Shown here piece after piece: positions 1-64,000 of a stretch of 64,000 nt of DNA. The stretch spans positions 1 to 64,000 of the forward strand of contig SVQW01000013.1 of assembly GCA_015065085.1 (NCBI GenBank), given 5' to 3'. Source of the stretch: Oscillospiraceae bacterium (GTDB lineage Bacteria; Bacillota; Clostridia; Oscillospirales; SIG627). The stretch's first letter is position 1, and each line of letters opens with the position of its first letter. The notes under the pieces were generated by a model. The model was given only the letters and a program-made list of their open reading frames with translations. It did not search any database and had not been told where the DNA came from. The translations under genes were made by a program, and so were the position numbers.

Positions 1-129
1 AAATAGAAAGAGAGCGAACTGAACAGGTCAATTCGCTCTCAAATCTACCGAAATATGGGCTTTTTCCGCTATATTTAGCTGAGTGTTGAGGACTTTGAGG
101 TGTAGGTATCATCAATTTACTTATGTTTT

Positions 130-328
130 CGTAAACGACCCGACTCGCGGATATGGGATATTTATTGAAAACATGCTCTCCGAGGCAGGGAAAATTAAAT
201 AGCAGGAATCATATATAAAAGAGTACGGTGCTATGTTACGCAAAAAACACGGCGAAGAAACAGCTATAAGGTCGGCTTATGGAATTTTTATTGAAAATAT
301 GTTAGCTAAGCTACAAAAAGCCCAATAA
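130..328 (+). pseudogene. two decayed coding tails sharing the motif YGIFIENML
   Basis: Two short reading frames end in nearly the same peptide. The first (131-202) ends NDPTRGYGIFIENMLSEA and a TAG stop, with no start seen. The second (ATG at 233, TAA at 326-328, 31 residues) ends RSAYGIFIENMLAKLQKAQ. Both look like C-terminal remnants of one repeated or duplicated gene. Neither has a good ribosome binding site. I do not recognise the family. The region may instead be chance coding-like sequence, but the shared nine-residue motif argues for common descent. Confidence 0.35.
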
Positions 329-364
329 TCCCCTGCTTATATTTGTACAGGCAGGGAATACAAG

Positions 365-410
365 AAATGCACCGTTTTTCAATAAAAAGTTGAAAACGGT
401 GCATTTTGTT
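365..410 (+). terminator. terminator-like hairpin
   Basis: A stem of about 17 bp with one bulge (AAATGCACCGTTTTTCAA against TTGAAAACGGTGCATTT, loop TAAAAAG) is followed by TTGTTTT on the plus strand. It could close the decayed plus-strand unit. The A-rich left flank could also let it serve the minus-strand regulator gene that ends at 489. Confidence 0.55.
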
Positions 411-488
411 TTGAGAAAAGCCCGGTGTAAATTTACATATCTGTGTTCTTCCGAATAATGAAATTAAAAAGTGGAGAATCTTACAGAA

Positions 489-1331
489 TCACTCTGTAAA
501 TTGGTATTTCCTTCGGTATGCCCGTGGGGTTATGCCGTAGGCTCCCTTGAATACACGAATAAAATAATTGGTGTCAGGAATACCGACCTCATATGCGACA
601 TGCGATATCGGAGCTGTGGTGGTCTCAAGCTTTCTGGCGGCTAACTCCAGCCGTTCTTTTTTTATATGCTCCATTATACCTGTGCCAAATTCGCTCACCG
701 ATATCTTATAAAGCTTGGAACGTGATATAAAAAATTTGTGGCAGAGAAGCTCCGATGAAAGCTCTTCGGAAAGGTGGGCATTTATATAGTCCCGAAGCTG
801 TGCGGCAAGAATGTCGGGCATTTGTTTAATTATTTCGCTTGTATAAAGGTAACCTGCGCACATTGACATTATCTCAAGTGCCGACGAGAGATATTCGGGT
901 GTTGCACGCTTTATTGCCGCAAGTTTATCAAGGAAATTTGTTTTGTCAAAGCCGAAATCCTCGGCGGCTTGAACAGCCCAATCATATGCTGCTTTTTCGT
1001 CCTCGCCGCAAAGCACCTGCCCGAAAAGCAAATATCCGATGATAACACCGTTGGCGATTATAGGCGCGATGGCTTCGGTTATGTGCATATGGCATTTGTA
1101 GATGTACGGACGGCGTGTGGCATCACACACATCAAATCCCGTATTGTCGCAGCCAAGGCAACGCTTTTTAAGCGCCGGGGCGCAACGCACAACAGTGCAG
1201 TATGGCTCGAATGTTTCCGGATATGTGGTGATAATACGTCGTTCGCTGTCATACATAACGATCTTGATGCCTGTAACGTTGTAAAAATGTTCGAGAGCTT
1301 TGTTAAGCTCGTTTTTTGATACCGAAAGCAT
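489..1331 (-). CDS. PocR-domain AraC-family transcriptional regulator
   Basis: A regulator of about 280 residues. Residues about 5-150 resemble the PocR ligand-binding domain and carry a cysteine cluster (CTVVRCAPALKKRCLGCD). Residues about 185-280 form a double helix-turn-helix of AraC type, with the usual C-terminal signature ending near YGITPRAYRRKYQF. I chose the ATG at 1331 because GGAGGTGG sits 5 nt upstream; an in-frame start ten codons earlier would fall inside the promoter. It is divergent from the cupin/GHL6 pair, which it probably controls in response to a small sugar-like ligand (inference). PocR domains are known as sensory domains; the ligand here is unknown. Confidence 0.85.
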   Translation of the reverse strand: MLSVSKNELNKALEHFYNVTGIKIVMYDSERRIITTYPETFEPYCTVVRCAPALKKRCLGCDNTGFDVCDATRRPYIYKCHMHITEAIAPIIANGVIIGYLLFGQVLCGEDEKAAYDWAVQAAEDFGFDKTNFLDKLAAIKRATPEYLSSALEIMSMCAGYLYTSEIIKQMPDILAAQLRDYINAHLSEELSSELLCHKFFISRSKLYKISVSEFGTGIMEHIKKERLELAARKLETTTAPISHVAYEVGIPDTNYFIRVFKGAYGITPRAYRRKYQFTE

Positions 1332-1349
1332 TGCTCCACCTCCGAATTT

Positions 1350-1378
1350 ATTGTAACACACATCAAGCTGTTAGTCAA
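1350..1378 (-). promoter_or_regulatory. promoter of the PocR/AraC regulator
   Basis: On the minus strand, TTGACT (1378-1373) and TACAAT (1355-1350) are separated by 17 bp. The predicted transcription start falls near 1343, right at the GGAGG, so the leader would be only about a dozen bases. Confidence 0.6.
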
Positions 1379-1385
1379 TATGTAA

Positions 1386-1418
1386 ACACAAAAATGCTAT
1401 TTTATAAAGCGTTTGTGT
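1386..1418. promoter_or_regulatory. candidate operator between divergent promoters
   Basis: An inverted repeat, ACACAAA (1386-1392) and TTTGTGT (1412-1418), has further GC matches inside. It lies between the two divergent promoters, where an AraC-type protein could act on both. The assignment to this regulator is inference. Confidence 0.4.
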
Positions 1419-1420
1419 CT

Positions 1421-1449
1421 TTTACTTCGGATAATACATGTGATACAAT
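1421..1449 (+). promoter_or_regulatory. promoter of the cupin/GHL6 unit
   Basis: A weak -35 TTTACT (1421-1426), a 17-bp spacer and -10 TACAAT (1444-1449). A poor -35 beside an inverted repeat fits activator-dependent transcription. Confidence 0.5.
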
Positions 1450-1482
1450 AAGGGCAAGTAAATTATTATGGAGGTAGTTGTT

Positions 1483-2676
1483 ATGACCAATATCAGAAAA
1501 CTTCTCACTGAAGGCGAAGGAGTGCTTCGTCTTGCACCCACATGGGTACCACGTTCATTCTGCCGTCCCGCAAAGCGACTGAAGCTCCATCCCGACGATT
1601 ACTACGCACTCGGTGCGGCTCGCGGCGGCATTGACGAGCGCTGGTTCGCGTCCACAACTCACGCGGATAACGGTCCCGATACTCCCGCGGATGAAGGACT
1701 TTCCTACATCGTTTCAAAAGACGGAAATGAGCGCATTCTCCTTCGTGATGCCGTATCCGAGCTTAAAGGCAAGATCATCGGCGATGAGCTTTGGAACAAG
1801 TACGGCAAATGGCCCATGTTCTCGAAGTTTTTCGACAACCTGGGACCGCTTCCGCATCACATCCATCACCGTGACGGACACGCGGCAAGAGTCGGTGAGG
1901 CAGGCAAACCCGAAATGTACTTCTTCCCCTCGCAGATGAACAATTACGAGGGTGAGTTCGGCTACACCTTCTTCGGTCTGCGCCCCGAAACCACCAAGGA
2001 AAAATTAAAGGAAGCGCTGATGAATTTTACCAAGGGCGACAATCACATTCTCGACCTTTCGCAGGCATATAAGATAACCCTTGACACAGGCTGGGACGTT
2101 CCTCCGGGAGTTCTTCATGCGCCCGCCAGCCTTTGTACCTACGAGCCCCAGTTTGCAAGCGATGTTTATGCTATGTATCAGTCGGTACTTTACGGCGGAC
2201 ACACGGTTTCCGAGGAGCTTTTGTGGAAAAATTGTCCTCCGGAGGAGCGCGGCAATTTCGATTACCTTGTAGATGTGGTGGATTTTGAGAAGAATACCGA
2301 CCCGTATTTTTCCAAGAATCGCTTCATGAAACCCCGCGTTATTACCGATAATGCCGACTACACCGAGGAATGGATATGCTACAAATGCGAGGTAGCATCA
2401 GCAAAAAGACTTACAGTGCATCCGGGCAAGACCGCAGTAATAAAGGATGCGGCGGCATACGGATTTATTCTTGTCGAAGGTCGCGGAAGATTTGGTAATT
2501 GGGATATCGAAACTCCCACACTCATCCGCTACGGCGAGCTTACGAATGACGAGTTCTTCGTTACCGAGAAGGCGGCAAAGGAAGGTATTACAATCACCAA
2601 CACCTCCGATACCGAGCCCCTTGTGATGCTTAAGCATTTTGCGGAAAACCCCGAACTTTGTATAGATGAAGCCTAA
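1483..2676 (+). CDS. cupin-fold protein related to mannose-6-phosphate isomerase
   Basis: About 397 residues. The centre shows a type I phosphomannose-isomerase-like cupin signature (PLPHHIHHRDGH, a likely metal site, then DTGWDVPPGVLHAP). The C-terminal third looks like a second cupin half. It is probably a sugar or sugar-phosphate isomerase, but the substrate is not evident; a separate, more typical ManA is encoded at 9016-9903. The ATG at 1468 overlaps the GGAGG (1470-1474), so the ATG at 1483, 8 nt behind that site, is the better start. It shares a direction and probably a transcript with the glycosidase 118 bp downstream, which suggests it handles the sugar released. Confidence 0.7.
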   Translation: MTNIRKLLTEGEGVLRLAPTWVPRSFCRPAKRLKLHPDDYYALGAARGGIDERWFASTTHADNGPDTPADEGLSYIVSKDGNERILLRDAVSELKGKIIGDELWNKYGKWPMFSKFFDNLGPLPHHIHHRDGHAARVGEAGKPEMYFFPSQMNNYEGEFGYTFFGLRPETTKEKLKEALMNFTKGDNHILDLSQAYKITLDTGWDVPPGVLHAPASLCTYEPQFASDVYAMYQSVLYGGHTVSEELLWKNCPPEERGNFDYLVDVVDFEKNTDPYFSKNRFMKPRVITDNADYTEEWICYKCEVASAKRLTVHPGKTAVIKDAAAYGFILVEGRGRFGNWDIETPTLIRYGELTNDEFFVTEKAAKEGITITNTSDTEPLVMLKHFAENPELCIDEA

Positions 2677-2697
2677 AATAAATTCGGGCAAATTTTT

Positions 2698-2742
2698 GTG
2701 GTTTATATTTCACCATGCAAAAGGTTTTAATGCGTAAACCAC
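2698..2742 (+). other. inverted repeat between cupin and glycosidase genes
   Basis: Arms GTGGTTTA (2698-2705) and TAAACCAC (2735-2742) enclose a 29-nt loop. With no U-tract it is not a standard terminator. It may modulate read-through or mRNA stability between the two genes. Confidence 0.3.
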
Positions 2743-2794
2743 CCACAATTTCTAAGAAAGGGAGCTTTTGATTTGCAAAAGTAAATACTGAATT

Positions 2795-4819
2795 ATGTGG
2801 TATAAAAACTGTTACAGACGCAATCTCGTTGATATGCATATCGAGGATTGGGACGAAAGATTTCTTAGTCAGTTCGATCCCGAAGATTACGTCAGAAATC
2901 TGAAAACCGCTCATATTCAAGCGGCAATGCTGTATTTCCACTCTCACGCAGGACACTGCTACTTCCCCACAAAGGTGGGTCATATGCACTCCGCGTTCAA
3001 GGGACGCGAGGATATGATGAAGCGGGTAGTTGATCTCTGTCATGCCGAGGGCATCAAGGTCATCGGTTACTACAGCCTTATCTTCAACACATACGAGGAG
3101 GATAATCACCCGGAATGGCGTATGATCCAGCACCATAGCGGCAAGTCCATCCATGAGGAAGGAAGCAGGTATGGTCTTTGCTGTCCTAACAACCCTGAGT
3201 ATTTAGAGTTCGTCAAAGCACAAATAAAGGAAATGGCGGAATATTTCACAGTTGACGGAATGTTCTACGATATGCTGTTTTATTCTTATGTATGCGACTG
3301 CGATGCCTGCCGTGCGAAATACAAGGAACAATCCGGCAAGGAGCTGCCAAACGGCCAGGTTCCGGCATTGGATTGGAATTCACCCGTGTGGATGGAATTT
3401 CATCGTATGCGTGTCAGATGGATGGGCGAATTTGCCCACACTATCACCGAATACACCAAAGAATTAATGCCCGGCGTAACGGTAGAGCATAACTGCGCAG
3501 CTGCTATTTCAATGCCTGCAGCCAACTGCAACACCGAGCTTGTGGTACAGGAATGTGACTACGTCGGCGGTGATTTGTCCGGTGATAATTACTATCACTC
3601 ATTTGCGGCGAAATATTACTATACCGCCACCCCAAATCAGCCGTTTGAGTATATGGTCAGCAGATGCGATAAATCTCTTAAGGCTCACACAAATTCCAAG
3701 GCAGTAGAGCAGCTTATCCACGAAACACTGTTGCCCACCGCTCATCACGGAGCTTCCTTAATCATCGATGCGATAGATCCCGTAGGTACGCTGAACAAAA
3801 AAGGTTTTGAGCTTGTGGGACGTGTGTTTGAGCACCAGATGCCTTACGAAAAATATTTTTCGGGTGATCTTTTGGCTGAGGTCGGTGTATATTACAGCGA
3901 GCGTGGAAACTACAATAAGTTGGATCAGGATTTCGATCCAAAGTCGGCATCGGTCAACATTATGCGCAATCTTATTGAGTCAAACGTGCCTGCAGGCGTT
4001 GTTACAAATCACACAACACACAAACTTGACGGCTATAAGGCAGTGCTTGCTCCGTGTATCACCGAAATATCGGACAAAAACCGTGAGCATCTGAAGGCCT
4101 TTGTCGAAAACGGCGGTGTGCTCTATATTTCTGGTGCGCAGGACGAAGAGCTTCTTGAAATGCTTCTTGGCGCAAAGCTTAAGGGCTATACCGAGCATAA
4201 CTTCACATATCTGGCACCTACCAATGCAGGAAAGGCATACTTCGGCGATTTTGACGAAAAGTATCCGTTCCCCATCCAAGCAAGGCTGCCAATACTCGAG
4301 GTTTCGGACGTTGAGGTACTTGCCACGGTAACACTTCCGTTTACAAACCCCAATGAGCGCAGATTTGCGTCCATCCATTCAAACCCTCCGGGTATCGCTA
4401 CCGATATGCCCGGTTTAATCCGCAAAAAGCTGGGTAAAGGTACAGTTGTTTGGTCTGCGGCAGTAATTGAATGTGATGACCGCCGTGCTCACAGACGTCT
4501 GCTTCGTAATTTACTTGACGGCGCTATCGGATATGAAACATTGACAGTTCGTTCCGATGCACCGCGTCAGGTAGAGCTTGTAACCTTCAAACGTGAAAAC
4601 GATATACTCATAAGCACCATTGACCTTATGTGTACCGATGAGCTGCTTCCCGTACGCAGTTTCGGTATTGATGTACGTTGTGACAAGCCTCGTCGTGTGG
4701 TAAAGCTTGGCGGCAAGGATTCTGTCGATACCGAGATACCCTTCGAATACCGCGAGGGTAGAGTGTACTTTAAGGTGGACGAGCTTGTTATGTTTGATAT
4801 GTTTATGATCGAATTTTGA
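2795..4819 (+). CDS. GHL6/GH151-like glycoside hydrolase with trimerisation-like domain
   Basis: A 674-residue protein with no signal peptide, so probably cytoplasmic. Residues about 10-330 look like the GHL6-type TIM barrel, with DGMFYDMLFYSYVC near residue 155 and the family's cysteine motif CDCDACRAKY just after. The middle part (about 360-560) resembles a beta-galactosidase trimerisation (glutamine-amidotransferase-like) domain, followed by a beta-sandwich tail. GH151 members of this layout have been described as alpha-L-fucosidases; assigning that activity here is inference. The start has no close Shine-Dalgarno: a GGGAG lies about 30 nt upstream. An in-frame TGA at 2789 rules out earlier starts, and residue 14 (MHIEDWD) is an alternative. 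Confidence 0.7.
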   Translation: MWYKNCYRRNLVDMHIEDWDERFLSQFDPEDYVRNLKTAHIQAAMLYFHSHAGHCYFPTKVGHMHSAFKGREDMMKRVVDLCHAEGIKVIGYYSLIFNTYEEDNHPEWRMIQHHSGKSIHEEGSRYGLCCPNNPEYLEFVKAQIKEMAEYFTVDGMFYDMLFYSYVCDCDACRAKYKEQSGKELPNGQVPALDWNSPVWMEFHRMRVRWMGEFAHTITEYTKELMPGVTVEHNCAAAISMPAANCNTELVVQECDYVGGDLSGDNYYHSFAAKYYYTATPNQPFEYMVSRCDKSLKAHTNSKAVEQLIHETLLPTAHHGASLIIDAIDPVGTLNKKGFELVGRVFEHQMPYEKYFSGDLLAEVGVYYSERGNYNKLDQDFDPKSASVNIMRNLIESNVPAGVVTNHTTHKLDGYKAVLAPCITEISDKNREHLKAFVENGGVLYISGAQDEELLEMLLGAKLKGYTEHNFTYLAPTNAGKAYFGDFDEKYPFPIQARLPILEVSDVEVLATVTLPFTNPNERRFASIHSNPPGIATDMPGLIRKKLGKGTVVWSAAVIECDDRRAHRRLLRNLLDGAIGYETLTVRSDAPRQVELVTFKRENDILISTIDLMCTDELLPVRSFGIDVRCDKPRRVVKLGGKDSVDTEIPFEYREGRVYFKVDELVMFDMFMIEF

Positions 4820-4899
4820 TGTATCAGTATTGACAAGTCGATTTAACCATGCTATTTTAAGTGTAAAAAAACGCTGAAAATATCCCCCCGTTTCACTGA

Positions 4900-4920
4900 T
4901 GTGACCCCAAAAAGTTAGAC
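4900..4920 (+). mobile_element. possible solo IS3-family terminal inverted repeat
   Basis: The 21 bases starting TGTGACCCCAAAAAG match, from memory, the outer end of many IS3-family elements. No matching opposite end and no transposase were seen in this window, so it would be a relic or solo end. Confidence 0.3.
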
Positions 4921-4926
4921 TTTTAA

Positions 4927-4961
4927 TAGTGTAGTAGTTTTATGACTGCTACACTATTTTT
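4927..4961 (+). terminator. terminator after the glycosidase gene
   Basis: An 11-bp stem with one G-T pair (TAGTGTAGTAG at 4927-4937, CTGCTACACTA at 4946-4956), an 8-nt loop and a following TTTTT tract. Confidence 0.65.
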
Positions 4962-4986
4962 GTATACCGAAAATCCTTTTCACACG

Positions 4987-5014
4987 AAAAAAGCACTTGC
5001 TTTCGCAAGTGCTT
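4987..5014 (-). terminator. terminator of tRNA-Gln
   Basis: A perfect 10-bp stem AAGCACTTGC/GCAAGTGCTT (4991-5000 and 5005-5014) with a TTTC loop (GAAA on the minus strand) and a T-run on the minus strand. Confidence 0.8.
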
Positions 5015-5021
5015 TTCTGAG

Positions 5022-5092
5022 CTGCGGGAGAAGGATTTGAACCCTCACAAACAGAGTCAGAGTCTGTCGTGCTGCCATTACACAATCCCGCA
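5022..5092 (-). tRNA. tRNA-Gln (anticodon CUG)
   Basis: Cloverleaf read by hand on the minus strand. The 7-bp acceptor stem is TGCGGGA (5092-5086) with TCCCGCA (5029-5023), discriminator G at 5022, no encoded CCA. The anticodon stem is ACAGA/TCTGT around loop CTCTGAC, giving anticodon CTG (plus-strand 5058-5060). The T-arm is GAGGG-TTCAAAT-CCTTC. The gene is monocistronic with its own promoter and terminator. A glutaminyl-tRNA synthetase is encoded at 47831-49477. Confidence 0.93.
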
Positions 5093-5100
5093 ATGTTTTC

Positions 5101-5138
5101 GACTTGATTATTATATCACAATCAAGTCGGTTTGTCAA
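5101..5138 (-). promoter_or_regulatory. tRNA-Gln promoter with overlapping palindrome
   Basis: Minus strand TTGACA (5138-5133), 17-bp spacer, TATAAT (5115-5110), a full consensus promoter. A 9-bp inverted repeat, GACTTGATT (5101-5109) and AATCAAGTC (5120-5128), encloses the -10 box. Confidence 0.75.
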
Positions 5139-5172
5139 TAGTTTTTTTGAAAAAAATGTGTGTTTTTGAAAA

Positions 5173-5886
5173 TTATTTTCGTATACCCGCAATTCTTTCC
5201 AGATGCTCCATTGTTTTGGCATCCGGCTCGGCAAGATGTCCGAACGGAAAAACGATATTCATTTTATCGTACTTTACCTGACAAATCTTTCTAAAAGGCA
5301 AAAGCTCGATTTTGTCAACGCATTTATGAGCGTCGGCAATTTTTTTCAGCCTCAGAATATTTTCTTCATTATCCGTAACGGTAGGAATAACAACCTGCCT
5401 GAGTGTGGTGGGAATGGAGCTTTGCTCAAGGTAAGTGAGAAAATCCAGCACCCTATGCATTTCACAGCCCGTGTTGTTGCGGTACAAATCACCGTCTGTA
5501 TATTTTATATCCAGAAGTACACGATCGCATACATCAAGAAGCGATTTTATTTTGTCGTCCAGCACGCTTCCTGCCGTATCAATACAGGTGTTCACACCTG
5601 CCTCACGGCACAGCAAAAACAGCTCACGTGCAAACTGTGCCTGCAGAAGCGGTTCTCCGCCCGACAGTGTGATACCGCCTTTTTTTCCGAAGTAAACACG
5701 GAAATTCAGCATTTTTTCGAAAATTTCCTGCGGAGTATATTCATCTCCGCCATCATGAGACCAGGTGTCGGGGTTATGACAGCATTTACAACGCATATCA
5801 CAGCCCTGCATAAACACTACATATCTTACTCCCGGTCCGTCCAGAGTTCCCAGGCTCTGAATGGAATGAACCTTACCCTTTATCAT
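5173..5886 (-). CDS. pflA: pyruvate formate-lyase activating enzyme
   Basis: A radical SAM enzyme of 237 residues that puts the glycyl radical on PflB. The cluster motif CxxxCxxC is at Cys29, Cys33 and Cys36 (GCDMRCKCC), followed by the SAM-binding LSGGEPLLQ near residue 78. Length matches the family. Its ATG overlaps the pflB stop by 4 bases (ATGA, 5883-5886), so the two are translationally coupled. Confidence 0.95.
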
Positions 5887-8114
5887 ATGCTTTCGTGGAA
5901 GGTACGGCTGATAACCTCACGTTGCTGCTCGCGTGAGAGCTTGTTGAAGTTAACAGCGTAGCCCGAAACACGGATGGTAAGATTCGGGTAAAGCTCAGGC
6001 TCCTCATACGCTTTCATGAGTGTTTCACGATTAAGAACGTTTACGTTTATGTGGTGCGCCTTTTTTGCAAAATATCCGTCCAGAATGGAAACAAGATTTT
6101 CTATGCGCTCTTCCTCAGTTCTGCCCAATGCCTGGGGAGTAACCGAGAAGGTGTTGGAAATTCCGTCACGGCAGTCGTCATAGCTGATTTTGGCAATAGA
6201 GTTAAGTGACGCAAGTGCACCGTTTTCCTCGCGGTTGTGCATGGGATTTGCACCGGGTGCAAATGGTGCGCCCGCCTTACGTCCGTCGGGAGTAGCACCT
6301 GTATTCTTGCCGTACATAACGTTAGAGGTAATGGTGAGTACGGAAAGAGTGTGTATCGCACTGCGATAGGTGCCTGTTTTTCGAAGCTCGGTAATGACCT
6401 TGTGCGCCATATCCTTGGCAATAACGTCAACGCGGTCGTCATCGTTTCCGTACTTGGGGAAGCTTCCGTTTGTTTCAAAATCAACAATGAAGCCGTTTTC
6501 GTCCTTTACGGGATGAACATTGGCAAACTTAATTGCACTCAAAGAGTCGGCAACCACAGAAAGTCCCGCAATTCCGAACGCCATGAAGCGCTCCACATCG
6601 GTATCATGAAGTGCCATCTGGGTTCTTTCGTAGGCGTATTTATCATGCATGAAGTGTATAACATTCATTGTGTTTACATAAAGGTGGCTGAGCCATGCAA
6701 TATATATGTCAAAGCGCTCCATAACAGCGGAGTATTCAAGCTTTTCCACATCCATTACCGGCATCTGAGGTCCTATATGCATATTGCTGGTGGTGTCATA
6801 ACCGCCGTTAATGGCGATAAGAAGCAGCTTTGCAAGGTTGCAACGCGCACCGAAGAACTGCATCTGCTTACCCAGCTTCATTGCAGAAACACAGCATGCA
6901 ATGGCATAATCATCGCCGTAAATGGGGCGCATTAAGTCATCGTTCTCGTACTGGATGGAGTCGGTATCGGCAGAAACCTTGGCGCAGTAATTCTTAAAGC
7001 CCTCGGGCAGCTGAGTAGACCACAGAATTGTAAGGTTAGGCTCGGGAGAGGAGCCGAGAGTATAAAGAGTGTGAAGCATACGGAAGCAGTTCTTGGTTAC
7101 AAGGGTTCTGCCGTCCTCGCCCATACCACCCACTGCCTCGGTTATCCACATGGGGTCGCCGCCGAACAGCTCGTTATACTCGGGCGTTCTGAGATGACGC
7201 GCAATACGCAGCTTGAGAACGAAATCGTCCATAAGCTCCTGTGCTCCCTCTTCGGTGAGAGTGCCGTTTTCAATATCGCGCTCTATATAAATGTCAAAGA
7301 ATGTGCTTACTCTGCCCAGAGACATGGCGGCGCCGTTCTGTTCCTTGATTGCCGCAAGATATGCGAAATATGTCCACTGGATAGCCTCGCGTGCATTCTT
7401 TGCAGGCTCGCTTATGTCGTAGCCGTACATCGCCGCCATTTCCTTCATGAGACCCAGGAAGGAAATCTGCTTGTAAAGCTCTTCATCCAGTCTTATTTTA
7501 ACACTGTCAAATGAGCCGTCGGAAAGCTTGCTCTTATCTTTCTTTTTCTCCTCAATAAGACGGTCAACACCGTAAAGTGCAACACGGCGGTAGTCGCCTA
7601 TGATACGTCCTCTGCCGTAAGCATCGGGAAGACCTGTTATTACATGGCACTTACGCGCCTGACGCATTTCATCCGTATATGCACGGAAAACGCCCTCATT
7701 ATGAGTTGTACGGTAACGGAATTCCTCCTCTACCTTACTGCTCAGCTTATAGCCGTATGCCTCGCACGCCTGACGTACCATTCTCATACCGCCGAATGGG
7801 TTGACACCTCTTTTGAGAGGGCGGTTGGTCTGCATACCTACAATAAGCTCGTTTTCTTTGTCTATATATCCGGGGGAATAGCTGGTAAGAGAGGATACGG
7901 TAGCAGTATCTATATCCAGAACTCCGCCGTACTGACGTTCAAGTGTGAAAAGAGACTCCACCTTTTTGCGAATGCCCTCGGTACGAGGTGTAGCATTTGC
8001 CAAAAAGCCGTGGTCGCCTTTATATTCTTTATAGTTAAGCTGAATGAAGTCGCGTACATTAATTTCATCCTGCCAAACGCCTTTTTTAAATCCGTCCCAA
8101 TTCTTATGTTCCAT
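5883..8114 (-). CDS. pflB: formate C-acetyltransferase (pyruvate formate-lyase)
   Basis: About 743 residues. It converts pyruvate and CoA to acetyl-CoA and formate under anoxia. The active-site cysteine pair lies in AIACCVSAM near residue 406, and the glycyl-radical motif RVSGYAV has its glycine at about 718, 25 residues before the end. The adjacent cysteines and the partner PflA separate it from diol dehydratase and choline lyase relatives. The ATG at 8114 has AGGAGG 7 nt upstream; the longer in-frame opening is not needed. It marks a fermentative anaerobe. Confidence 0.96.
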
Positions 8115-8213
8115 AGCCGTTCCTCCTGTATTTCTATTATTCGCGGGCACTTCAATAATGTGCTGTATATCCGACAGACCGCCCGAAACTCACTTAAAAT
8201 CCGATGATATAAC

Positions 8214-8242
8214 ATTATACTACAAATATTGTATTTTGTCAA
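8214..8242 (-). promoter_or_regulatory. pflBA promoter
   Basis: Minus strand TTGACA (8242-8237), 17-bp spacer, TATAAT (8219-8214): both hexamers are consensus. The leader to the pflB start is about 90 nt. Confidence 0.8.
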
Positions 8243-8248
8243 TCGCAG

Positions 8249-8266
8249 ATGTGAAAAAATTAACAC
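8249..8266. promoter_or_regulatory. Rex-like or Crp/Fnr-like site upstream of pflBA
   Basis: A near-palindrome, ATGTGAAAAAATTAACAC, lies just upstream of the pfl -35 box. It fits a Rex-type TTGTGAA-N4-TTCACAA pattern with a few mismatches, and also TGTGA-N6-TCACA. Position upstream of -35 suits an activator better than a repressor. Which protein binds is unknown. Confidence 0.35.
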
Positions 8267-8354
8267 ACTTTTCATGTCATTTTTAGTGTATATCAGCGGA
8301 ACAATTCCTATCCGTTTTCGTCCTATAATAAAAAGAGAGCTTGAGGTGTAAAAT

Positions 8355-8972
8355 ATGAAAAAGAAGATAAAGAATACTCTGTTGTATACCTTTCTTTTTG
8401 CGCTGATACTGTTTATGCTGGGTGCGGCAGTAAATATATTCATGATGGCATGGGCACAGAAATATATTATCACCCACAATAATCTTGACGCCTTGCCCGA
8501 AGATTTCACGCCCGACTGCATACTGGTTCTCGGAGCAAAGGTTATCGACGACAACACCATGAGTAAAATCCTTTCTGACCGTGTGGATGCGGGGCTTATG
8601 GTTTATGAGCATTATTCCGGAAATGTGCCCCTGCTTCTCAGCGGAGGAGACAAACCGGGGCAGAACGAAATAAACGCCATGTCGGTATATGCGTTTGCCA
8701 AAGGCGCAAAGGAAGATTTGGTACTCACCGACGGCAAAGGGGTGAATACCCGTGCCTCGATGGCAAGAGCAAAAGAAATTTTCAACGCAAAGAAAATGAT
8801 TGTGGTCACACAGGATTTCCACATGGCGCGTTCCTTGTTCCTCGCCCGGAGTATGGGGCTTGAAGCTTACGGTGTAACCTCCGATTTCCGCATGTATTAC
8901 CCGAGAAATTACATACGCGAGTACTTTGCGAGAATAAAGGATATGCTGCTTGTAATGTCAGGAAACATTTAA
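8355..8972 (+). CDS. YdcF/SanA-like DUF218 membrane-anchored protein
   Basis: 205 residues. One N-terminal membrane segment (about 9-31) is followed by a DUF218 domain: ILVLGAKVIDD, then LLLSGGDK and VVTQDFHMARS. SanA/ElyC-type proteins are linked to envelope integrity, but the biochemical role is not firmly known. GAGGTG stands before the ATG. It is transcribed alone, divergent from pflBA, and ends at a strong hairpin. Confidence 0.85.
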   Translation: MKKKIKNTLLYTFLFALILFMLGAAVNIFMMAWAQKYIITHNNLDALPEDFTPDCILVLGAKVIDDNTMSKILSDRVDAGLMVYEHYSGNVPLLLSGGDKPGQNEINAMSVYAFAKGAKEDLVLTDGKGVNTRASMARAKEIFNAKKMIVVTQDFHMARSLFLARSMGLEAYGVTSDFRMYYPRNYIREYFARIKDMLLVMSGNI

Positions 8973-8975
8973 AAA

Positions 8976-9013
8976 AGCTCAGTGCCGGCTTAACGTCGGC
9001 ACTGAGCTTTTTG
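8976..9013. terminator. bidirectional terminator
   Basis: A 12-bp stem AGCTCAGTGCCG/CGGCACTGAGCT with a 9-nt loop, A-run on the left and T-run on the right. It lies between two convergent genes and can serve both. Confidence 0.85.
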
Positions 9014-9015
9014 TT

Positions 9016-9903
9016 TTATGCTCTTGTTACAAGCACCTCAAAATCGCCCTCAAGAATAAATTCACCACATCCTTTGGGTGCGAGAATGCTTGAATATTTT
9101 TCAATGCTGTGAGTATATTCACCGTATTTTATTTTTCCGATGCCATCCAGTACAAGTATATGTGTCATTTCCCTGCCGTCAAAGCCGGCAGCACCCTTTA
9201 AGCTGTGCTTTTCGGTAGTAAAGAAGTCACACTTTGCAATAACCGGGGCAGTGCACTCGTATGTACTCACCGCATTCGGCTTGGTGCAGGCAAGAGCGTC
9301 CTCAATGTGAAGCTGACGCTTGTTTCCGTCCTTATCCACACGGTCGTAATCATACAGACGGTAGGTAGTATCGGAATTCTGCTGAATTTCAGCGATAAGT
9401 ATACCGGCACCGATAGCGTGCACCATTCCTGCGGGAATAAAATAGCACTCCCCTGCCTTTACGTCCACATAGTTAAGAACATCAGCCGTCTTGCCGTCCT
9501 TTACCGCTTTGGCAAGCGCCTCGCTGTCCGCACCTTTTTTCAGTCCGTAAACAAGCTGAGCACCCGGCTGCGCTTCAACAATATACCACATTTCGGTCTT
9601 TCCGTAAGGCTCGCCTTTTTTATGTGCGTATTCATCATCGGGATGAACCTGCACAGAAAGAGGTGTATTGGCATCGATAAGCTTTATGAGCAGAGGAAAA
9701 TTTTCCGATGCGTCGCGGTATTCCTCTATTTCGCCCAGCGTTTTTCCCGCATAAGGCTCATTCACCGCCTGAGAGTTGTCGTTGGGACGCACGGAAAGCA
9801 TCCATGCCTCCGACACGGAATAATCCACTCCGTAATATTCGGAGAGCTTTTTACCCGCCCACACAGCAGTTTTGAAAATGGGTTTTGTTACAATAGGAAA
9901 CAT
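9016..9903 (-). CDS. manA: mannose-6-phosphate isomerase
   Basis: 295 residues, the short Firmicutes type I form. It interconverts mannose 6-phosphate and fructose 6-phosphate. The zinc-site motif SVQVHPDDEYA places Gln85 and His87, with Glu104 in GKTEMWYI and a later histidine in IPAGMVHAIGAG. It is expressed alone, divergent from the M23-like gene. Confidence 0.93.
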   Translation of the reverse strand: MFPIVTKPIFKTAVWAGKKLSEYYGVDYSVSEAWMLSVRPNDNSQAVNEPYAGKTLGEIEEYRDASENFPLLIKLIDANTPLSVQVHPDDEYAHKKGEPYGKTEMWYIVEAQPGAQLVYGLKKGADSEALAKAVKDGKTADVLNYVDVKAGECYFIPAGMVHAIGAGILIAEIQQNSDTTYRLYDYDRVDKDGNKRQLHIEDALACTKPNAVSTYECTAPVIAKCDFFTTEKHSLKGAAGFDGREMTHILVLDGIGKIKYGEYTHSIEKYSSILAPKGCGEFILEGDFEVLVTRA

Positions 9904-9930
9904 ATTTTCATCATCCTTTACAAATTTGAC

Positions 9931-9959
9931 TTGAATTTTGGCGTATAATGTATTATAAT
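9931..9959 (+). promoter_or_regulatory. promoter of the M23-like/FAH unit
   Basis: TTGAAT (9931-9936), 17-bp spacer, TATAAT (9954-9959). Confidence 0.65.
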
Positions 9960-9991
9960 ATCAAATAAATATTATTTTTAAGGAAATTATT

Positions 9992-11617
9992 ATGGCTCTG
10001 AAACATAAAAACAAAACTAAAAAGAAGCTTACCATTGCCGCCATAGCCTCGGTCATACTTATTCCGATGCTGGTGCTTTTGTTTGTTATAATTAATTTTC
10101 ATCCCGGAAAAATCAGTGCGGACAATATTGTTGCCATCACGGTAACCTCTCCGGAAAACAAGAACTTTACATATTACGATATTGAATCCTTCAAACTGTA
10201 CGCGGACATTTTTGAAAAATCGGCAGTTATTGAAACACCTGCACACGAAATGTCCAGCTACAAGGTGTTCAGACTGGATATAGACCGCAAAAGCGATGAT
10301 ATATCCTGTGAAATACTTCTGACCGATTCACCCGATGATTGTCTCTTGCGCATTGCAACACAAAAGCAGACGGTTTACAAAAATATTCTGCCCGAATATG
10401 CCTCAATTCTCCTGACAGACGAAAACTATTCCACGGCATACACATACTATATGCCGCCAACAGCCGAAATTACGGTATCGGGCAAAACAGAAAACATCGC
10501 TCCCTTTGAAATGAGCTGGAATTACCGCAAATGCGACGGCAATTTCCGTTCATCGGATGTAATGCACTTCACTTCCGCAAAAATACCGCTTTACGATTAT
10601 TCGCCCGACGGCAGTACAGTAGAAATTGAGTTTGAGCTTGTTCCGGATGCAGTGTCGGTGCAGATATTTGACGGTGCCGACTCGGTTTACAGCGGAAAAT
10701 ACGGCTCGGAGGAATATAAAAGCTTCACCTACAACAGAAAAACCAAACTGGAATACATCTTCACTGCCGAATGGTATGAAAGCTCCTCGGCAAGATATCA
10801 CGGAAAAGCAATCTACAAGGCAGATGTGAACTACATTCTTACACCGGTAGGTCTTGCCTCTTCCACAAGGCTTGAAAACGGCGAATTTACCGTACTGAGT
10901 ATATATAACACCGCCCGTGACGAACAGCTTACACTTGAAAACGGAACCGCCGAATTTTACGAAAACGACGGTGTGAAGCTGATGTACTGTTCCGACTCAA
11001 ATAAAGATACGCAACAGCAGATAACACTAACCGTCACCGACCAAAGCGGAAACAAAATAACCCAGTTTGTCCAGACAGAGCCTGTAAAAAGCACTCTCGC
11101 CTTTGAGCTTCACGAAAGTATTCCCGACCAGCTTTATACAGCTGATTACGCCACCCCCTCGCCCTCGCTGAAAAAGGTACTTGAAGCCGTTTCGGTAAGC
11201 GACGGAAAAATGTGGAACGAAAAATTCGAGCAGCCTGTTGAATACACCGATGCGCTCATAAGCTTCGGCACTCCTTTAACAAAAAACGGAGAAAACACAG
11301 GTTATTCCTGCTTCATACTTGCAAAATCCGACACACAGGACGTAAAAAGCATGGGTAACGGCAAAGCAGTGTTTGCGGGTGAACTGGGAGACTACGGTAA
11401 AACAATAATCATCGACCACGGAATAGGTATTTTCACTTTCTATTCAAATCTCGACAGTCTCTGTGTTTCTTCGGGCGATTTCGTCAGCAAATCGGACGTT
11501 ATAGCAAAACTCAACATTCAGTCGGGAGCGGCGTTGCAGTACGGAGTACTTGCAGGCGGACGCTTTGTTGACCCGCAAAAGCTCAATACATGTCTGGAAG
11601 CCGCAGGTTTAGTGTAA
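9992..11617 (+). CDS. membrane-anchored protein with degenerate M23 peptidase-like domain
   Basis: 541 residues. A basic N-terminus and one membrane segment (about 12-35) precede a long extracytoplasmic part. Residues about 400-535 follow the LytM/M23 beta-fold pattern (GTPL, GNGKAVFAGELGDYGKTI, IDHGIGIFTFYSNLD, SSGDFVSKSD, LQYGVLAGGRFVDP). The catalytic signatures are absent: no HxxxD, and LQYGVLA stands where HLHFE is expected. It is therefore likely non-enzymatic, as in SpoIIQ- or EnvC-like scaffold or activator proteins. The middle (about 40-390) is unassigned. It probably shares a transcript with the FAH-family gene 41 bp downstream. Confidence 0.65.
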   Translation: MALKHKNKTKKKLTIAAIASVILIPMLVLLFVIINFHPGKISADNIVAITVTSPENKNFTYYDIESFKLYADIFEKSAVIETPAHEMSSYKVFRLDIDRKSDDISCEILLTDSPDDCLLRIATQKQTVYKNILPEYASILLTDENYSTAYTYYMPPTAEITVSGKTENIAPFEMSWNYRKCDGNFRSSDVMHFTSAKIPLYDYSPDGSTVEIEFELVPDAVSVQIFDGADSVYSGKYGSEEYKSFTYNRKTKLEYIFTAEWYESSSARYHGKAIYKADVNYILTPVGLASSTRLENGEFTVLSIYNTARDEQLTLENGTAEFYENDGVKLMYCSDSNKDTQQQITLTVTDQSGNKITQFVQTEPVKSTLAFELHESIPDQLYTADYATPSPSLKKVLEAVSVSDGKMWNEKFEQPVEYTDALISFGTPLTKNGENTGYSCFILAKSDTQDVKSMGNGKAVFAGELGDYGKTIIIDHGIGIFTFYSNLDSLCVSSGDFVSKSDVIAKLNIQSGAALQYGVLAGGRFVDPQKLNTCLEAAGLV

Positions 11618-11658
11618 ATTATACCACTTTTTCAAAATATTTTCAAGAGGTAATGTAA

Positions 11659-12414
11659 ATGAAAATCGCACGATATACATATAATGGTGAGACACATACC
11701 GGTATTATACGAGACGGCATGATATACCGTCTGACGGGAGACATATACAGCGATGATTTTTCTGCTGTTTCCGACGGCATACCGATGGACTGCGTTAAGC
11801 TTGAAATTCCCAGTGTACCTACAAAAATAGTAGCCGTGGGCAAAAATTACAGCGAGCACATAAAGGAAATGGGCGGTCCCGTACCCGAAACGCCCATACT
11901 TTTCATAAAACCCTCCTCAAGTCTGACGGCTCATGAGGGTGATATTGTTTTTCCCGAAGCCTCCCAAAGAGTTGACCATGAGGCGGAGCTTTGCTTTATA
12001 GTCAAAAAGACGGCAAAAAAAGTAAAAAAAGAGAACTGGAAGGAGTACATACTGGGTTACTCCTGCCTTAACGACGTCACCGCCCGCGACATTCAGAAAA
12101 AGGACGGGCAGTGGACACGCGCAAAGGGATATGACACCTTTGCACCCTTCGGCCCCTGGATGGAAACCGAAATCGACCCCAACAATGTTACCGTCACCGC
12201 AAGAGTAAACGGCGAGGTGCGTCAGTGCGCTTCCACAAGTCTTTTCCTTTACAACATAGGTGAGCTTTTGGAATTTATCACTGACGGCATGACGCTTTTT
12301 GCGGGCGATGTTGTTACAACAGGTACTCCCTCGGGCATATCTGCCATGCAAAAGGGTGATGTGGTAGAGGTAGAGGTAGAGGGTATAGGAATTCTCAGAA
12401 ACTACTGCAAATAA
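11659..12414 (+). CDS. fumarylacetoacetate hydrolase family protein
   Basis: 251 residues. The FAH fold signature is clear: AVGKNYSEHIKEMG, FIKPSSSL, then the metal-binding VDHEAELCFIV (Glu108 and Glu110) and the C-terminal TTGTPSGI. Members cleave or decarboxylate beta-diketo and related acids; the substrate here cannot be told. A close AGAGG precedes the ATG. No other catabolic genes of an aromatic pathway are nearby, so a general role (for example oxaloacetate or acylpyruvate handling) is possible. Confidence 0.88.
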   Translation: MKIARYTYNGETHTGIIRDGMIYRLTGDIYSDDFSAVSDGIPMDCVKLEIPSVPTKIVAVGKNYSEHIKEMGGPVPETPILFIKPSSSLTAHEGDIVFPEASQRVDHEAELCFIVKKTAKKVKKENWKEYILGYSCLNDVTARDIQKKDGQWTRAKGYDTFAPFGPWMETEIDPNNVTVTARVNGEVRQCASTSLFLYNIGELLEFITDGMTLFAGDVVTTGTPSGISAMQKGDVVEVEVEGIGILRNYCK

Positions 12415-12432
12415 TTCTTTACGGCTTTAACA

Positions 12433-12466
12433 AAAACTGCAAGACTCAAATGAGTCTTGCAGTTTT
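12433..12466. terminator. bidirectional terminator
   Basis: A 14-bp stem AAAACTGCAAGACT/AGTCTTGCAGTTTT with a CAAATG loop and flanking A and T runs, between the convergent FAH-family gene and coaD. Confidence 0.88.
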
Positions 12467-12469
12467 TTA

Positions 12470-12943
12470 TTATCCGTTTTGCATTGCATCAAGCACCGGT
12501 GAGGGTACAAAGCCTGAAACATCCTTGTGATAGTAGTAGAGCTCTTTAACCATCGAGGATGACACCGCAACATTTTCGGCACGGAAGTATACATATTCAA
12601 GTGCGGGATTTATCAGTTTGTTAATTTCCGCAATGTTTTCCTCGTAGTTGTAGTCAAGATTGTTTCTCAATCCGCGTATCATGTAATCGATTTTATTAAA
12701 TCGGGTATATTCGGCAACAAGACCGTCATGAACAATAACCTTGCAGTTGGTTATGTTTCTGTCTGAAAGCGTCTTTTCAATAGCGGTTTTCATTTTTTCA
12801 CTGCTGTACGCCCTTTTTTTATTGGCGTTTGTTCCGATAAGTATATGAACCTCGTCAAACAGCTTTGCTCCCTTGAGAACAATATCCAGATGTCCGTTGG
12901 TAAACGGGTCAAAGGAGCCGGGATATATGGCAATATTACTCAT
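12470..12943 (-). CDS. coaD: phosphopantetheine adenylyltransferase
   Basis: About 157 residues. It makes dephospho-CoA from ATP and 4'-phosphopantetheine. The nucleotidyltransferase motif is IYPGSFDPFTNGHLD at the N-terminus (TNGH in the T/HxGH position), and SSSMVKEL lies in the C-terminal third. I prefer the ATG at 12943 with AAAGGG 8 nt upstream; an in-frame GTG at 12952 would sit on that site. It lies 13 nt after cinA and is co-transcribed with it. Confidence 0.93.
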   Translation of the reverse strand: MSNIAIYPGSFDPFTNGHLDIVLKGAKLFDEVHILIGTNANKKRAYSSEKMKTAIEKTLSDRNITNCKVIVHDGLVAEYTRFNKIDYMIRGLRNNLDYNYEENIAEINKLINPALEYVYFRAENVAVSSSMVKELYYYHKDVSGFVPSPVLDAMQNG

Positions 12944-12956
12944 ATAATTCACCCTT

Positions 12957-14213
12957 TCATTTTAAAAGCTCCAGCGCCATTGCGATGGCATTGGAAGCGG
13001 CAAGATGTCGGATATATTCCCTTTCATCACCCGTGCCTCTGCCAAGTTCAAAACGGCGCACGATCTCTTTATTTTTTGTAACGGCGGCTATATAAACGGT
13101 TCCCACGGGCTTGTCGGGTGTTGCGCCTCCCGGTCCCGCAATACCTGTTGTGGAAACGGCAATATCCGCATCCGCAAGCTTTAACACACCTTTGGCCATT
13201 TGCAGTGCAACCTGCTCGGACACAGCTCCGTATTTATCAAGGTCGCTTTCATTTACTCCCAAAACCTTATGCTTTATGGCGTTGGCATAGGAGCATATTC
13301 CGCAATCAAACACAGCTGATGAGCCCGAAATCTCGGTAATGCGCTTGGAAATAAGTCCGCCGGTACAGCTTTCGGCAGTAGCTATCTTCATTCCCTTTTG
13401 GGTCAGCTTTTCAACCAGAACCTCCTGCAGACTGTCCACATCCATGCCGTATATATTATCGCCCAGTGTGTCATATATTTCTTTTATCATGGGCTTCATA
13501 ATTTCTTCGGCAGCAAGAGGGGTTTGGGCACGCGCCGTAACTCTCAGAAGTACCTCTCCGTCCTTTGCGTAAGGGGCAAGGGTGGGATTTGTGCTTTTGG
13601 TCATAAGCTCATAAAGCATATCCTCTATTCTCGACTCGCCCACACCGAAAACACGGATGCTGTGTGACATTATAGCCGCGTCCTCAAACATGGGCTCGGA
13701 CATAAGATAAGGAATGACCTGATTTTCAAACATGGGCTCCAGCTCTCTGGGAGGACCGGGAAGCATTATTATATATTTTCCGTTATTTTCAACGCATATT
13801 CCGGGAGCGGTACCGTTGTCGTTCTGAAAAACCACAGCACCCTCGGGCACCACTGCCTGCTTGACGTTATTGTCCGTCATGACACGTCCGCGCTTTTTAA
13901 AAAACGCTTTCATGCGCTCCAGTGCCTCTTCGTCCGTTACGGTGTCACAGCCCAGAAAATCGCACACAGTCTCTTTTGTCATATCATCATAGGTGGGGCC
14001 CAGACCGCCGGAGGTTATTATAATTTCCGCACGGCTGTAAGCTTGCTCCAAAAGCTCTCTGAAGCGCTGATGGTTGTCACCCACAACACTGCGGTGATAC
14101 TGTGAAATTCCTATTTGCGCCAGCCTTTGTGAAATAAAGGGTGCGTTTGTATTTACAATGTCGCCCAGCAAAAGCTCTGTACCGACACAAATTATTTCCG
14201 CTGTAAGATTCAT
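12957..14213 (-). CDS. cinA: CinA-like protein with NMN amidohydrolase domain
   Basis: 418 residues, full length. The N-terminal half is a MoCF-like domain (ICVGTELLLGDIVNTN, ITSGGLGPTYDDMTKE), and the C-terminal half is the PncC-type nicotinamide-nucleotide amidase domain (ATAESCTGGLISKRIT, GIAGPGGATPDKPVGTVYI). It acts in pyridine nucleotide salvage; the competence link is historical. TAAGGAG precedes the ATG. It starts the cinA-coaD unit. Confidence 0.93.
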   Translation of the reverse strand: MNLTAEIICVGTELLLGDIVNTNAPFISQRLAQIGISQYHRSVVGDNHQRFRELLEQAYSRAEIIITSGGLGPTYDDMTKETVCDFLGCDTVTDEEALERMKAFFKKRGRVMTDNNVKQAVVPEGAVVFQNDNGTAPGICVENNGKYIIMLPGPPRELEPMFENQVIPYLMSEPMFEDAAIMSHSIRVFGVGESRIEDMLYELMTKSTNPTLAPYAKDGEVLLRVTARAQTPLAAEEIMKPMIKEIYDTLGDNIYGMDVDSLQEVLVEKLTQKGMKIATAESCTGGLISKRITEISGSSAVFDCGICSYANAIKHKVLGVNESDLDKYGAVSEQVALQMAKGVLKLADADIAVSTTGIAGPGGATPDKPVGTVYIAAVTKNKEIVRRFELGRGTGDEREYIRHLAASNAIAMALELLK

Positions 14214-14304
14214 GGTATCATCTCCTTAGATGTTTCCGTACCGGGTACGGTGCGGGAAAGTTCAAATCAAATTCCCGGTAATAACGTAATATATGTTCAG
14301 CGTT

Positions 14305-14333
14305 ATTATAGCATAAAAATCCCAATAATGCAA
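14305..14333 (-). promoter_or_regulatory. cinA-coaD promoter
   Basis: Minus strand TTGCAT (14333-14328), 17-bp spacer, TATAAT (14310-14305). A CCGTACC/GGTACGG hairpin lies in the leader near 14243-14257. Confidence 0.75.
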
Positions 14334-14351
14334 TAATATTTCCGTATTTTA

Positions 14352-14380
14352 TTGCATTGCGGCTGTTTTGGGTGTATAAT
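14352..14380 (+). promoter_or_regulatory. promoter of the anSME-like gene
   Basis: TTGCAT (14352-14357), 17-bp spacer, TATAAT (14375-14380). It stands back to back with the cinA promoter; the two -35 boxes are 18 bp apart. Confidence 0.75.
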
Positions 14381-14410
14381 ATACCTGATTATAAAATGTG
14401 AGGTGATACA

Positions 14411-15502
14411 GTGCCCGATGCCTCTTTTCTCATAAAACCAGCATCTTCTCTTTGCAACATGAAATGCAAATACTGTTTTTACACCGACGAGGCGGATAAC
14501 CGTACCGTGCGTTCACACGGCATAATGGATGAAAAATGCACCCGTCAGCTGGTAAAACGTGCCTATGAATACGCCGAGGGCAGCTGCAGCTTTGTTTTTC
14601 AGGGCGGTGAGCCTACTCTGGCAGGAATTAAATACTTTGAAAGCTTTGTATCGCTTTGCAGGGAATTCAACACAAAAAATGTAAAAACGTCCTTTTCGTT
14701 GCAGACCAACGGATATGACATCACTACGGAAATGGCGCGTTTCTTTCACGACAACGGTTTTCTTATCGGTCTGTCGTTGGACGGATATGACGAAATACAC
14801 AATTTCATGCGGTGCGACAGCTACAAAAGGGTAATGGATACCGCAAGAATGTTTGATAAAGCAGGTGTTGAGTACAATATACTTTCGGTAGTCAACAACT
14901 ATTCTGCCCGCCACGGAGCTAAAATATATAACTTTTTCAAGAAAAACGGATTTAAGTATCTTCAATTCATCGCACAGGTGGACCCTTTTTCGAATACATA
15001 TGATTTTTCACTCACACCCAAAAGGTATGCGGTATTTCTGAAAACCGTTTTTGATTTGTACTATTCGGATTTTATGTCCGGAAACTACATAAGCATACGG
15101 AATTTTGACAATTACGTGCGGATTATGGCAGGTATACCGGCAGAATGTTGCGGTATGATGGGCAGATGCAGCTGTAATTTCACGGTGGAAAGCGACGGAA
15201 GTGTTTACCCCTGCGACTTTTACGCATTGGACGAATGGAAACTCGGAAATATATTTGACTGTTCGTTTGAGCAAATGAAAAATTCCGACACTTCACAACG
15301 TTTTGTGCAAAGTTCATTGTACATTAATGAAAAATGCCGTGAGTGCAGACATTTTAATATATGTATGGGGGGATGCCGACGTCTTCGTGAGCCTTTTTAT
15401 GACGGCAAACCCTCGCTTAACAGGTTTTGCAAAAGCTATGAGGAATTCTTTGATTATTCCCGTGACAGGCTGAAAGAGATGGCAAAAATTTGTTTTAAAT
15501 AA
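14411..15502 (+). CDS. anaerobic sulfatase-maturase-like radical SAM/SPASM enzyme
   Basis: 363 residues. The radical SAM motif is at Cys15, Cys19 and Cys22 (SLCNMKCKYCFY), with FQGGEPTLAG after it. The C-terminal SPASM region has the cysteine pattern for two auxiliary clusters (CCGMMGRCSC, SVYPCDFYAL, CRECRHFNICMGGC, FCKSYEEFF). This layout is that of anSME, which turns a Cys or Ser of sulfatases into formylglycine. No sulfatase is in the window, so the partner must be elsewhere or the target differs. Start is GTG at 14411 behind GAGGTGAT. It precedes the GH106-like gene, which has its own promoter. Confidence 0.82.
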   Translation: MPDASFLIKPASSLCNMKCKYCFYTDEADNRTVRSHGIMDEKCTRQLVKRAYEYAEGSCSFVFQGGEPTLAGIKYFESFVSLCREFNTKNVKTSFSLQTNGYDITTEMARFFHDNGFLIGLSLDGYDEIHNFMRCDSYKRVMDTARMFDKAGVEYNILSVVNNYSARHGAKIYNFFKKNGFKYLQFIAQVDPFSNTYDFSLTPKRYAVFLKTVFDLYYSDFMSGNYISIRNFDNYVRIMAGIPAECCGMMGRCSCNFTVESDGSVYPCDFYALDEWKLGNIFDCSFEQMKNSDTSQRFVQSSLYINEKCRECRHFNICMGGCRRLREPFYDGKPSLNRFCKSYEEFFDYSRDRLKEMAKICFK

Positions 15503-15514
15503 TTTTTAAAACTA

Positions 15515-15543
15515 TTGACTTTAAACCCAAATAAGTGTAGAAT
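15515..15543 (+). promoter_or_regulatory. promoter of the GH106-like/glycosyltransferase/epimerase unit
   Basis: TTGACT (15515-15520), 17-bp spacer, TAGAAT (15538-15543). Confidence 0.7.
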
Positions 15544-15575
15544 GGTTATGTATAAAATCCTTTACAGGAGGCAGT

Positions 15576-17996
15576 ATGAAATATTCTCATTCGGAAATAC
15601 CTCAGCTCAACTGTGTCTTTTCCCCGGAAAAACTTAAAATGCCGGATGTGGATTTTTATCCTGCCTTTGCATGGTCCTGGACAAGTCCCGTGGAAAAGAA
15701 CGAAATAATGCGTCAGCTGGACTATATGTTCGAAAACAACATAAAAACAGTATATATTCTGCCCCAGCCCAAGGATTTCCGTCCGAAAACCAGTCCCACA
15801 AATCTGGAGCCGGATTATCTTACCAAAGAGTATTTTGAAATATACCGCTTTGCTATGGAATACGCGGCAAAATTGGGAATGCAGTTATGGCTGTATGATG
15901 AAGGAGGATGGCCCTCGGGCAGTGCAAACCACCGTGTGGTGGCACAGTGCCCGCGTCTGCGCAATGCGCATCTTGAAAAGCGTACCGCCGCTTCCCCCTA
16001 TGTTGCAGGTGAAAACGCCGTTGCGGCATTCTGCGGCGGAAACAGAATCTCCGAGGGCTTTGCTTCGGAAAGCAAAATAACGGAGTATTTTTATACCTGC
16101 AGTCCATGGGAGCCGGAGCTTCCCAACCTTTGTATGGAGGAAAGTACCTCCGTTTTTATAAATCTGACCCACGAGCAGTACAAAAAATACATGTCCGACA
16201 TGTTTGGCAGACAAATGAAGGTGGCGTTCACCGACGAACCTGCCATAAGCCATGTAGGATGGTTTGAAGGAATCGAAAAGTGCTTTGAAAAAAAGTACGG
16301 ATACAGCCTCATCGACTATCTTCCTTTTTTGCTTGATTTTGATGATGCGCCCGAGGATGCACTCAGGGCACGACAGGATTACAGAGACCTTCTGGGAGAA
16401 AGGTTTTTCCAAAGTTACTTTATGCCCATACGCGACTGGTACAGAAAAAACGGACTTCTTTCCGCAGGTCATCTCGGCGGAGAGGACGAGACGAAAAACT
16501 GCATCAAGCACGGATTTATCAGTGTTCTCAGACAGCTTCGCGGGCTTGATATCCCCGGTATAGACACCATCTGGCGTCAGATATTCCCCGGGAAAGACAA
16601 TCACTTTTTCCCACGATTTGCTTCTTCTGCCGCAAATCAGATAGGCTCCCCTTATGCCGTATCCGAGTCGTTTTCAATTTACAGCCACGGTATTACCTTT
16701 GAACAGATGCGGTATGTAATGAACTATCAGATGGTACGCGGTATAAACCTTATAAACATAATGCTTTTGAATTACGAAAATGACGGTGTGCGGCGTGTAA
16801 AGGGCGGTCCGTCCTTCAACCCTCTGATGCCTCACTGGAAGCATCTGAGCCGCTTCAACATGTACACGGCGCGCATGTCATACCTTATGTGTATAGGAAA
16901 ACCGGTTATCGACTGCGCACTTTATATGCCAATGAACGATTTCTGGGCGGGCGGTGACGGCATGGAGCCTGCATTTGAAAGCTTTGACAGCACAGGGCAC
17001 GAGCTTGAAAAGCATCATATACCTTTTGACTGTATTGATGATGATTTTCTTGAGACCTGTGTTGTAAACGGCGGTTCTCTTTCGACAGGAAGTGCGTGCT
17101 ACACAGCAGTGGTAATACCGACCTGCAAAAGAATGCCGCAAAAATCCGTACATGTTCTTGAAAATTTCAAAAAGAACGGCGGAACGGTAATTTATTCGCA
17201 TGAAATAGATTCATTGTCCCCCATCTGCCATATAAATAACGAGAAAATAATGGTGCACAAAAGAATATCTGACAGTTGTGCACTGTACCTCGTAACCAAT
17301 GAAGACACAAAAAGCCATACTTTTGATATAGAATTCGGCGAAAAGGGAAATATATATATTCTCAATGCTTCCGACGGTAACATTTACAGAGCCGACGGCA
17401 CTGAAAATGTGACGCTTGCTTCCGGCGAAAGCAAGGTTTACATGATTACGGAGGGCGATATTGCCTCAAGCCGGCCGAGCAAAAAAGGTGAAATGCTTGC
17501 TGTAATCGGTAACTTCAAAATGCGTCCGATATACCGTTTTCTCATGGGAACAACCCATTTTGAAGCGGAATATCCCGATACGCCCTTCACCGATTGTACA
17601 CCGGGAAACTGGTGCGACAGGCTGGGGCAAAGCTTTTCGGGAGTTGTGCAGTACCGTATGCATTTTGATCTTGACGAAATCCCCGAAAACGGAGTAATCA
17701 TAGATATGGGCAGTGTCAAGCATTCCTGTGAGGTAAGGCTGAACGGCCACAATTTGGGGATATGCTGTGCCGCTCCGTATGTATTTACAGCCGGCAAAGC
17801 CGTTCTGCACCATCACAATGAAATAGTCGCCGAGGTTGCAAACACCCCGGGAAATGAGTTCCGCGAAAGCCGTATTTATGAAACCGTGCCTGCGAATATC
17901 ATAGGGCCGTATCGCCGCATTGTAGCACAGTTTGAAGGCGACACCATGGAAAGCGGACTTACAACTCATGTAACAGTATATAAAGCACTAACCTAA
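15576..17996 (+). CDS. GH106-like alpha-L-rhamnosidase
   Basis: 806 residues with no signal peptide, so probably intracellular. The N-terminal barrel has the GH106 pattern (AFAWSWTSPV, MFENNIKTVYILPQP, then LWLYDEGGWPSGSA near residue 108). Acidic motifs that could be catalytic follow (TDEPAISH near 218, GHLGGEDETKN near 305, VSESFSIYSHG near 365). The C-terminal 170 residues form a galactose-binding-like beta-sandwich. GH106 enzymes release L-rhamnose from pectin RG-I/II or glycosides; that activity is inferred. AGGAGG precedes the ATG. It heads a three-gene unit. Confidence 0.75.
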   Translation: MKYSHSEIPQLNCVFSPEKLKMPDVDFYPAFAWSWTSPVEKNEIMRQLDYMFENNIKTVYILPQPKDFRPKTSPTNLEPDYLTKEYFEIYRFAMEYAAKLGMQLWLYDEGGWPSGSANHRVVAQCPRLRNAHLEKRTAASPYVAGENAVAAFCGGNRISEGFASESKITEYFYTCSPWEPELPNLCMEESTSVFINLTHEQYKKYMSDMFGRQMKVAFTDEPAISHVGWFEGIEKCFEKKYGYSLIDYLPFLLDFDDAPEDALRARQDYRDLLGERFFQSYFMPIRDWYRKNGLLSAGHLGGEDETKNCIKHGFISVLRQLRGLDIPGIDTIWRQIFPGKDNHFFPRFASSAANQIGSPYAVSESFSIYSHGITFEQMRYVMNYQMVRGINLINIMLLNYENDGVRRVKGGPSFNPLMPHWKHLSRFNMYTARMSYLMCIGKPVIDCALYMPMNDFWAGGDGMEPAFESFDSTGHELEKHHIPFDCIDDDFLETCVVNGGSLSTGSACYTAVVIPTCKRMPQKSVHVLENFKKNGGTVIYSHEIDSLSPICHINNEKIMVHKRISDSCALYLVTNEDTKSHTFDIEFGEKGNIYILNASDGNIYRADGTENVTLASGESKVYMITEGDIASSRPSKKGEMLAVIGNFKMRPIYRFLMGTTHFEAEYPDTPFTDCTPGNWCDRLGQSFSGVVQYRMHFDLDEIPENGVIIDMGSVKHSCEVRLNGHNLGICCAAPYVFTAGKAVLHHHNEIVAEVANTPGNEFRESRIYETVPANIIGPYRRIVAQFEGDTMESGLTTHVTVYKALT

Positions 17997-18021
17997 TCAA
18001 TCCTTACGAAAGGAGCACATA

Positions 18022-19143
18022 ATGAAAGTACTGATTTTAAGCATTACCGCAGGTGAGGGTCATAACTCTACCGCAAAAGCAATAAAGGCACAATTTGACT
18101 CGATGCCCAATACGGAGTGTCGTATCCTGGACACTTATGAATACCTCAACAAGCTTCTTGCCGTAACCATATCCGAGGGTTACCTTTTGTCCACCAGCAT
18201 GGTGCCGAAACCCTATTCAAAGTTTTACAGACTTGCCGAAAAACGCACAAAAACCGGCGAAGATATGTCCGCAATGCGTCTTTCCCACAATGTAATGGCG
18301 AAAAAGCTGAAAAAATACACTGATGTATATAAGCCCGACGTGGTGATATGCACTCACATTTTTGCCGCCGCCATTGTGGACGTTATGAAGGTTAAATACA
18401 AATCGGAATTCACCGCAGTGGGTATAGTCACCGACTTCAAATTTCATCCCTTCTGGGAAGAGGGCATCCACCTTGATTATATAGTAACCGCAAACGAGCT
18501 GATGAACATTCAGGCATTTAAAAAAGGATACAAAAAGTCTCAGATACTTCCTTTCGGTATACCCATAAAGCCTCAGTTTGCACAGCGCGAAAACCAACAA
18601 GCCGTGCGCCGAAGATACGGTCTTGATCCGGGTAAATTCACCTTGCTTCTCATGAGCGGAAGCATGGGCTACGGAAATATCGAAAAAACGGTAAAACAGC
18701 TTGATGAAATAAAAGTGGATTTCCAGACAATCGTTGTATGCGGAAACAACAAGCAGGCAAAAGAAGCCCTTGATGAAATGGAATTCACAAAAAGCTTCAC
18801 AATTCTCGGGTATGTCGATTATGTTGACAAATTGATGGATGCCGCCGACTGCATAATAACAAAGCCCGGCGGACTTACAAGCTCGGAGGCACTGGCAAAG
18901 GGACTTCCAATGATAGTGGTCAACCCCATCCCCGGCCAGGAGGACAGAAACACCGAATTCCTTTTAAACAACGGCGTGGCAATGTATGTCACCGACACCT
19001 GCCCGCTGGACGAGGTAATATATCAGTTCTTCTATTTCCGCGACAAAATCGCCAACATGAAAAAGAATATTGCCCTTATCGGTAAGCCGAATTCCACAAA
19101 GACAATTTGTGAATTTCTTTACAACAACTATAATAAAAATTAA
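18022..19143 (+). CDS. diacylglycerol glucosyltransferase/MGDG-synthase-like GT28 enzyme
   Basis: 373 residues. The N-terminal acceptor domain starts LSITAGEGHNSTAKAI, as in MGDG synthase and UgtP, with THIFAAAIVDVM following. The C-terminal nucleotide-sugar domain has LLMSGSMGYGN and the donor-binding DCIITKPGGLTSSEAL, then NPIPGQEDRNTEFL. Likely a peripheral membrane enzyme adding hexose to diacylglycerol. It lies 25 bp after the GH106-like gene with its own AAAGGAG. Confidence 0.88.
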   Translation: MKVLILSITAGEGHNSTAKAIKAQFDSMPNTECRILDTYEYLNKLLAVTISEGYLLSTSMVPKPYSKFYRLAEKRTKTGEDMSAMRLSHNVMAKKLKKYTDVYKPDVVICTHIFAAAIVDVMKVKYKSEFTAVGIVTDFKFHPFWEEGIHLDYIVTANELMNIQAFKKGYKKSQILPFGIPIKPQFAQRENQQAVRRRYGLDPGKFTLLLMSGSMGYGNIEKTVKQLDEIKVDFQTIVVCGNNKQAKEALDEMEFTKSFTILGYVDYVDKLMDAADCIITKPGGLTSSEALAKGLPMIVVNPIPGQEDRNTEFLLNNGVAMYVTDTCPLDEVIYQFFYFRDKIANMKKNIALIGKPNSTKTICEFLYNNYNKN

Positions 19144-19164
19144 ATAAAGGACAGGTAAAAAATT

Positions 19165-20010
19165 ATGAGTATGCAAGTTATCCAGAACGATCTTCTCAAG
19201 GTTGAAATCAACGACATCGGCGGCGAATTGACTTCCATCGTTGACAAAAAAAGCGGAAGGGAATTTATGTTTGACGGCGACCCCGCATGGTGGACAGGAA
19301 TTTCCCCCATACTGTTCCCTGTTGTAGGACGCTTCTACAAGGAGACCTACACCGACAAGGGCACAACCTACAAGCTTCCTCTTCACGGATTTGTACGCAA
19401 GAACCCCATCGAGCTTGTTTCCTGCGACGGCACAACTCTTGTTCAGCGCAGAGTCGCAAGCGACGAAACTCTTGCAATGTATCCCTACAACTTTGAATTC
19501 TACCTCACACACACCCTCAGAGATAAATCCATCGACGTTACCTACACCGTAATCAACAAGGGCGATGTTGATATGCCCTTCCAGGTAGGTGCGCACCCCG
19601 GTTTCAAGGCAAAGCTGGGCGACAAGCTCATTCTCAAGAGCAGATTCAAGGATATTTACTTCCAGAACCTCAAGGACGGTCTTTGCGACACTCCCAAGTA
19701 CCCCATAGCAAATGAAACCGTTGTAACAAAAGAGCTTTTTGACAATGATGTTCTTATTTTTGATAACGCACAGCTTTACTCCGCTGCTCTGGCAGACGAA
19801 AAGGGCGAGTATGTTGAAGTTTCCTTCACAGGCTTCCCCGCTTGCGGCATATGGGCAAAAGCAGGCGCCCCCTATGTATGTCTTGAGCCTTGGTTCGGTT
19901 CTGACGACGTTCCCGGCACCGACAACGAATTTGCACACAGACGCAACATGAACATTCTCTCCCCCGGCAATACCTTCACCGCAACCTACACCATCAATAT
20001 AAAAGCGTAA
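19165..20010 (+). CDS. aldose 1-epimerase family protein (LacX-like)
   Basis: 281 residues of galactose-mutarotase-like fold (ILFPVVGRFY, LHGFVRKN, then PFQVGAHPGFKA with the usual catalytic-type histidine, and CLEPWFGSDD near the C-terminus). It belongs to the LacX-like branch rather than classical GalM; substrate unknown. It starts 21 bp after the glycosyltransferase and is the last gene before a strong terminator. A second ATG two codons in is possible. Confidence 0.88.
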   Translation: MSMQVIQNDLLKVEINDIGGELTSIVDKKSGREFMFDGDPAWWTGISPILFPVVGRFYKETYTDKGTTYKLPLHGFVRKNPIELVSCDGTTLVQRRVASDETLAMYPYNFEFYLTHTLRDKSIDVTYTVINKGDVDMPFQVGAHPGFKAKLGDKLILKSRFKDIYFQNLKDGLCDTPKYPIANETVVTKELFDNDVLIFDNAQLYSAALADEKGEYVEVSFTGFPACGIWAKAGAPYVCLEPWFGSDDVPGTDNEFAHRRNMNILSPGNTFTATYTINIKA

Positions 20011-20030
20011 GTAACATAATCGGAATATAC

Positions 20031-20066
20031 AAATCACCTGTCCGGAAAATCCGGACAGGTGATTTT
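20031..20066. terminator. bidirectional terminator
   Basis: A perfect 15-bp stem AAATCACCTGTCCGG/CCGGACAGGTGATTT with loop AAAAT, between the convergent epimerase and GH36 genes. Confidence 0.88.
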
Positions 20067-20067
20067 G

Positions 20068-22344
20068 TTATCTTGCGCAGCTGCAATTCTCATTCATTAT
20101 GTCTATCACACGTTTTTTTGAAAAACCGCATGCAACTCCCGAAAACTCCACCGTGAGAGTACCCTTGCCCTCAAGGTCAAAAACAACCTCATGCGCCTGG
20201 CGCACGAAGGGTACGTCCTTTCCGTTATATAAAATCCGACTGACAGGCTTATTGAAGTAAAGCCGTGCATCCTTTACGGCGTAATCGGTTTCGAGAATCA
20301 TGCTTTTTTGCTCTGTTTTTGCTGAGTTTATACGGATATTTGCATCCAGCAGTACAACAGAGTTCTTTTGGGTCACGGCAAAAAGCCGAGAGGAATGGGG
20401 CGGCAGATTTATTCCGAAGGTGGACAATTCATATTGACTGCCGTTCCAGACATCGGTGAGAACATATTCGCCGTCGCTCAGCTTCAGGTCATTGTATGTG
20501 AAGGTATAGCTTCTTTCTTCGTCCGAAATATTGAAAATGCCCACAGTTCTCAAAGGTAAAGCGGAATTATCGCATTGGGTTGAAAAATGCGGTGTATCAA
20601 AATACATTATTTCCGGAACGGTGTATTTGTTTGAACGGTAATTGAAGTTTACAAAATGCACATCCTGACCGTTATTGGGATTGCAGACAGCTTTTTTCAG
20701 TACGGCAAGACGTTTTTTGTCGGTTGCCTCACTAAGCTTACCCGCTATCTCCACCATAGAATGGGTCACAAGGCAGTAGTTTATGCAGAACATTGCCTCG
20801 TTTTCGTTAAGTCCCGGGAACATTCCTATGGAATCACTGTTGGGAATAATTATATCACCCATGTGGTTTGCAACATTGGCAACGCCCCACAGATAATTGG
20901 GCTTGATATGCTCCCAATTACCCGAGCCGATGTCGGTTCCGTAGCGATGGTTGGATACATATTCACCCAAAAACGGATTTCCCTGAGCAAGGTCGCAGGC
21001 AATTTCAAGATAACCGTCCTTCGGCAAAGCTTTTCGCAGTGTGCTCAACCACCACCGACGGTACTGACCGCCCGATTTATCCTTATTTCTGTAAAGGCCG
21101 TGCTTATCCTCAAAGGCATAGCTCCAGAAATCCAGCTTTACACCCTCAAAGCCGTACTGTCTGAGCATGACATCCACTGCTTTTTCCATATATTCACGTA
21201 CCTGCGGCAGGCTCACATCCAGAGGATGCATGGAACGCACACGGTAGCTGTAATCAATGAACCATTCGGGATGCTCCTTGAAAATCCTTGTTTTATTATG
21301 GCATAAAAGCCCTATCCACAAGGCGGGACGAAGCCCTATTTCGCGTATTTTGTCCGACAGATATCGCAGCCCGTTGGGAAATTTTTCGCAGCATAGACCG
21401 TTTTCGCCCTCATAAAGCATTGAAATTCCGTCGTTTGTGTTCACATCACTTGAGCTTGAAATATTAGTGTAGCCGTCATCAAGCTGAATCCACTTTACCG
21501 TGGGGAAATTATCTTTGATAAATTTCGCTTCATTTATGATAAGCTGTTCATTTACGTCCTTGAAAATGCCGTCATTCCAGCTCCCCCACACAAGTGATGT
21601 GCGGTTTGGATTTTCGCCCGTTCGAGGCAGTCTTTGACGCAACACCCTTATGTATGGTCTGAACATTTTCTCTATATCGTCCGCCTCGTCGGTAACACCC
21701 AGATACCATTCGTCAACAACGCTTACGCCGGGCTGAATTTCAAGACAATCCGTATTTCTGAAAGAGGAAAATACCTCCAGCTTTATTTTGCCGTCAACGT
21801 GCAAAACGTTATAGCTATGGTAAAACACCTGCTGACTAAGAGTGCCGTGAATAACACCGTTTTTGGTGTTATAGTTGCTCAGAAGTATTGCAGGAAAAGA
21901 CATATACGGACTTGAACCGATGCGTCCGCCGATGATGTCGGGGTCTGCCCAGCGACGGGTGGCGCATATATCAAAATCGGAATTGTCTTCTCCGACAGTG
22001 TTTCGGTCAAAATCAACGGGAAAGGTCATCGCTTCGTACACACGGGGATTTTCGTTATGGTAAAAATAGTCGTCACGCGGATTTTCGCCAAAGGTGATAC
22101 CCTCGATATCCAGTGTCAGTTCCTTTAACTCAAGTGTCTTATCCGAAATATTTTTGAACTCGCGCCGACATATTATTTCGCCTTCACCCCATATGAATGA
22201 AAGTGTATCGGTATAGTCTGCACATACCGCGCTTATTTTATCGCAGGCGGAAACATACAGTATATTTTCATGCTCATTTCCCGAAACAACCCCGGGGGTC
22301 AATCCGATATTTCCGTTCTTCAAAAGCTCGGTTATTTTTTTCAT
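20068..22344 (-). CDS. GH36-like alpha-galactosidase
   Basis: About 758 residues without a signal peptide. The melibiase-type barrel shows WIQLDDGYTN, LRPALWIGLL, then GVKLDFWSYAF with the likely nucleophile Asp near residue 401 and HRYGTDIGSGN with the likely acid/base Asp near 470. Beta-sandwich domains flank the barrel. It removes alpha-linked galactose, or a related sugar, from oligosaccharides. I chose the ATG at 22344, 7 nt after the preceding stop; an earlier in-frame start would overlap that gene by about 50 bases. It is downstream of the M15 carboxypeptidase on the same strand. Confidence 0.82.
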   Translation of the reverse strand: MKKITELLKNGNIGLTPGVVSGNEHENILYVSACDKISAVCADYTDTLSFIWGEGEIICRREFKNISDKTLELKELTLDIEGITFGENPRDDYFYHNENPRVYEAMTFPVDFDRNTVGEDNSDFDICATRRWADPDIIGGRIGSSPYMSFPAILLSNYNTKNGVIHGTLSQQVFYHSYNVLHVDGKIKLEVFSSFRNTDCLEIQPGVSVVDEWYLGVTDEADDIEKMFRPYIRVLRQRLPRTGENPNRTSLVWGSWNDGIFKDVNEQLIINEAKFIKDNFPTVKWIQLDDGYTNISSSSDVNTNDGISMLYEGENGLCCEKFPNGLRYLSDKIREIGLRPALWIGLLCHNKTRIFKEHPEWFIDYSYRVRSMHPLDVSLPQVREYMEKAVDVMLRQYGFEGVKLDFWSYAFEDKHGLYRNKDKSGGQYRRWWLSTLRKALPKDGYLEIACDLAQGNPFLGEYVSNHRYGTDIGSGNWEHIKPNYLWGVANVANHMGDIIIPNSDSIGMFPGLNENEAMFCINYCLVTHSMVEIAGKLSEATDKKRLAVLKKAVCNPNNGQDVHFVNFNYRSNKYTVPEIMYFDTPHFSTQCDNSALPLRTVGIFNISDEERSYTFTYNDLKLSDGEYVLTDVWNGSQYELSTFGINLPPHSSRLFAVTQKNSVVLLDANIRINSAKTEQKSMILETDYAVKDARLYFNKPVSRILYNGKDVPFVRQAHEVVFDLEGKGTLTVEFSGVACGFSKKRVIDIMNENCSCAR

Positions 22345-22351
22345 AGCTTTC

Positions 22352-23692
22352 TCACTTTCTGATTGCACGTTCATTTTCCAGATATTCAACATATTCCTCA
22401 AGGCACATGCCCATACGGGTTATCTGCATTGCATGGTAGCGTCCGACATAGCGGAAGTGCCACGGCTCGTACATGATACCGGTTATATCGGTCTTATCCT
22501 CGGGATAACGCAGGATAAAACCGAAATACTGCGCGTTTTCCTCCAGCCATTTTGCCGCGGGCGTACCTGCAAATTTAAGAGAAGCTGTGGAAAGAGTGTG
22601 TATATCGGCGGTAAGACCCGACTGATGCTCGCTGGCTCCGGGGGGATTTACCGATTCCTTCGCCTTTTCCTCGGCATATTCATCACCATATTCTTCACGC
22701 ATCAACTCAACCTCGTTATCAAACAGCCAGGATTGGGTCTGATAGCTTCTGTACGCACTTGTAACCCAAAGATTGTCAAAACCGTACTCACGGGCTTCCA
22801 TAAGCATGGCATCAGCCGCCATCTGGGCATTAAGGCTCATTTGCTGTTTTGCGCGGTCCGGCTTGGTGTATTTAACGTCGCGAAGCTCATGAGGAACAAA
22901 ATCCTCTGACAGAAGGTTGTTCACGTTCACAAGGAAAAGATAATCATCGTGGTTTTCGGGGTTCATATACTGCTCGTATCTTGAAAGATCGGATCTGAAT
23001 TTTATGGGCTCATCGGTAAAGTAGTCGCTTTCATTAATAAACGGAGTCTCCGCGGCAGGCTTATTTACAAATGAAACGGGCTCAAGGCCGTTCTTTCTGA
23101 CAGAGTACTCGCCGTCCTCGCCGGTGACGGTCACACCAAGAAGCTGATTCTCGAAAAAGTCCAGCGGGATATACAATTCACCGTCGCGTATAACATTTAC
23201 GGCGCCAAGCGTTATATCCGTTCCGTTCACATTCACCTTATCGGAATCTATCATAAAGGTCGCCCACTCGCCAACCTCATTAAGATTTATTGTAATGCTG
23301 ATAAGCGGGTCGCCTGCGGGGGTAATATCTGCGCCCAGCATTTCAAACGCCGAAACAGGAACATACGCCGAACGTTCACTGCGGGCAATATCCTTTATGG
23401 GAGATATGTCCACCTCGTTTTCAACAAGCTTTATTTCGCCTGTTTTTTCGTTCACCTTTTCGCTGTGAACAATGACATGAGCATCTGCGGGCTGAGGGTC
23501 TCTGTGACGGCAGCTGACTGCAAGAAGCAGTATCAGAGCGCTGAAAATCATCATAAGAGCATAAAATATCACAAAGAAAAATGTACCGCCCACAAGCTTT
23601 CTCAGTCTGGCAATTCTTCTCTTTTTTACCATGCGGCGCAATGCGGCACGGTTTTTGGCGGAGGAGGCGGTGCGGGATTGTTTATTATTCAT
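22352..23692 (-). CDS. membrane-anchored M15 (VanY-like) D-alanyl-D-alanine carboxypeptidase
   Basis: 446 residues. A very basic N-terminus and membrane segment (about 35-60, ending LLLAVSC) put the rest outside the cell. Residues about 85-200 look like a copper-amine-oxidase-N-type stalk (SAYVPVSAFEMLGA, DGELYIPLDFFENQL). The C-terminal peptidase has the zinc motif SEHQSGLTADIH and EPWHFRYVGRYHA. It trims D-Ala from peptidoglycan stem peptides. The first gene behind a consensus promoter, it is followed by GH36 after 7 bp, an odd pairing. Confidence 0.88.
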   Translation of the reverse strand: MNNKQSRTASSAKNRAALRRMVKKRRIARLRKLVGGTFFFVIFYALMMIFSALILLLAVSCRHRDPQPADAHVIVHSEKVNEKTGEIKLVENEVDISPIKDIARSERSAYVPVSAFEMLGADITPAGDPLISITINLNEVGEWATFMIDSDKVNVNGTDITLGAVNVIRDGELYIPLDFFENQLLGVTVTGEDGEYSVRKNGLEPVSFVNKPAAETPFINESDYFTDEPIKFRSDLSRYEQYMNPENHDDYLFLVNVNNLLSEDFVPHELRDVKYTKPDRAKQQMSLNAQMAADAMLMEAREYGFDNLWVTSAYRSYQTQSWLFDNEVELMREEYGDEYAEEKAKESVNPPGASEHQSGLTADIHTLSTASLKFAGTPAAKWLEENAQYFGFILRYPEDKTDITGIMYEPWHFRYVGRYHAMQITRMGMCLEEYVEYLENERAIRK

Positions 23693-23749
23693 GGCCGTGT
23701 CCTTTTCTTTATTTTTTCGTACTTGATATTATTATTGATATATGTTATA

Positions 23750-23778
23750 ATTATATTATAACTTATAACGTATGTCAA
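23750..23778 (-). promoter_or_regulatory. promoter of the M15/GH36 unit
   Basis: Minus strand TTGACA (23778-23773), 17-bp spacer, TATAAT (23755-23750). Confidence 0.78.
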
Positions 23779-23823
23779 GTAAAAAACACTATTTTTGTCG
23801 ATTTATGAATTGGAAGCTTTGAT

Positions 23824-25788
23824 ATGAACAAAGGATTTTTACCCATCACACGTAAGGAATGTCTTGACTTGGGGTGGGACAGTGTAGATTTTGTATATGT
23901 AACGGGTGACGCATATGTGGACCACCCCTCTTTCGGCGTGAGTATAATTTCAAGAGTGCTGGAAAACGCAGGCTTCAGAATAGCCATACTTTCCCAGCCG
24001 GACTGGCGCAGCACCGATGATTTCAAGCGCTTCGGAAAGCCGCGGCTGGGGTTTCTCGTCACCTCGGGAAACATAGACTCCATGGTAGCGCATTACACCG
24101 CCTCAAAAAAGAAACGCAGTTATGACTACTATTCACCCGGCGGAAAGCCGGGACTCCGCCCCGACCGCGCCGTTATAGTGTACTGCAATATGATACGTCA
24201 GGCATACGGAGATGTGCCCATAATTCTGGGCGGTCTTGAAGCCTCTCTGCGCCGATGTGCCCATTACGACTACTGGGACAACAAGGTGCGCCGAAGTGTG
24301 CTGGTGGATTCCCGTGCGGACATTCTCACCTACGGAATGGGAGAAAATATTCTTCTGCGCATTGCCTCACTGCTTGACAAGGGCGTACCTGTCAAAAAAA
24401 TACGCGATGTACGCGGTACGGTTGTGCTGTGCGACAGAGACTACACTCCCAATTACGAATATGTTCACTGCGGTGAATACGACGATTTGAAAAACGACAA
24501 AAAGCTGTATGCCGATGCTTTTAAGATTCAGTACGAAAATAATGATCATATCACGGGCAAAGCCGTCACAGAGGGGTACGATACAAAGCTTCTTGTGCAA
24601 AATCCCCCCATGCCGCCTCTGGAAAGGGAGGAGCTTGACAAGGTATATTCCCTGCCGTATATGAGAGACTACCACCCCTCCTACGAAAAGGACGGCGGTG
24701 TGCCCGCAATAGCCGAAGTGAAATTTTCCATCACCCACAACCGCGGATGCTTCGGGGGATGCGCCTTTTGCGCTCTTGCATACCATCAGGGAAAAACAGT
24801 GCGTTCACGTTCAATAAAATCGGTAGTTCAGGAAGCCCGTATAATAGCATCTATGCCGGATTTCAAGGGATATATACACGATGTGGGCGGACCTACGGCA
24901 AATTTCCGCTATCCCTCCTGCAAAAAACAGCTTACCGACGGCATGTGCAAAAACCGACGCTGTCTGACTCCAAAGCCGTGTCCCAACCTCATTGCCGACC
25001 ACAGCGAATACATCCGTCTTTTGCATGAGGTTGAAAAGGTTGACAAGGTCAAAAAGGTGTTTATACGTTCGGGAATACGCTTTGACTATATGCTTGCCGA
25101 CAAAAACGATGCCTTTTTCAGACGGCTCGTTTCAAACCATGTCAGCGGTCAGCTGAAGGTAGCGCCCGAGCACTGCTCCGACAGGGTACTCAAGGAAATG
25201 GGCAAGCCATCTATTCAGGTATACAACAAATTCAAAGAAAAGTACTTTGCACTGTGTGAGAATATCGGCAAGGAGCAGTATCTTGTACCGTATCTTATGT
25301 CCAGCCATCCCGGCTCAACCATGGCGGATGCCATCGAATTGGCTCTGTATCTGAAAAAAAGCGGATATTCACCCGAACAGGTACAGGACTTTTACCCAAC
25401 ACCCGGAACGGCATCCACTTGTATGTTCTACACCGGACTTGACCCATTCACCGGCAAAAAGGTGTACATTCCCGAAAATTATGAGGAAAAGCAGATGCAA
25501 CGCGCGCTGTTGCAGTTTAACCGCCCGGAAAACCATGCTCTCATACGCAAGGCTCTTGTTTTGGCAGGACGCGAGGAGCTTATAGGCTACGGTGCAAATT
25601 GCCTTGTACCTCCGCAAAAGGGTGCAAAGCCACAACAGCAAAAAGCTAAACCGACACCCGAAGCAAAAAACAAAAAAATCATACCTCAAAATAAAAAATC
25701 ACCAAAAAAACCGCATAGCAAACCCAATGAAAAGCCGGCGCTCAGAAGCACGGCAAAAAAGAATTTCCCAAAACCTAAGCATAAATGA
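23824..25788 (+). CDS. YgiQ-family radical SAM protein
   Basis: 654 residues. The YgiQ-type N-terminal domain opens FLPITRKECLDLGWD. The radical SAM motif is CFGGCAFC near residue 310, after SITHNRG. VAPEHCSDRVLKEMGKP and DFYPTPGTASTCMFYTG follow. The last about 55 residues are a lysine/proline-rich tail, typical of the family and perhaps a nucleic-acid contact. Molecular function unknown. It is transcribed alone, divergent from the M15 gene. Confidence 0.9.
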   Translation: MNKGFLPITRKECLDLGWDSVDFVYVTGDAYVDHPSFGVSIISRVLENAGFRIAILSQPDWRSTDDFKRFGKPRLGFLVTSGNIDSMVAHYTASKKKRSYDYYSPGGKPGLRPDRAVIVYCNMIRQAYGDVPIILGGLEASLRRCAHYDYWDNKVRRSVLVDSRADILTYGMGENILLRIASLLDKGVPVKKIRDVRGTVVLCDRDYTPNYEYVHCGEYDDLKNDKKLYADAFKIQYENNDHITGKAVTEGYDTKLLVQNPPMPPLEREELDKVYSLPYMRDYHPSYEKDGGVPAIAEVKFSITHNRGCFGGCAFCALAYHQGKTVRSRSIKSVVQEARIIASMPDFKGYIHDVGGPTANFRYPSCKKQLTDGMCKNRRCLTPKPCPNLIADHSEYIRLLHEVEKVDKVKKVFIRSGIRFDYMLADKNDAFFRRLVSNHVSGQLKVAPEHCSDRVLKEMGKPSIQVYNKFKEKYFALCENIGKEQYLVPYLMSSHPGSTMADAIELALYLKKSGYSPEQVQDFYPTPGTASTCMFYTGLDPFTGKKVYIPENYEEKQMQRALLQFNRPENHALIRKALVLAGREELIGYGANCLVPPQKGAKPQQQKAKPTPEAKNKKIIPQNKKSPKKPHSKPNEKPALRSTAKKNFPKPKHK

Positions 25789-25790
25789 TT

Positions 25791-25823
25791 AATCCCCGCG
25801 GAACAATCAGTTCCACGGGGATT
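25791..25823. terminator. terminator between convergent genes
   Basis: A 14-position stem with one mismatch (AATCCCCGCGGAAC and GTTCCACGGGGATT), loop AATCA. The U-tract is weak on the plus strand. Confidence 0.6.
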
Positions 25824-25825
25824 AT

Positions 25826-26497
25826 TTATACTTTCCTTTTCACAATTTCATTTTGTGACTTCACAATACAGTCGGCAGGGTACACTCCTCTGAGAGAGGT
25901 AAGAGGATAAACCGAAGTGTTCTTGCCTATGACCGTGCCCGGATTAAGAACACATCCGCACCCCACATCTCCGCCGTCACCCACAAATCCTCCGACCTTG
26001 CGAATTCCCGTGAGGTATTCCGATTCACCGTGTATCACCACATTGTCACCATCGGCTTTGAGGTTTGAGCATACCGCACCCGCACCGAGATGTGCACCGT
26101 TTCCCATGACAGAATCGCCCACATAGTTATAGTGAGGAAGCTGTACCTTATCCAGCAGTATGCAGTTTTTCAGTTCGCTGGAATTACCAATGACGCAATT
26201 TTCCCCCGTTATCACATTACCGCGTATGAAAGCCCCGGGGCGGATATGGGTACCGCTTCCGATAACGGCAGGTGCTTCTATTACCGCACCTGCATATATT
26301 TTTACATTTTCACCCGCAAGAACTCCGGGCGAAATTTCCGTAAAGCCATTTACACCCTCTGCCATAAGCTGAACAATGTACTCATTTATATGCCCGAGCA
26401 TCTCCCACGGATATTCATATTTTTCAAAAAACTCCGTAAGATATCCGACTCTGCAATCAAACAGTTCTTTTATCTTTACAAGCTTATTCAACCGCAT
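25826..26497 (-). CDS. left-handed beta-helix acyltransferase, GlmU C-terminal-like
   Basis: About 223 residues. An N-terminal helical part (LVKIKELFDCRVGYLTEFF) leads into hexapeptide repeats (ISPGVLAGENVKIYAGAVI, IRPGAFIRGNVITGENCVIG, GCGCVLNPGTVIGKNTSVYP). The nucleotidyltransferase half of GlmU is missing. Encoded right after glmM, it may acetylate GlcN-1-P or scaffold UDP-GlcNAc synthesis (inference). Start choice is uncertain: the ATG at 26497 has GGAGG only 2 nt away, while a TTG at 26491 has it at 8 nt. Either start overlaps the glmM end, so the two are translationally coupled. Confidence 0.78.
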   Translation of the reverse strand: MRLNKLVKIKELFDCRVGYLTEFFEKYEYPWEMLGHINEYIVQLMAEGVNGFTEISPGVLAGENVKIYAGAVIEAPAVIGSGTHIRPGAFIRGNVITGENCVIGNSSELKNCILLDKVQLPHYNYVGDSVMGNGAHLGAGAVCSNLKADGDNVVIHGESEYLTGIRKVGGFVGDGGDVGCGCVLNPGTVIGKNTSVYPLTSLRGVYPADCIVKSQNEIVKRKV

Positions 26498-28103
26498 GTC
26501 CTCCTTTGATAACGGCATTGGCAACTATGTCCGCGTATTCCTCACATTTTTCCATGCTCTCGCATTCCGTCATTATTCTGATAACGGGCTCAGTGCCGCT
26601 TTTTCTCAAAAGCACCCTGCCCTTTTTGTCTATAAGCTTTTCCACCTCGGCAAGTGCTTCATTTACGCCCTTATCCGATGCCACCGCGTCCTTGTCCTTG
26701 ACACGTATATTCTTCGTATACTGAGGGTACAGCATCACAGGAGAGGCAAGCTCGGATAAAGACAGCTTTGTATCACAAATTTCCTCCGTAATCATTATTG
26801 CGGTTAAAATTCCGTCACCTGTTGTGGCATACTTCTTTATAATAACATGACCCGACTGCTCACCGCCCAGCGCATAGCCCTTTTCCTGCATACGCTCGTA
26901 TACAAATCTGTCGCCCACATTAGTCTGTTCACTCACAATGCCCGCTTTTTCAAGGCTTGAAACGAAACCGCTGTTGGACATAATCGTGGAAACCACCGTG
27001 TTACGGTCAAGCATATCACGTTTTTTCAGACGTGAAGCAAGAATATAAAGTATTTTGTCGCCGTCCACCACTTCTCCGTTTGCATCCACTGCAATACATC
27101 TATCGCCGTCACCGTCAAAGGCAAAGCCGAAATCAAGGTGCTGTTCCTTTACGACCCGACACAGTCTTTCGGTATCGGTGGCTCCGCATTTATGATTAAT
27201 GTTTATTCCGTCCGGCTCGTCGGATATGACTACGGTATGGGCACCCAATGCCGCAAACACCGATTTTGCTATCATCCAGCTTGCGCCGTTGGCGCAGTCA
27301 AGACCTATTCTGAAGTTTTTGTAGGAATGGGATGCAAGCGATATAAGATAGCCTACATATCGGTTTCTTCCGGAGCAGTAGTCGGTTATACACCCCAGCT
27401 TTTCACCCGAAGCGAGAGGCAGATCGTCGCCGTTTATACCCAAAGCCTTCATATCCCCGTCGATATATGATTCAATAAGAGCAGTAGTGGCGTCATCCAG
27501 CTTTTCACCGTAGCGGTTAATCACCTTTATGCCGTTGTCATAAAAGGGGTTATGAGACGCGGTTATCATTATACCGCAGTCAAATTCCTCACGGCAGGTG
27601 ACATATGAAACGCTGGGCGTGGTGGTTACATGAAGCATATACGCATCCGCTCCGGAAGCGGTTATGCCTGCCACAATGGAATATTCCAGCATATAGCTGG
27701 AGCGGCGCGTGTCCTTACCGATGACTATTTTAGGTCGATAACCCGCTTTTGTACAGCCAGAAAGCGGAGAGGAATAATACCAGCCCAGAAACCTGCCTAC
27801 TTTATACGCATGCATGGAAGTAAGTGTTACGTTTGCCTCCCCCCTGAAGCCATCCGTGCCGAAATACCGGTTGGAACGCTTTTGCGCGCATGGTGTGGGG
27901 ATTTCTGTTTTTTCCTGCAATAATTGGTCAGCCGATACATTAAAAAGCTCACAAAGCTGTAAAACCTTATCTATCTGGGGAAGCGCCTGATTCATTTCCC
28001 ATTTTGATACAGATTGTCTTGACACATCCGTTTTTTCTGCAAGCTGTTCCTGAGACATTCCTGCAATTGTACGAAGACGTGCTATTTTTTCTCCTAATTT
28101 CAT
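26484..28103 (-). CDS. glmM: phosphoglucosamine mutase with N-terminal XRE DNA-binding domain
   Basis: About 539 residues. Residues about 3-62 form an XRE/Cro helix-turn-helix (LGEKIARLRTIAGMSQEQLA, TDVSRQSVSKWE). After a short linker, residues 78 to the end are a complete mutase: NRYFGTDGFRG, catalytic serine near 183 in TASHNPFYDNG, metal loop DGDGDR near 330, GGEQSGH near 412 and RKSGTEPVIRI near 500. GlmM alone is about 445 residues. The mutase interconverts GlcN-6-P and GlcN-1-P for wall precursors. The ATG at 28103 has AGGAG 7 nt upstream, so the fused domain is in the translated product. No frameshift separates the parts. Nested palindromes over its promoter hint at self-regulation. 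Confidence 0.9.
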   Translation of the reverse strand: MKLGEKIARLRTIAGMSQEQLAEKTDVSRQSVSKWEMNQALPQIDKVLQLCELFNVSADQLLQEKTEIPTPCAQKRSNRYFGTDGFRGEANVTLTSMHAYKVGRFLGWYYSSPLSGCTKAGYRPKIVIGKDTRRSSYMLEYSIVAGITASGADAYMLHVTTTPSVSYVTCREEFDCGIMITASHNPFYDNGIKVINRYGEKLDDATTALIESYIDGDMKALGINGDDLPLASGEKLGCITDYCSGRNRYVGYLISLASHSYKNFRIGLDCANGASWMIAKSVFAALGAHTVVISDEPDGININHKCGATDTERLCRVVKEQHLDFGFAFDGDGDRCIAVDANGEVVDGDKILYILASRLKKRDMLDRNTVVSTIMSNSGFVSSLEKAGIVSEQTNVGDRFVYERMQEKGYALGGEQSGHVIIKKYATTGDGILTAIMITEEICDTKLSLSELASPVMLYPQYTKNIRVKDKDAVASDKGVNEALAEVEKLIDKKGRVLLRKSGTEPVIRIMTECESMEKCEEYADIVANAVIKGGHAVE

Positions 28104-28121
28104 ACCTTGTCTCCTGTCGTT

Positions 28122-28166
28122 TTGATATATTGTATTTATATTATCAAATACGAGAAAATATATCAA
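28122..28166. promoter_or_regulatory. glmM promoter inside nested inverted repeats
   Basis: Minus strand TTGATA (28166-28161), 17-bp spacer, TAATAT (28143-28138). Outer arms TTGATATATT (28122-28131) and AATATATCAA (28157-28166) are a perfect 10-bp inverted repeat. Inner arms GTATTT (28132-28137) and AAATAC (28146-28151) are a second one. Together they cover -35, spacer, -10 and start point, where a repressor would act. The fused XRE domain is the obvious candidate binder (inference). Confidence 0.55.
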
Positions 28167-28369
28167 CCAACTTTTATATATCTTTTTGGCAACCCAAGGT
28201 TGCGAAATCTTTAAAAAAATACGTTTTCTGTAATCATAACCGAAAAATCACACACTTTTCGCAAATCAAGCTTTGCGCTTTCCAAAATTACCGCAGGTAT
28301 CTGAAAAGCTCTTTTCCATCCGACGAAAAATAAGTTTCATTATTATATAAATAAATTTTCCAAAAACTA

Positions 28370-28398
28370 TTGCATTTTTTGAAAAACTGTGGTATACT
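28370..28398 (+). promoter_or_regulatory. promoter of the rimP-nusA-infB operon
   Basis: TTGCAT (28370-28375), 17-bp spacer, TATACT (28393-28398), start point near 28405. Confidence 0.75.
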
Positions 28399-28426
28399 AT
28401 GTATGTACATTAGAATATAGGATTAT

Positions 28427-28452
28427 GAAAGAGTGGTTCGCGCCACTCTTTC
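28427..28452 (+). ncRNA. rimP leader hairpin
   Basis: A perfect 10-bp stem GAAAGAGTGG/CCACTCTTTC with loop TTCGCG lies 9 bases before the rimP Shine-Dalgarno, within a leader of about 70 nt. Similar GAGTGG-type hairpins before rimP recur in Firmicutes as far as I recall; a role in NusA- or RimP-linked feedback or early termination is inference. Confidence 0.5.
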
Positions 28453-28474
28453 AAGTTTTATAAGGAGGTTTTTA

Positions 28475-28966
28475 ATGGCGAACAAAAAAAGTGCTGCATC
28501 TCCTAAAAATATTGCGGGGCTGGTGGAAACTCTGGTGCGCGATACGGTGGAAAAACTGGGCTACACCCTGTGGGATGTGGACTATTCCAAGGAAGGTGTA
28601 GACTGGAATCTCACCGTTTTTATTGACAAACCGGGAACGGAAATCGGTATTGACGACTGTGTAACAGTACATCATGCCATCGACCCCATTATTGACGAAG
28701 CAGACCCTATCAAAGACTTTTACTATCTCCAGGTTTCCACAGCGGGAATTGAGCGTACGCTTACAAGACCCGAGCACTATGAGCTTTACGCGGGAAAAGA
28801 GATAGACATAAAATTCTTTGCACCGCAGGAAATAGAGGGTGTAAAGCTCAAGAGTCTGCGTGCAGTCCTGGAAAAATACGAAAACAAAATTATTACTATA
28901 AACTACGAAGGGAAAATATTCGAGCTTGACGAAGCGGTATGTGCTTCGGTAAAGAGCGCCGAATAA
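28475..28966 (+). CDS. rimP: ribosome maturation factor RimP
   Basis: About 163 residues, normal length. It assists 30S subunit maturation. LWDVDYSKEGVDWNLTVFID and DPIKDFYYLQVSTAGIERTL fit the N-terminal domain, followed by the SH3-like C-terminal domain. I start at the ATG at 28475 behind AAGGAGG; an earlier in-frame start would lie in the leader hairpin. It is first in the translation operon. Confidence 0.93.
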   Translation: MANKKSAASPKNIAGLVETLVRDTVEKLGYTLWDVDYSKEGVDWNLTVFIDKPGTEIGIDDCVTVHHAIDPIIDEADPIKDFYYLQVSTAGIERTLTRPEHYELYAGKEIDIKFFAPQEIEGVKLKSLRAVLEKYENKIITINYEGKIFELDEAVCASVKSAE

Positions 28967-28982
28967 GGGTACGAGAAAAAAT

Positions 28983-30056
28983 ATGAACAATGAATTTTTC
29001 ACAGCACTGGACCTTTTGGAAAGCGAGAAAGGCATTTCAAAGGAATACATGTTGGAGAAGGTCGAAGCCGCACTCCAGGCGGCATACAAAAAGGACGTTC
29101 CGAACGGCTCCAATGTACGTGTGGTAATCGACCCCGTAAAAAAGGACGTCAAGATGTATCAGCAGAAAACGGTTGTTGAATCGGTAACCGATGAAGCCAC
29201 CGAAATAACCCTCGAGGCAGCTCACAAGGTGAGCAAACGCCTTAAGCTGGGCGACATTGCCGATGTGGAGATAAAGCCCAAGAATTTCGGACGTATCTCT
29301 GCACAGACTGCGAAGCAGGTTATAATCCAGGGCATTCGCGAAGCCGAGAGAGAGCTTATGGTTAAGGAATATGAGTCCAAGAAGGACGACATTCTCACCG
29401 CCATGGTAACAAAAATTGATCCCCTCAGCGGAAACGCAGTGCTGGAAATCGGCAAAAATCAGGCTACTCTCATTAAAAACGAACAGATTCCCGGCGAGGA
29501 TCTGAGAGTGGGCGACAGAATCAAGGTTTACGTAAACGAAGTTAAGAAAGAGACCAAAGGTCCCATAGTAATTCTTTCCAGAAGCAATCCCGGTCTTGTT
29601 AAAAGACTGTTCGAGCTTGAAATACCCGAAATACGCGACGGCACGGTAATCATTCACTCTATCTCCCGTGAAGCGGGAAGCCGTACCAAAATTGCAGTTT
29701 ATTCCAGAGACCCCGATGTAGACGCAATCGGCTCCTGCATTGGTCCCAAGGGTATGAGAAAAGCAGGCATCATGAATGAAATAGCGGGCGAAAAGATAGA
29801 CATCATCGAATACAGTGAAAGCCCGGAGGAATTCATCAAGGCGGCACTCTCCCCCGCTACCGTTCAGAGTGTTACCATTACCGAGCCCAAGTGCTGCCGT
29901 GTAATTGTTGACAACGATCAGCTTTCCCTGGCAATCGGCAAAAAGGGTCAGAATGCAATGCTTGCGGCAAGACTTACCGGCTTCAAGATAGATATCAAAT
30001 CTCCTGAAATGGCGGCACAGGAAGCAGCTTCGGGCAACGGAGATGTTGAAGAATAA
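28983..30056 (+). CDS. nusA: transcription elongation/termination factor NusA
   Basis: 357 residues, the Firmicutes short form lacking the C-terminal acidic repeats. N-terminal RNA-polymerase-binding domain, S1 domain near 135-200, then two KH domains (DPDVDAIGSCIGPKGMR, LSLAIGKKGQNAMLAARLTG). It sits 16 bp after rimP; its stop overlaps the ylxR start by one base (TAATG). Confidence 0.96.
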   Translation: MNNEFFTALDLLESEKGISKEYMLEKVEAALQAAYKKDVPNGSNVRVVIDPVKKDVKMYQQKTVVESVTDEATEITLEAAHKVSKRLKLGDIADVEIKPKNFGRISAQTAKQVIIQGIREAERELMVKEYESKKDDILTAMVTKIDPLSGNAVLEIGKNQATLIKNEQIPGEDLRVGDRIKVYVNEVKKETKGPIVILSRSNPGLVKRLFELEIPEIRDGTVIIHSISREAGSRTKIAVYSRDPDVDAIGSCIGPKGMRKAGIMNEIAGEKIDIIEYSESPEEFIKAALSPATVQSVTITEPKCCRVIVDNDQLSLAIGKKGQNAMLAARLTGFKIDIKSPEMAAQEAASGNGDVEE

Positions 30057-30337
30057 TGCAGCAGGTTCAAAAGAAATCACCTGAAAGGCGCTGTACAGGA
30101 TGCGGTGAAACAAGACTTAAAAAGGACCTCATACGTGTACTGCGCGCTCCCGACGGCACACTGTCCGTTGACACTACGGGCAAAAAATCCGGCAGAGGAG
30201 CATATATCTGTAACAAAAAAGAATGCTTTATAAAGGCAAAAAAGTCACGACGTATCGAAAGCAGTCTCAAATGTCAGATATCAGATGAGCTTTACAATCA
30301 GCTTGAACAGCAGATTGAGGTGTCATCGGATGAATAG
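30056..30337 (+). CDS. ylxR: YlxR/RnpM-family RNA-binding protein
   Basis: 93 residues with the family signature RRCTGCGETRLKKDLIRVLR and SGRGAYICNKKECF. In Bacillus the homologue has been reported to bind RNase P RNA. Overlaps nusA by 1 base and ylxQ by 8 bases, so it is translationally coupled on both sides. Confidence 0.93.
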   Translation: MQQVQKKSPERRCTGCGETRLKKDLIRVLRAPDGTLSVDTTGKKSGRGAYICNKKECFIKAKKSRRIESSLKCQISDELYNQLEQQIEVSSDE

Positions 30338-30668
30338 CGAGATAAAAGCTCCCGACCGCGTTTTAAGCTCAATCGGGCTTGCCAAACGGGCAGGTAAAAC
30401 AGTCACCGGCACCGAGCTTGTTCAGGACGCTGTAAGAAAAGGTAAAGCAAAAATCGTCATTGCTGCATCTGATATTTCGCAGGGAAGCAAAAAAAAGCTG
30501 GTTAACACCTGCGTGTACTACAAAGCAGAGCTTGTGGAGTACTCCGACATGAAATCGCTTTCGGCAGCCATGGGCGTCAAAAAGCTCATAACCTCTGTGG
30601 CTGTAACAGATGAAAACTTTAAAATACTTATAAAAAAACAGCTCTCCGTTATGACGGAAAATGATTGA
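30330..30668 (+). CDS. ylxQ: L7Ae-like ribosome-associated protein (YlxQ)
   Basis: About 112 residues. The L7Ae/L30e pattern is [24 protein letters not shown], then [14 protein letters not shown]. The family recognises kink-turn RNA. I use the ATG at 30330, overlapping the ylxR end, with GAGGTG upstream. Confidence 0.9.
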
Positions 30669-30682
30669 TAAGGTGGGATTAT

Positions 30683-33340
30683 ATGTCCGCAGATACTAAG
30701 AACAAAATTAACACACTTGCCAAAGATTTTGGCGTTAAAAGCAAAGATCTGGTTAAAATATTCGAGGACAACGGAATGGACGTTAAGAACAGAATGTCCG
30801 CTCTGCGTGACGAAGAGGTAAACTTCGCATATGAATATTTTTCCAAAGCTACTCCCGTCGAGGATATCGACAAATACCTTTCAGGTGAGATAAAGGTAAA
30901 TTATCCCGACACCGCACTCGAAAAGAAGGATAAAAAGCCCGATCCGGCAAAGGAAGAAAAACCGGTTGAAAAGCCTGTTGCCGATAAGAAGGCGTCAGAG
31001 GAAAAAGTACCCGAAAAGAAGCAGTCTGCCAACAAGCAACCCGAAAAAATGCCCGCAAATGCGGAAAAAGCCGCTCACTCCAAGGACGACAAAAAGCCCG
31101 CAGCACAGCAGAATCAACCCAAAAAGCCCGCGGATAACCGTCCTCAGCAGGCTCAGCACGTCAGCAAGAATACTCAGGCGAAAAACGACCGTCCCGCACA
31201 GCAGGTGCATGGTGACAGACCTCCCGTTAAGAAGCCCGAGCCTCAGAGCGCTATTGACAAATTTACCCAGAAGGTAGGAAAGAGCCAGCCTCAGCAACAG
31301 AATCAGCCCAAAAAGCCCGCCGAACAGCAAAATCAACCCAAAAAGCCTCAGAACACCATTAACAGAACCGCGCAGGGCTTTGCGGATGTTACCAAGAATG
31401 TTCGCGTTGTCGATACAAGAGGTACAGAGGTAGACCTTTCCAAATACGATGACAAGCTTCTTGACCACATGAACGATGGACGCCGCGGCGACAATGACGG
31501 CGGAAAGCAGAAATTCAAGAAGAACAATGGCCGTCCCGACAGAAAGCCCGGCTTCAAGAAAAAGAGCGAGCCTATCAAGCCTCAGCTCCCTTCTGTAATC
31601 ACTCTTCCCGACCAGATGATAGTTTCCGACCTTGCACGTGAGCTTCATATCACCACCGCACAGGTTGTCAAGAAGCTTATGACTCTGGGTATGATGGTTA
31701 CTCTCAACCAGTCCATCGACTTTGACACCGCCGCAATCGTTGCGGACGAATTCGGTGTAAAGGCTGAAAAGATTGTTGTTGTCACCATTGAGGAAAAGCT
31801 TATCGACGAACACGAGGACACCAGCGAAGAACTGGTTGAAAGAAGTCCTGTTGTGTGCGTTATGGGTCACGTTGACCACGGTAAGACCTCTCTGCTTGAC
31901 GCTATCCGCCATGCAAACGTTACTGCAGGCGAAGCGGGCGGTATAACACAGCACATCGGTGCGTACCGCGTAAGCATAAACGGAAAGGACATCACTTTCC
32001 TTGACACCCCCGGTCACGAGGCGTTCACAGCAATGCGTGCAAGAGGTGCTCAGGCTACCGATATCGCAATTCTGGTTGTTGCGGCAGATGATGGTATCAT
32101 GCCTCAGACCATAGAAGCTATAAATCATGCAAAAGCGGCAGGTGTATCCATTATCGTTGCCATCAACAAGATAGATAAACCTGCAGCAAACGTCGAAAAT
32201 GTCAAAACAGAGCTTACAAAATATGAACTTGTTCCCGAGGAATGGGGCGGCGATGTTATCTGCGTGCCCGTTTCGGCAGTTACAAAGCAGGGTATCGATG
32301 ACCTTCTTGAAAACGTACTTCTCGTGGCGGAGGTTGCCGAGCTTAAGGCAAACCCCAACCGTGCCGCAAAGGGTATCGTTATAGAAGCAAAGCTGGATAA
32401 GGGCAGAGGTCCCGTTGCTACCGTACTGGTACAGAACGGTACTCTCCATGCAGGCGACACCGTTATTGCAGGTACTTGCGTAGGACGTATCCGTGCCATG
32501 ACAAATGACAAGGGTGAAACCGTTAAGGAAGCAGGTCCCTCGGTTCCTGTTGAGATACTTGGTCTTTCCGATGTTCCGGGCGCAGGCGACATTTTCAACG
32601 CAGTAAGCGACGAAAGAATGGCAAGAGAGCTTGCACAGCAGCGCCGCGACAAGGAAAAAGAGGAAGAATTCATGCAGAACTCCAAGGTATCGCTGGATGA
32701 CCTCTTCAACCAGATAAAGGACGGCGTCAAGGAGCTTAACATTATCGTTAAGGCTGACGTTCAGGGCTCTGCCGAGGCTGTCAAGGCATCTCTCGAAAAG
32801 ATTTCCAACGAGGAAGTACGCGTCCGCGTTATCCACAGCGGTGTAGGTGCCATACGTGAAAATGACGTTATGCTTGCCGCCGCTTCCAACGCCATCATTG
32901 TCGGCTTCAACGTACGTCCCGACAAGGGTGCAATCGATTCTGCCGAAAGACAGCAGGTCGACATGAGAACTTACAGAATAATCTACGAATGCATTGAAGA
33001 AATCACCGCCGCTATCAATGGTATGTTGGCTCCCAAGTTCAAGGAAGTCATTCTGGGTACCGCTGAAGTGCGTCAGACCATTCATGTTCCCAACGTAGGC
33101 ACCATCGCCGGTTCATATGTTACCGACGGTAAGGTTACACGTAACGCAGGCATCCGTATTGTCCGTGACGGCATAGTTATCTTTGAGGACAAGATTTCCT
33201 CTCTGCGCCGTTTCAAGGATGACGTCAAGGAAGTTGCACAGGGCTATGAATGCGGTATAGGTCTTGAAAAGTACAACGATATCAAGATCGGCGACGTATT
33301 CGAGGCATTCATGATGGAAGAAATTAAAGCAGGTGAATAA
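30683..33340 (+). CDS. infB: translation initiation factor IF-2
   Basis: About 885 residues. Short N-terminal IF2_N domain ([20 protein letters not shown]). A disordered K/P/Q-rich linker (about 75-280) carries QQNQPKKP three times. A second IF2_N unit ([17 protein letters not shown]) follows, then the GTPase: GHVDHGKTS near 395, [12 protein letters not shown]. The C-terminal initiator-tRNA-binding domain is intact. It brings fMet-tRNA to the 30S subunit. Start ATG at 30683 behind AAGGTGG; a TTG six codons earlier overlaps ylxQ and is less likely. Confidence 0.96.
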
Positions 33341-33342
33341 TT

Positions 33343-33702
33343 TTGCCCGGTAATTACAGAAAAAACAGAATTAACGAAAGCGTTGCCAGAGAAATTGCAG
33401 ACATTCTGCGTGAGGTTAAGGATCCGCGCATACAACAGAGCTTTATTACCATAACCTCTGCCATGGTAACGGCTGATTTGAAATTTGCAAAAGTATATTA
33501 CAGCTTTCTGGGCGGCGACGAAAAGGAAATCAAAAAGGGACTTCAGAGTGCCACGGGCTTTATACGCCGTGAGCTTGCGATGCGTCTGAATCTTCGCATT
33601 ACACCCGAATTGAAATTTTATTTCGACGATTCGCCTCAGCACGGAGCTGATATTTCCAACATTCTCAAGACACTGGACATCAGGAATGATGATGACGAAT
33701 GA
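33343..33702 (+). CDS. rbfA: 30S ribosome-binding factor A
   Basis: 119 residues. The KH-like fold is seen in INESVAREIADILREVKDPRI and LKFAKVYYSFLG. It helps 16S rRNA 5'-end maturation. TTG start, 2 bp after the infB stop, with AGGTGA upstream; start supported by the conserved YRKNRINE opening. Confidence 0.93.
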   Translation: MPGNYRKNRINESVAREIADILREVKDPRIQQSFITITSAMVTADLKFAKVYYSFLGGDEKEIKKGLQSATGFIRRELAMRLNLRITPELKFYFDDSPQHGADISNILKTLDIRNDDDE

Positions 33703-33715
33703 TTAAGGAGAAGCC

Positions 33716-34699
33716 ATGAACAGCATACCCTTCAGCTATGAACCCGACTGCGAATTTTACAGCCGTATGGAAGAATGTCTTCTGGACGAAAAGGTTGACA
33801 ACATCAGCATAATCACCCATGCGCGGCCCGACGGAGATACCGTCGGGAGCGCATATGCCCTTGCGTATATTCTTCTCAGAAACGGCAAAAAGGCACAGGT
33901 GGTATGCAATGACACCATCTCCGACAAATTTGACTATATAACAGAGCTTACTTTTCCCGAGTTCACTCCCGAATGCGCCGTAACGGTTGATGTTGCCGCT
34001 CCCGAGCTTATAGGTACAGAAATCGATTTGCCCGTAATTTGTGCCATAGACCACCACACCCGAAACAATGTGGATGCCAAGGTGAAGTTTGTGAAAAGCG
34101 ACAAAGGCGCCTGTGGAGAGATAATTTTTGAATTTGCCGTATTTACGGATGCGGAATTTGACGAATATCTTGCCAAGTGTCTGTACACAGCTATTGCTAC
34201 CGACACGGGCTGCTTCAAGTACGAGTCGGTTACCGAAAGTACATTTCTGGCAGCGGCATATCTTTCACGTTATATCCCGCGGGAAACGGCAGCAAAGCTT
34301 AATCTCAGGCATTTTGATACAAAGTCCATGGGACAGCTTAAGGTGGAAAAATATGCCCTGGAAAACCTTCACATGTACTTCGGGAACACGCTGGGCATAT
34401 GCACCGTAACGGACGAGCTTAAAGAAGAACTGGGCGTAAGCGACGAAGATATGGAATGCCTTTCTCAGCTTGCCCGTCAGATTGACACAGTGGAAACCTC
34501 TGTTTCCATTAAGCCCAAGGGCGACGGAGTGTTCAAAATCTCCGTACGCACCAAGGAATATGTGGATGCGGCACTGTTATGCTCACGCTTCGGTGGCGGC
34601 GGACACAAGCGCGCGGCGGGCTGTACAATAAGCGGAACAGCACAGGAGGCAGAAGAAAAAATAGTCAATATGTATCGTGAGACAGTAATACAAAGATGA
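33716..34699 (+). CDS. nrnA: DHH-family phosphoesterase, NrnA-like nanoRNase/pAp phosphatase
   Basis: 327 residues. Metal-binding motifs: THARPDGDTVGSA near residue 30, AIDHHTRN (the DHH motif) near 105, and the DHHA1 signature RFGGGGHKRAAGC near the C-terminus. NrnA degrades short oligonucleotides and pAp. It follows rbfA by 13 bp and overlaps truB by 4 bases, the usual Firmicutes place. Confidence 0.92.
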   Translation: MNSIPFSYEPDCEFYSRMEECLLDEKVDNISIITHARPDGDTVGSAYALAYILLRNGKKAQVVCNDTISDKFDYITELTFPEFTPECAVTVDVAAPELIGTEIDLPVICAIDHHTRNNVDAKVKFVKSDKGACGEIIFEFAVFTDAEFDEYLAKCLYTAIATDTGCFKYESVTESTFLAAAYLSRYIPRETAAKLNLRHFDTKSMGQLKVEKYALENLHMYFGNTLGICTVTDELKEELGVSDEDMECLSQLARQIDTVETSVSIKPKGDGVFKISVRTKEYVDAALLCSRFGGGGHKRAAGCTISGTAQEAEEKIVNMYRETVIQR

Positions 34700-35601
34700 A
34701 CGGAATACTTAATTTATACAAGCCCTCGGGCATTACATCCCAGACGGCGGTAAGCATCGTCAAGCGCGTATTCGGCGTGAAAAAAGCGGGGCATACCGGA
34801 ACGCTGGATCCCATGGCATCGGGAGTTCTTCCCATACTTGTCGGGAGCGCCGTAAAGCTCAGCGAATACATGATATGTGACGGAAAAAAGTACCGCACAA
34901 AGCTTCAGCTGGGTATCACTACCGACACCGAGGATACCACGGGAAAAGTACTTACAAAAAGCGATTTTCTGCCGGACAAAAGCGTTATAACACAGGCGGT
35001 AATGAGTTTTGTGGGGGAATATATGCAGATTCCGCCCATGTACTCAGCCATAAAAAAGGATGGAAAAAAGCTTTATGAAATAGCAAGACTCGGCGGCGAA
35101 ATTGAACGTGAACCGCGTCGTGTGGTAATAGAATCCATCGAAATTCATGAAATCGGACAGGATTTCTGTGAGTTTTCGGTTTCCTGCTCAAAAGGGACAT
35201 ATATCCGCACCCTCTGTGCCGACATCGGCAAAAAGCTGGGATGCGGAGGTGCAATGGCATCGCTGGAAAGACTGGAAGCAGGTGGATTTGAGCTTGGCGG
35301 AAGCATAACGCTGGAAGCTCTCAAAGAAACAGAAAAGGAACAGCTCGAAAAGACCCTTGTATCCATTGAAGACTTTTTTGACGGTCTTGAAAGAATACGT
35401 CTTAACCCTTTCTTTTCTACGCTGGCACTCAACGGTGCTCATGTTTTTACATCGAAAATCAAAGAAAATCTCTCCCTGGGTCAAAGAGTTTTGCTGTATA
35501 CCTGCCAAAACAATTTTTTCGCATTGGGTGAGGTTATGGAAATCGAGGGTGAAATGGCTGTGAAGCCCATCAAAATGTTCTTTACGGCAAGCGATTTTTA
35601 A
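34696..35601 (+). CDS. truB: tRNA pseudouridine-55 synthase
   Basis: 301 residues. Catalytic aspartate in GHTGTLDPMASGVLPI near residue 40; QIPPMYSAIKKDGKKLYEIAR and CSKGTYIRTLCADIG are typical. A PUA-like C-terminal region follows. In many Firmicutes ribF comes next; here an SGNH hydrolase does. Confidence 0.95.
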   Translation: MNGILNLYKPSGITSQTAVSIVKRVFGVKKAGHTGTLDPMASGVLPILVGSAVKLSEYMICDGKKYRTKLQLGITTDTEDTTGKVLTKSDFLPDKSVITQAVMSFVGEYMQIPPMYSAIKKDGKKLYEIARLGGEIEREPRRVVIESIEIHEIGQDFCEFSVSCSKGTYIRTLCADIGKKLGCGGAMASLERLEAGGFELGGSITLEALKETEKEQLEKTLVSIEDFFDGLERIRLNPFFSTLALNGAHVFTSKIKENLSLGQRVLLYTCQNNFFALGEVMEIEGEMAVKPIKMFFTASDF

Positions 35602-35617
35602 AAGGAAGTGTTCGATT

Positions 35618-36274
35618 ATGGAAAAATCATATTTCAAAGGCAAGAAGTTTGTTTTCCTGGGCGACAGCATCACCTACGGACAGGTGGGACCGTCCTGCCC
35701 CGAAAACATATATCATCAGTATCTCAAGCGCAATTTTGAACTTGGTGAAGCGGTAAACTACGGCATAAACGGCTCGCGTATTGCTCACCAGGAGCTGGAG
35801 CAAAACGGCGGTGCATTTTCCGTACGCTACACGAGTATGGACAATGACGCGGATTTTGCGGTTGTATTTGGCGGTATAAACGATTTTCTTCACGGAACTG
35901 CGGATTTTGGTGAATTTGATGACCGTACCGTAAACACATTTTACGGTGCATGCCATGTCCTTTTGAGCGGACTTGTCAAAAAATACATCGGCAAAACCGT
36001 CATTGTTATGACACCTCCGCACTGCGAGCGTGAAAAAGACCCTATTCATCGACGCAACGCTGTAACGGGTAAAACCCTTTCGGAATACGTAGATGCCTTG
36101 ATTAGCGTTGCACGTTATTATTCCGTACCCGTTCTTGACATATATGCTACGAGCGGTATAGTTCCCCATGTGGAAGAAAATAAAATAAAATTTGCACCCG
36201 ACGGTCTGCACCCAAACGACCCGGGACATCAAAAAATTGCTGAGCGACTCGAATCGTTTTTACTCAGTTTATAA
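35618..36274 (+). CDS. SGNH/GDSL-family hydrolase
   Basis: 218 residues, no signal peptide. Block I FLGDSITYGQ has the nucleophile serine, block III GGINDF, block V DGLHPNDPGHQK the Asp and His of the triad. Family members are esterases or deacetylases, often on carbohydrates; substrate unknown. 16 bp after truB and probably in the same transcript. Confidence 0.9.
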   Translation: MEKSYFKGKKFVFLGDSITYGQVGPSCPENIYHQYLKRNFELGEAVNYGINGSRIAHQELEQNGGAFSVRYTSMDNDADFAVVFGGINDFLHGTADFGEFDDRTVNTFYGACHVLLSGLVKKYIGKTVIVMTPPHCEREKDPIHRRNAVTGKTLSEYVDALISVARYYSVPVLDIYATSGIVPHVEENKIKFAPDGLHPNDPGHQKIAERLESFLLSL

Positions 36275-36292
36275 CAGTTAAAGGAGAAAAAA

Positions 36293-36562
36293 ATGCAGGC
36301 AGTAATTTCAGTAACAGGTAAAGACAGTGTGGGAATCATTGCAAAGGTTTCCCAGAAATGCTTTGAAAACAACGTAAACATCATTGATATTTCACAAAGC
36401 GTTCTCAAGGATTATTTCGCCATGATAATGCTGGTGGAAATAGATGCAATGAAGGTGGCTTTCACTGATTTTGTTGACATGATGAACAACATCGGCAAGG
36501 AGAATAATCTCTCCATACATACCATGCATGAAGATATCTTCAACTCTATGCACAAGATATAA
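36293..36562 (+). CDS. ACT-domain protein (UPF0237-like)
   Basis: 89 residues that form a single ACT domain (AVISVTGKDSVGIIAKVSQKC). Such stand-alone ACT proteins are often encoded next to the UPF0210 protein, as here (29 bp upstream of it), and may sense a small metabolite for it. AAAGGAG precedes the ATG. Confidence 0.92.
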   Translation: MQAVISVTGKDSVGIIAKVSQKCFENNVNIIDISQSVLKDYFAMIMLVEIDAMKVAFTDFVDMMNNIGKENNLSIHTMHEDIFNSMHKI

Positions 36563-36591
36563 TAACGCATTAAAAATAAGGAGTTGACAAA

Positions 36592-37956
36592 ATGTTAGGT
36601 ATCAATAAAAACGAAATACTCGAAACAATAAACATGATCCAGGACGAGCATCTGGATATACGTACCGTAACCATGGGTATTTCCCTTTTCGACTGTGTAA
36701 GCGACGACCCCAAGAGGCTGTGCGACAACATATACGACAAAATCACCCGCACCGCAAAGGATCTCATACCTACCTGTCAGACCATCGAAAAGGAATACGG
36801 TATCCCCATAATAAACAAAAGAATATCTCTCACTCCCATTTCTCTGGTGGGCGGTAAATGCACAAGTGATGACTATGTAAAAATCGCAAAAACACTTGAT
36901 CGTGCCGCACAGACTCTGGGCGTGAACTTTATCGGAGGCTACTCCGCACTGGTGCACAAAGGCTATACCAACGGTGCGGCGGCGCTCATTGAATCCGTTC
37001 CTCAGGCACTTACCGAAACGGAAAGAATCTGCTCCTCCATCAATGTTGCCACCACAAAAACAGGTATCAACATGGATGCCGTAGCACAGATGGGAAGAGT
37101 TATAAAGCAGACAGCTATGAACACTGCACACAACAATTCCATCGGCTGTGCAAAGCTTGTTGTGTTCGCAAATGTACCGGATGACAACCCATTCATGGCA
37201 GGTGCATTCCACGGCATGGGAGAACCGGAAACCGTTATAAATGTAGGTGTTTCGGGTCCCGGCGTTGTGGCAAGCGCTATTGAAAAGGCAGGCAACTGCA
37301 ACCTTACACAAATTGCCGACACAATCAAGAAAACAGCTTTCAAAATCACCCGTATGGGTCAGCTTGTTGCATATGAGGCATCAAAGCGTCTGGGCGTTCC
37401 GTTCGGTATAGTTGACCTTTCGCTTGCCCCCACACCTGCAATAGGTGATTCTGTTGCCGACATACTTGAAAAAATAGGTCTTGAAAAGACCGGCGCCTGC
37501 GGTACCACCGCTTGTCTTGCCATGCTTAACGATGCAGTCAAAAAAGGCGGAACCATGGCATCCAGCCATGTAGGCGGTCTTTCGGGTGCGTTCATTCCGG
37601 TTTCAGAGGATGCAGGCATGATAAGTGCGGCAGAATGTGGCTCACTTTGCATAGAAAAGCTGGAAGCCATGACAGCAGTATGCTCGGTAGGTCTTGATAT
37701 GATAGCTGTTCCGGGCGACACCACCGAAGAAGTTATTTCCGCACTTATAGCCGATGAAATCGCCATAGGAGTTATAAATAACAAAACCACCGCCGTACGT
37801 GTAATCCCCGCAATAGGCAAAAAGGTAGGCGACAGTGTAGAATTCGGCGGACTTCTTGGCGCCGCACCCATAATGCCCATAAACACTGCTTCTCCTGAGG
37901 TATTTATTAAACGCGGCGGACGTATCCCCGCTCCCATTCACAGCTTAAGAAATTAA
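36592..37956 (+). CDS. UPF0210/DUF711 family protein
   Basis: 454 residues, the usual family length. Opens [17 protein letters not shown] and contains [12 protein letters not shown] and GHVGGL-like glycine-rich loops. Distantly glycyl-radical-enzyme-like in annotation history ('PFL family'), but without a radical glycine motif that I can see. Biochemical function unknown. Paired with the ACT protein upstream. Confidence 0.88.
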
Positions 37957-37966
37957 GGAGTATATT

Positions 37967-39067
37967 ATGAGCGTAATGAAAACCTGCCCTGCTGTGTTTG
38001 CAGTAAACGATTCTTATCAGATAATGGTTCCCGTCAACTGCGAGACCCTTATGTGGGTCAAAGTTGGAGAAGAGACTTTTTACGACCATTCCAACGGAAT
38101 TATCCGCTCTGCCGTAACCACCCACCGCATAAGCGTTCCCATGGAGCTTTTGGACAGAGAAAAGAAATATACCGTCTGCTGGCGCAAAATAATTGAAAGA
38201 AAGCCTTACTTCACCCAGACAGAGGAGGAAGAACAGGAAAGCTTCGATTTCTTCCCCGTTACAGCCGAAAATCCCAGATGCTACCACATTTCCGATGCAC
38301 ACAACATGGTGGAACAGCCCGTAAAGGCTTGCGAGACATATATGAAGGAATGCGGTAAGATAGATTTTCTCATTCTCAACGGAGATGTGCCCGACCACAG
38401 CGGAAAAATCGAGAATTTTGACGCATTTTACCAGATAGCACAGCGCATCACCCACGGAAACATTCCCGTGGTGCTGTCCCGCGGAAATCACGATATGCGC
38501 GGTATTTACGCCGAAAAGCTTGCCGATTACACTCCTACGGATAACGGAAGGTCTTACTTCACATTCCGTCTGGGCGCAATATGGGGCATACTGGTGGACT
38601 GCGGCGAGGACAAGGACGACAGCCATGATGCATACGGCCACACCAACTGCTGTCATCATTTCAGAAACGAGCAAACAAAATTCATCCGTCAGGTAATAAA
38701 AAACGCCGAAACGGAGTACGCCGCGCCGGGTGTTAAGCACAAGCTGGTAATTTCACATGTTCCGTTTTCCTACATTCAGCAAGAGCCGTTTGATATTGAG
38801 CAAGATATTTACCGCGAGTGGTGCACACTGCTCAGAGAAAACGTAAAGCCGGATATCATGATTTGCGGTCACATGCACGCACACATGGTAGGAAAGCCGG
38901 GCGGAGAATTCGATCATGTGGGTCAGCCCTGCACCATGGTGGTTGCTTCAAATCCCGATCTGCGCAACTTCAAGTACAATGCGGCAGGATTTGAATTTAC
39001 AAGCAATTCAATAAATGCGGTTTTCACCAATGATGACGGTGAAATCACACATAAATATAGCCTTTAA
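37967..39067 (+). CDS. calcineurin-type metallophosphoesterase
   Basis: 366 residues. An N-terminal beta-sandwich-like part (about 1-100) is followed by the phosphoesterase with its ordered metal motifs: YHISDAHNM, LNGDVPDHS, SRGNHDMRG, SHVPFSY and GHMHAH. Looks like a Fn3/purple-acid-phosphatase-like layout, but without a signal peptide. Substrate unknown. 10 bp after the UPF0210 gene. Confidence 0.87.
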   Translation: MSVMKTCPAVFAVNDSYQIMVPVNCETLMWVKVGEETFYDHSNGIIRSAVTTHRISVPMELLDREKKYTVCWRKIIERKPYFTQTEEEEQESFDFFPVTAENPRCYHISDAHNMVEQPVKACETYMKECGKIDFLILNGDVPDHSGKIENFDAFYQIAQRITHGNIPVVLSRGNHDMRGIYAEKLADYTPTDNGRSYFTFRLGAIWGILVDCGEDKDDSHDAYGHTNCCHHFRNEQTKFIRQVIKNAETEYAAPGVKHKLVISHVPFSYIQQEPFDIEQDIYREWCTLLRENVKPDIMICGHMHAHMVGKPGGEFDHVGQPCTMVVASNPDLRNFKYNAAGFEFTSNSINAVFTNDDGEITHKYSL

Positions 39068-39079
39068 GGAGGAAAAAGT

Positions 39080-39997
39080 ATGAAAATCAGTACATCAACA
39101 GATTACCATTTCAAGCTTTTCGGCGAAAAAAACGCCCTTAAGGTTTTTAAGGACGCAGGCTTTGACGCGTTGGACTATTCCCTGTTTACCCACAATGACT
39201 ACGGCCCTACCGCAAAGGGTGAGATATGCGAGCTTTATTCAAGACCCAAAAATGAGGTCCTGGAATATTTCAGCGACATAAAAAGAGTTGCCGACACCGT
39301 TGGCATTGAGATAGGACAGGTTCATGCTCCTTTTCCGTCGTATACCTCAAGCAACCCCGAAGCAAATGCAAATATACTCAAGCTTCTTGATTTATCCGTT
39401 GAAATAACCGCCGCACTCGGCAGTGAATATCTTATTATACATCCCGCCTGCACCAAGGGACGCATTTACGATATCGGTGTTGAGGAGTGCAAAGCGGTAA
39501 ACATGGAGCTTTACGGGGCACTTATCCCCACTGCAAAAAAGTGCGGAGTTAAGATATGCACCGAAAATATGTGGACGGTAGACCCTGCAACCAATAAAAA
39601 ATGTGCTACCGTATGCTCCCATGCCCACGAGCTTGCAGACTATGTCGACACTCTCAACGAAATGGCAGGCGAGCGCATTTTCTACGTTTGTCTTGACGTT
39701 GGACACACCAGCCTTACGGATGACGACCCCGCAGAAGCACTCCGTATTCTTGGTGACCGCACTGCAACTCTCCACATACATGACACAGACGGCATCGTTG
39801 ACTCCCACACACTGCCTTACCTTGGCGTTGTCAAGTGGGACAGCTTCTTTACGGCTATGCGTGAAACAGGCTATAAGGGCAATTTCAACTTTGAAGCCGC
39901 TAACTTTTTCAAGAATTTCGGTAAAGAGTTCATAAACGAAAGCAGTAAATTCATGTGCGATCTGGCAAAAATGGTTATCAAAAAATACGGCCTTTAA
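39080..39997 (+). CDS. sugar phosphate isomerase/epimerase-type TIM barrel protein
   Basis: 305 residues of xylose-isomerase-like (AP endonuclease 2) fold. Metal-site residues are likely in GQVHAPFP, IIHPACTKG, CTENMW, CLDVGHTSLT and LHIHDTDG, with the terminal glutamate in FNFEAANF. Acts on a free or phosphorylated sugar or a polyol; substrate unknown. Last gene before the operon's terminator. Confidence 0.87.
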   Translation: MKISTSTDYHFKLFGEKNALKVFKDAGFDALDYSLFTHNDYGPTAKGEICELYSRPKNEVLEYFSDIKRVADTVGIEIGQVHAPFPSYTSSNPEANANILKLLDLSVEITAALGSEYLIIHPACTKGRIYDIGVEECKAVNMELYGALIPTAKKCGVKICTENMWTVDPATNKKCATVCSHAHELADYVDTLNEMAGERIFYVCLDVGHTSLTDDDPAEALRILGDRTATLHIHDTDGIVDSHTLPYLGVVKWDSFFTAMRETGYKGNFNFEAANFFKNFGKEFINESSKFMCDLAKMVIKKYGL

Positions 39998-40004
39998 TAT
40001 TTTT

Positions 40005-40036
40005 CGGTACGGAATAACCTTCCGTACCGTTTTTTT
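40005..40036 (+). terminator. terminator of the long rimP operon
   Basis: A 9-bp stem CGGTACGGA/TCCGTACCG (40005-40013, 40021-40029), 7-nt loop and seven Ts. Confidence 0.88.
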
Positions 40037-40079
40037 GCATATAATAATGAAAAAAATTGAATTATTATATGTAAAGACC

Positions 40080-40108
40080 TTGAAAAAAATTTAAAATAGT
40101 AGTATAAT
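40080..40108 (+). promoter_or_regulatory. alaS promoter
   Basis: TTGAAA (40080-40085), 17-bp spacer, TATAAT (40103-40108). The leader of about 80 nt holds a small GGGC/GCCC stem only; it is too short for a T-box. Confidence 0.75.
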
Positions 40109-40196
40109 AATGTTTATGAGTAATATTTAATGTGGGGCGGTTTGCCCGTACATAAAATCAGTTAATAAAATTTATAGAATAAAGGAATTTTACGTT

Positions 40197-42818
40197 ATGG
40201 AATGGACAGGACTTAATGATTTAAGAGAAAAATTCTTATCCTTTTTTGAATCCAAGGGACATCTGCGCCACGAAAGCTTTCCGCTTGTTCCGCAGAACGA
40301 TGCATCTCTGCTTCTCATAAATGCAGGTATGGCACCCCTCAAGCCCTATTTTCAGGGTGTGAAGGAGCCGCCTCGCCGCAGAATGGCGACCTGCCAGAAA
40401 TGCATCAGAACCCCCGACATCGAGCGCGTTGGTAAAACCGCACGCCACGGCACATATTTTGAAATGCTGGGCAACTTTTCCTTCGGCGACTACTTCAAGG
40501 AAGAAGCCATCATGTGGGCATGGGAATTCCTTACTCAGGTAATGGAAATGCCCGCCGACAGACTGTGGCCCTCCATCTATGAGGAAGATGACGAGGCGTT
40601 TGACATCTGGGCAAACAAAGTGGGCGTTCCCAAAGAGCACATTGTAAGACTGGGCAAGGACGACAACTTCTGGGAGCTTGCAACCGGCGGTCCCTGCGGT
40701 CCCTGCTCGGAAATCTACTTTGACCGCGGCGAAAAATACGGTTGCGGTTCTCCCGACTGCAAACCCGGCTGCGACTGCGACAGATTCATGGAAATCTGGA
40801 ACAACGTATTCTCTCAGTTTGAGGGCGACGGAAAAGGCAATTACACCGAGCTGGCACACAAGAATATAGATACCGGTATGGGTCTTGAACGTCTTGCCTG
40901 CGTAATGCAGGGTGTGGACAACCTTTTCGAGGTTGACACCGTAAGAAAAATTCTGGACACCGTTTGTACCATCAGCGGCAAAAAATACGGCGACGATGCA
41001 GACAACGACGTCTCCATCCGTGTTATCACCGACCATATCAGAAGCACAACGTTTATGATATGTGACGGTGTTGTCCCCTCCAACGAGGGCAGAGGCTACG
41101 TTTTGCGCAGACTTCTGCGCCGTGCGGCACGCCACGGAAAGCTTTTGGGCATTGATAAGCCTTTCCTTTTCGAGCTTTGCGACGTTGTTATAGGCGAAAA
41201 CAAGAGCGCTTACCCCGAGCTTGTTGACAAGACTGATTACATCAAAAAGGTCATCGAAATCGAAGAAAACCGCTTCAATGCCACCATCGATGCAGGTCTT
41301 AACATTCTTTCTTCCCTTATTGAAGCCGCTCAGAAGGACGGCAAGAAGCAGCTTTCCGGCGAAGATACCTTCAAGCTTTACGATACCTTTGGCTTCCCTA
41401 TCGACCTCACACGCGAAATTGCTGAGGAAAAGGGACTTACAATAGACGAAGAAACCTTTACCGCTCTTATGAACGAGCAGAAAGTACGTGCAAGAAACGC
41501 TCGTGCCACTGCGGGCTGGAACGAGGCTTCCAAGAACATTCTTGAAAGCTATTCCGAAACAGTATTTACAGGATACGACAATCTCAGCGATGACGGCAAA
41601 ATCCTTGCCATTATCAGCGGTGACGAGCTTGTTGACGAAGTGAGCGAGGGCGATTTCTCCATTCTTCTCGACAAAACTCCCTTCTACGGTGAAGGTGGCG
41701 GTCAGGTGGGCGACACAGGTATTATCACCACAGCAACCGCACAGCTCAACGTTATAGACACCAAAAAGAGTGCCGACAAGAAATATATTCATATCTGCGA
41801 AATCATAAACGGCTCCGTAAAGGTCGGCGACACTGTTAAAGCTCAGGTTAATGCCGACAGACGTGCGGCTATAATGCGTAACCACTCCGCGGCTCACATG
41901 CTTCAGGCGGCTCTGAGAAAGGTGCTGGGCAACCATGTTGAGCAGGCAGGCTCTTATGTTGACGCAGAGCGTGTAAGATTTGACTTTTCTCACTTCCAGG
42001 CTGTCAGCCATGACGAGCTTATGAAGGTAGAAGCACTTGTCAATAATGCTATTCTCAGCGGTATGGCCGTTGAAACCTGCGAAACCGATATTGAAACCGC
42101 AAAGAAAAACGGCGCAATGGCATTGTTCGGTGAGAAATACGGAAAGACTGTTCGCATGGTAAAAATGGGTGACTTCTCCACCGAGCTTTGCGGAGGTACA
42201 CACCTTGACAACACTGCAAAAGCAGGTCTTTTCAAGATTATTTCCGAAAGCTCCGTTGCGGCAGGTGTACGCCGTATTGAGGGTACCACAGGTACAAACG
42301 TACTTGACCTTTATTACAGTGAAAACCAGCTTGTTATAAACACCGCAAAGGTATTAAAGGCAAACAACCCCTCCGAGATTGCAAAGAAGGCAGAACAGCT
42401 CCAGGGCGAAATGCATGAATTGAAGAGGACAATAGAAGAGCTTAATTCCAAGATTGCGGCGGCTGAAACTGCTAAGATTGAGGAAAAAATACAGCAGACA
42501 GGCAGCTTCAAGGCTCTGTTCTGTGAAATGCCGGGCATGGCGCCCGATTCACTGCGTACCGCAGGCGACAAGCTTAAAGATAAATATGCCGACATTGTTG
42601 CCGTTCTTTATTCCGCTCAGCCAGGCAGGGTTTCCCTTGCGGCGGTTTGCGGTAAGGACGCAGTTAAAAACGGCGCAAATGCAGGCGCTATTCTCAAGAA
42701 AATCTCCCCCATTCTGGGCGGAGGCGGCGGCGGACGTCCCGACAGCGCATTCTCCGGCGGTAAGGATATTTCCAAGATTGGCGAAGCTGAAGCCGCATTT
42801 TACGAAATGCTTAAATAA
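40197..42818 (+). CDS. alaS: alanyl-tRNA synthetase
   Basis: 873 residues, full length. Class II catalytic core (FFESKGHLRHESFPLVP, TARHGTYFEMLGNFSFGDYF), editing domain with zinc ligands HSAAHMLQ and CGGTHLD, and the C-Ala domain ending in a glycine-rich GGGGGGRPDSAFSGGK. AAAGGA precedes the ATG. Confidence 0.97.
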   Translation: MEWTGLNDLREKFLSFFESKGHLRHESFPLVPQNDASLLLINAGMAPLKPYFQGVKEPPRRRMATCQKCIRTPDIERVGKTARHGTYFEMLGNFSFGDYFKEEAIMWAWEFLTQVMEMPADRLWPSIYEEDDEAFDIWANKVGVPKEHIVRLGKDDNFWELATGGPCGPCSEIYFDRGEKYGCGSPDCKPGCDCDRFMEIWNNVFSQFEGDGKGNYTELAHKNIDTGMGLERLACVMQGVDNLFEVDTVRKILDTVCTISGKKYGDDADNDVSIRVITDHIRSTTFMICDGVVPSNEGRGYVLRRLLRRAARHGKLLGIDKPFLFELCDVVIGENKSAYPELVDKTDYIKKVIEIEENRFNATIDAGLNILSSLIEAAQKDGKKQLSGEDTFKLYDTFGFPIDLTREIAEEKGLTIDEETFTALMNEQKVRARNARATAGWNEASKNILESYSETVFTGYDNLSDDGKILAIISGDELVDEVSEGDFSILLDKTPFYGEGGGQVGDTGIITTATAQLNVIDTKKSADKKYIHICEIINGSVKVGDTVKAQVNADRRAAIMRNHSAAHMLQAALRKVLGNHVEQAGSYVDAERVRFDFSHFQAVSHDELMKVEALVNNAILSGMAVETCETDIETAKKNGAMALFGEKYGKTVRMVKMGDFSTELCGGTHLDNTAKAGLFKIISESSVAAGVRRIEGTTGTNVLDLYYSENQLVINTAKVLKANNPSEIAKKAEQLQGEMHELKRTIEELNSKIAAAETAKIEEKIQQTGSFKALFCEMPGMAPDSLRTAGDKLKDKYADIVAVLYSAQPGRVSLAAVCGKDAVKNGANAGAILKKISPILGGGGGGRPDSAFSGGKDISKIGEAEAAFYEMLK

Positions 42819-42836
42819 TTAACCGGTGAGGTAAAA

Positions 42837-44111
42837 ATGGATCTTTCACAAATTCTCAAAAGCACCGAGAACTGTCCTTGCGGAAGAACCCACACCGTTG
42901 ACATCAAGGCCGTCGAAATAGCAAGCGGTCTTGTTAACAAGGTGGGCGAGATTCTGGAAAAGTACGATTTTCCTAAACGCATACTTGTCGTGTCCGATAA
43001 CAACGCTATGCGCGTATCCAAAGGTATTCTTGACAATCTTATGGCACACGGATTTGTATTCGATGCCAGAATTTACGATAACATGCGTACTGCCGATATA
43101 CGCGAGGTAAAGGAGATAGAGGCTCTTTGCCCCAATGTGGATGCAATTCTTGCAATAGGCACAGGCTCGGTGGACGATATCTGCCGTTATGCCGCTGCAC
43201 GCCAGGGTAAGCGATTTGCTATTTTCGGCACTGCTCCATCAATGGACGGCTACGCTTCCGACTCCTCCCCCATTACCGAGGGCGCGTTCAAGCTGACCTG
43301 TCCCGCAAAGCAGCCTGAAATCATTATTGCCGACACAAAAATACTGGCAAGCGCTCCCGTCGAGCTTAAAGCCGCCGGCTTCGGAGATATGATTGCAAAA
43401 TGCGTGGGACTTGTGGATTGGCGCGTATCCAACATACTCACAGGCGAGTATTACTGCGAAAACATCGCAAATCTGACACGTGAAGCTGTAAGACGCATAA
43501 TTTCATTGGCGGACAAAATCACTCTCGAAAACGAAGAAAGTGCCGGTGCAGTTATGGAGGCTCTTATATTTACGGGTATTGCCATGAAAATGGCAGGTAC
43601 TTCCCGTCCGGCATCCGGCTGCGAGCACATAATTTCCCACTTCTGGGAAAGCAAAAAGCTGGAAGAGGGGCATATTTCAGACTACCATGGCAAAAAAGTG
43701 GGTGTTGCCACATTGATTGTAGCTAAGACCTATCACGAAATGGCAAAGCTTGAATCCATAAAGGCTCACAAGGAAAATCTCGACTGGCAAGAGATCAGGG
43801 ATGCATACGGTCCCAACCTTTCCGTCGACATGATGAAGCTTAACACTCCCACTGTAACAGATGAGGTCGACCCCAAGCTGTTTGAAGAAAAATGGCCCGA
43901 GATACGCAATATAATCAAAGAGGAATTGCCCGACTACGACACCCTGGTTGACCTTTTCAAGCGTGCAGGCGCGGTTACAACCATCGAGGAAATTGCAGTT
44001 ACCCCTGAGCTTTGCGCTTTGGCGTATAAATTCCATCCATTCATGAGACACCGTCTTAATATCATGAGACTGAGATGGATGTTCGACTATCCCACAGACT
44101 ACAAAGCTTAA
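42837..44111 (+). CDS. sn-glycerol-1-phosphate dehydrogenase-like protein (AraM/EgsA)
   Basis: 424 residues of the iron/zinc alcohol-dehydrogenase-like fold. NAD-binding AIGTGSVDDICRYAA, then TAPSMDGYAS, the metal-site aspartate in AAGFGDMIAKCVGL and histidines in GCEHIISHFWE and ISDYHGKKVG. It reduces DHAP to glycerol 1-phosphate, the enantiomer of archaeal lipids; Bacillus AraM does this for heptaprenylglyceryl phosphate. 18 bp after alaS, probably co-transcribed. Confidence 0.85.
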   Translation: MDLSQILKSTENCPCGRTHTVDIKAVEIASGLVNKVGEILEKYDFPKRILVVSDNNAMRVSKGILDNLMAHGFVFDARIYDNMRTADIREVKEIEALCPNVDAILAIGTGSVDDICRYAAARQGKRFAIFGTAPSMDGYASDSSPITEGAFKLTCPAKQPEIIIADTKILASAPVELKAAGFGDMIAKCVGLVDWRVSNILTGEYYCENIANLTREAVRRIISLADKITLENEESAGAVMEALIFTGIAMKMAGTSRPASGCEHIISHFWESKKLEEGHISDYHGKKVGVATLIVAKTYHEMAKLESIKAHKENLDWQEIRDAYGPNLSVDMMKLNTPTVTDEVDPKLFEEKWPEIRNIIKEELPDYDTLVDLFKRAGAVTTIEEIAVTPELCALAYKFHPFMRHRLNIMRLRWMFDYPTDYKA

Positions 44112-44140
44112 TTTCATTTATCAACTCAAGGAGTGAGCAC

Positions 44141-44485
44141 ATGAAAAAGCAAATATGTTTTACTGCCGCGCTTTTCGTGTGCGCTTTGGCGGTCGTAATT
44201 TTCGGCTTTGATTCCTCAAGTGACGATTATGAGGCTTCTTTATCTGTCACATCATATGTGACTTTTGCAAGTGCCTCTGCAGCTCTTCCGCCCATAAGCG
44301 AAAGTACCTCTCTCGCTCCCCCGTCATCGCGGATATATCTTTTGAGAGGTCTGCCTTTCTCACTTAATAAATTAAGTCTCATTTCCATAATACTGATAAC
44401 GCTTATGACAATTTTCATAAGCTTATTCATAAAACCCACAGACTTAAGGATTAAATTCCTTATGGATGCGGACGGAATGAAGTAA
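44141..44485 (+). CDS. small two-segment membrane protein before secD
   Basis: About 114 residues, not recognised. N-terminal hydrophobic segment (about 5-23), an outside loop rich in Ser, Ala and Pro (about 24-75), a second membrane segment (about 77-97) and a short charged tail. ATG at 44141 with AAGGAG. It sits where yajC often stands, but does not look like YajC, which has one segment and a basic tail. A role in Sec export is only suggested by position. Confidence 0.65.
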   Translation: MKKQICFTAALFVCALAVVIFGFDSSSDDYEASLSVTSYVTFASASAALPPISESTSLAPPSSRIYLLRGLPFSLNKLSLISIILITLMTIFISLFIKPTDLRIKFLMDADGMK

Positions 44486-44541
44486 CCGGCGATTCAACCA
44501 TACACCAACGCTAAAAAATATTTAAAAATAAAGGAGCAATT

Positions 44542-45822
44542 ATGAAAAACATCAACAAAGCGACATTTTTCCTGGTAATTGCTGTTATTCTGCTTCTTCT
44601 TTCCATCGCGGTATGTGGCTTCAAGGTTGGCTCTCTCGACCTTAAGGGCGCACAGGATATGCGTTTCGGCATTGACATACGCGGCGGCGTTGAAGCAGTA
44701 TTCAAAGCAAAGGCCACCGAAGAAAACCCCAATCCCGATCCAAGTCTTGAAGAGCTGGAATCCGCACGAATCATCATCGAAACCAGAATGGACAACCAGA
44801 ACATTTTCGACCGTGAAATAACGGTTGACGAAGTGAACAAGGAAATCTTCGTTCGTTTCCCCTGGAAATCCGGTGAAAGCAATTTTAATCCTCAGCAGGC
44901 CATCGCCGAGCTGGGTGAAACAGCAATGCTCACCTTCCGCGACAGCGCAAACAACGTTGTTCTCGAGGGTAAGAACGTTGCAAGAAGTACCGTTCAGCAG
45001 GCTAATATCGGTTATGCCGTAGGTCTGGAATTTGATTCTGAGGGTGCAAGCCTTTTCTACGAAGCGACAAGCGCAAACATCGGTAAGCAGATCGGTATTT
45101 ACATGGACGAAAACCTCATCTCCGCTCCCGTTGTTGAAACCGCTATCGCAGGCGGTCAGGCACAGATTACCGGCGGTACCAACGGCTTCTCTTATGAAGA
45201 AGCAAAGGCACTGTCCGACAAAATCAACGCAGGTTCTCTCCCCTTTGCACTTGAATCCTCCAATTACAGCACCATCAGCCCCACCCTTGGTGCAGGTGCG
45301 CTTAACGTAATGCTCACCGCAGGTGCTATCGCATTTGTGATTATTGCGCTGTTCATGCTGATCAGATACCGTCTGCCCGGCTTTGTTGCCTGCCTCGGTC
45401 TTATCTCTCAGCTTATTCTGCAGATTCTGTTCATTTCAGTTCCTCAGATCACTCTTACTCTGCCCGGTATGGCAGGTATCATTCTTGCGCTGGGTATGGG
45501 CATTGACACAAACATCATTATTTCAGAACGTATCAAAGAAGAGTTGAGACTTGGCAAGAGCCTCGTTGCCGCTATAAAGAACGGTTACGCACGTGCGTTT
45601 ACCGCGGTCCTCGACGGTAACGTAACTACCATGATAGTTGCTATCGTTCTTATGATATTCGGTTCCGGCTCTATCTACTCCTTCGGATACACACTGCTTA
45701 CCGGTGTTATCCTCAACTTTGTTTCAGGCATTCTGGCTTCCCGCCTTATGGTTACATCTCTCAGCCTGTACAAACCGTTCCAATCCACAGTTCTGTATGG
45801 TAACAGGAGGGCAGCAAAATGA
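44542..45822 (+). CDS. secD: protein translocase subunit SecD
   Basis: 426 residues. N-terminal membrane segment, then FGIDIRGGVEAVFKA (the D1 motif) and a P1 outside domain, shorter than in proteobacteria. The C-terminal half has five membrane segments with GMGIDTNIIISERIKEE. Together with SecF it uses the proton or ion gradient to pull exported proteins. Overlaps secF by 4 bases. Confidence 0.95.
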   Translation: MKNINKATFFLVIAVILLLLSIAVCGFKVGSLDLKGAQDMRFGIDIRGGVEAVFKAKATEENPNPDPSLEELESARIIIETRMDNQNIFDREITVDEVNKEIFVRFPWKSGESNFNPQQAIAELGETAMLTFRDSANNVVLEGKNVARSTVQQANIGYAVGLEFDSEGASLFYEATSANIGKQIGIYMDENLISAPVVETAIAGGQAQITGGTNGFSYEEAKALSDKINAGSLPFALESSNYSTISPTLGAGALNVMLTAGAIAFVIIALFMLIRYRLPGFVACLGLISQLILQILFISVPQITLTLPGMAGIILALGMGIDTNIIISERIKEELRLGKSLVAAIKNGYARAFTAVLDGNVTTMIVAIVLMIFGSGSIYSFGYTLLTGVILNFVSGILASRLMVTSLSLYKPFQSTVLYGNRRAAK

Positions 45823-46745
45823 ATACAAAGACATTGAAAGTTTTTAAGAGCAGAAAAATATTCTTTATCGTTTCCATCGTTCTCATTATCGCTTCCGTTG
45901 CAGCACTGTTTATCAACGGCGTTAACGTTGACATTCAGTTCAAGGGCGGTGCAATCATCAAATACGCTTACGACGGCGAGCTTGATGCACAGCAGAAAAA
46001 CTCCATCGAAAAGCTTGTTAACGAAACTCTTTCCAGAAACGTTACCGTTCAGGCAACCGACGAGAATACCGACCATTCCAAGCTGGTTCTCAACCTTGCA
46101 GGCAACGATGGTCTTTCCGCAGAAGAACAGGACACTCTCCACAAGGCTATTATGGAAGCTTATCCGGATTACGGCTTTGAGCTGAGCGAAACCAACATCG
46201 TTGAACCTTTCATCGGTGCGCGCTTCCTGCGTAACGGTATTATCGCTATTGTACTGGCTTCCATTCTGATAGTTCTGTACATCTGGTTCAGATTTAAGCA
46301 GATTTCCGGTCTTTCTGCAGGTGTTATGGCAGTTCTTGCTCTGATCCATGACTGCATTATGGTATTTTCCACCTTCGTTATTTTCAAGATTCCGGTTGGT
46401 GATATTTTCGTAGCAGTTATGCTTACAATTATCGGTTACTCCATCAACAACACCATTATCATTTACGACCGTATCCGTGAAAACGCAGGTATCGCCGCAA
46501 AAATGCCGGTTGAAGACCTGATGGATCTTTCCATTACGCAGTCCATGTCCCGTTCGATCGGTACAGCCTTCACCACCATCGCGGCAATTACCGTTATTTA
46601 TGTTTTCGCATTCCTCAACGGCATCCAGTCCATTGAGAACTTTGCGCTTCCCATGGCTGTGGGTATGCTTTCCGGTTTCTATTCCTCCAACTTCATTGCC
46701 TGCCCTCTGTGGGTAATGTGGCAGAAGAAAAAGCACCACAGATAA
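45819..46745 (+). CDS. secF: protein translocase subunit SecF
   Basis: 308 residues with six membrane segments. DIQFKGGAIIKYAY near the N-terminus and the conserved IGYSINNTIIIYDRIRE in the middle. ATG overlaps the secD stop, so the two are translationally coupled. Confidence 0.95.
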   Translation: MNTKTLKVFKSRKIFFIVSIVLIIASVAALFINGVNVDIQFKGGAIIKYAYDGELDAQQKNSIEKLVNETLSRNVTVQATDENTDHSKLVLNLAGNDGLSAEEQDTLHKAIMEAYPDYGFELSETNIVEPFIGARFLRNGIIAIVLASILIVLYIWFRFKQISGLSAGVMAVLALIHDCIMVFSTFVIFKIPVGDIFVAVMLTIIGYSINNTIIIYDRIRENAGIAAKMPVEDLMDLSITQSMSRSIGTAFTTIAAITVIYVFAFLNGIQSIENFALPMAVGMLSGFYSSNFIACPLWVMWQKKKHHR

Positions 46746-46758
46746 TCTGTTCAAAAGA

Positions 46759-47054
46759 AAAAAGCAAGAGTGAATTTTCACTCTTGCTTCAGTGTGTCGA
46801 TAAACTATCGACACACTGTGAGACTTTCGAAAAGTCAGGGATATTTTGCCGATTTAAGCCTGTCGGCGTACAAAGGTACGACAGGGCTTGAAGCGGCAAA
46901 AAGCGACAAACAGCAGGTGATATTCGATGTATCACCTGCTGTTAATTTGTTCTTTAATTTATTTTCGTCTTTTTGAAATATAATTTTTTTAAGTCGCGGT
47001 ATCACGACTTTCTCGGGAGTCTGAAGCAAGAGTGAATTTTCACTCTTGCTTTTT
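46759..47054. mobile_element. MITE-like palindrome-ended structured element
   Basis: About 296 bp without a gene. The ends are 34-bp inverted repeats (46759-46792 and 47021-47054) matching at 32 positions; each end is itself a 13-bp-stem palindrome (AAGCAAGAGTGAA/TTCACTCTTGCTT, 46762-46789 and 47024-47051). Inside are at least five more stems: 46790-46818 (13 bp), 46822-46836, a branched one at 46848-46897, 46911-46941 (12 bp, perfect) and 46991-47010. The right palindrome followed by TTTTATT can end secDF transcripts; the left one can end the minus-strand hydrolase transcript. Either a miniature transposable element or a structured RNA. Confidence 0.55.
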
Positions 47055-47068
47055 ATTATGTTCAGGTT

Positions 47069-47791
47069 TTATTTGTAGTGCTTTTCGCAGAACTCAATAA
47101 TAGGTGCGGGATTATCAAGACCGTGGGGATGATGCTTGCACATAGATTTTGCAATAACCTTGATTGTACCGCCGTGTTCCTTGTAGTAATCCTCCAGCAC
47201 TTTGCCGTTTTCCTCATAAACAACCGTGTTATCGGCCGCGCCGTAAAGCATGATAACGGGGATATTATTTTCTATCAAAGGAGCCATGTTATCAATTGGA
47301 CTCTTTCTGAAGTTGATGATAGTGGAGCGGTTCACGCCGTAAGCTGCAACAAGCTCGCGCCACATATAAACCATATCCGCCTCATCGCACTTAATTTCGC
47401 CAAGGCCTGCCATACTGAGAATATTGAGAACCGCCGCATCAAGATACAGAACGGCAACCAATTCAGGATGAAGCTCTGCAAGCTTAGCGCCCTGCAAGCC
47501 GCCGCAGCTCATGCCTTCAACAACACATCTTTCGGAGGCATTAAGTTCATTTGCGCAGTACTTTACAAATCTTGCCATTCTTTCGGTTTCGTAATCCGGT
47601 GCCCAGCAGGATTCCTTGAAAATGTGGATAAGATGATAGCCTCTGTCCAGCATTGCCGCATCAAAGTTGGGGAATGCACACAGATATTCGGTTTTCAGAA
47701 GCATTCTGCCGTTGGGCTCACAGCTGGGATAGTAGATTATTGCCTTGCGTTCCTCAAAATAAAACTCCTTGTACTTAAACTTGCTCAACAT
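47069..47791 (-). CDS. alpha/beta hydrolase family protein
   Basis: 240 residues, no signal peptide. Nucleophile elbow VEGMSCGGLQG (Ser in GxSxG) near residue 94, likely acid in LYGAADNTVV and histidine in KHHPHGLDN near 220. Serine esterase or peptidase of unknown substrate. 39 bp after glnS and probably read through from it; AAAGGAG before the ATG. Confidence 0.85.
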   Translation of the reverse strand: MLSKFKYKEFYFEERKAIIYYPSCEPNGRMLLKTEYLCAFPNFDAAMLDRGYHLIHIFKESCWAPDYETERMARFVKYCANELNASERCVVEGMSCGGLQGAKLAELHPELVAVLYLDAAVLNILSMAGLGEIKCDEADMVYMWRELVAAYGVNRSTIINFRKSPIDNMAPLIENNIPVIMLYGAADNTVVYEENGKVLEDYYKEHGGTIKVIAKSMCKHHPHGLDNPAPIIEFCEKHYK

Positions 47792-47830
47792 AATAAAATC
47801 TCCTTTAATGTATATAATTTTTGGGTCACA

Positions 47831-49477
47831 TTATTTACTTTTGCTTTCTTTAAGTGATACAATGCTGTTGAAAGTATCGGGGTTTTTGGTGTCCTTGCAG
47901 AAATAACCGGTACGAACAAACTGGAATTTGTCACCGGGCTTTGCGTCTTTAAGCGACTCTTCAAGCTTACAGCCGGTAAGCTTTATTGCGGAATCCTTGT
48001 TGAGATAGTCGCCGTAGGTTTTGCCCTCAGGAAGAACGGTAAGATTATCAACGGTAAACAGACGGTCATACTGCATAATATCGCTGTCTATGCAGTGCTG
48101 TGCACTCAGCCAGTGAATAGTTCCCTTTATCTTTCTGCCGTCGGCGGGATTGCCGTTTGCGGTTTCGATATCCGCAGTGCAGTAAAGCTTTGTGACATTG
48201 CCGTTTTCGTCGGTGTCAAAGGACTCGCACTTTACGATATACGCGCCCATAAGACGCACCTCACCGCCCGGATACAGACGGAAAAACTTAGGAGCTTTTT
48301 CGGGCAGGAAGTCACTTCTTTCAACATACAGCTCGCGCGTGAAGGGGACCTTACGTGTACCTGCGTTTTCGTCATTGGGGTTGTTGGAAACTTCAAAGTA
48401 TTCCACCTTATCCTCGGGATAGTTGGTTATTTCCACTTTAAGAGGCTCCATAACTGCAATACGGCGCTGAGCGGTAAGGTTCAATTCGTCGCGTATGCAG
48501 AATTCCAGAAGTCCTATATCAACAAGGCTGTATGCCTTGGCAACACCTGCTTTTTTAACAAATTCGATGACAGACTGAGCGGTGTAGCCTCTGCGTCTTA
48601 AACCGCAAAGAGTGGGCATTCTGGGGTCATCCCAGCCGTCAACTATCTTTTCCTCAACAAGCTGACGCAGATAGCGCTTGCTCATTACGGTATAGGTAAC
48701 ATTAAGGCGTGCAAATTCGTACTGATGAGGCTTCTTTTCAAAGCCGATATTATCCACAACCCAGTCATAAAGAGGACGGTGGTTTTCAAATTCCAAAGAA
48801 CACAGAGAGTGAGTAATACCCTCCAATGCATCCTGAATAGGATGTGCATAATCATAAAGAGGATATATGCACCACTTGTTTCCCTGACGGTGATGCTCAG
48901 CACGGGAAATACGGTAAATGGCAGGGTCGCGCATATTCATATTTGGGGAAGCCATGTCGATTTTAGCTCTGAGAGTACAGTAACCGTCGGGGAACTCACC
49001 GTTTTTCATCTTTTCGAACAGTTCAAGGTTTTCCTCCACACTGCGATTGCGGTAGGGGCTTTCCTTGCCCGGCTCGGTAAGGGTTCCGCGGTATTCGCGC
49101 ATCTGATCTGCATCAAGGTCGCACACGTACGCCTTGCCGTCCTTAATAAGCTTTATGGCATACTCATAGCACTTATCAAAATAGTCAGAGCCGTAAAAAA
49201 CACCGCCGTTGGGCACTGCGCCCAGCCAGGTAAGGTCTTCATATATAGATTTTACGTACTCGTCATCCTCTTTGGCAGGGTTGGTGTCGTCATAGCGCAG
49301 ATTGAATTTACCGCCGTACTTCTGCGCTGTACCGGAGTTTATCCATATAGCCTTAGCGCTTCCGATGTGAAGATAACCGTTAGGCTCGGGAGGAAAACGT
49401 GTATGAATTTCGTTAACCTTACCTTCGGCAAGGTCAGCATCGATTATATCGTGTATAAAGTTATTAATCTCTTCCAT
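47831..49477 (-). CDS. glnS: glutaminyl-tRNA synthetase
   Basis: 548 residues. Class I signatures RFPPEPNGYLHIGSAKA (HIGH-type) and YTVMSKRYLRQLVEE (KMSKS-type), plus the two-barrel C-terminal anticodon domain. It charges tRNA-Gln directly, so the amidotransferase route is not needed. 11 bp after gltX, same transcript. Confidence 0.96.
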   Translation of the reverse strand: MEEINNFIHDIIDADLAEGKVNEIHTRFPPEPNGYLHIGSAKAIWINSGTAQKYGGKFNLRYDDTNPAKEDDEYVKSIYEDLTWLGAVPNGGVFYGSDYFDKCYEYAIKLIKDGKAYVCDLDADQMREYRGTLTEPGKESPYRNRSVEENLELFEKMKNGEFPDGYCTLRAKIDMASPNMNMRDPAIYRISRAEHHRQGNKWCIYPLYDYAHPIQDALEGITHSLCSLEFENHRPLYDWVVDNIGFEKKPHQYEFARLNVTYTVMSKRYLRQLVEEKIVDGWDDPRMPTLCGLRRRGYTAQSVIEFVKKAGVAKAYSLVDIGLLEFCIRDELNLTAQRRIAVMEPLKVEITNYPEDKVEYFEVSNNPNDENAGTRKVPFTRELYVERSDFLPEKAPKFFRLYPGGEVRLMGAYIVKCESFDTDENGNVTKLYCTADIETANGNPADGRKIKGTIHWLSAQHCIDSDIMQYDRLFTVDNLTVLPEGKTYGDYLNKDSAIKLTGCKLEESLKDAKPGDKFQFVRTGYFCKDTKNPDTFNSIVSLKESKSK

Positions 49478-49488
49478 TTTTGCACCTC

Positions 49489-51144
49489 TTACAGAGCCTT
49501 GAGTGCGTTGTCGATTCTCTCGATAACACGCTCCTTGCCCAGTATTTCCATTATTTCATACATATCAGGAGAGTTCTGTCTGCCGGAAACGGCAATGCGC
49601 AGTATCATGCTGACATCACCCACATGTCCCTTATATGCATCGGGGTTCTTCTTGTATTCCTTGGGCTTGGCGGCAAAGCCGTTTTCGGTGGCAAGAGCAG
49701 TAATTCTGCCAAACCATTCCTCCTGAGTTTCGCCCTGAACGTAAATGTTTTTGTAGCTTTCGAGAATGTTTCTTGTGTCTTCCTTAGAGATGTTCTCAGG
49801 GAAATCACAGGTGATTTCATAAAGCTCGTCGTAGAAAAATCCCATATATGCCTTGGCTTCGCTCCACATTGCAAGGTCCTTGCGGGGCTTTTCGCCGCCA
49901 CGTCCTATGCTGAAGATACGAACTGCGTAGTCCTTATCGGATTTTATAAGTGCGGCAAAGTCCTTGTCATATTCATCAGCCCAGTCGGCAACATAGTCAT
50001 AAACCTGCTGTGATGTCATGGTGCTTATTATGTTCTTACTTACGTCATTAAGCTTTACAATGTCAAACAGCGAGCCGGAAACACTCATATTCTCAGCCTT
50101 GAACTCAAAATCGGTGTATGGCGCAGCAGGATTCTGAATGCGCCATTCCTCATAATTGGAATTAAGAAGCATCATAACATAGTCGAGCACTGCCAACACG
50201 GGATAACCCTGTGCCTGATAGAAGGTCAGCGCCGCCTCGGGGTCTTTACGCTTGGAAAGCTTGCGTTTGGAATCGCCGTCCATTTTCATAAGAGGCGAAA
50301 TATGCATATATTTCAACTTTTCAAAGCCCAGTGCATCAAAAAGCTGGAGATGCAGCGGAAGTGTGGAAAGCCATTCATCGCCGCGTATTACATGGGTAGT
50401 GCCCATAAAGTGGTCGTCAATAGCATGCGCAAAGTGGTAAGTTGGGATACCGTCGGACTTTAGAAGCACATGGTCAATGTCGTTTTCGGTAACCTCGATA
50501 TGACCTTTTATAATGTCATCAAAGGGAATTTTATTGGAAAGGCTTCCTTCGCTTCTGAAGCGAAGTGCAAAAGGCTTGCCCTGAGCCAGTTCAGCTTTTA
50601 TTTCTTCGAGGCTCATATCGCGGTGCTTTGCGAACTTTCCGTAGTAACCGAAGTTTTCCTTGGAAGCTTCCTGCTGTGCGCGGAGCTGTTCCAGCTCTTC
50701 TTCAGTGCAGAAGCAGGGATATGCCTTACCCTCGCGGATAAGCTTTTTGGCAAAAGCCTGGTATATTTCGGCGCGTCTGCTCTGGTAATAAGGACCGTAG
50801 ATACCTATGTCTTCGGTCATGGTAGCGCCTTCGTCAAAGATAATGTTATAGTGCTTAAGAGAGTTAATTATTATTTCAACCGCACCCTCTACCGCACGCT
50901 TAGCATCTGTATCCTCTATTCTGAGAATCATAACACCACCGCTCTGGTGAGCAAGACGCTCACTGGTAAGCGCCGGGAACAGATTTCCGAAATGCACAAA
51001 GCCCGTAGGGCTGGGCGCCATACGTGTTACCCTTGCGCCCTCCGGAAGCTGACGCTTGGGGAACATACGTTCAACCTCGTCTGTTGTAAGAGTAGCTTTT
51101 GGATACAAAAGCTCGGCTAATTCATTTCTTTCCTGTTGTGTCAT
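49489..51144 (-). CDS. gltX: glutamyl-tRNA synthetase
   Basis: 551 residues, somewhat longer than the usual 480-500. RMAPSPTGFVHFGNLFPAL (HIGH-type) and RKLSKRKDPEAALTFY (KMSKS-type) are clear, with LRIEDTDAKR between. The adjacent GlnRS suggests this GluRS is discriminating. It starts the gltX-glnS-hydrolase unit, 26 bp after the ROK gene's stop. Confidence 0.95.
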   Translation of the reverse strand: MTQQERNELAELLYPKATLTTDEVERMFPKRQLPEGARVTRMAPSPTGFVHFGNLFPALTSERLAHQSGGVMILRIEDTDAKRAVEGAVEIIINSLKHYNIIFDEGATMTEDIGIYGPYYQSRRAEIYQAFAKKLIREGKAYPCFCTEEELEQLRAQQEASKENFGYYGKFAKHRDMSLEEIKAELAQGKPFALRFRSEGSLSNKIPFDDIIKGHIEVTENDIDHVLLKSDGIPTYHFAHAIDDHFMGTTHVIRGDEWLSTLPLHLQLFDALGFEKLKYMHISPLMKMDGDSKRKLSKRKDPEAALTFYQAQGYPVLAVLDYVMMLLNSNYEEWRIQNPAAPYTDFEFKAENMSVSGSLFDIVKLNDVSKNIISTMTSQQVYDYVADWADEYDKDFAALIKSDKDYAVRIFSIGRGGEKPRKDLAMWSEAKAYMGFFYDELYEITCDFPENISKEDTRNILESYKNIYVQGETQEEWFGRITALATENGFAAKPKEYKKNPDAYKGHVGDVSMILRIAVSGRQNSPDMYEIMEILGKERVIERIDNALKAL

Positions 51145-51170
51145 ACTATTCCTCTTTATATCAGTTTATT

Positions 51171-52322
51171 TTATTCTATTATGCCTTTATCAAAAGATAT
51201 GTCAAACACCACATCGCAAAGATGAAGCGCCATTCCGCATATAACTTCGACATTTTCGATGTGTGTAAGGGTAAAGGATGTTTTTTCAACCAGCTTTCCG
51301 TATGCACGGTTCTTGACATTGGAAATAAACAGCTCATAAATTTCGTGACTGTCAAAAATATCGGCACCGTTAAGTATAATTCTGTCGGGTCCCAGAGTAT
51401 CGACAAGGTTTGCAACCGAAATACCCAGGTATTCCATGCATTCCTTCACCGCATCAACCGCCGGCTTGAAGCCCGTTTTGTATTTTTCCACCAAATCATC
51501 AATGGTATGCGCGCCCGAAAGTCGCATAAGACGTTCAACACTGCAAAGCCTTTCAAGGCATCCGCGATTACCGCAAACACACATTTCGTCACTGTGCGGG
51601 TCAATGGTGGTATGCCCTATCTCACCTGCGAAAGCACGGTTTACCTCTCCGCAGAAAAGCTGTACAGCGCCTATTCCGCCTATAAAATCTATAAACAAAA
51701 GATTCTTTTTATCGATGAACCTTTTTTTATCTGCATAATATACGGCGTTGGTTATGCTAAGATTCTCTACAATCACGGGGAGCTGCACCTTAGCTATAAT
51801 TCTGTCGTAAAAACCGTGCAGACTGCATCCGAGTGAAGATGAGAACACTGTGTTTCCGCCATCCGTTACCATTGCGGAAATAGCTATTCCTACCGCCAAC
51901 ACACGGTCTCTGCCGTTTCGATTGATTATTTCCATGGTTTGACGGCAAATAACGTCCTCTATTTCATTTCCGTCGGGAATATCAGCTTGACATTTGTCAA
52001 AAATTCTGCCGTCCAGACCACACAATACCGTGATTATCTCGCTCTTCGTAACGGCACAGCAAACAAATTTGTACGCAGCATAATTGAACTCAAGAATCGC
52101 CGCCTTGCGTCCTACGTGTATTTCGGTTTCACGCGCACTGTCCAGGATAAGCCCCAGTGACATAAGATAATTTACTATATTTGTTACGGAAGAAAGACTG
52201 AGCCCCGAAAGTCTGGCAATATCGGCACGTTGAATTGTGGTGTGCTTGCGCACTATATTAAGAACCTTAAGTCTGTTGAGCCTTTGCATCAGCTGAACAT
52301 TACCAACATGATTTTCTAACAA
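51171..52322 (-). CDS. ROK-family transcriptional regulator
   Basis: 383 residues. N-terminal winged helix (LNRLKVLNIVRKHTTIQRAD, ARLSGLSLSSVTNIV) and a sugar-kinase-fold domain with the ROK zinc motif CVCGNRGCLERLC near 250. The phosphate-binding glycine loop is weak, as in NagC/XylR-type regulators that bind but do not phosphorylate sugars. TTG start at 52322 with GGAGG 7 nt upstream. It lies next to the SLH cluster but is separated from it by a terminator; whether it controls it is open. Confidence 0.87.
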   Translation of the reverse strand: MLENHVGNVQLMQRLNRLKVLNIVRKHTTIQRADIARLSGLSLSSVTNIVNYLMSLGLILDSARETEIHVGRKAAILEFNYAAYKFVCCAVTKSEIITVLCGLDGRIFDKCQADIPDGNEIEDVICRQTMEIINRNGRDRVLAVGIAISAMVTDGGNTVFSSSLGCSLHGFYDRIIAKVQLPVIVENLSITNAVYYADKKRFIDKKNLLFIDFIGGIGAVQLFCGEVNRAFAGEIGHTTIDPHSDEMCVCGNRGCLERLCSVERLMRLSGAHTIDDLVEKYKTGFKPAVDAVKECMEYLGISVANLVDTLGPDRIILNGADIFDSHEIYELFISNVKNRAYGKLVEKTSFTLTHIENVEVICGMALHLCDVVFDISFDKGIIE

Positions 52323-52410
52323 CTTTCTGCCTCCATTCTCAAATAATTACTATCCACTATATTTTATCATTAATCGCGTATTTTGTCAATACATAGCAAT
52401 GAGGAAATTC

Positions 52411-52453
52411 AAATAAAATAACGGCAAAGCCACATTAAAAGCCTTGCCGTTAT
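52411..52453 (-). terminator. terminator of the first SLH gene
   Basis: Stem ATAACGGCAAAGC (52418-52430) with GCCTTGCCGTTAT (52441-52453), one mismatch, 10-nt loop, followed on the minus strand by TTTATTT. Confidence 0.75.
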
Positions 52454-52519
52454 GATTATTTTATTACATTTTCACGCTGTACTGCTTTTGGGTGCAGACT
52501 GCACCCTGCGGATAACCGT

Positions 52520-55500
52520 TTATTCTACGGTTACGAATACACCCTGACCGCACTCAAGCATAAGCTCAATAGTACCGTCATTGACAACCTCAACAGGCTT
52601 GCCCATTTCATAAACGGTAACCTTCTTTGCAGGGTCAACGCCGATAACTGCCGAAGCAGATGCCTCGCTGTAGAATTCCTCCATGTTTACAACGGTAAAT
52701 GCAGTTGCTCCGCTTCCGTCCTTCTTTTCAAAGCATCCGATGAGAAGAGAGTTGTCGGATGTAACAGACTTGATAGTATCAAATCCGGTGTATTCGCCGC
52801 TCATCTTCTGGTAAGATGCAGCAGCATTATGTGTGAAAGCACCGAGATTCTTATACTGAATAAAGGTATCGGAAAGCGCTCTCATTTCCCACATAACCGG
52901 TTGACAGTCATAGTATGCCTGGGTAGGCTCCAGAGTACCTACATCCACCAGTGCGGGGAATTCGGGGTTGCTTCTGTACTGCCACAGCATAATACCCGTG
53001 CATCCGAAGGACAAGAGACAGTAGCACTGCCATCTGTACTCAGACTCGTTGGGAGTACGCTTGTTAGCCTGCCATCCGTAAGTCTGGATGCAGCACCAGA
53101 ATTCCTTTCCTGCCTCGCGTGCAACGGTAGCAACCTGATTGATGCTTTCAACATAATCACGGTAGGTGGTCTTGAATGTACCTTCCCAGTTGAAGGGATA
53201 AATATCAACGCAGATATAATCGGTAGAAGTGTTGTTGAACCATTCCTGGCAATACTTGCGGTACAGGTCGGGGTCAGAGTCATAATACTCAATTGCCGCC
53301 GCACCTGCGCCGTATTTGAGCTGTGCCGCATTTGCGTACATGGGAAGCAGATTGGAATATGCACGTTTTCCCGGCATCTGCGCCTCATAGTCATCAGTCA
53401 GAGAACCAACCAGCGGGAAGTTATCCGTACCGGGCTCGTCGGTTATATAATGACCTGCAAAGGACGGATGGTAGGAATAGCCCGAGGCAACCTTTACGGG
53501 ATCGGAGTTTTCAATAACGGAAGGAACGTTGACATAGTCCTTTTCGTACTGATAGTAATCGGTCATGTAAACCTCTATACCGTATACATCGGCATAGTTA
53601 AGCACTGTATCTCTGGTGGAAGCAGAAGCGGTTGCGCTTCCGTTGAGAATAACATCAACACCCAGATCGCGAAGCTCCTTCATGCCCTTTTCGGTAGCAA
53701 AAGCACCCTCAAAGCTCCATACACCCAGACGGATACGGTCACGGGTTATATATTCGTTAGTGTAAGAACCGACAGGAACATTAACACCCAGAACGGCCTT
53801 TATAACTCTTTCCATAACAGTGGCAACCTCGGCACGGGTGGAAACACCGTTGGGGTCAAACTTGCCTGCGCCCTTACCGTTTATAATGCCTACGTTCTTA
53901 ACGGAGTTGATGGCGTTTACGGTAGCTTCGTCGAGGCCGGCAAGGTCATTGAAGCCCTCTGTTTCTGAGTATGCGGTAAACTCAAATCCGCTGTTGTCAA
54001 TGTAATTTTTGATTACAACCGCCATGGTTGCACGTGTGATGGGATCTTCGGGTGCAAAGGTCACATCGCTCAGACCTGCCATAATACCCTCAGCCTTTGC
54101 CCACTGGATATAGGGTGCATAGTACTCGCCTGCGGGTACATCGCCATATCCCGTGTTGCCGTCATATTTGGAGGTATCAAGTCCGTGCATACGTCCCAGA
54201 ACGGTAATGAACATTCCTCTGGTCATGGTGACCTCGGGGCTGAATTCTGTGGGGCTTGTACCGCCGAACAGCGCACGGTCGGAAACGAAGTTTATGTATC
54301 CCTCGCCCCAGTGTCCTGCAATATCAACATAATCCTTATGATTTGCGCCTATTGCATATGTACCGGGCTTGTTTGCAACGTAGGAGGTGTAGCCGTAGTC
54401 ATTGGTGTAGCTGAGTGCAACAATGTTCTGTTTGCCGTTTGCGTCGGTGTAGGTGACAACGGAGTTTTTGTCTGCTTGAGTGTTCTGAAGCAAAAACTCG
54501 TTTTTGTTAATGGAGTCGGTTACGGTTCCGCCGGGAATAATTGTCTTATAGTCGATATCGGTAAATACGGTGGTCTTGGAAAAATCATCTCCGCCGCCCT
54601 CGCTGAGGAATGCCATTGCTTCCTCGGCACTCTTAAAGAAGCCCATACGGTTGATGTACATCTGAGTGTCGCCGTCATCCTTTGTGCCGTTAACCGCATC
54701 AAGACGGATGTGGTGAATGTTGGTTCTCCAATTTCCGTGTTCCTGCTCGCGCATATCCATAATAACATTGGTCCACTTGTTGCTTATATCAATATCGTAG
54801 TTGGTATAAGTAACTCCCGAGAAGCCTGTAACCTCATCGGTTATGAAGAAAAATCCGCCGTTCGGAATGGTAGTATGTGCCTTATAACGAAGTGCAAAAT
54901 ATGGATAATCATTAGCCGCAAAGGGTGTTTCAAAGGAACGGGTCATCTGAGGATCGACGCTTGTGGGAACAATCTTCATGTTGCCTAGCTCGTACTGAAC
55001 GGAAACACCAACAGGAACCCACTTTGAAACCTCGTCAGCATTGTCAAAAATGAAGTTGGGGCTGGCTGCATCCCAGCTTTCAGCCGCCTGTATAGGCTGT
55101 TTTACAGCCTTTTCGGGAAGAACGTAAGCCTCAGCCGCCTCTTTGGAGTCAAAGAAAGCAATGTAGTCGATTTCCATTTCACTTCCCTTGGGCATCTGAC
55201 CCGAAGGCTCGCCAATCCACATAGAGTCAAAACGCACCTTGGAAATATTGCCGCTCCAGGCTGATTCGCTCAATTTAACGTCGGCATTAACATTCTGAGA
55301 AGCAAGATTATATTCCTTTACGTTGAAAATATATTCCTTATACTCGGTATCTCTTGCGGAAATGGGAAAATGAGTGCAAGCTTCAGCTGCAATACTTCCG
55401 CCGGTGGCATCAGACGCGAAATGCATTTCAAACATTTTCGCATCCGACATATTCTTAATGCGCAGCTTTATCCACTCATATTTGGCATCAAGTGCCGTAT

Positions 55501-55720
55501 CAACAACTATGAAAGGGTCGCCGTTGGTACCTTCCGCAGGACCTTCAACGGTTACAATTTTAAGGTAACGGTCTCCATACTGCAAGATGCAATCGTTACT
55601 GAGATTAGAATACTCGACACGATTGAGATCACTTGGTGCAAACAGATAACCCGGCTGTGCCGCAAAAACAGCAGTACACAGTATCACCGCAAGCAGTGAA
55701 AAAAGTAAGATTTTTTTCAT
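52520..55720 (-). CDS. SLH-domain surface protein with barrel-like C-terminus (paralog A)
   Basis: 1066 residues. Signal peptide (about 1-20, cleavage after AVFA). Two similar beta-sandwich modules (about 22-205 and 215-375), each ending in a related strand (IDYIAFFDSKEAAEAY, YINRMGFFKSAEEAMAF). Three SLH repeats at about 463-645 (DIAGHWGEGYINFVSDRALF, GYGDVPAGEYYAPYIQWAK, NDLAGLDEATVNAINSV). The C-terminal 400 residues look like a TIM-barrel glycosidase-like domain (GHYITDEPGTD with Glu near 760, DYICVDIYPF, EFWCCIQTYGW, LSFGCTGIMLWQY) and a beta-sandwich end. SLH repeats bind the wall, so the barrel would be shown at the surface. Function unknown. Own promoter at 55759-55787. Confidence 0.82.
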   Translation of the reverse strand: MKKILLFSLLAVILCTAVFAAQPGYLFAPSDLNRVEYSNLSNDCILQYGDRYLKIVTVEGPAEGTNGDPFIVVDTALDAKYEWIKLRIKNMSDAKMFEMHFASDATGGSIAAEACTHFPISARDTEYKEYIFNVKEYNLASQNVNADVKLSESAWSGNISKVRFDSMWIGEPSGQMPKGSEMEIDYIAFFDSKEAAEAYVLPEKAVKQPIQAAESWDAASPNFIFDNADEVSKWVPVGVSVQYELGNMKIVPTSVDPQMTRSFETPFAANDYPYFALRYKAHTTIPNGGFFFITDEVTGFSGVTYTNYDIDISNKWTNVIMDMREQEHGNWRTNIHHIRLDAVNGTKDDGDTQMYINRMGFFKSAEEAMAFLSEGGGDDFSKTTVFTDIDYKTIIPGGTVTDSINKNEFLLQNTQADKNSVVTYTDANGKQNIVALSYTNDYGYTSYVANKPGTYAIGANHKDYVDIAGHWGEGYINFVSDRALFGGTSPTEFSPEVTMTRGMFITVLGRMHGLDTSKYDGNTGYGDVPAGEYYAPYIQWAKAEGIMAGLSDVTFAPEDPITRATMAVVIKNYIDNSGFEFTAYSETEGFNDLAGLDEATVNAINSVKNVGIINGKGAGKFDPNGVSTRAEVATVMERVIKAVLGVNVPVGSYTNEYITRDRIRLGVWSFEGAFATEKGMKELRDLGVDVILNGSATASASTRDTVLNYADVYGIEVYMTDYYQYEKDYVNVPSVIENSDPVKVASGYSYHPSFAGHYITDEPGTDNFPLVGSLTDDYEAQMPGKRAYSNLLPMYANAAQLKYGAGAAAIEYYDSDPDLYRKYCQEWFNNTSTDYICVDIYPFNWEGTFKTTYRDYVESINQVATVAREAGKEFWCCIQTYGWQANKRTPNESEYRWQCYCLLSFGCTGIMLWQYRSNPEFPALVDVGTLEPTQAYYDCQPVMWEMRALSDTFIQYKNLGAFTHNAAASYQKMSGEYTGFDTIKSVTSDNSLLIGCFEKKDGSGATAFTVVNMEEFYSEASASAVIGVDPAKKVTVYEMGKPVEVVNDGTIELMLECGQGVFVTVE

Positions 55721-55758
55721 GTGTTTCTCCTTATAACATTATATTTTTTTACACTAAA

Positions 55759-55787
55759 ATTCTATCACACACAAATATAAATGTCAA
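55759..55787 (-). promoter_or_regulatory. promoter of SLH paralog A
   Basis: Minus strand TTGACA (55787-55782), 17-bp spacer, TAGAAT (55764-55759); AAGGAG before the ATG. Confidence 0.72.
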
Positions 55788-55921
55788 TCTTTTTGCAACA
55801 AAAAGCACATTTTCGGCGCAAAACCCAAAAAACATATTGCTGTCTTTTCAACATTCCAGAATCTTTTGTGCATATTGCGAAGCGGACACACCATAATTTG
55901 TATGCATTAGATAAAAAAAAC

Positions 55922-55952
55922 AAAAAGGACACTTTGTAAAAGTGTCCTTTTT
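55922..55952 (-). terminator. terminator of SLH paralog B
   Basis: A perfect 14-bp stem AAAAAGGACACTTT/AAAGTGTCCTTTTT with a GTA loop, and T-rich sequence following on the minus strand. Confidence 0.85.
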
Positions 55953-55964
55953 GTTTTTTGTTAA

Positions 55965-58900
55965 TTATTCGATGGTTATAAACAATCCGTCGCCGCAATT
56001 GAGCCAAAGCTCAATTTCACCGTTGTGTTCAACAACCTTAGGCTCGGCACGGTTATAGACTGTAACCTTCTTAGCAGGGTCAACCTTGAGATTTGCTGAT
56101 ACAGCAAGTGATTCTTCAAATTCTTCCATATTTACAATGGTCATCGCCTTTGCACCGCTGCCGTCTTTCTGTTCAAAGCAACCTACAAGCAGAGCACTGT
56201 CAGATTCTACTGTTATGCCGTCAAAGCCGGTGTATTCATTCGTCATCTTCTGGTACGGCTTGGTTGCATTTAAAGTATAGGTGCCAAGATACTTGTACTG
56301 AATGTAAGTATCGGAAAGGTTTCTCATTTCCCACATAACAGGCTGACAGTCATAATATGCCTGAGTAGGCTCCAGAGTCATGTTATCTACAAGGGACGGG
56401 AACTGAGGATTACTGCTGTAATACTGCCACAGAAGAATACCTGTGCATCCGAAGGACAGCATGCAGTAGCACTGCCATCTGTACTCGGATTCATCGGGAG
56501 TACGCTTATTAGCCTGCCATCCGTAGGTCTGGATACAACACCAGAATTCCTTTCCTGCCTCGCGTGCAACCGAAGCTATCTGGTTTATGGATTCAACATA
56601 GTTGTTATATGTTGTCTTCATGGCACCTGTCCAGTTGAGAGGATAAATGTCGGTGCAGATGTAATCGGTGGCGGTGGAATTAAACCATTCCTGGCAATGC
56701 TTTCTGTAAAGATCGGGGTCTGCATCATAGTACTCGATTGCCGCCGCAGAAGCACCGTACTTGAGCTGAGCTGCATTTGCGTACATGGGAAGCAGATTGA
56801 TAAATGCGCGCTTGCCGGGCATCTGTGCTTCATAGTCATCCACTACCTTACCAAGTGCCGCAAAGTAATCCGTTCCGGGCTCGTCGGTGATATAATGACC
56901 CGAGAAGGAAGGATGATGTGAATATCCTGCAGAAACCACCTTGGGATCTGTATTTTCAATAAATTTATCAACATCCTTGGGAGATGCGTTAAGAGTATAG
57001 TAGTCATGCATGTATACCTCAATACCGTATACATCGGCATAGTTGAGGACAACATCTCCGGTAGAACCGCCGGGGCCGTGAACAATAAGGTCAATACCAA
57101 GGTCGCGAAGGTCCTTCATACCCTCGGGTGTTCCGAGAGCACTTGTGAAGTTCCATACACCAAGGCGTATACGGTCACGAGCGATATATTCGTTGGTGTA
57201 AGCTCCTGCGGGAACATTAACGCCCAGAACAGCCTTTATAACTCTCTCCATAACGGTAGCTACTTCTGCACGGGTGGAAATGCCGTTGGGATCAAATCTG
57301 CCTTCTCCCTTACCGCCTACAATACCTACATTTTTAACGGTATTGATAGCGTTTACGGTAGCCTCGTCGAGACCTGCAAGGTCGTTAAAGCCCTCGGTTT
57401 CGGAATAAATGGTAAACTTGAATCCGCTGTTGTCAACATAGTTTTTGATTACAACCGCCATTGTTGCACGGGTGATGGGATCTTCGGGCGCAAAGGTCAC
57501 GTCGCTCAGACCTGCCATGATACCCTTTTTCTTCGCCCACTGAATATATGGGGCGTAATACTCGGTAGCGGGAACGTCACCATAGCCTGTATTGCCGTCA
57601 TACTTGGAGGTATCAAGTCCGTGCATACGTCCCAGAACGGTAATGAACATTCCTCTGGTCATGGTCATATCAGGGCTGAATTCGGTGGGACTTGTACCGC
57701 CGAACAGTGCGCGGTCGGAAACGAAGTTTATATATCCCTCGCCCCAGTGACCTGCAATATCGGTGTAATCCTTGTGGTTATAGCCAAGGGTATATTCGCC
57801 CGCCTTGTTTGCAACATAAGATGTATAACCATTTTCGTTGGTATAGCCCAATGCTACAAGACTTTTTGTTCCGTCTGCCTCGGTACGGTAAACCACGGGA
57901 GCGGAAGTGCCCTCACCCTCGGGAGTGATGCTTGAAAGGATAAAGTCATCCTTTTTGTAGCCCTCGTAAAGCGAACCGCCGGGAATAAGAGCCTTATACA
58001 TATAGCCTCTGAATTCCGCAGAGGTACTGAAATCCTCAGAGGAGCCTTCATGCAGGAAAGCGTATGCCTCCTCCTCGCTCTTGAAGAAGCCCAGACGGTT
58101 GATATAAATAATTGCTGCCATATCGGCACTACTGCTGTTAACGGGGTCCAGACGCATGAGGTTGATATCGCCCTTCCAATTGCCGTGCTTCATGGTACGC
58201 ATATCCATAACAAGATTGGTCCACTCGCCGGGATACATTATATCAAACTCACTGTATGTAGCATCAGAAAGCTTGGGCTGATACTGGTTTGTGAAGAAGA
58301 ATCCACCCTGGTTTATTTCTGTTATAGCCTTATAGCGATATGCAAAATAAGGATATTCCTCTGCCTTGAAGGGCTCTTCAAATTCTCTTGTGAGAGTGGG
58401 GTCGATACCGGTGGGAGTAAGACGGAGATTTCCCAGCTCATAAGCAACAGAAGAACTGCTTGCAAGCCAGTTATCTGACTCCGATTCATCAGAGGTTATA
58501 AAGTGTGGGCTGTTTTTATCCCACTCAACGCCGGAATAATCCGCATTATTCTTAACCACCTTTGCAGGGGGCACAAATCCTTCGGCATCCTCCTTGGTCT
58601 CGAAAAATCCGATATAATCGATTTCCATTACAGAGCCCTTGGGCACCTGACCGGAAGGCTCGGCTATCCACATACAGTCAAAGCGAACCTGCGAAACAGT
58701 TCCGTCCCATGTGGAATTTTCCAGCTTTACATCGTTATTGATATTCTGTGAAGCCAGATTGTGTTCCTTGATATTGAAAATATATTCCTTATAGCTGCTA
58801 TCCTTTGTACTGATAGGAAAATGTGTACAGCTGGATGCGGTAACCTTGTCCCCTGTTGCAGTCGATGCAAAGTGAAACTCAAAAACGGGCGCATCGGACA

Positions 58901-59168
58901 GATTCTTTATGCGAAGCTTTATCCATTCGTATTTTGAATCAAGTTCGGTGTTCATTACGAAATAAGGGTCACCGACCGATCCCTCGTTAAGGTCGCCGGT
59001 GGATGTAACGCGCAGGTATGTATCGGTTACTATAAGTCTGCATCCGATTGTCGCATCAGCCACAAAGCCCTCTTCTGCCGAAGGTGCTATAAAATAGCCC
59101 GGCTCAGCCGCAAAAGCGATTGCAGACAGCACAATTAACAGTGCAATTGCGAATAAAAATTTTTTCAT
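55965..59168 (-). CDS. SLH-domain surface protein with barrel-like C-terminus (paralog B)
   Basis: 1067 residues, same plan as paralog A: signal peptide (about 1-20, AIAFA), two beta-sandwich modules, three SLH repeats (about 465-645), barrel-like C-terminus with GHYITDEPGTD, TDYICTDIYPL, FWCCIQTYGWQANKRTP and LLWQYYSSNP. It is closest to A in the SLH block, including 62 identical bases. The N-terminal modules differ more, so ligand binding may have changed. Own transcript. Confidence 0.82.
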   Translation of the reverse strand: MKKFLFAIALLIVLSAIAFAAEPGYFIAPSAEEGFVADATIGCRLIVTDTYLRVTSTGDLNEGSVGDPYFVMNTELDSKYEWIKLRIKNLSDAPVFEFHFASTATGDKVTASSCTHFPISTKDSSYKEYIFNIKEHNLASQNINNDVKLENSTWDGTVSQVRFDCMWIAEPSGQVPKGSVMEIDYIGFFETKEDAEGFVPPAKVVKNNADYSGVEWDKNSPHFITSDESESDNWLASSSSVAYELGNLRLTPTGIDPTLTREFEEPFKAEEYPYFAYRYKAITEINQGGFFFTNQYQPKLSDATYSEFDIMYPGEWTNLVMDMRTMKHGNWKGDINLMRLDPVNSSSADMAAIIYINRLGFFKSEEEAYAFLHEGSSEDFSTSAEFRGYMYKALIPGGSLYEGYKKDDFILSSITPEGEGTSAPVVYRTEADGTKSLVALGYTNENGYTSYVANKAGEYTLGYNHKDYTDIAGHWGEGYINFVSDRALFGGTSPTEFSPDMTMTRGMFITVLGRMHGLDTSKYDGNTGYGDVPATEYYAPYIQWAKKKGIMAGLSDVTFAPEDPITRATMAVVIKNYVDNSGFKFTIYSETEGFNDLAGLDEATVNAINTVKNVGIVGGKGEGRFDPNGISTRAEVATVMERVIKAVLGVNVPAGAYTNEYIARDRIRLGVWNFTSALGTPEGMKDLRDLGIDLIVHGPGGSTGDVVLNYADVYGIEVYMHDYYTLNASPKDVDKFIENTDPKVVSAGYSHHPSFSGHYITDEPGTDYFAALGKVVDDYEAQMPGKRAFINLLPMYANAAQLKYGASAAAIEYYDADPDLYRKHCQEWFNSTATDYICTDIYPLNWTGAMKTTYNNYVESINQIASVAREAGKEFWCCIQTYGWQANKRTPDESEYRWQCYCMLSFGCTGILLWQYYSSNPQFPSLVDNMTLEPTQAYYDCQPVMWEMRNLSDTYIQYKYLGTYTLNATKPYQKMTNEYTGFDGITVESDSALLVGCFEQKDGSGAKAMTIVNMEEFEESLAVSANLKVDPAKKVTVYNRAEPKVVEHNGEIELWLNCGDGLFITIE

Positions 59169-59216
59169 AAGTCTTCTCCTTGTTTATTTTTGCAGCATCG
59201 TGTGCCACTTACAGTT

Positions 59217-59226
59217 TTATTATATC
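59217..59226 (-). promoter_or_regulatory. extended -10 promoter of SLH paralog B
   Basis: Minus strand TGATATAAT (an extended -10, TATAAT at 59224-59219); no good -35 is seen 17 bp upstream. AAGGAG before the ATG. Confidence 0.5.
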
Positions 59227-59339
59227 AACAATATGTTAATAAATCTACAACATTTCAAACGAAAATATTATTTTTTGCATTGTAAAAAATAATTTCGTTA
59301 ATTCTCACAAATTGCATCTTTGATATTGTGCAGAACGAC

Positions 59340-59370
59340 GAATGAGAGAAGCAAAAAGCTCCTCTCATTC
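59340..59370 (-). terminator. hairpin after SLH paralog C
   Basis: GAATGAGAG (59340-59348) with CTCTCATTC (59362-59370) plus an inner AGC/GCT pair. No U-tract follows on the minus strand, so it is a weaker terminator or an mRNA-end stabiliser. Confidence 0.5.
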
Positions 59371-59383
59371 CAAATGATTCAAA

Positions 59384-62300
59384 TTATTCTATTGTTACAA
59401 AATAACCGTCGCCACATTCAAAGGTCAATTCAAGTGTTCCGTCATTTTCAACAACGGTAGGCTTGCCTTTTTCGTACACTGTAACCTTCTTTGCGGGGTC
59501 AAGTGTAATAACAGCCTGTGCACCTGCCTCTTTAAGCAGCTCTTCCATATTAACAATGGTAAATGCAACAGCACCGCTTCCGTCCTTCTTTTCAAAGCAT
59601 CCGATAAGGAAGGATTCTTCCGACTCAATGGATTTGATAGCATCAAAACCGGTATATTCATTGCTCATCTGCTGATACTTCTTGATTGCATTATGAGTAA
59701 ATGCACCCACATTCTTATACTGAATATAGGTATCGGAAAGCTCTCTCATTTCCCACATTACAGGCTGGCATGCATAGTAGTTGTCGGTCTTTTCCAGTGT
59801 TGCGGGGTTCATGATACCCGGATAGTTTGCATTGCCCACATAGTCCCACAGAAGAAGTGCAGTACAACCGAAGGACAGCAAGGAGTAGCACTGCCAGCGA
59901 ACCTCGGCCTCGGTAGGATTGCGATGGCTGGATGCCCAGGTATGAGCCTGAATACAGCACCAGAACTCTTTTCCAACATCACGTGCAACGGTAGCTATCT
60001 GGTTGATAGACTCAACATACTCGTCATATGTTTTGTTTGCAAGCAGAGGATAGATATCGGTACAGATATAATCTGTATTATTGGTAGCAAACCACAGCTC
60101 ACAGTGTTTCTTGTACAGATCGGGGTCTGAATCGTAATATTCAATTGCCGCCGCGCCTGCGCCGTATTTCAACTGCGCCGCATTTGCATACATGGGAAGC
60201 AGGTTTACAAACGCGCGGTTTCCTGGCATCTGGGATTCGTAGTCGTCAATTACCTTACCAAGAGCCGCAAAATCATCGGTACCGGGCTCATCAATAATAA
60301 AGTGTCCGTTAAAGGATGGGTGATGTGCGTACGGTGCAGCAGTGATCTTGGGATCGCTCTGCGCAATGAAGTTATTTACATTTTCCTCGTTAGAGGTGAT
60401 TACGGTGTAGTAGTCCTGCATGTAAACCTCAATGCCGTAAACATCGGCGTAGTTGAGAAGTGTATCTCTGGCAACGCCCGCACCTGAGGTAGCACCGCCG
60501 TGAACAATAAGGTCAACACCCAGATCACGAAGCTCCTTCATACCCTCGGGAGTAGCAAATGCACTGTTGAAACGCCATGTACCTATACGCAGACGGTCGC
60601 GGGTAATTTGCTCATGAGTTTTTGCACCGACGGGAAGATTTACACCCAGAACAGCCTTTATAACCCTTTCCATAACGGTAGCAACCTCGGCACGGGTGGA
60701 AATGCCGTGGGGATCGAATCTGCCCTCACCTTTGCCACCTACGATACCGACATTCTTAACGGTATTGATAGCACTTACGGATGCTTCGTCAAGACCGTCA
60801 AGGTCATTAAAGCCCTCTGTTTCGGAATATGCGGTAAACTTAAATCCGCTGTTATCAATGTAGTTCTTGATTACAACCGCCATGGTTGCACGTGTAATAG
60901 GCTCCTCGGGTGCAAAGATTGTGTCACTGAGACCTGCCATAATACCCTCGGTCTTTGCCCACTTAATGTAAGGAGCGTAGTACTCGTTGGGGTTCACATC
61001 GGTATAGCCGGTATCTGTGCCGTAAGCGGAAACATCAAGCCCGTGCATACGGCCAAGAACGGTGATAAACATACCTCTGGTCATAGTCATATCGGGACTG
61101 AACTCAGTGGGACTTGTACCGCCAAACAGCGCACGGTCGGAAACAAAGTTGATGTAATTTTCACCCCAGTGCCCTGCAATGTCAACGTAATCCTTATGGT
61201 TGTAGCCCATGGTGTAGCTGCCGGGCTTATTTGCGACATAGGTAATGTATCCGCTTTCGGCAACATTGCTGAGCGCAACAATACTCTTTATACCATCCTT
61301 AGCGGTGTACATAACGACGGGAGCCGCAGTTCCGGTACCCTCGGGCTGAGTAGAAGTAAGAACAAAGTCACTTCTTCCCGATTTGTCGCTGAGAACACCG
61401 CCGGGAATTATTGCCTTGAACATCGCGTCACTGTAGCTGGAGGTCTGGCTGTAATCGGTCTTTGCGTGCGCCAGGAATATCTTAGCCTCTTCCTTTGTTT
61501 TGAAGAAGCCCAGACGGTTAACATAAACAGCCGCGTTCATATCCTGAACCTGTCCGTTTATGGCATCAAGGCGTACTGCATTGAGATTTGTCGTCCATGC
61601 ACCGTGCGGTTCTTCTCTCATGTCGATAATGATGTCGGTCCATTGGTCATCTGTATTGAGCGACCAGGAGGTAAATGCCTTGCCCGTAAAGGAAGGGACG
61701 GAATCCGTGCGGATAAATAAACCGCCGGAATTAACACCTCTTGCAAACGCCTTGTAGCGGTATGCAAAGAAGGGATAATCTGCTGTATTGAAGGGCTCGT
61801 CCATAACTCGGGTAAGAGTGGGGTCCCAGCTTCCGGGGACCATCTTCATGTTACCGCCCTCAAGGCTTGCGGAGCAACCGTCGGCAGACCATTTGGAAAT
61901 TTCATCCTCATTATCAAAAATGAAGTGAGGGCTGTTTTTATCCCATTCCATTTCGTCTCTGGAAATCTTTTGAGGACCTGTGTAAGCGTCCGCTTCTTGC
62001 TTGGTCTTGAAGAATGCAACATAATCAAAATCCATACTGCTTCCCTTGGGCATCTGACCCGAGGGTTCAGCCTTCCACATGCCGTCAAAACGAAGCTGGG
62101 AAATAATACCGCTCCATACGGATTCTTCAAGGCTTACGCCGTTTACGCTCTGAGAAGCGATATTTGCTTCCTTTATATTATAGACATATTCCTTGAAATC
62201 GGCATCATTAGAGGTTATCGGAAAGTGTGTACAGCTTTGTGCCGCAACAGCATTATCGGTTGCGGGAGACGCAAAGTGAAATTCAAACTGAGTGGCCTCG

Positions 62301-62575
62301 GAACGGTTACGGATGCGGAACTTTATCCACTCATATTCCGAGTTCAGCTCGGTATTGAGCCAGACAAAGGGGTCGCCGTTATTTTTGTCGTCAATATCCT
62401 TAATAACGGTCAATGTTCCGTACCCCTTGGTATAGGTGAAATCACTATCGCCGCTGACAACCATTTCCATGTACTGGAAACCGTCATGAGGCATGAAAAC
62501 ATAACCCGGCTCTGTCGCATAAACTATGCCGCAAAGCACAGACAGAAGTGTGAAAAGTACTAAAAGTTTTTTCAT
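59384..62575 (-). CDS. SLH-domain surface protein with barrel-like C-terminus (paralog C)
   Basis: 1063 residues, same plan as A and B, and the most divergent: FIIDEPGTD replaces YITDEPGTD, and the QTYGWQANKRTP stretch reads QAHTWASSHRNP. Signal peptide about 1-20. SLH repeats about 462-642 (DIAGHWGENYINFVSDRALF, GYTDVNPNEYYAPYIKWAK). The acidic DEPGTD and the FWCCIQ, LSFGCT cysteines are kept in all three, which suggests a common catalytic or structural role. Own promoter at 62622-62650. Confidence 0.82.
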   Translation of the reverse strand: MKKLLVLFTLLSVLCGIVYATEPGYVFMPHDGFQYMEMVVSGDSDFTYTKGYGTLTVIKDIDDKNNGDPFVWLNTELNSEYEWIKFRIRNRSEATQFEFHFASPATDNAVAAQSCTHFPITSNDADFKEYVYNIKEANIASQSVNGVSLEESVWSGIISQLRFDGMWKAEPSGQMPKGSSMDFDYVAFFKTKQEADAYTGPQKISRDEMEWDKNSPHFIFDNEDEISKWSADGCSASLEGGNMKMVPGSWDPTLTRVMDEPFNTADYPFFAYRYKAFARGVNSGGLFIRTDSVPSFTGKAFTSWSLNTDDQWTDIIIDMREEPHGAWTTNLNAVRLDAINGQVQDMNAAVYVNRLGFFKTKEEAKIFLAHAKTDYSQTSSYSDAMFKAIIPGGVLSDKSGRSDFVLTSTQPEGTGTAAPVVMYTAKDGIKSIVALSNVAESGYITYVANKPGSYTMGYNHKDYVDIAGHWGENYINFVSDRALFGGTSPTEFSPDMTMTRGMFITVLGRMHGLDVSAYGTDTGYTDVNPNEYYAPYIKWAKTEGIMAGLSDTIFAPEEPITRATMAVVIKNYIDNSGFKFTAYSETEGFNDLDGLDEASVSAINTVKNVGIVGGKGEGRFDPHGISTRAEVATVMERVIKAVLGVNLPVGAKTHEQITRDRLRIGTWRFNSAFATPEGMKELRDLGVDLIVHGGATSGAGVARDTLLNYADVYGIEVYMQDYYTVITSNEENVNNFIAQSDPKITAAPYAHHPSFNGHFIIDEPGTDDFAALGKVIDDYESQMPGNRAFVNLLPMYANAAQLKYGAGAAAIEYYDSDPDLYKKHCELWFATNNTDYICTDIYPLLANKTYDEYVESINQIATVARDVGKEFWCCIQAHTWASSHRNPTEAEVRWQCYSLLSFGCTALLLWDYVGNANYPGIMNPATLEKTDNYYACQPVMWEMRELSDTYIQYKNVGAFTHNAIKKYQQMSNEYTGFDAIKSIESEESFLIGCFEKKDGSGAVAFTIVNMEELLKEAGAQAVITLDPAKKVTVYEKGKPTVVENDGTLELTFECGDGYFVTIE

Positions 62576-62621
62576 GTTTCTACTCCTTAACTAATATTAA
62601 AACACCATGTTTTATGCTGAA

Positions 62622-62650
62622 ATTTTACCATACAAGATGCAAAAAGTCAA
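62622..62650 (-). promoter_or_regulatory. promoter of SLH paralog C
   Basis: Minus strand TTGACT (62650-62645), 17-bp spacer, TAAAAT (62627-62622); AAGGAG before the ATG. Confidence 0.7.
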
Positions 62651-62806
62651 TCTTAGGCGCAACGAAAAAACCATTTTCAGCAAACAAACCAAAATAAATG
62701 TAATATTCCGCCCAAACTCGCCTTAATTTTTGTGCATATCGTCAATAAATTTTTCTCTGTTTCGCAAAAAAGCTGTGCAAAACAGCTTCTTTCGGCATTA
62801 AAAAAA

Positions 62807-63703
62807 TCACAAAACATTTATTATTATAAGCCCCGCAAAGCACAGGCAAAGCCCGATTATACACTTTCCTGTCAGCTTTTCCTTGAAGAATACAGCCGAC
62901 ATCAGAGAAGAAAGAACCAGAGCAGCTCCCTGATTAAGCGGGTACAGCGTTGCGGAATCAAGATGCGCCGCCGCCAGCGTACTGAAATAGGAATTAAGGA
63001 ACAGACACACCGACATGACCAGTACGTACCCCAGAATTTTTCTGATACCGAATACGCCTTTCCTTTTTTCCCTGTTTTCTTTTGCTCTGAAAACAAAGAA
63101 GAATACCGCCAGCACAATTGCAGAAAAAACGTATGTAAAGAAATTGAAAACCGACACGGGAATGTGCGAATAGCTCTTTATAAACAGCTTTTGAGAAAAG
63201 CTTGTAAGTCCGTTTGCCGCACCGCTGAGTACAAGCAGGAAAAAAGAAAACGGGGTGATTTTTTCCTTGATCGAATTATTGTAAGAGCACATTATGACCA
63301 CCGCAACAAAAAGCACAATAAGTCCAATCCACTGGTTCAGCCTTACAGGCTCACCAAAAAGAGCAAAGCTGAGAAGTATTGGCACAAGAACACCCAGCAT
63401 CAGAAACACATCCAGCATCATGTATGCGCCCTTTTTGACTGAAACAAGCCAGGTGACAACAAAAACAGAGGTTGTTATACCGGAAAATGCGGAAATCAGG
63501 ATAATTCCGCCATCCAAAGCGTCAAGCACATTTATCTTTCCGAAAAGCATCATTGCCGCGCCGATAATTATACAAAATACCATGCGCACGGTATTTGTAA
63601 ACATTGCGTCGCCGAAGCCCTCTACGTATCCGCTGGTCTTTTTACCGCAGTAGCCTTTTGTCACTCCGCACAGAAGCGCCAGTGCCAGAAACAGATATCC
63701 CAT
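62807..63703 (-). CDS. EamA/DMT-superfamily transporter
   Basis: 298 residues with about ten hydrophobic segments in two similar halves. The second half ends LYPLNQGAALVLSSLMSAVFFKEKLTGK, the usual EamA pattern. Exports or imports a small metabolite; substrate unknown. AAGGAG before the ATG. It is a single gene upstream of the SLH cluster on the same strand. Confidence 0.85.
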   Translation of the reverse strand: MGYLFLALALLCGVTKGYCGKKTSGYVEGFGDAMFTNTVRMVFCIIIGAAMMLFGKINVLDALDGGIILISAFSGITTSVFVVTWLVSVKKGAYMMLDVFLMLGVLVPILLSFALFGEPVRLNQWIGLIVLFVAVVIMCSYNNSIKEKITPFSFFLLVLSGAANGLTSFSQKLFIKSYSHIPVSVFNFFTYVFSAIVLAVFFFVFRAKENREKRKGVFGIRKILGYVLVMSVCLFLNSYFSTLAAAHLDSATLYPLNQGAALVLSSLMSAVFFKEKLTGKCIIGLCLCFAGLIIINVL

Positions 63704-63749
63704 TTCATTTACTCCTTAAAAATCTTGTTATATTGCCCTATTGTAGAAT

Positions 63750-64000
63750 CAGTGTACGATTCAGCTGCCAACTAATGGCGATATACTCGCTTTGTTCTCG
63801 TCCCGAAGGGACATATCGCATTACGAAGTAATATATCGCGCCATAAGGTATATCGCAAATTCCGACAGGAATTAATATCGCTGAATTCATCTTCGATGAA
63901 ATCATTATAGAATTCGGGAACGATTTAGATGCCAAGCTTTTAGCGATATACTCGCTTACGCTCGTGCGATATATTTGTTACCAAATGCGATATAACCTCA
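63750..64000. repeat. GATATATCGC-type hairpin repeat array, two copies
   Basis: The motif ATATCGC or its complement GCGATAT recurs about ten times, separated by small hairpins (TCCCGAAGGGA, ATTACGAAGTAAT, ATTCCGACAGGAAT). Two copies of a longer unit start at about 63743 and 63910: both read CGATT(C/T)AG(C/A)TGCCAA, then GCGATATACTCGCTT, then CTCGT. The second copy is cut by the window end. Probably a dispersed intergenic repeat or small element of Clostridia. Confidence 0.6.

Follow-up and report, generated by a model that had tools for sequence, protein, structure and literature searches.

Can an enzyme that supplies a cell wall precursor also govern the transcription of its own gene? This question is raised by one open reading frame in a 64,000-nucleotide stretch of contig SVQW01000013.1 from an Oscillospiraceae bacterium (the window, i.e. 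the whole stretch analysed). A sequence-only reading had proposed that this frame joins an XRE-type helix-turn-helix (HTH) to a complete phosphoglucosamine mutase (GlmM) with all its motifs, and that the product, here called XRE-GlmM, might be a metabolite-sensing regulator. Our work confirms the architecture: The frame runs on the minus strand from an ATG at position 28103 to a TAA stop at 26484-26486 and encodes 539 residues. Residues 7-61 match HTH_3 (Pfam PF01381) with 51.9 bits against a cut-off of 23, the PGM_PMM domains I, II, III and IV each exceed their Pfam cut-offs across residues 79-529, and the score with the GlmM equivalog of NCBIfam (TIGR01455) is 494.3 bits at a cut-off of 447.55. 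The motifs TASHN, DGDGDR, GEQSGH and RKSGTEP, which we take to be the catalytic motifs of GlmM, are found at residues 181, 330, 414 and 500; TASHN is unchanged across 81 fused sequences, and its Ser183 is presumably the phosphoserine position. Judged by these motifs and the equivalog score, the protein is a complete mutase with predicted enzyme activity. Ordinary GlmM as defined by TIGR01455 has the same mutase fold and motifs but lacks the HTH, and accordingly the best PDB matches, GlmM of B. subtilis (7OJR), B. anthracis (3PDK) and S. aureus (6GYZ), align from residue 77-79 onward only. An AlphaFold2 model built from 38 aligned sequences (mean pLDDT 85.0) has the GlmM fold in the mutase part and five short helices of moderate confidence in the HTH (block pLDDT 66-88), joined by a linker of low confidence. 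Since the next relatives of the mutase part in the source genome (2.45 Mb, 95% complete) are just 25-26% identical, XRE-GlmM is the sole GlmM found there. The features discussed here are collected in Table 1.

Table 1. Features of the XRE-GlmM locus, in window coordinates.
Feature	Position	Strand	Basis
XRE-GlmM fusion gene	26484..28103	-	539 codons plus stop; Pfam, NCBIfam, reading of the frame
XRE helix-turn-helix, residues 1-62	27918..28103	-	HTH_3 match, conservation, five modelled helices
Variable linker, residues 63-78	27870..27917	-	Entropy 2.51 bits (residues 62-78); pLDDT <50 at residues 70-76
Phosphoglucosamine mutase part, residues 79-539	26487..27869	-	Pfam, NCBIfam and PDB matches
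Ser183 codon in TASHN, predicted phosphoserine	27555..27557	-	Invariant in 81 fused sequences
Ribosome site AGGAGA, 6 nt ahead of the HTH ATG	28110..28115	-	Sequence reading
Predicted operator O1, GCAACCTTGGGTTGC on the minus strand	28189..28203	.	No other match in the window (0.04 expected); found again ahead of fused genes
Right half of predicted O2, AGTTGGTTGA	28163..28172	-	Recurrence; left half degenerate here
Predicted promoter: TTGATA 28166-28161, 17 nt, TAATAT 28143-28138, TG before the -10	28138..28166	-	9 of 12 matches; such matches by themselves are no evidence
GlmU-like left-handed beta-helix protein, probable GlcN-1-P acetyltransferase	25826..26497	-	14-nt overlap with the end of glmM
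Terminator-like stem after the second gene	25790..25824	-	Sequence reading

Two trivial explanations for such a fusion had been considered from the outset: an assembly error that joins two genes, and translation from the mutase part alone. Both are ruled out. The same architecture recurs on many contigs and in many species; moreover, the good ribosome site precedes the HTH rather than the mutase, as had been noticed before, none is seen in the 30 nt ahead of the internal Met37, and purifying selection acts on the HTH codons. In 17 pairs hand-picked among close tree neighbours (locus L080 was used in two), the HTH has a pN/pS of 0.112, compared to 0.086 in the mutase and 0.236 in the linker. 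Across the 81 fused sequences, entropy averages 0.96 bits over residues 1-61 and 0.85 bits over residues 79-530, with the linker between them far more variable (Table 1), and L10, R11, Q18, R29, W35 and E36 of the HTH are invariant. Mean pairwise identity reaches 88% in residues 29-37, the recognition helix as judged from the alignment and the model, as compared to 68% for the HTH and 71% for the mutase. The low pN/pS of the HTH together with its conservation indicates that the domain is retained for its protein sequence. One database copy of the gene (P0002, 503 aa) begins at Met37 inside the HTH (window 27995-28103), which looks like a gene-calling artefact; thus, annotation can hide the fusion.

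How far does this architecture extend? Database searches, as the sequence-only reading had suggested, found that it recurs. Among the best 80 of 355 related loci, which were retained, 75 are fused and 5 unfused; nearly all come from gut metagenome assemblies under the titles Clostridia or Oscillospiraceae, plus a second group with titles that are mostly Bacilli, Bacillales or Erysipelotrichaceae. Full-length fusions occur in 8 of the 22 family genomes, where a contig end truncates one more, in 18 of 197 at the level of the order (rows beginning at query residue 1), and in a single genome of a phylum-wide draw of 398, the source genome itself (cut-off E 1e-140). The fusion is therefore confined to this order and a few related groups. 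Among the matches listed (120 of 7996 scored proteins), HTH families stand beside the mutase domains in 119, P0002 being the exception. The locus counts leave out L060 and L065, which share contigs with L007 and L009, the copies L143 and L146 of L042 and L063, and L013, in which the gene is cut by a contig end.

If the HTH is kept as a protein domain, what might it bind? The regions upstream of fused genes have a palindrome in common, GCAACY-N3-RGTTGC (O1), that was first spotted by eye. Its core, GCAAC-N5-GTTGC, occurs exactly and once per locus in 53 of 101 loci, all of them among the 83 fused ones (L060 and L065 are included in these counts); every one of these sites lies at most 400 nt upstream of the gene, and none is found elsewhere in the 739 kb of loci. 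With up to one mismatch and within 200 nt upstream, O1 is present in 73 of the 91 distinct fused loci (66 of 70 in the clostridial clade, 7 of 21 in the second clade). Among 25 unfused loci one has it, as a decayed copy where the gene lost its HTH; in shuffled upstream regions of fused genes, its frequency is 0.27%. Loci fetched after the pattern had been fixed gave a match within 500 nt in 7 of 10 fused and 0 of 17 unfused cases. The three misses are L151 and L152, which have a one-mismatch O1, and L154, which carries an exact GCAAC-N5-GTTGC without the Y. L152 additionally carries GCAAAC-N5-GTTGC, another O1-like sequence, located between promoter and fused gene. A palindrome so closely tied to the HTH makes specific binding of O1 by XRE-GlmM likely.

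The palindrome might alternatively serve as an RNA element, a terminator or a leader hairpin: O1 can fold as a 5-bp stem, and in the second-clade loci L078-L082 it would be transcribed. We hold this to be extremely improbable, since the clostridial O1 lies upstream of the predicted promoter and the T-runs come before and the A-runs after O1 on both strands, which is the wrong order for a terminator. No Rfam family reaches its cut-off at O1, and with the position and the order of the runs this leads us to reject a terminator or riboswitch reading. It is also very unlikely that O1 is used by a DNA-binding protein other than XRE-GlmM. Such a protein might be sought among the further XRE-type HTH matches in the source genome, and strict-type sites do occur in some genomes without a found fused GlmM; yet the palindrome stands upstream of fused and not of unfused genes, it is missing or decayed at six losses of the HTH, and the upstream neighbours of the gene differ among the loci.

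Binding of O1 by XRE-GlmM would have few targets in the source genome. Seven exact GCAAC-N5-GTTGC sites are present there, the form with Y and R only at glmM, and if one mismatch is allowed, 39 sites face 35 for a reversed-pattern control; two further KCAACY-N3-RGTTGC sites both lie within ORFs. A wide O1 regulon can therefore be rejected for this genome, and XRE-GlmM is probably an autoregulator here rather than the head of a wide regulon. In the family, 13 of 21 genomes contain KCAACY-N3-RGTTGC. Five of the 17 sites examined adjoin GlmM; among the remaining 12, seven are located outside any ORF of at least 120 aa, and the fused genomes G002, G007 and G010 account for one apiece. Strict O1-type sites outside such ORFs and distant from glmM were noted in L131 (G002) and L122 (G010). 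Such sites in fused genomes make second targets in relatives possible.

The history of the gene provides a further view of the link between HTH and operator. In a tree calculated from the mutase part alone (115 rows; L154, with an unmatched motif pattern, was omitted from the tree only), 90 fused rows form one group (SH-aLRT 99) with six unfused rows nested within it. The fused and unfused states require seven changes, and this suggests one gain followed by about six losses of the HTH as the simplest history, on a tree that was made quickly and has many weak forks and some long branches. Five of the six nested losses are without O1, and the sixth, L155, has GCAGCCAGCGGTTGC, one change off O1. 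Searching as much as 1.5 kb ahead of each of the six nested unfused genes revealed no HTH remnant (best E 0.33). At the base of the group, the deepest fused rows, L150-L153, have O1 or its one-mismatch form. An independent-pairs test with five supported pairs gave a mean of 3.8 in agreement and 0 in disagreement (p 0.125); with just five such pairs, the pairing of HTH and O1 is consistent yet not significant.

Does the protein, then, repress or activate? About 22 bp downstream of the O1 centre follows a weaker second site, O2 (TCAA-N6-AGTTGsTTGA). Its right half occurs in 54 of 67 loci, as compared to 0.58 expected from shuffles, and starts 15-18 nt after O1 in 52 of the 54. In the clostridial loci, this right half overlaps the -35 region, and an extended -10 then follows. 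Activators can sit upstream of and over the -35 region, and the clostridial O1 and O2 are placed in just this manner; this geometry could thus also allow XRE-GlmM to recruit RNA polymerase to its own promoter. We consider such autoactivation unlikely: the -35 and the extended -10 look usable unaided, and in L078-L082 O1 sits between the -10 and the gene, a blocking position that fits repression. This position together with O2 over the -35 favours repression. The second clade differs in a further respect: In 20 of 21 of its upstream regions (L077-L101) a dyad GTAA-N7-9-TT(T/A)AC is found further upstream; the pattern is loose, and 13 of 70 clostridial loci have it too. Within this clade, L077 carries GTAACTAAACGTTAC at the O1 position of its sisters; both half-sites are altered alike, as if operator and protein were drifting together.

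These observations lead us to the reading that we favour with good confidence: XRE-GlmM likely binds O1 and the weaker O2 and represses its own amino-sugar operon, and the sugar-phosphate or phosphoserine state of the mutase is predicted to loosen its grip. Dimers would occupy O1 and O2 and block the promoter, and filling of the active site or dephosphorylation of the serine might alter, via the variable linker, how the two HTHs are held. The serine of GlmM carries a phosphate during catalysis, and the phosphorylation state is as good a candidate for the signal as the substrate. As for the initial proposal, the idea of an intact mutase that doubles as a DNA-binding regulator at its own promoter is now well supported, if indirectly, by the conservation of the HTH, the upstream palindrome, and its absence or decay where the HTH was lost. 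The second idea, that XRE-GlmM reports amino-sugar phosphate levels, is plausible; feedback by amount only would leave identical traces. In that case XRE-GlmM would repress the operon via O1 with no metabolite sensed, and the level of GlmM would be kept steady. We regard this as a serious contender, on balance doubtful: The evidence from HTH, operator and their joint loss fits it equally, and the linker is variable. Moreover, in a synthetic BzdR-type chimera the repressor was not released by the substrate in vivo, since catalysis prevented this (PMC3602430). An operon with further genes of the pathway, often nagB, fits control by a metabolite without proving it.

Enzymes with a built-in HTH repressor are already known, and NadR of the Enterobacterales is the nearest to XRE-GlmM. 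As described in the excerpts of PMC12421817 available to us, NadR likewise joins an N-terminal HTH repressor to active enzyme domains from the pathway under its control; it differs in serving the NAD pathway with an NMN adenylyltransferase and a ribosylnicotinamide kinase rather than a phosphohexomutase, and in that its sensing has been tested, whereas for XRE-GlmM sensing is a prediction. XRE-GlmM shares this enzyme-repressor layout, an HTH fused to an enzyme with intact motifs. BzdR, according to the available portion of PMC3602430, also combines an N-terminal XRE HTH, a linker and a C-terminal domain with an enzyme fold, but this is a shikimate-kinase fold, and natural BzdR has lost its activity. 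The same portion describes a synthetic bifunctional chimera, Q1, that retained enzyme activity and repressed; the substrate released this repressor in vitro, and turnover prevented the release in vivo. In XRE-GlmM, by contrast, the motifs are intact, and no other GlmM was found in its genome. XRE-GlmM does not belong to the BzdR/BoxR proteins: its C-terminal part is PGM_PMM and not shikimate kinase-like, and PRK08154 matches only the HTH (22.2 bits, cut-off 204). Among the listings of open-licence PMC papers searched, none was found to describe a GlmM-HTH fusion.

Which genes would be under this control? In the source genome XRE-GlmM is probably the autoregulator of an operon with glmM and a gene for a probable GlcN-1-P acetyltransferase, elsewhere often also nagB and rarely glmS. 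The acetyltransferase-like protein scores under the curated cut-offs of the GlmU models; it probably has this function since the best GlmU match of the genome spans the uridylyltransferase part only (residues 1-238 of 452). Such a gene lies at most 200 nt downstream in 75 of the 91 fused loci; the same holds for 3 of the 6 nested unfused loci and for 4 of 19 sister and outgroup loci. nagB is present within 3 kb in 37 of the 91 fused loci and glmS in five (71 of the 91 have at least 1.6 kb of downstream sequence). The source genome has NagB (TIGR00502, 396.5 bits), encoded away from the glmM operon, and neither GlmS nor the glmS ribozyme (RF00234) was found in it.

The glmS ribozyme exerts feedback control on the same pathway, unlike XRE-GlmM as an RNA that acts on glmS. 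It is tempting to speculate that the active site of XRE-GlmM, where GlcN-6-P is converted to GlcN-1-P, sets the occupancy of the operator and so acts as a wall-sugar gauge, and that where gut lineages have lost GlmS and depend on NagB or on salvage of amino sugars, the point at which peptidoglycan precursor supply is controlled has shifted from glmS to GlmM; about this we are of two minds, leaning slightly to doubt. Full-length GlmS was counted by eye in 7 of 18 fused genomes vs 15 of 16 unfused close relatives (without G165, a fragment lacking GlmS, and G166, a nested loss with GlmS), a contrast inflated by the lower completeness of the fused genomes (80-99%) relative to most unfused ones. 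One of the seven, G155, may be contaminated since an ordinary GlmM adjoins its GlmS. A strict exclusion of GlmS by the fusion is ruled out by these seven genomes. GlmS is above the cut-off in 120 of the 197 genomes of the order; its full-length form is commonly lost or absent in these lineages, fused or unfused. Replacement of the ribozyme by the fusion is unsupported as well, with the ribozyme in 2 of 18 fused genomes vs 2 of 16 unfused relatives; none reaches the Rfam cut-off at L030, L035, L067, L070 and L150, the loci with glmS downstream near the fused gene. In Akkermansia, which is devoid of GlmS, NagB formed no GlcN-6-P under physiological conditions, hence its need for GlcNAc, as stated in the available part of PMC5902328.

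Enzymes that turned into regulators are mostly encountered when their activity is already gone, apart from a few textbook cases. Here, an enzyme of peptidoglycan precursor synthesis that is presumably essential seems to serve as the transcription factor of its own gene across a clade of gut bacteria. Since its operator can be named base by base and there are lineages without HTH and operator, the route from enzyme to regulator becomes testable in nature. XRE-GlmM also points to a way in which wall-sugar supply could be balanced in bacteria that have neither GlmS nor the glmS ribozyme.

Some minor observations concern the surroundings of the gene. In L072, a 99-residue ORF between O1 and the fused gene, about 30-330 nt before its start, bears pieces of GlmS: as compared to the GlmS of L067, it is 44% identical to residues 1-27 and 57% identical to residues 583-610. 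This ORF reads as a decayed relic of glmS, although a fault of the metagenome assembly could also have produced it. In the window, positions 28433-33340 hold the divergent neighbour rimP (Pfam RimP_N), followed by nusA- and infB-like frames as judged from the order of the ORFs, and a tRNA-Gln (CTG) is located on the minus strand at 5021-5092.
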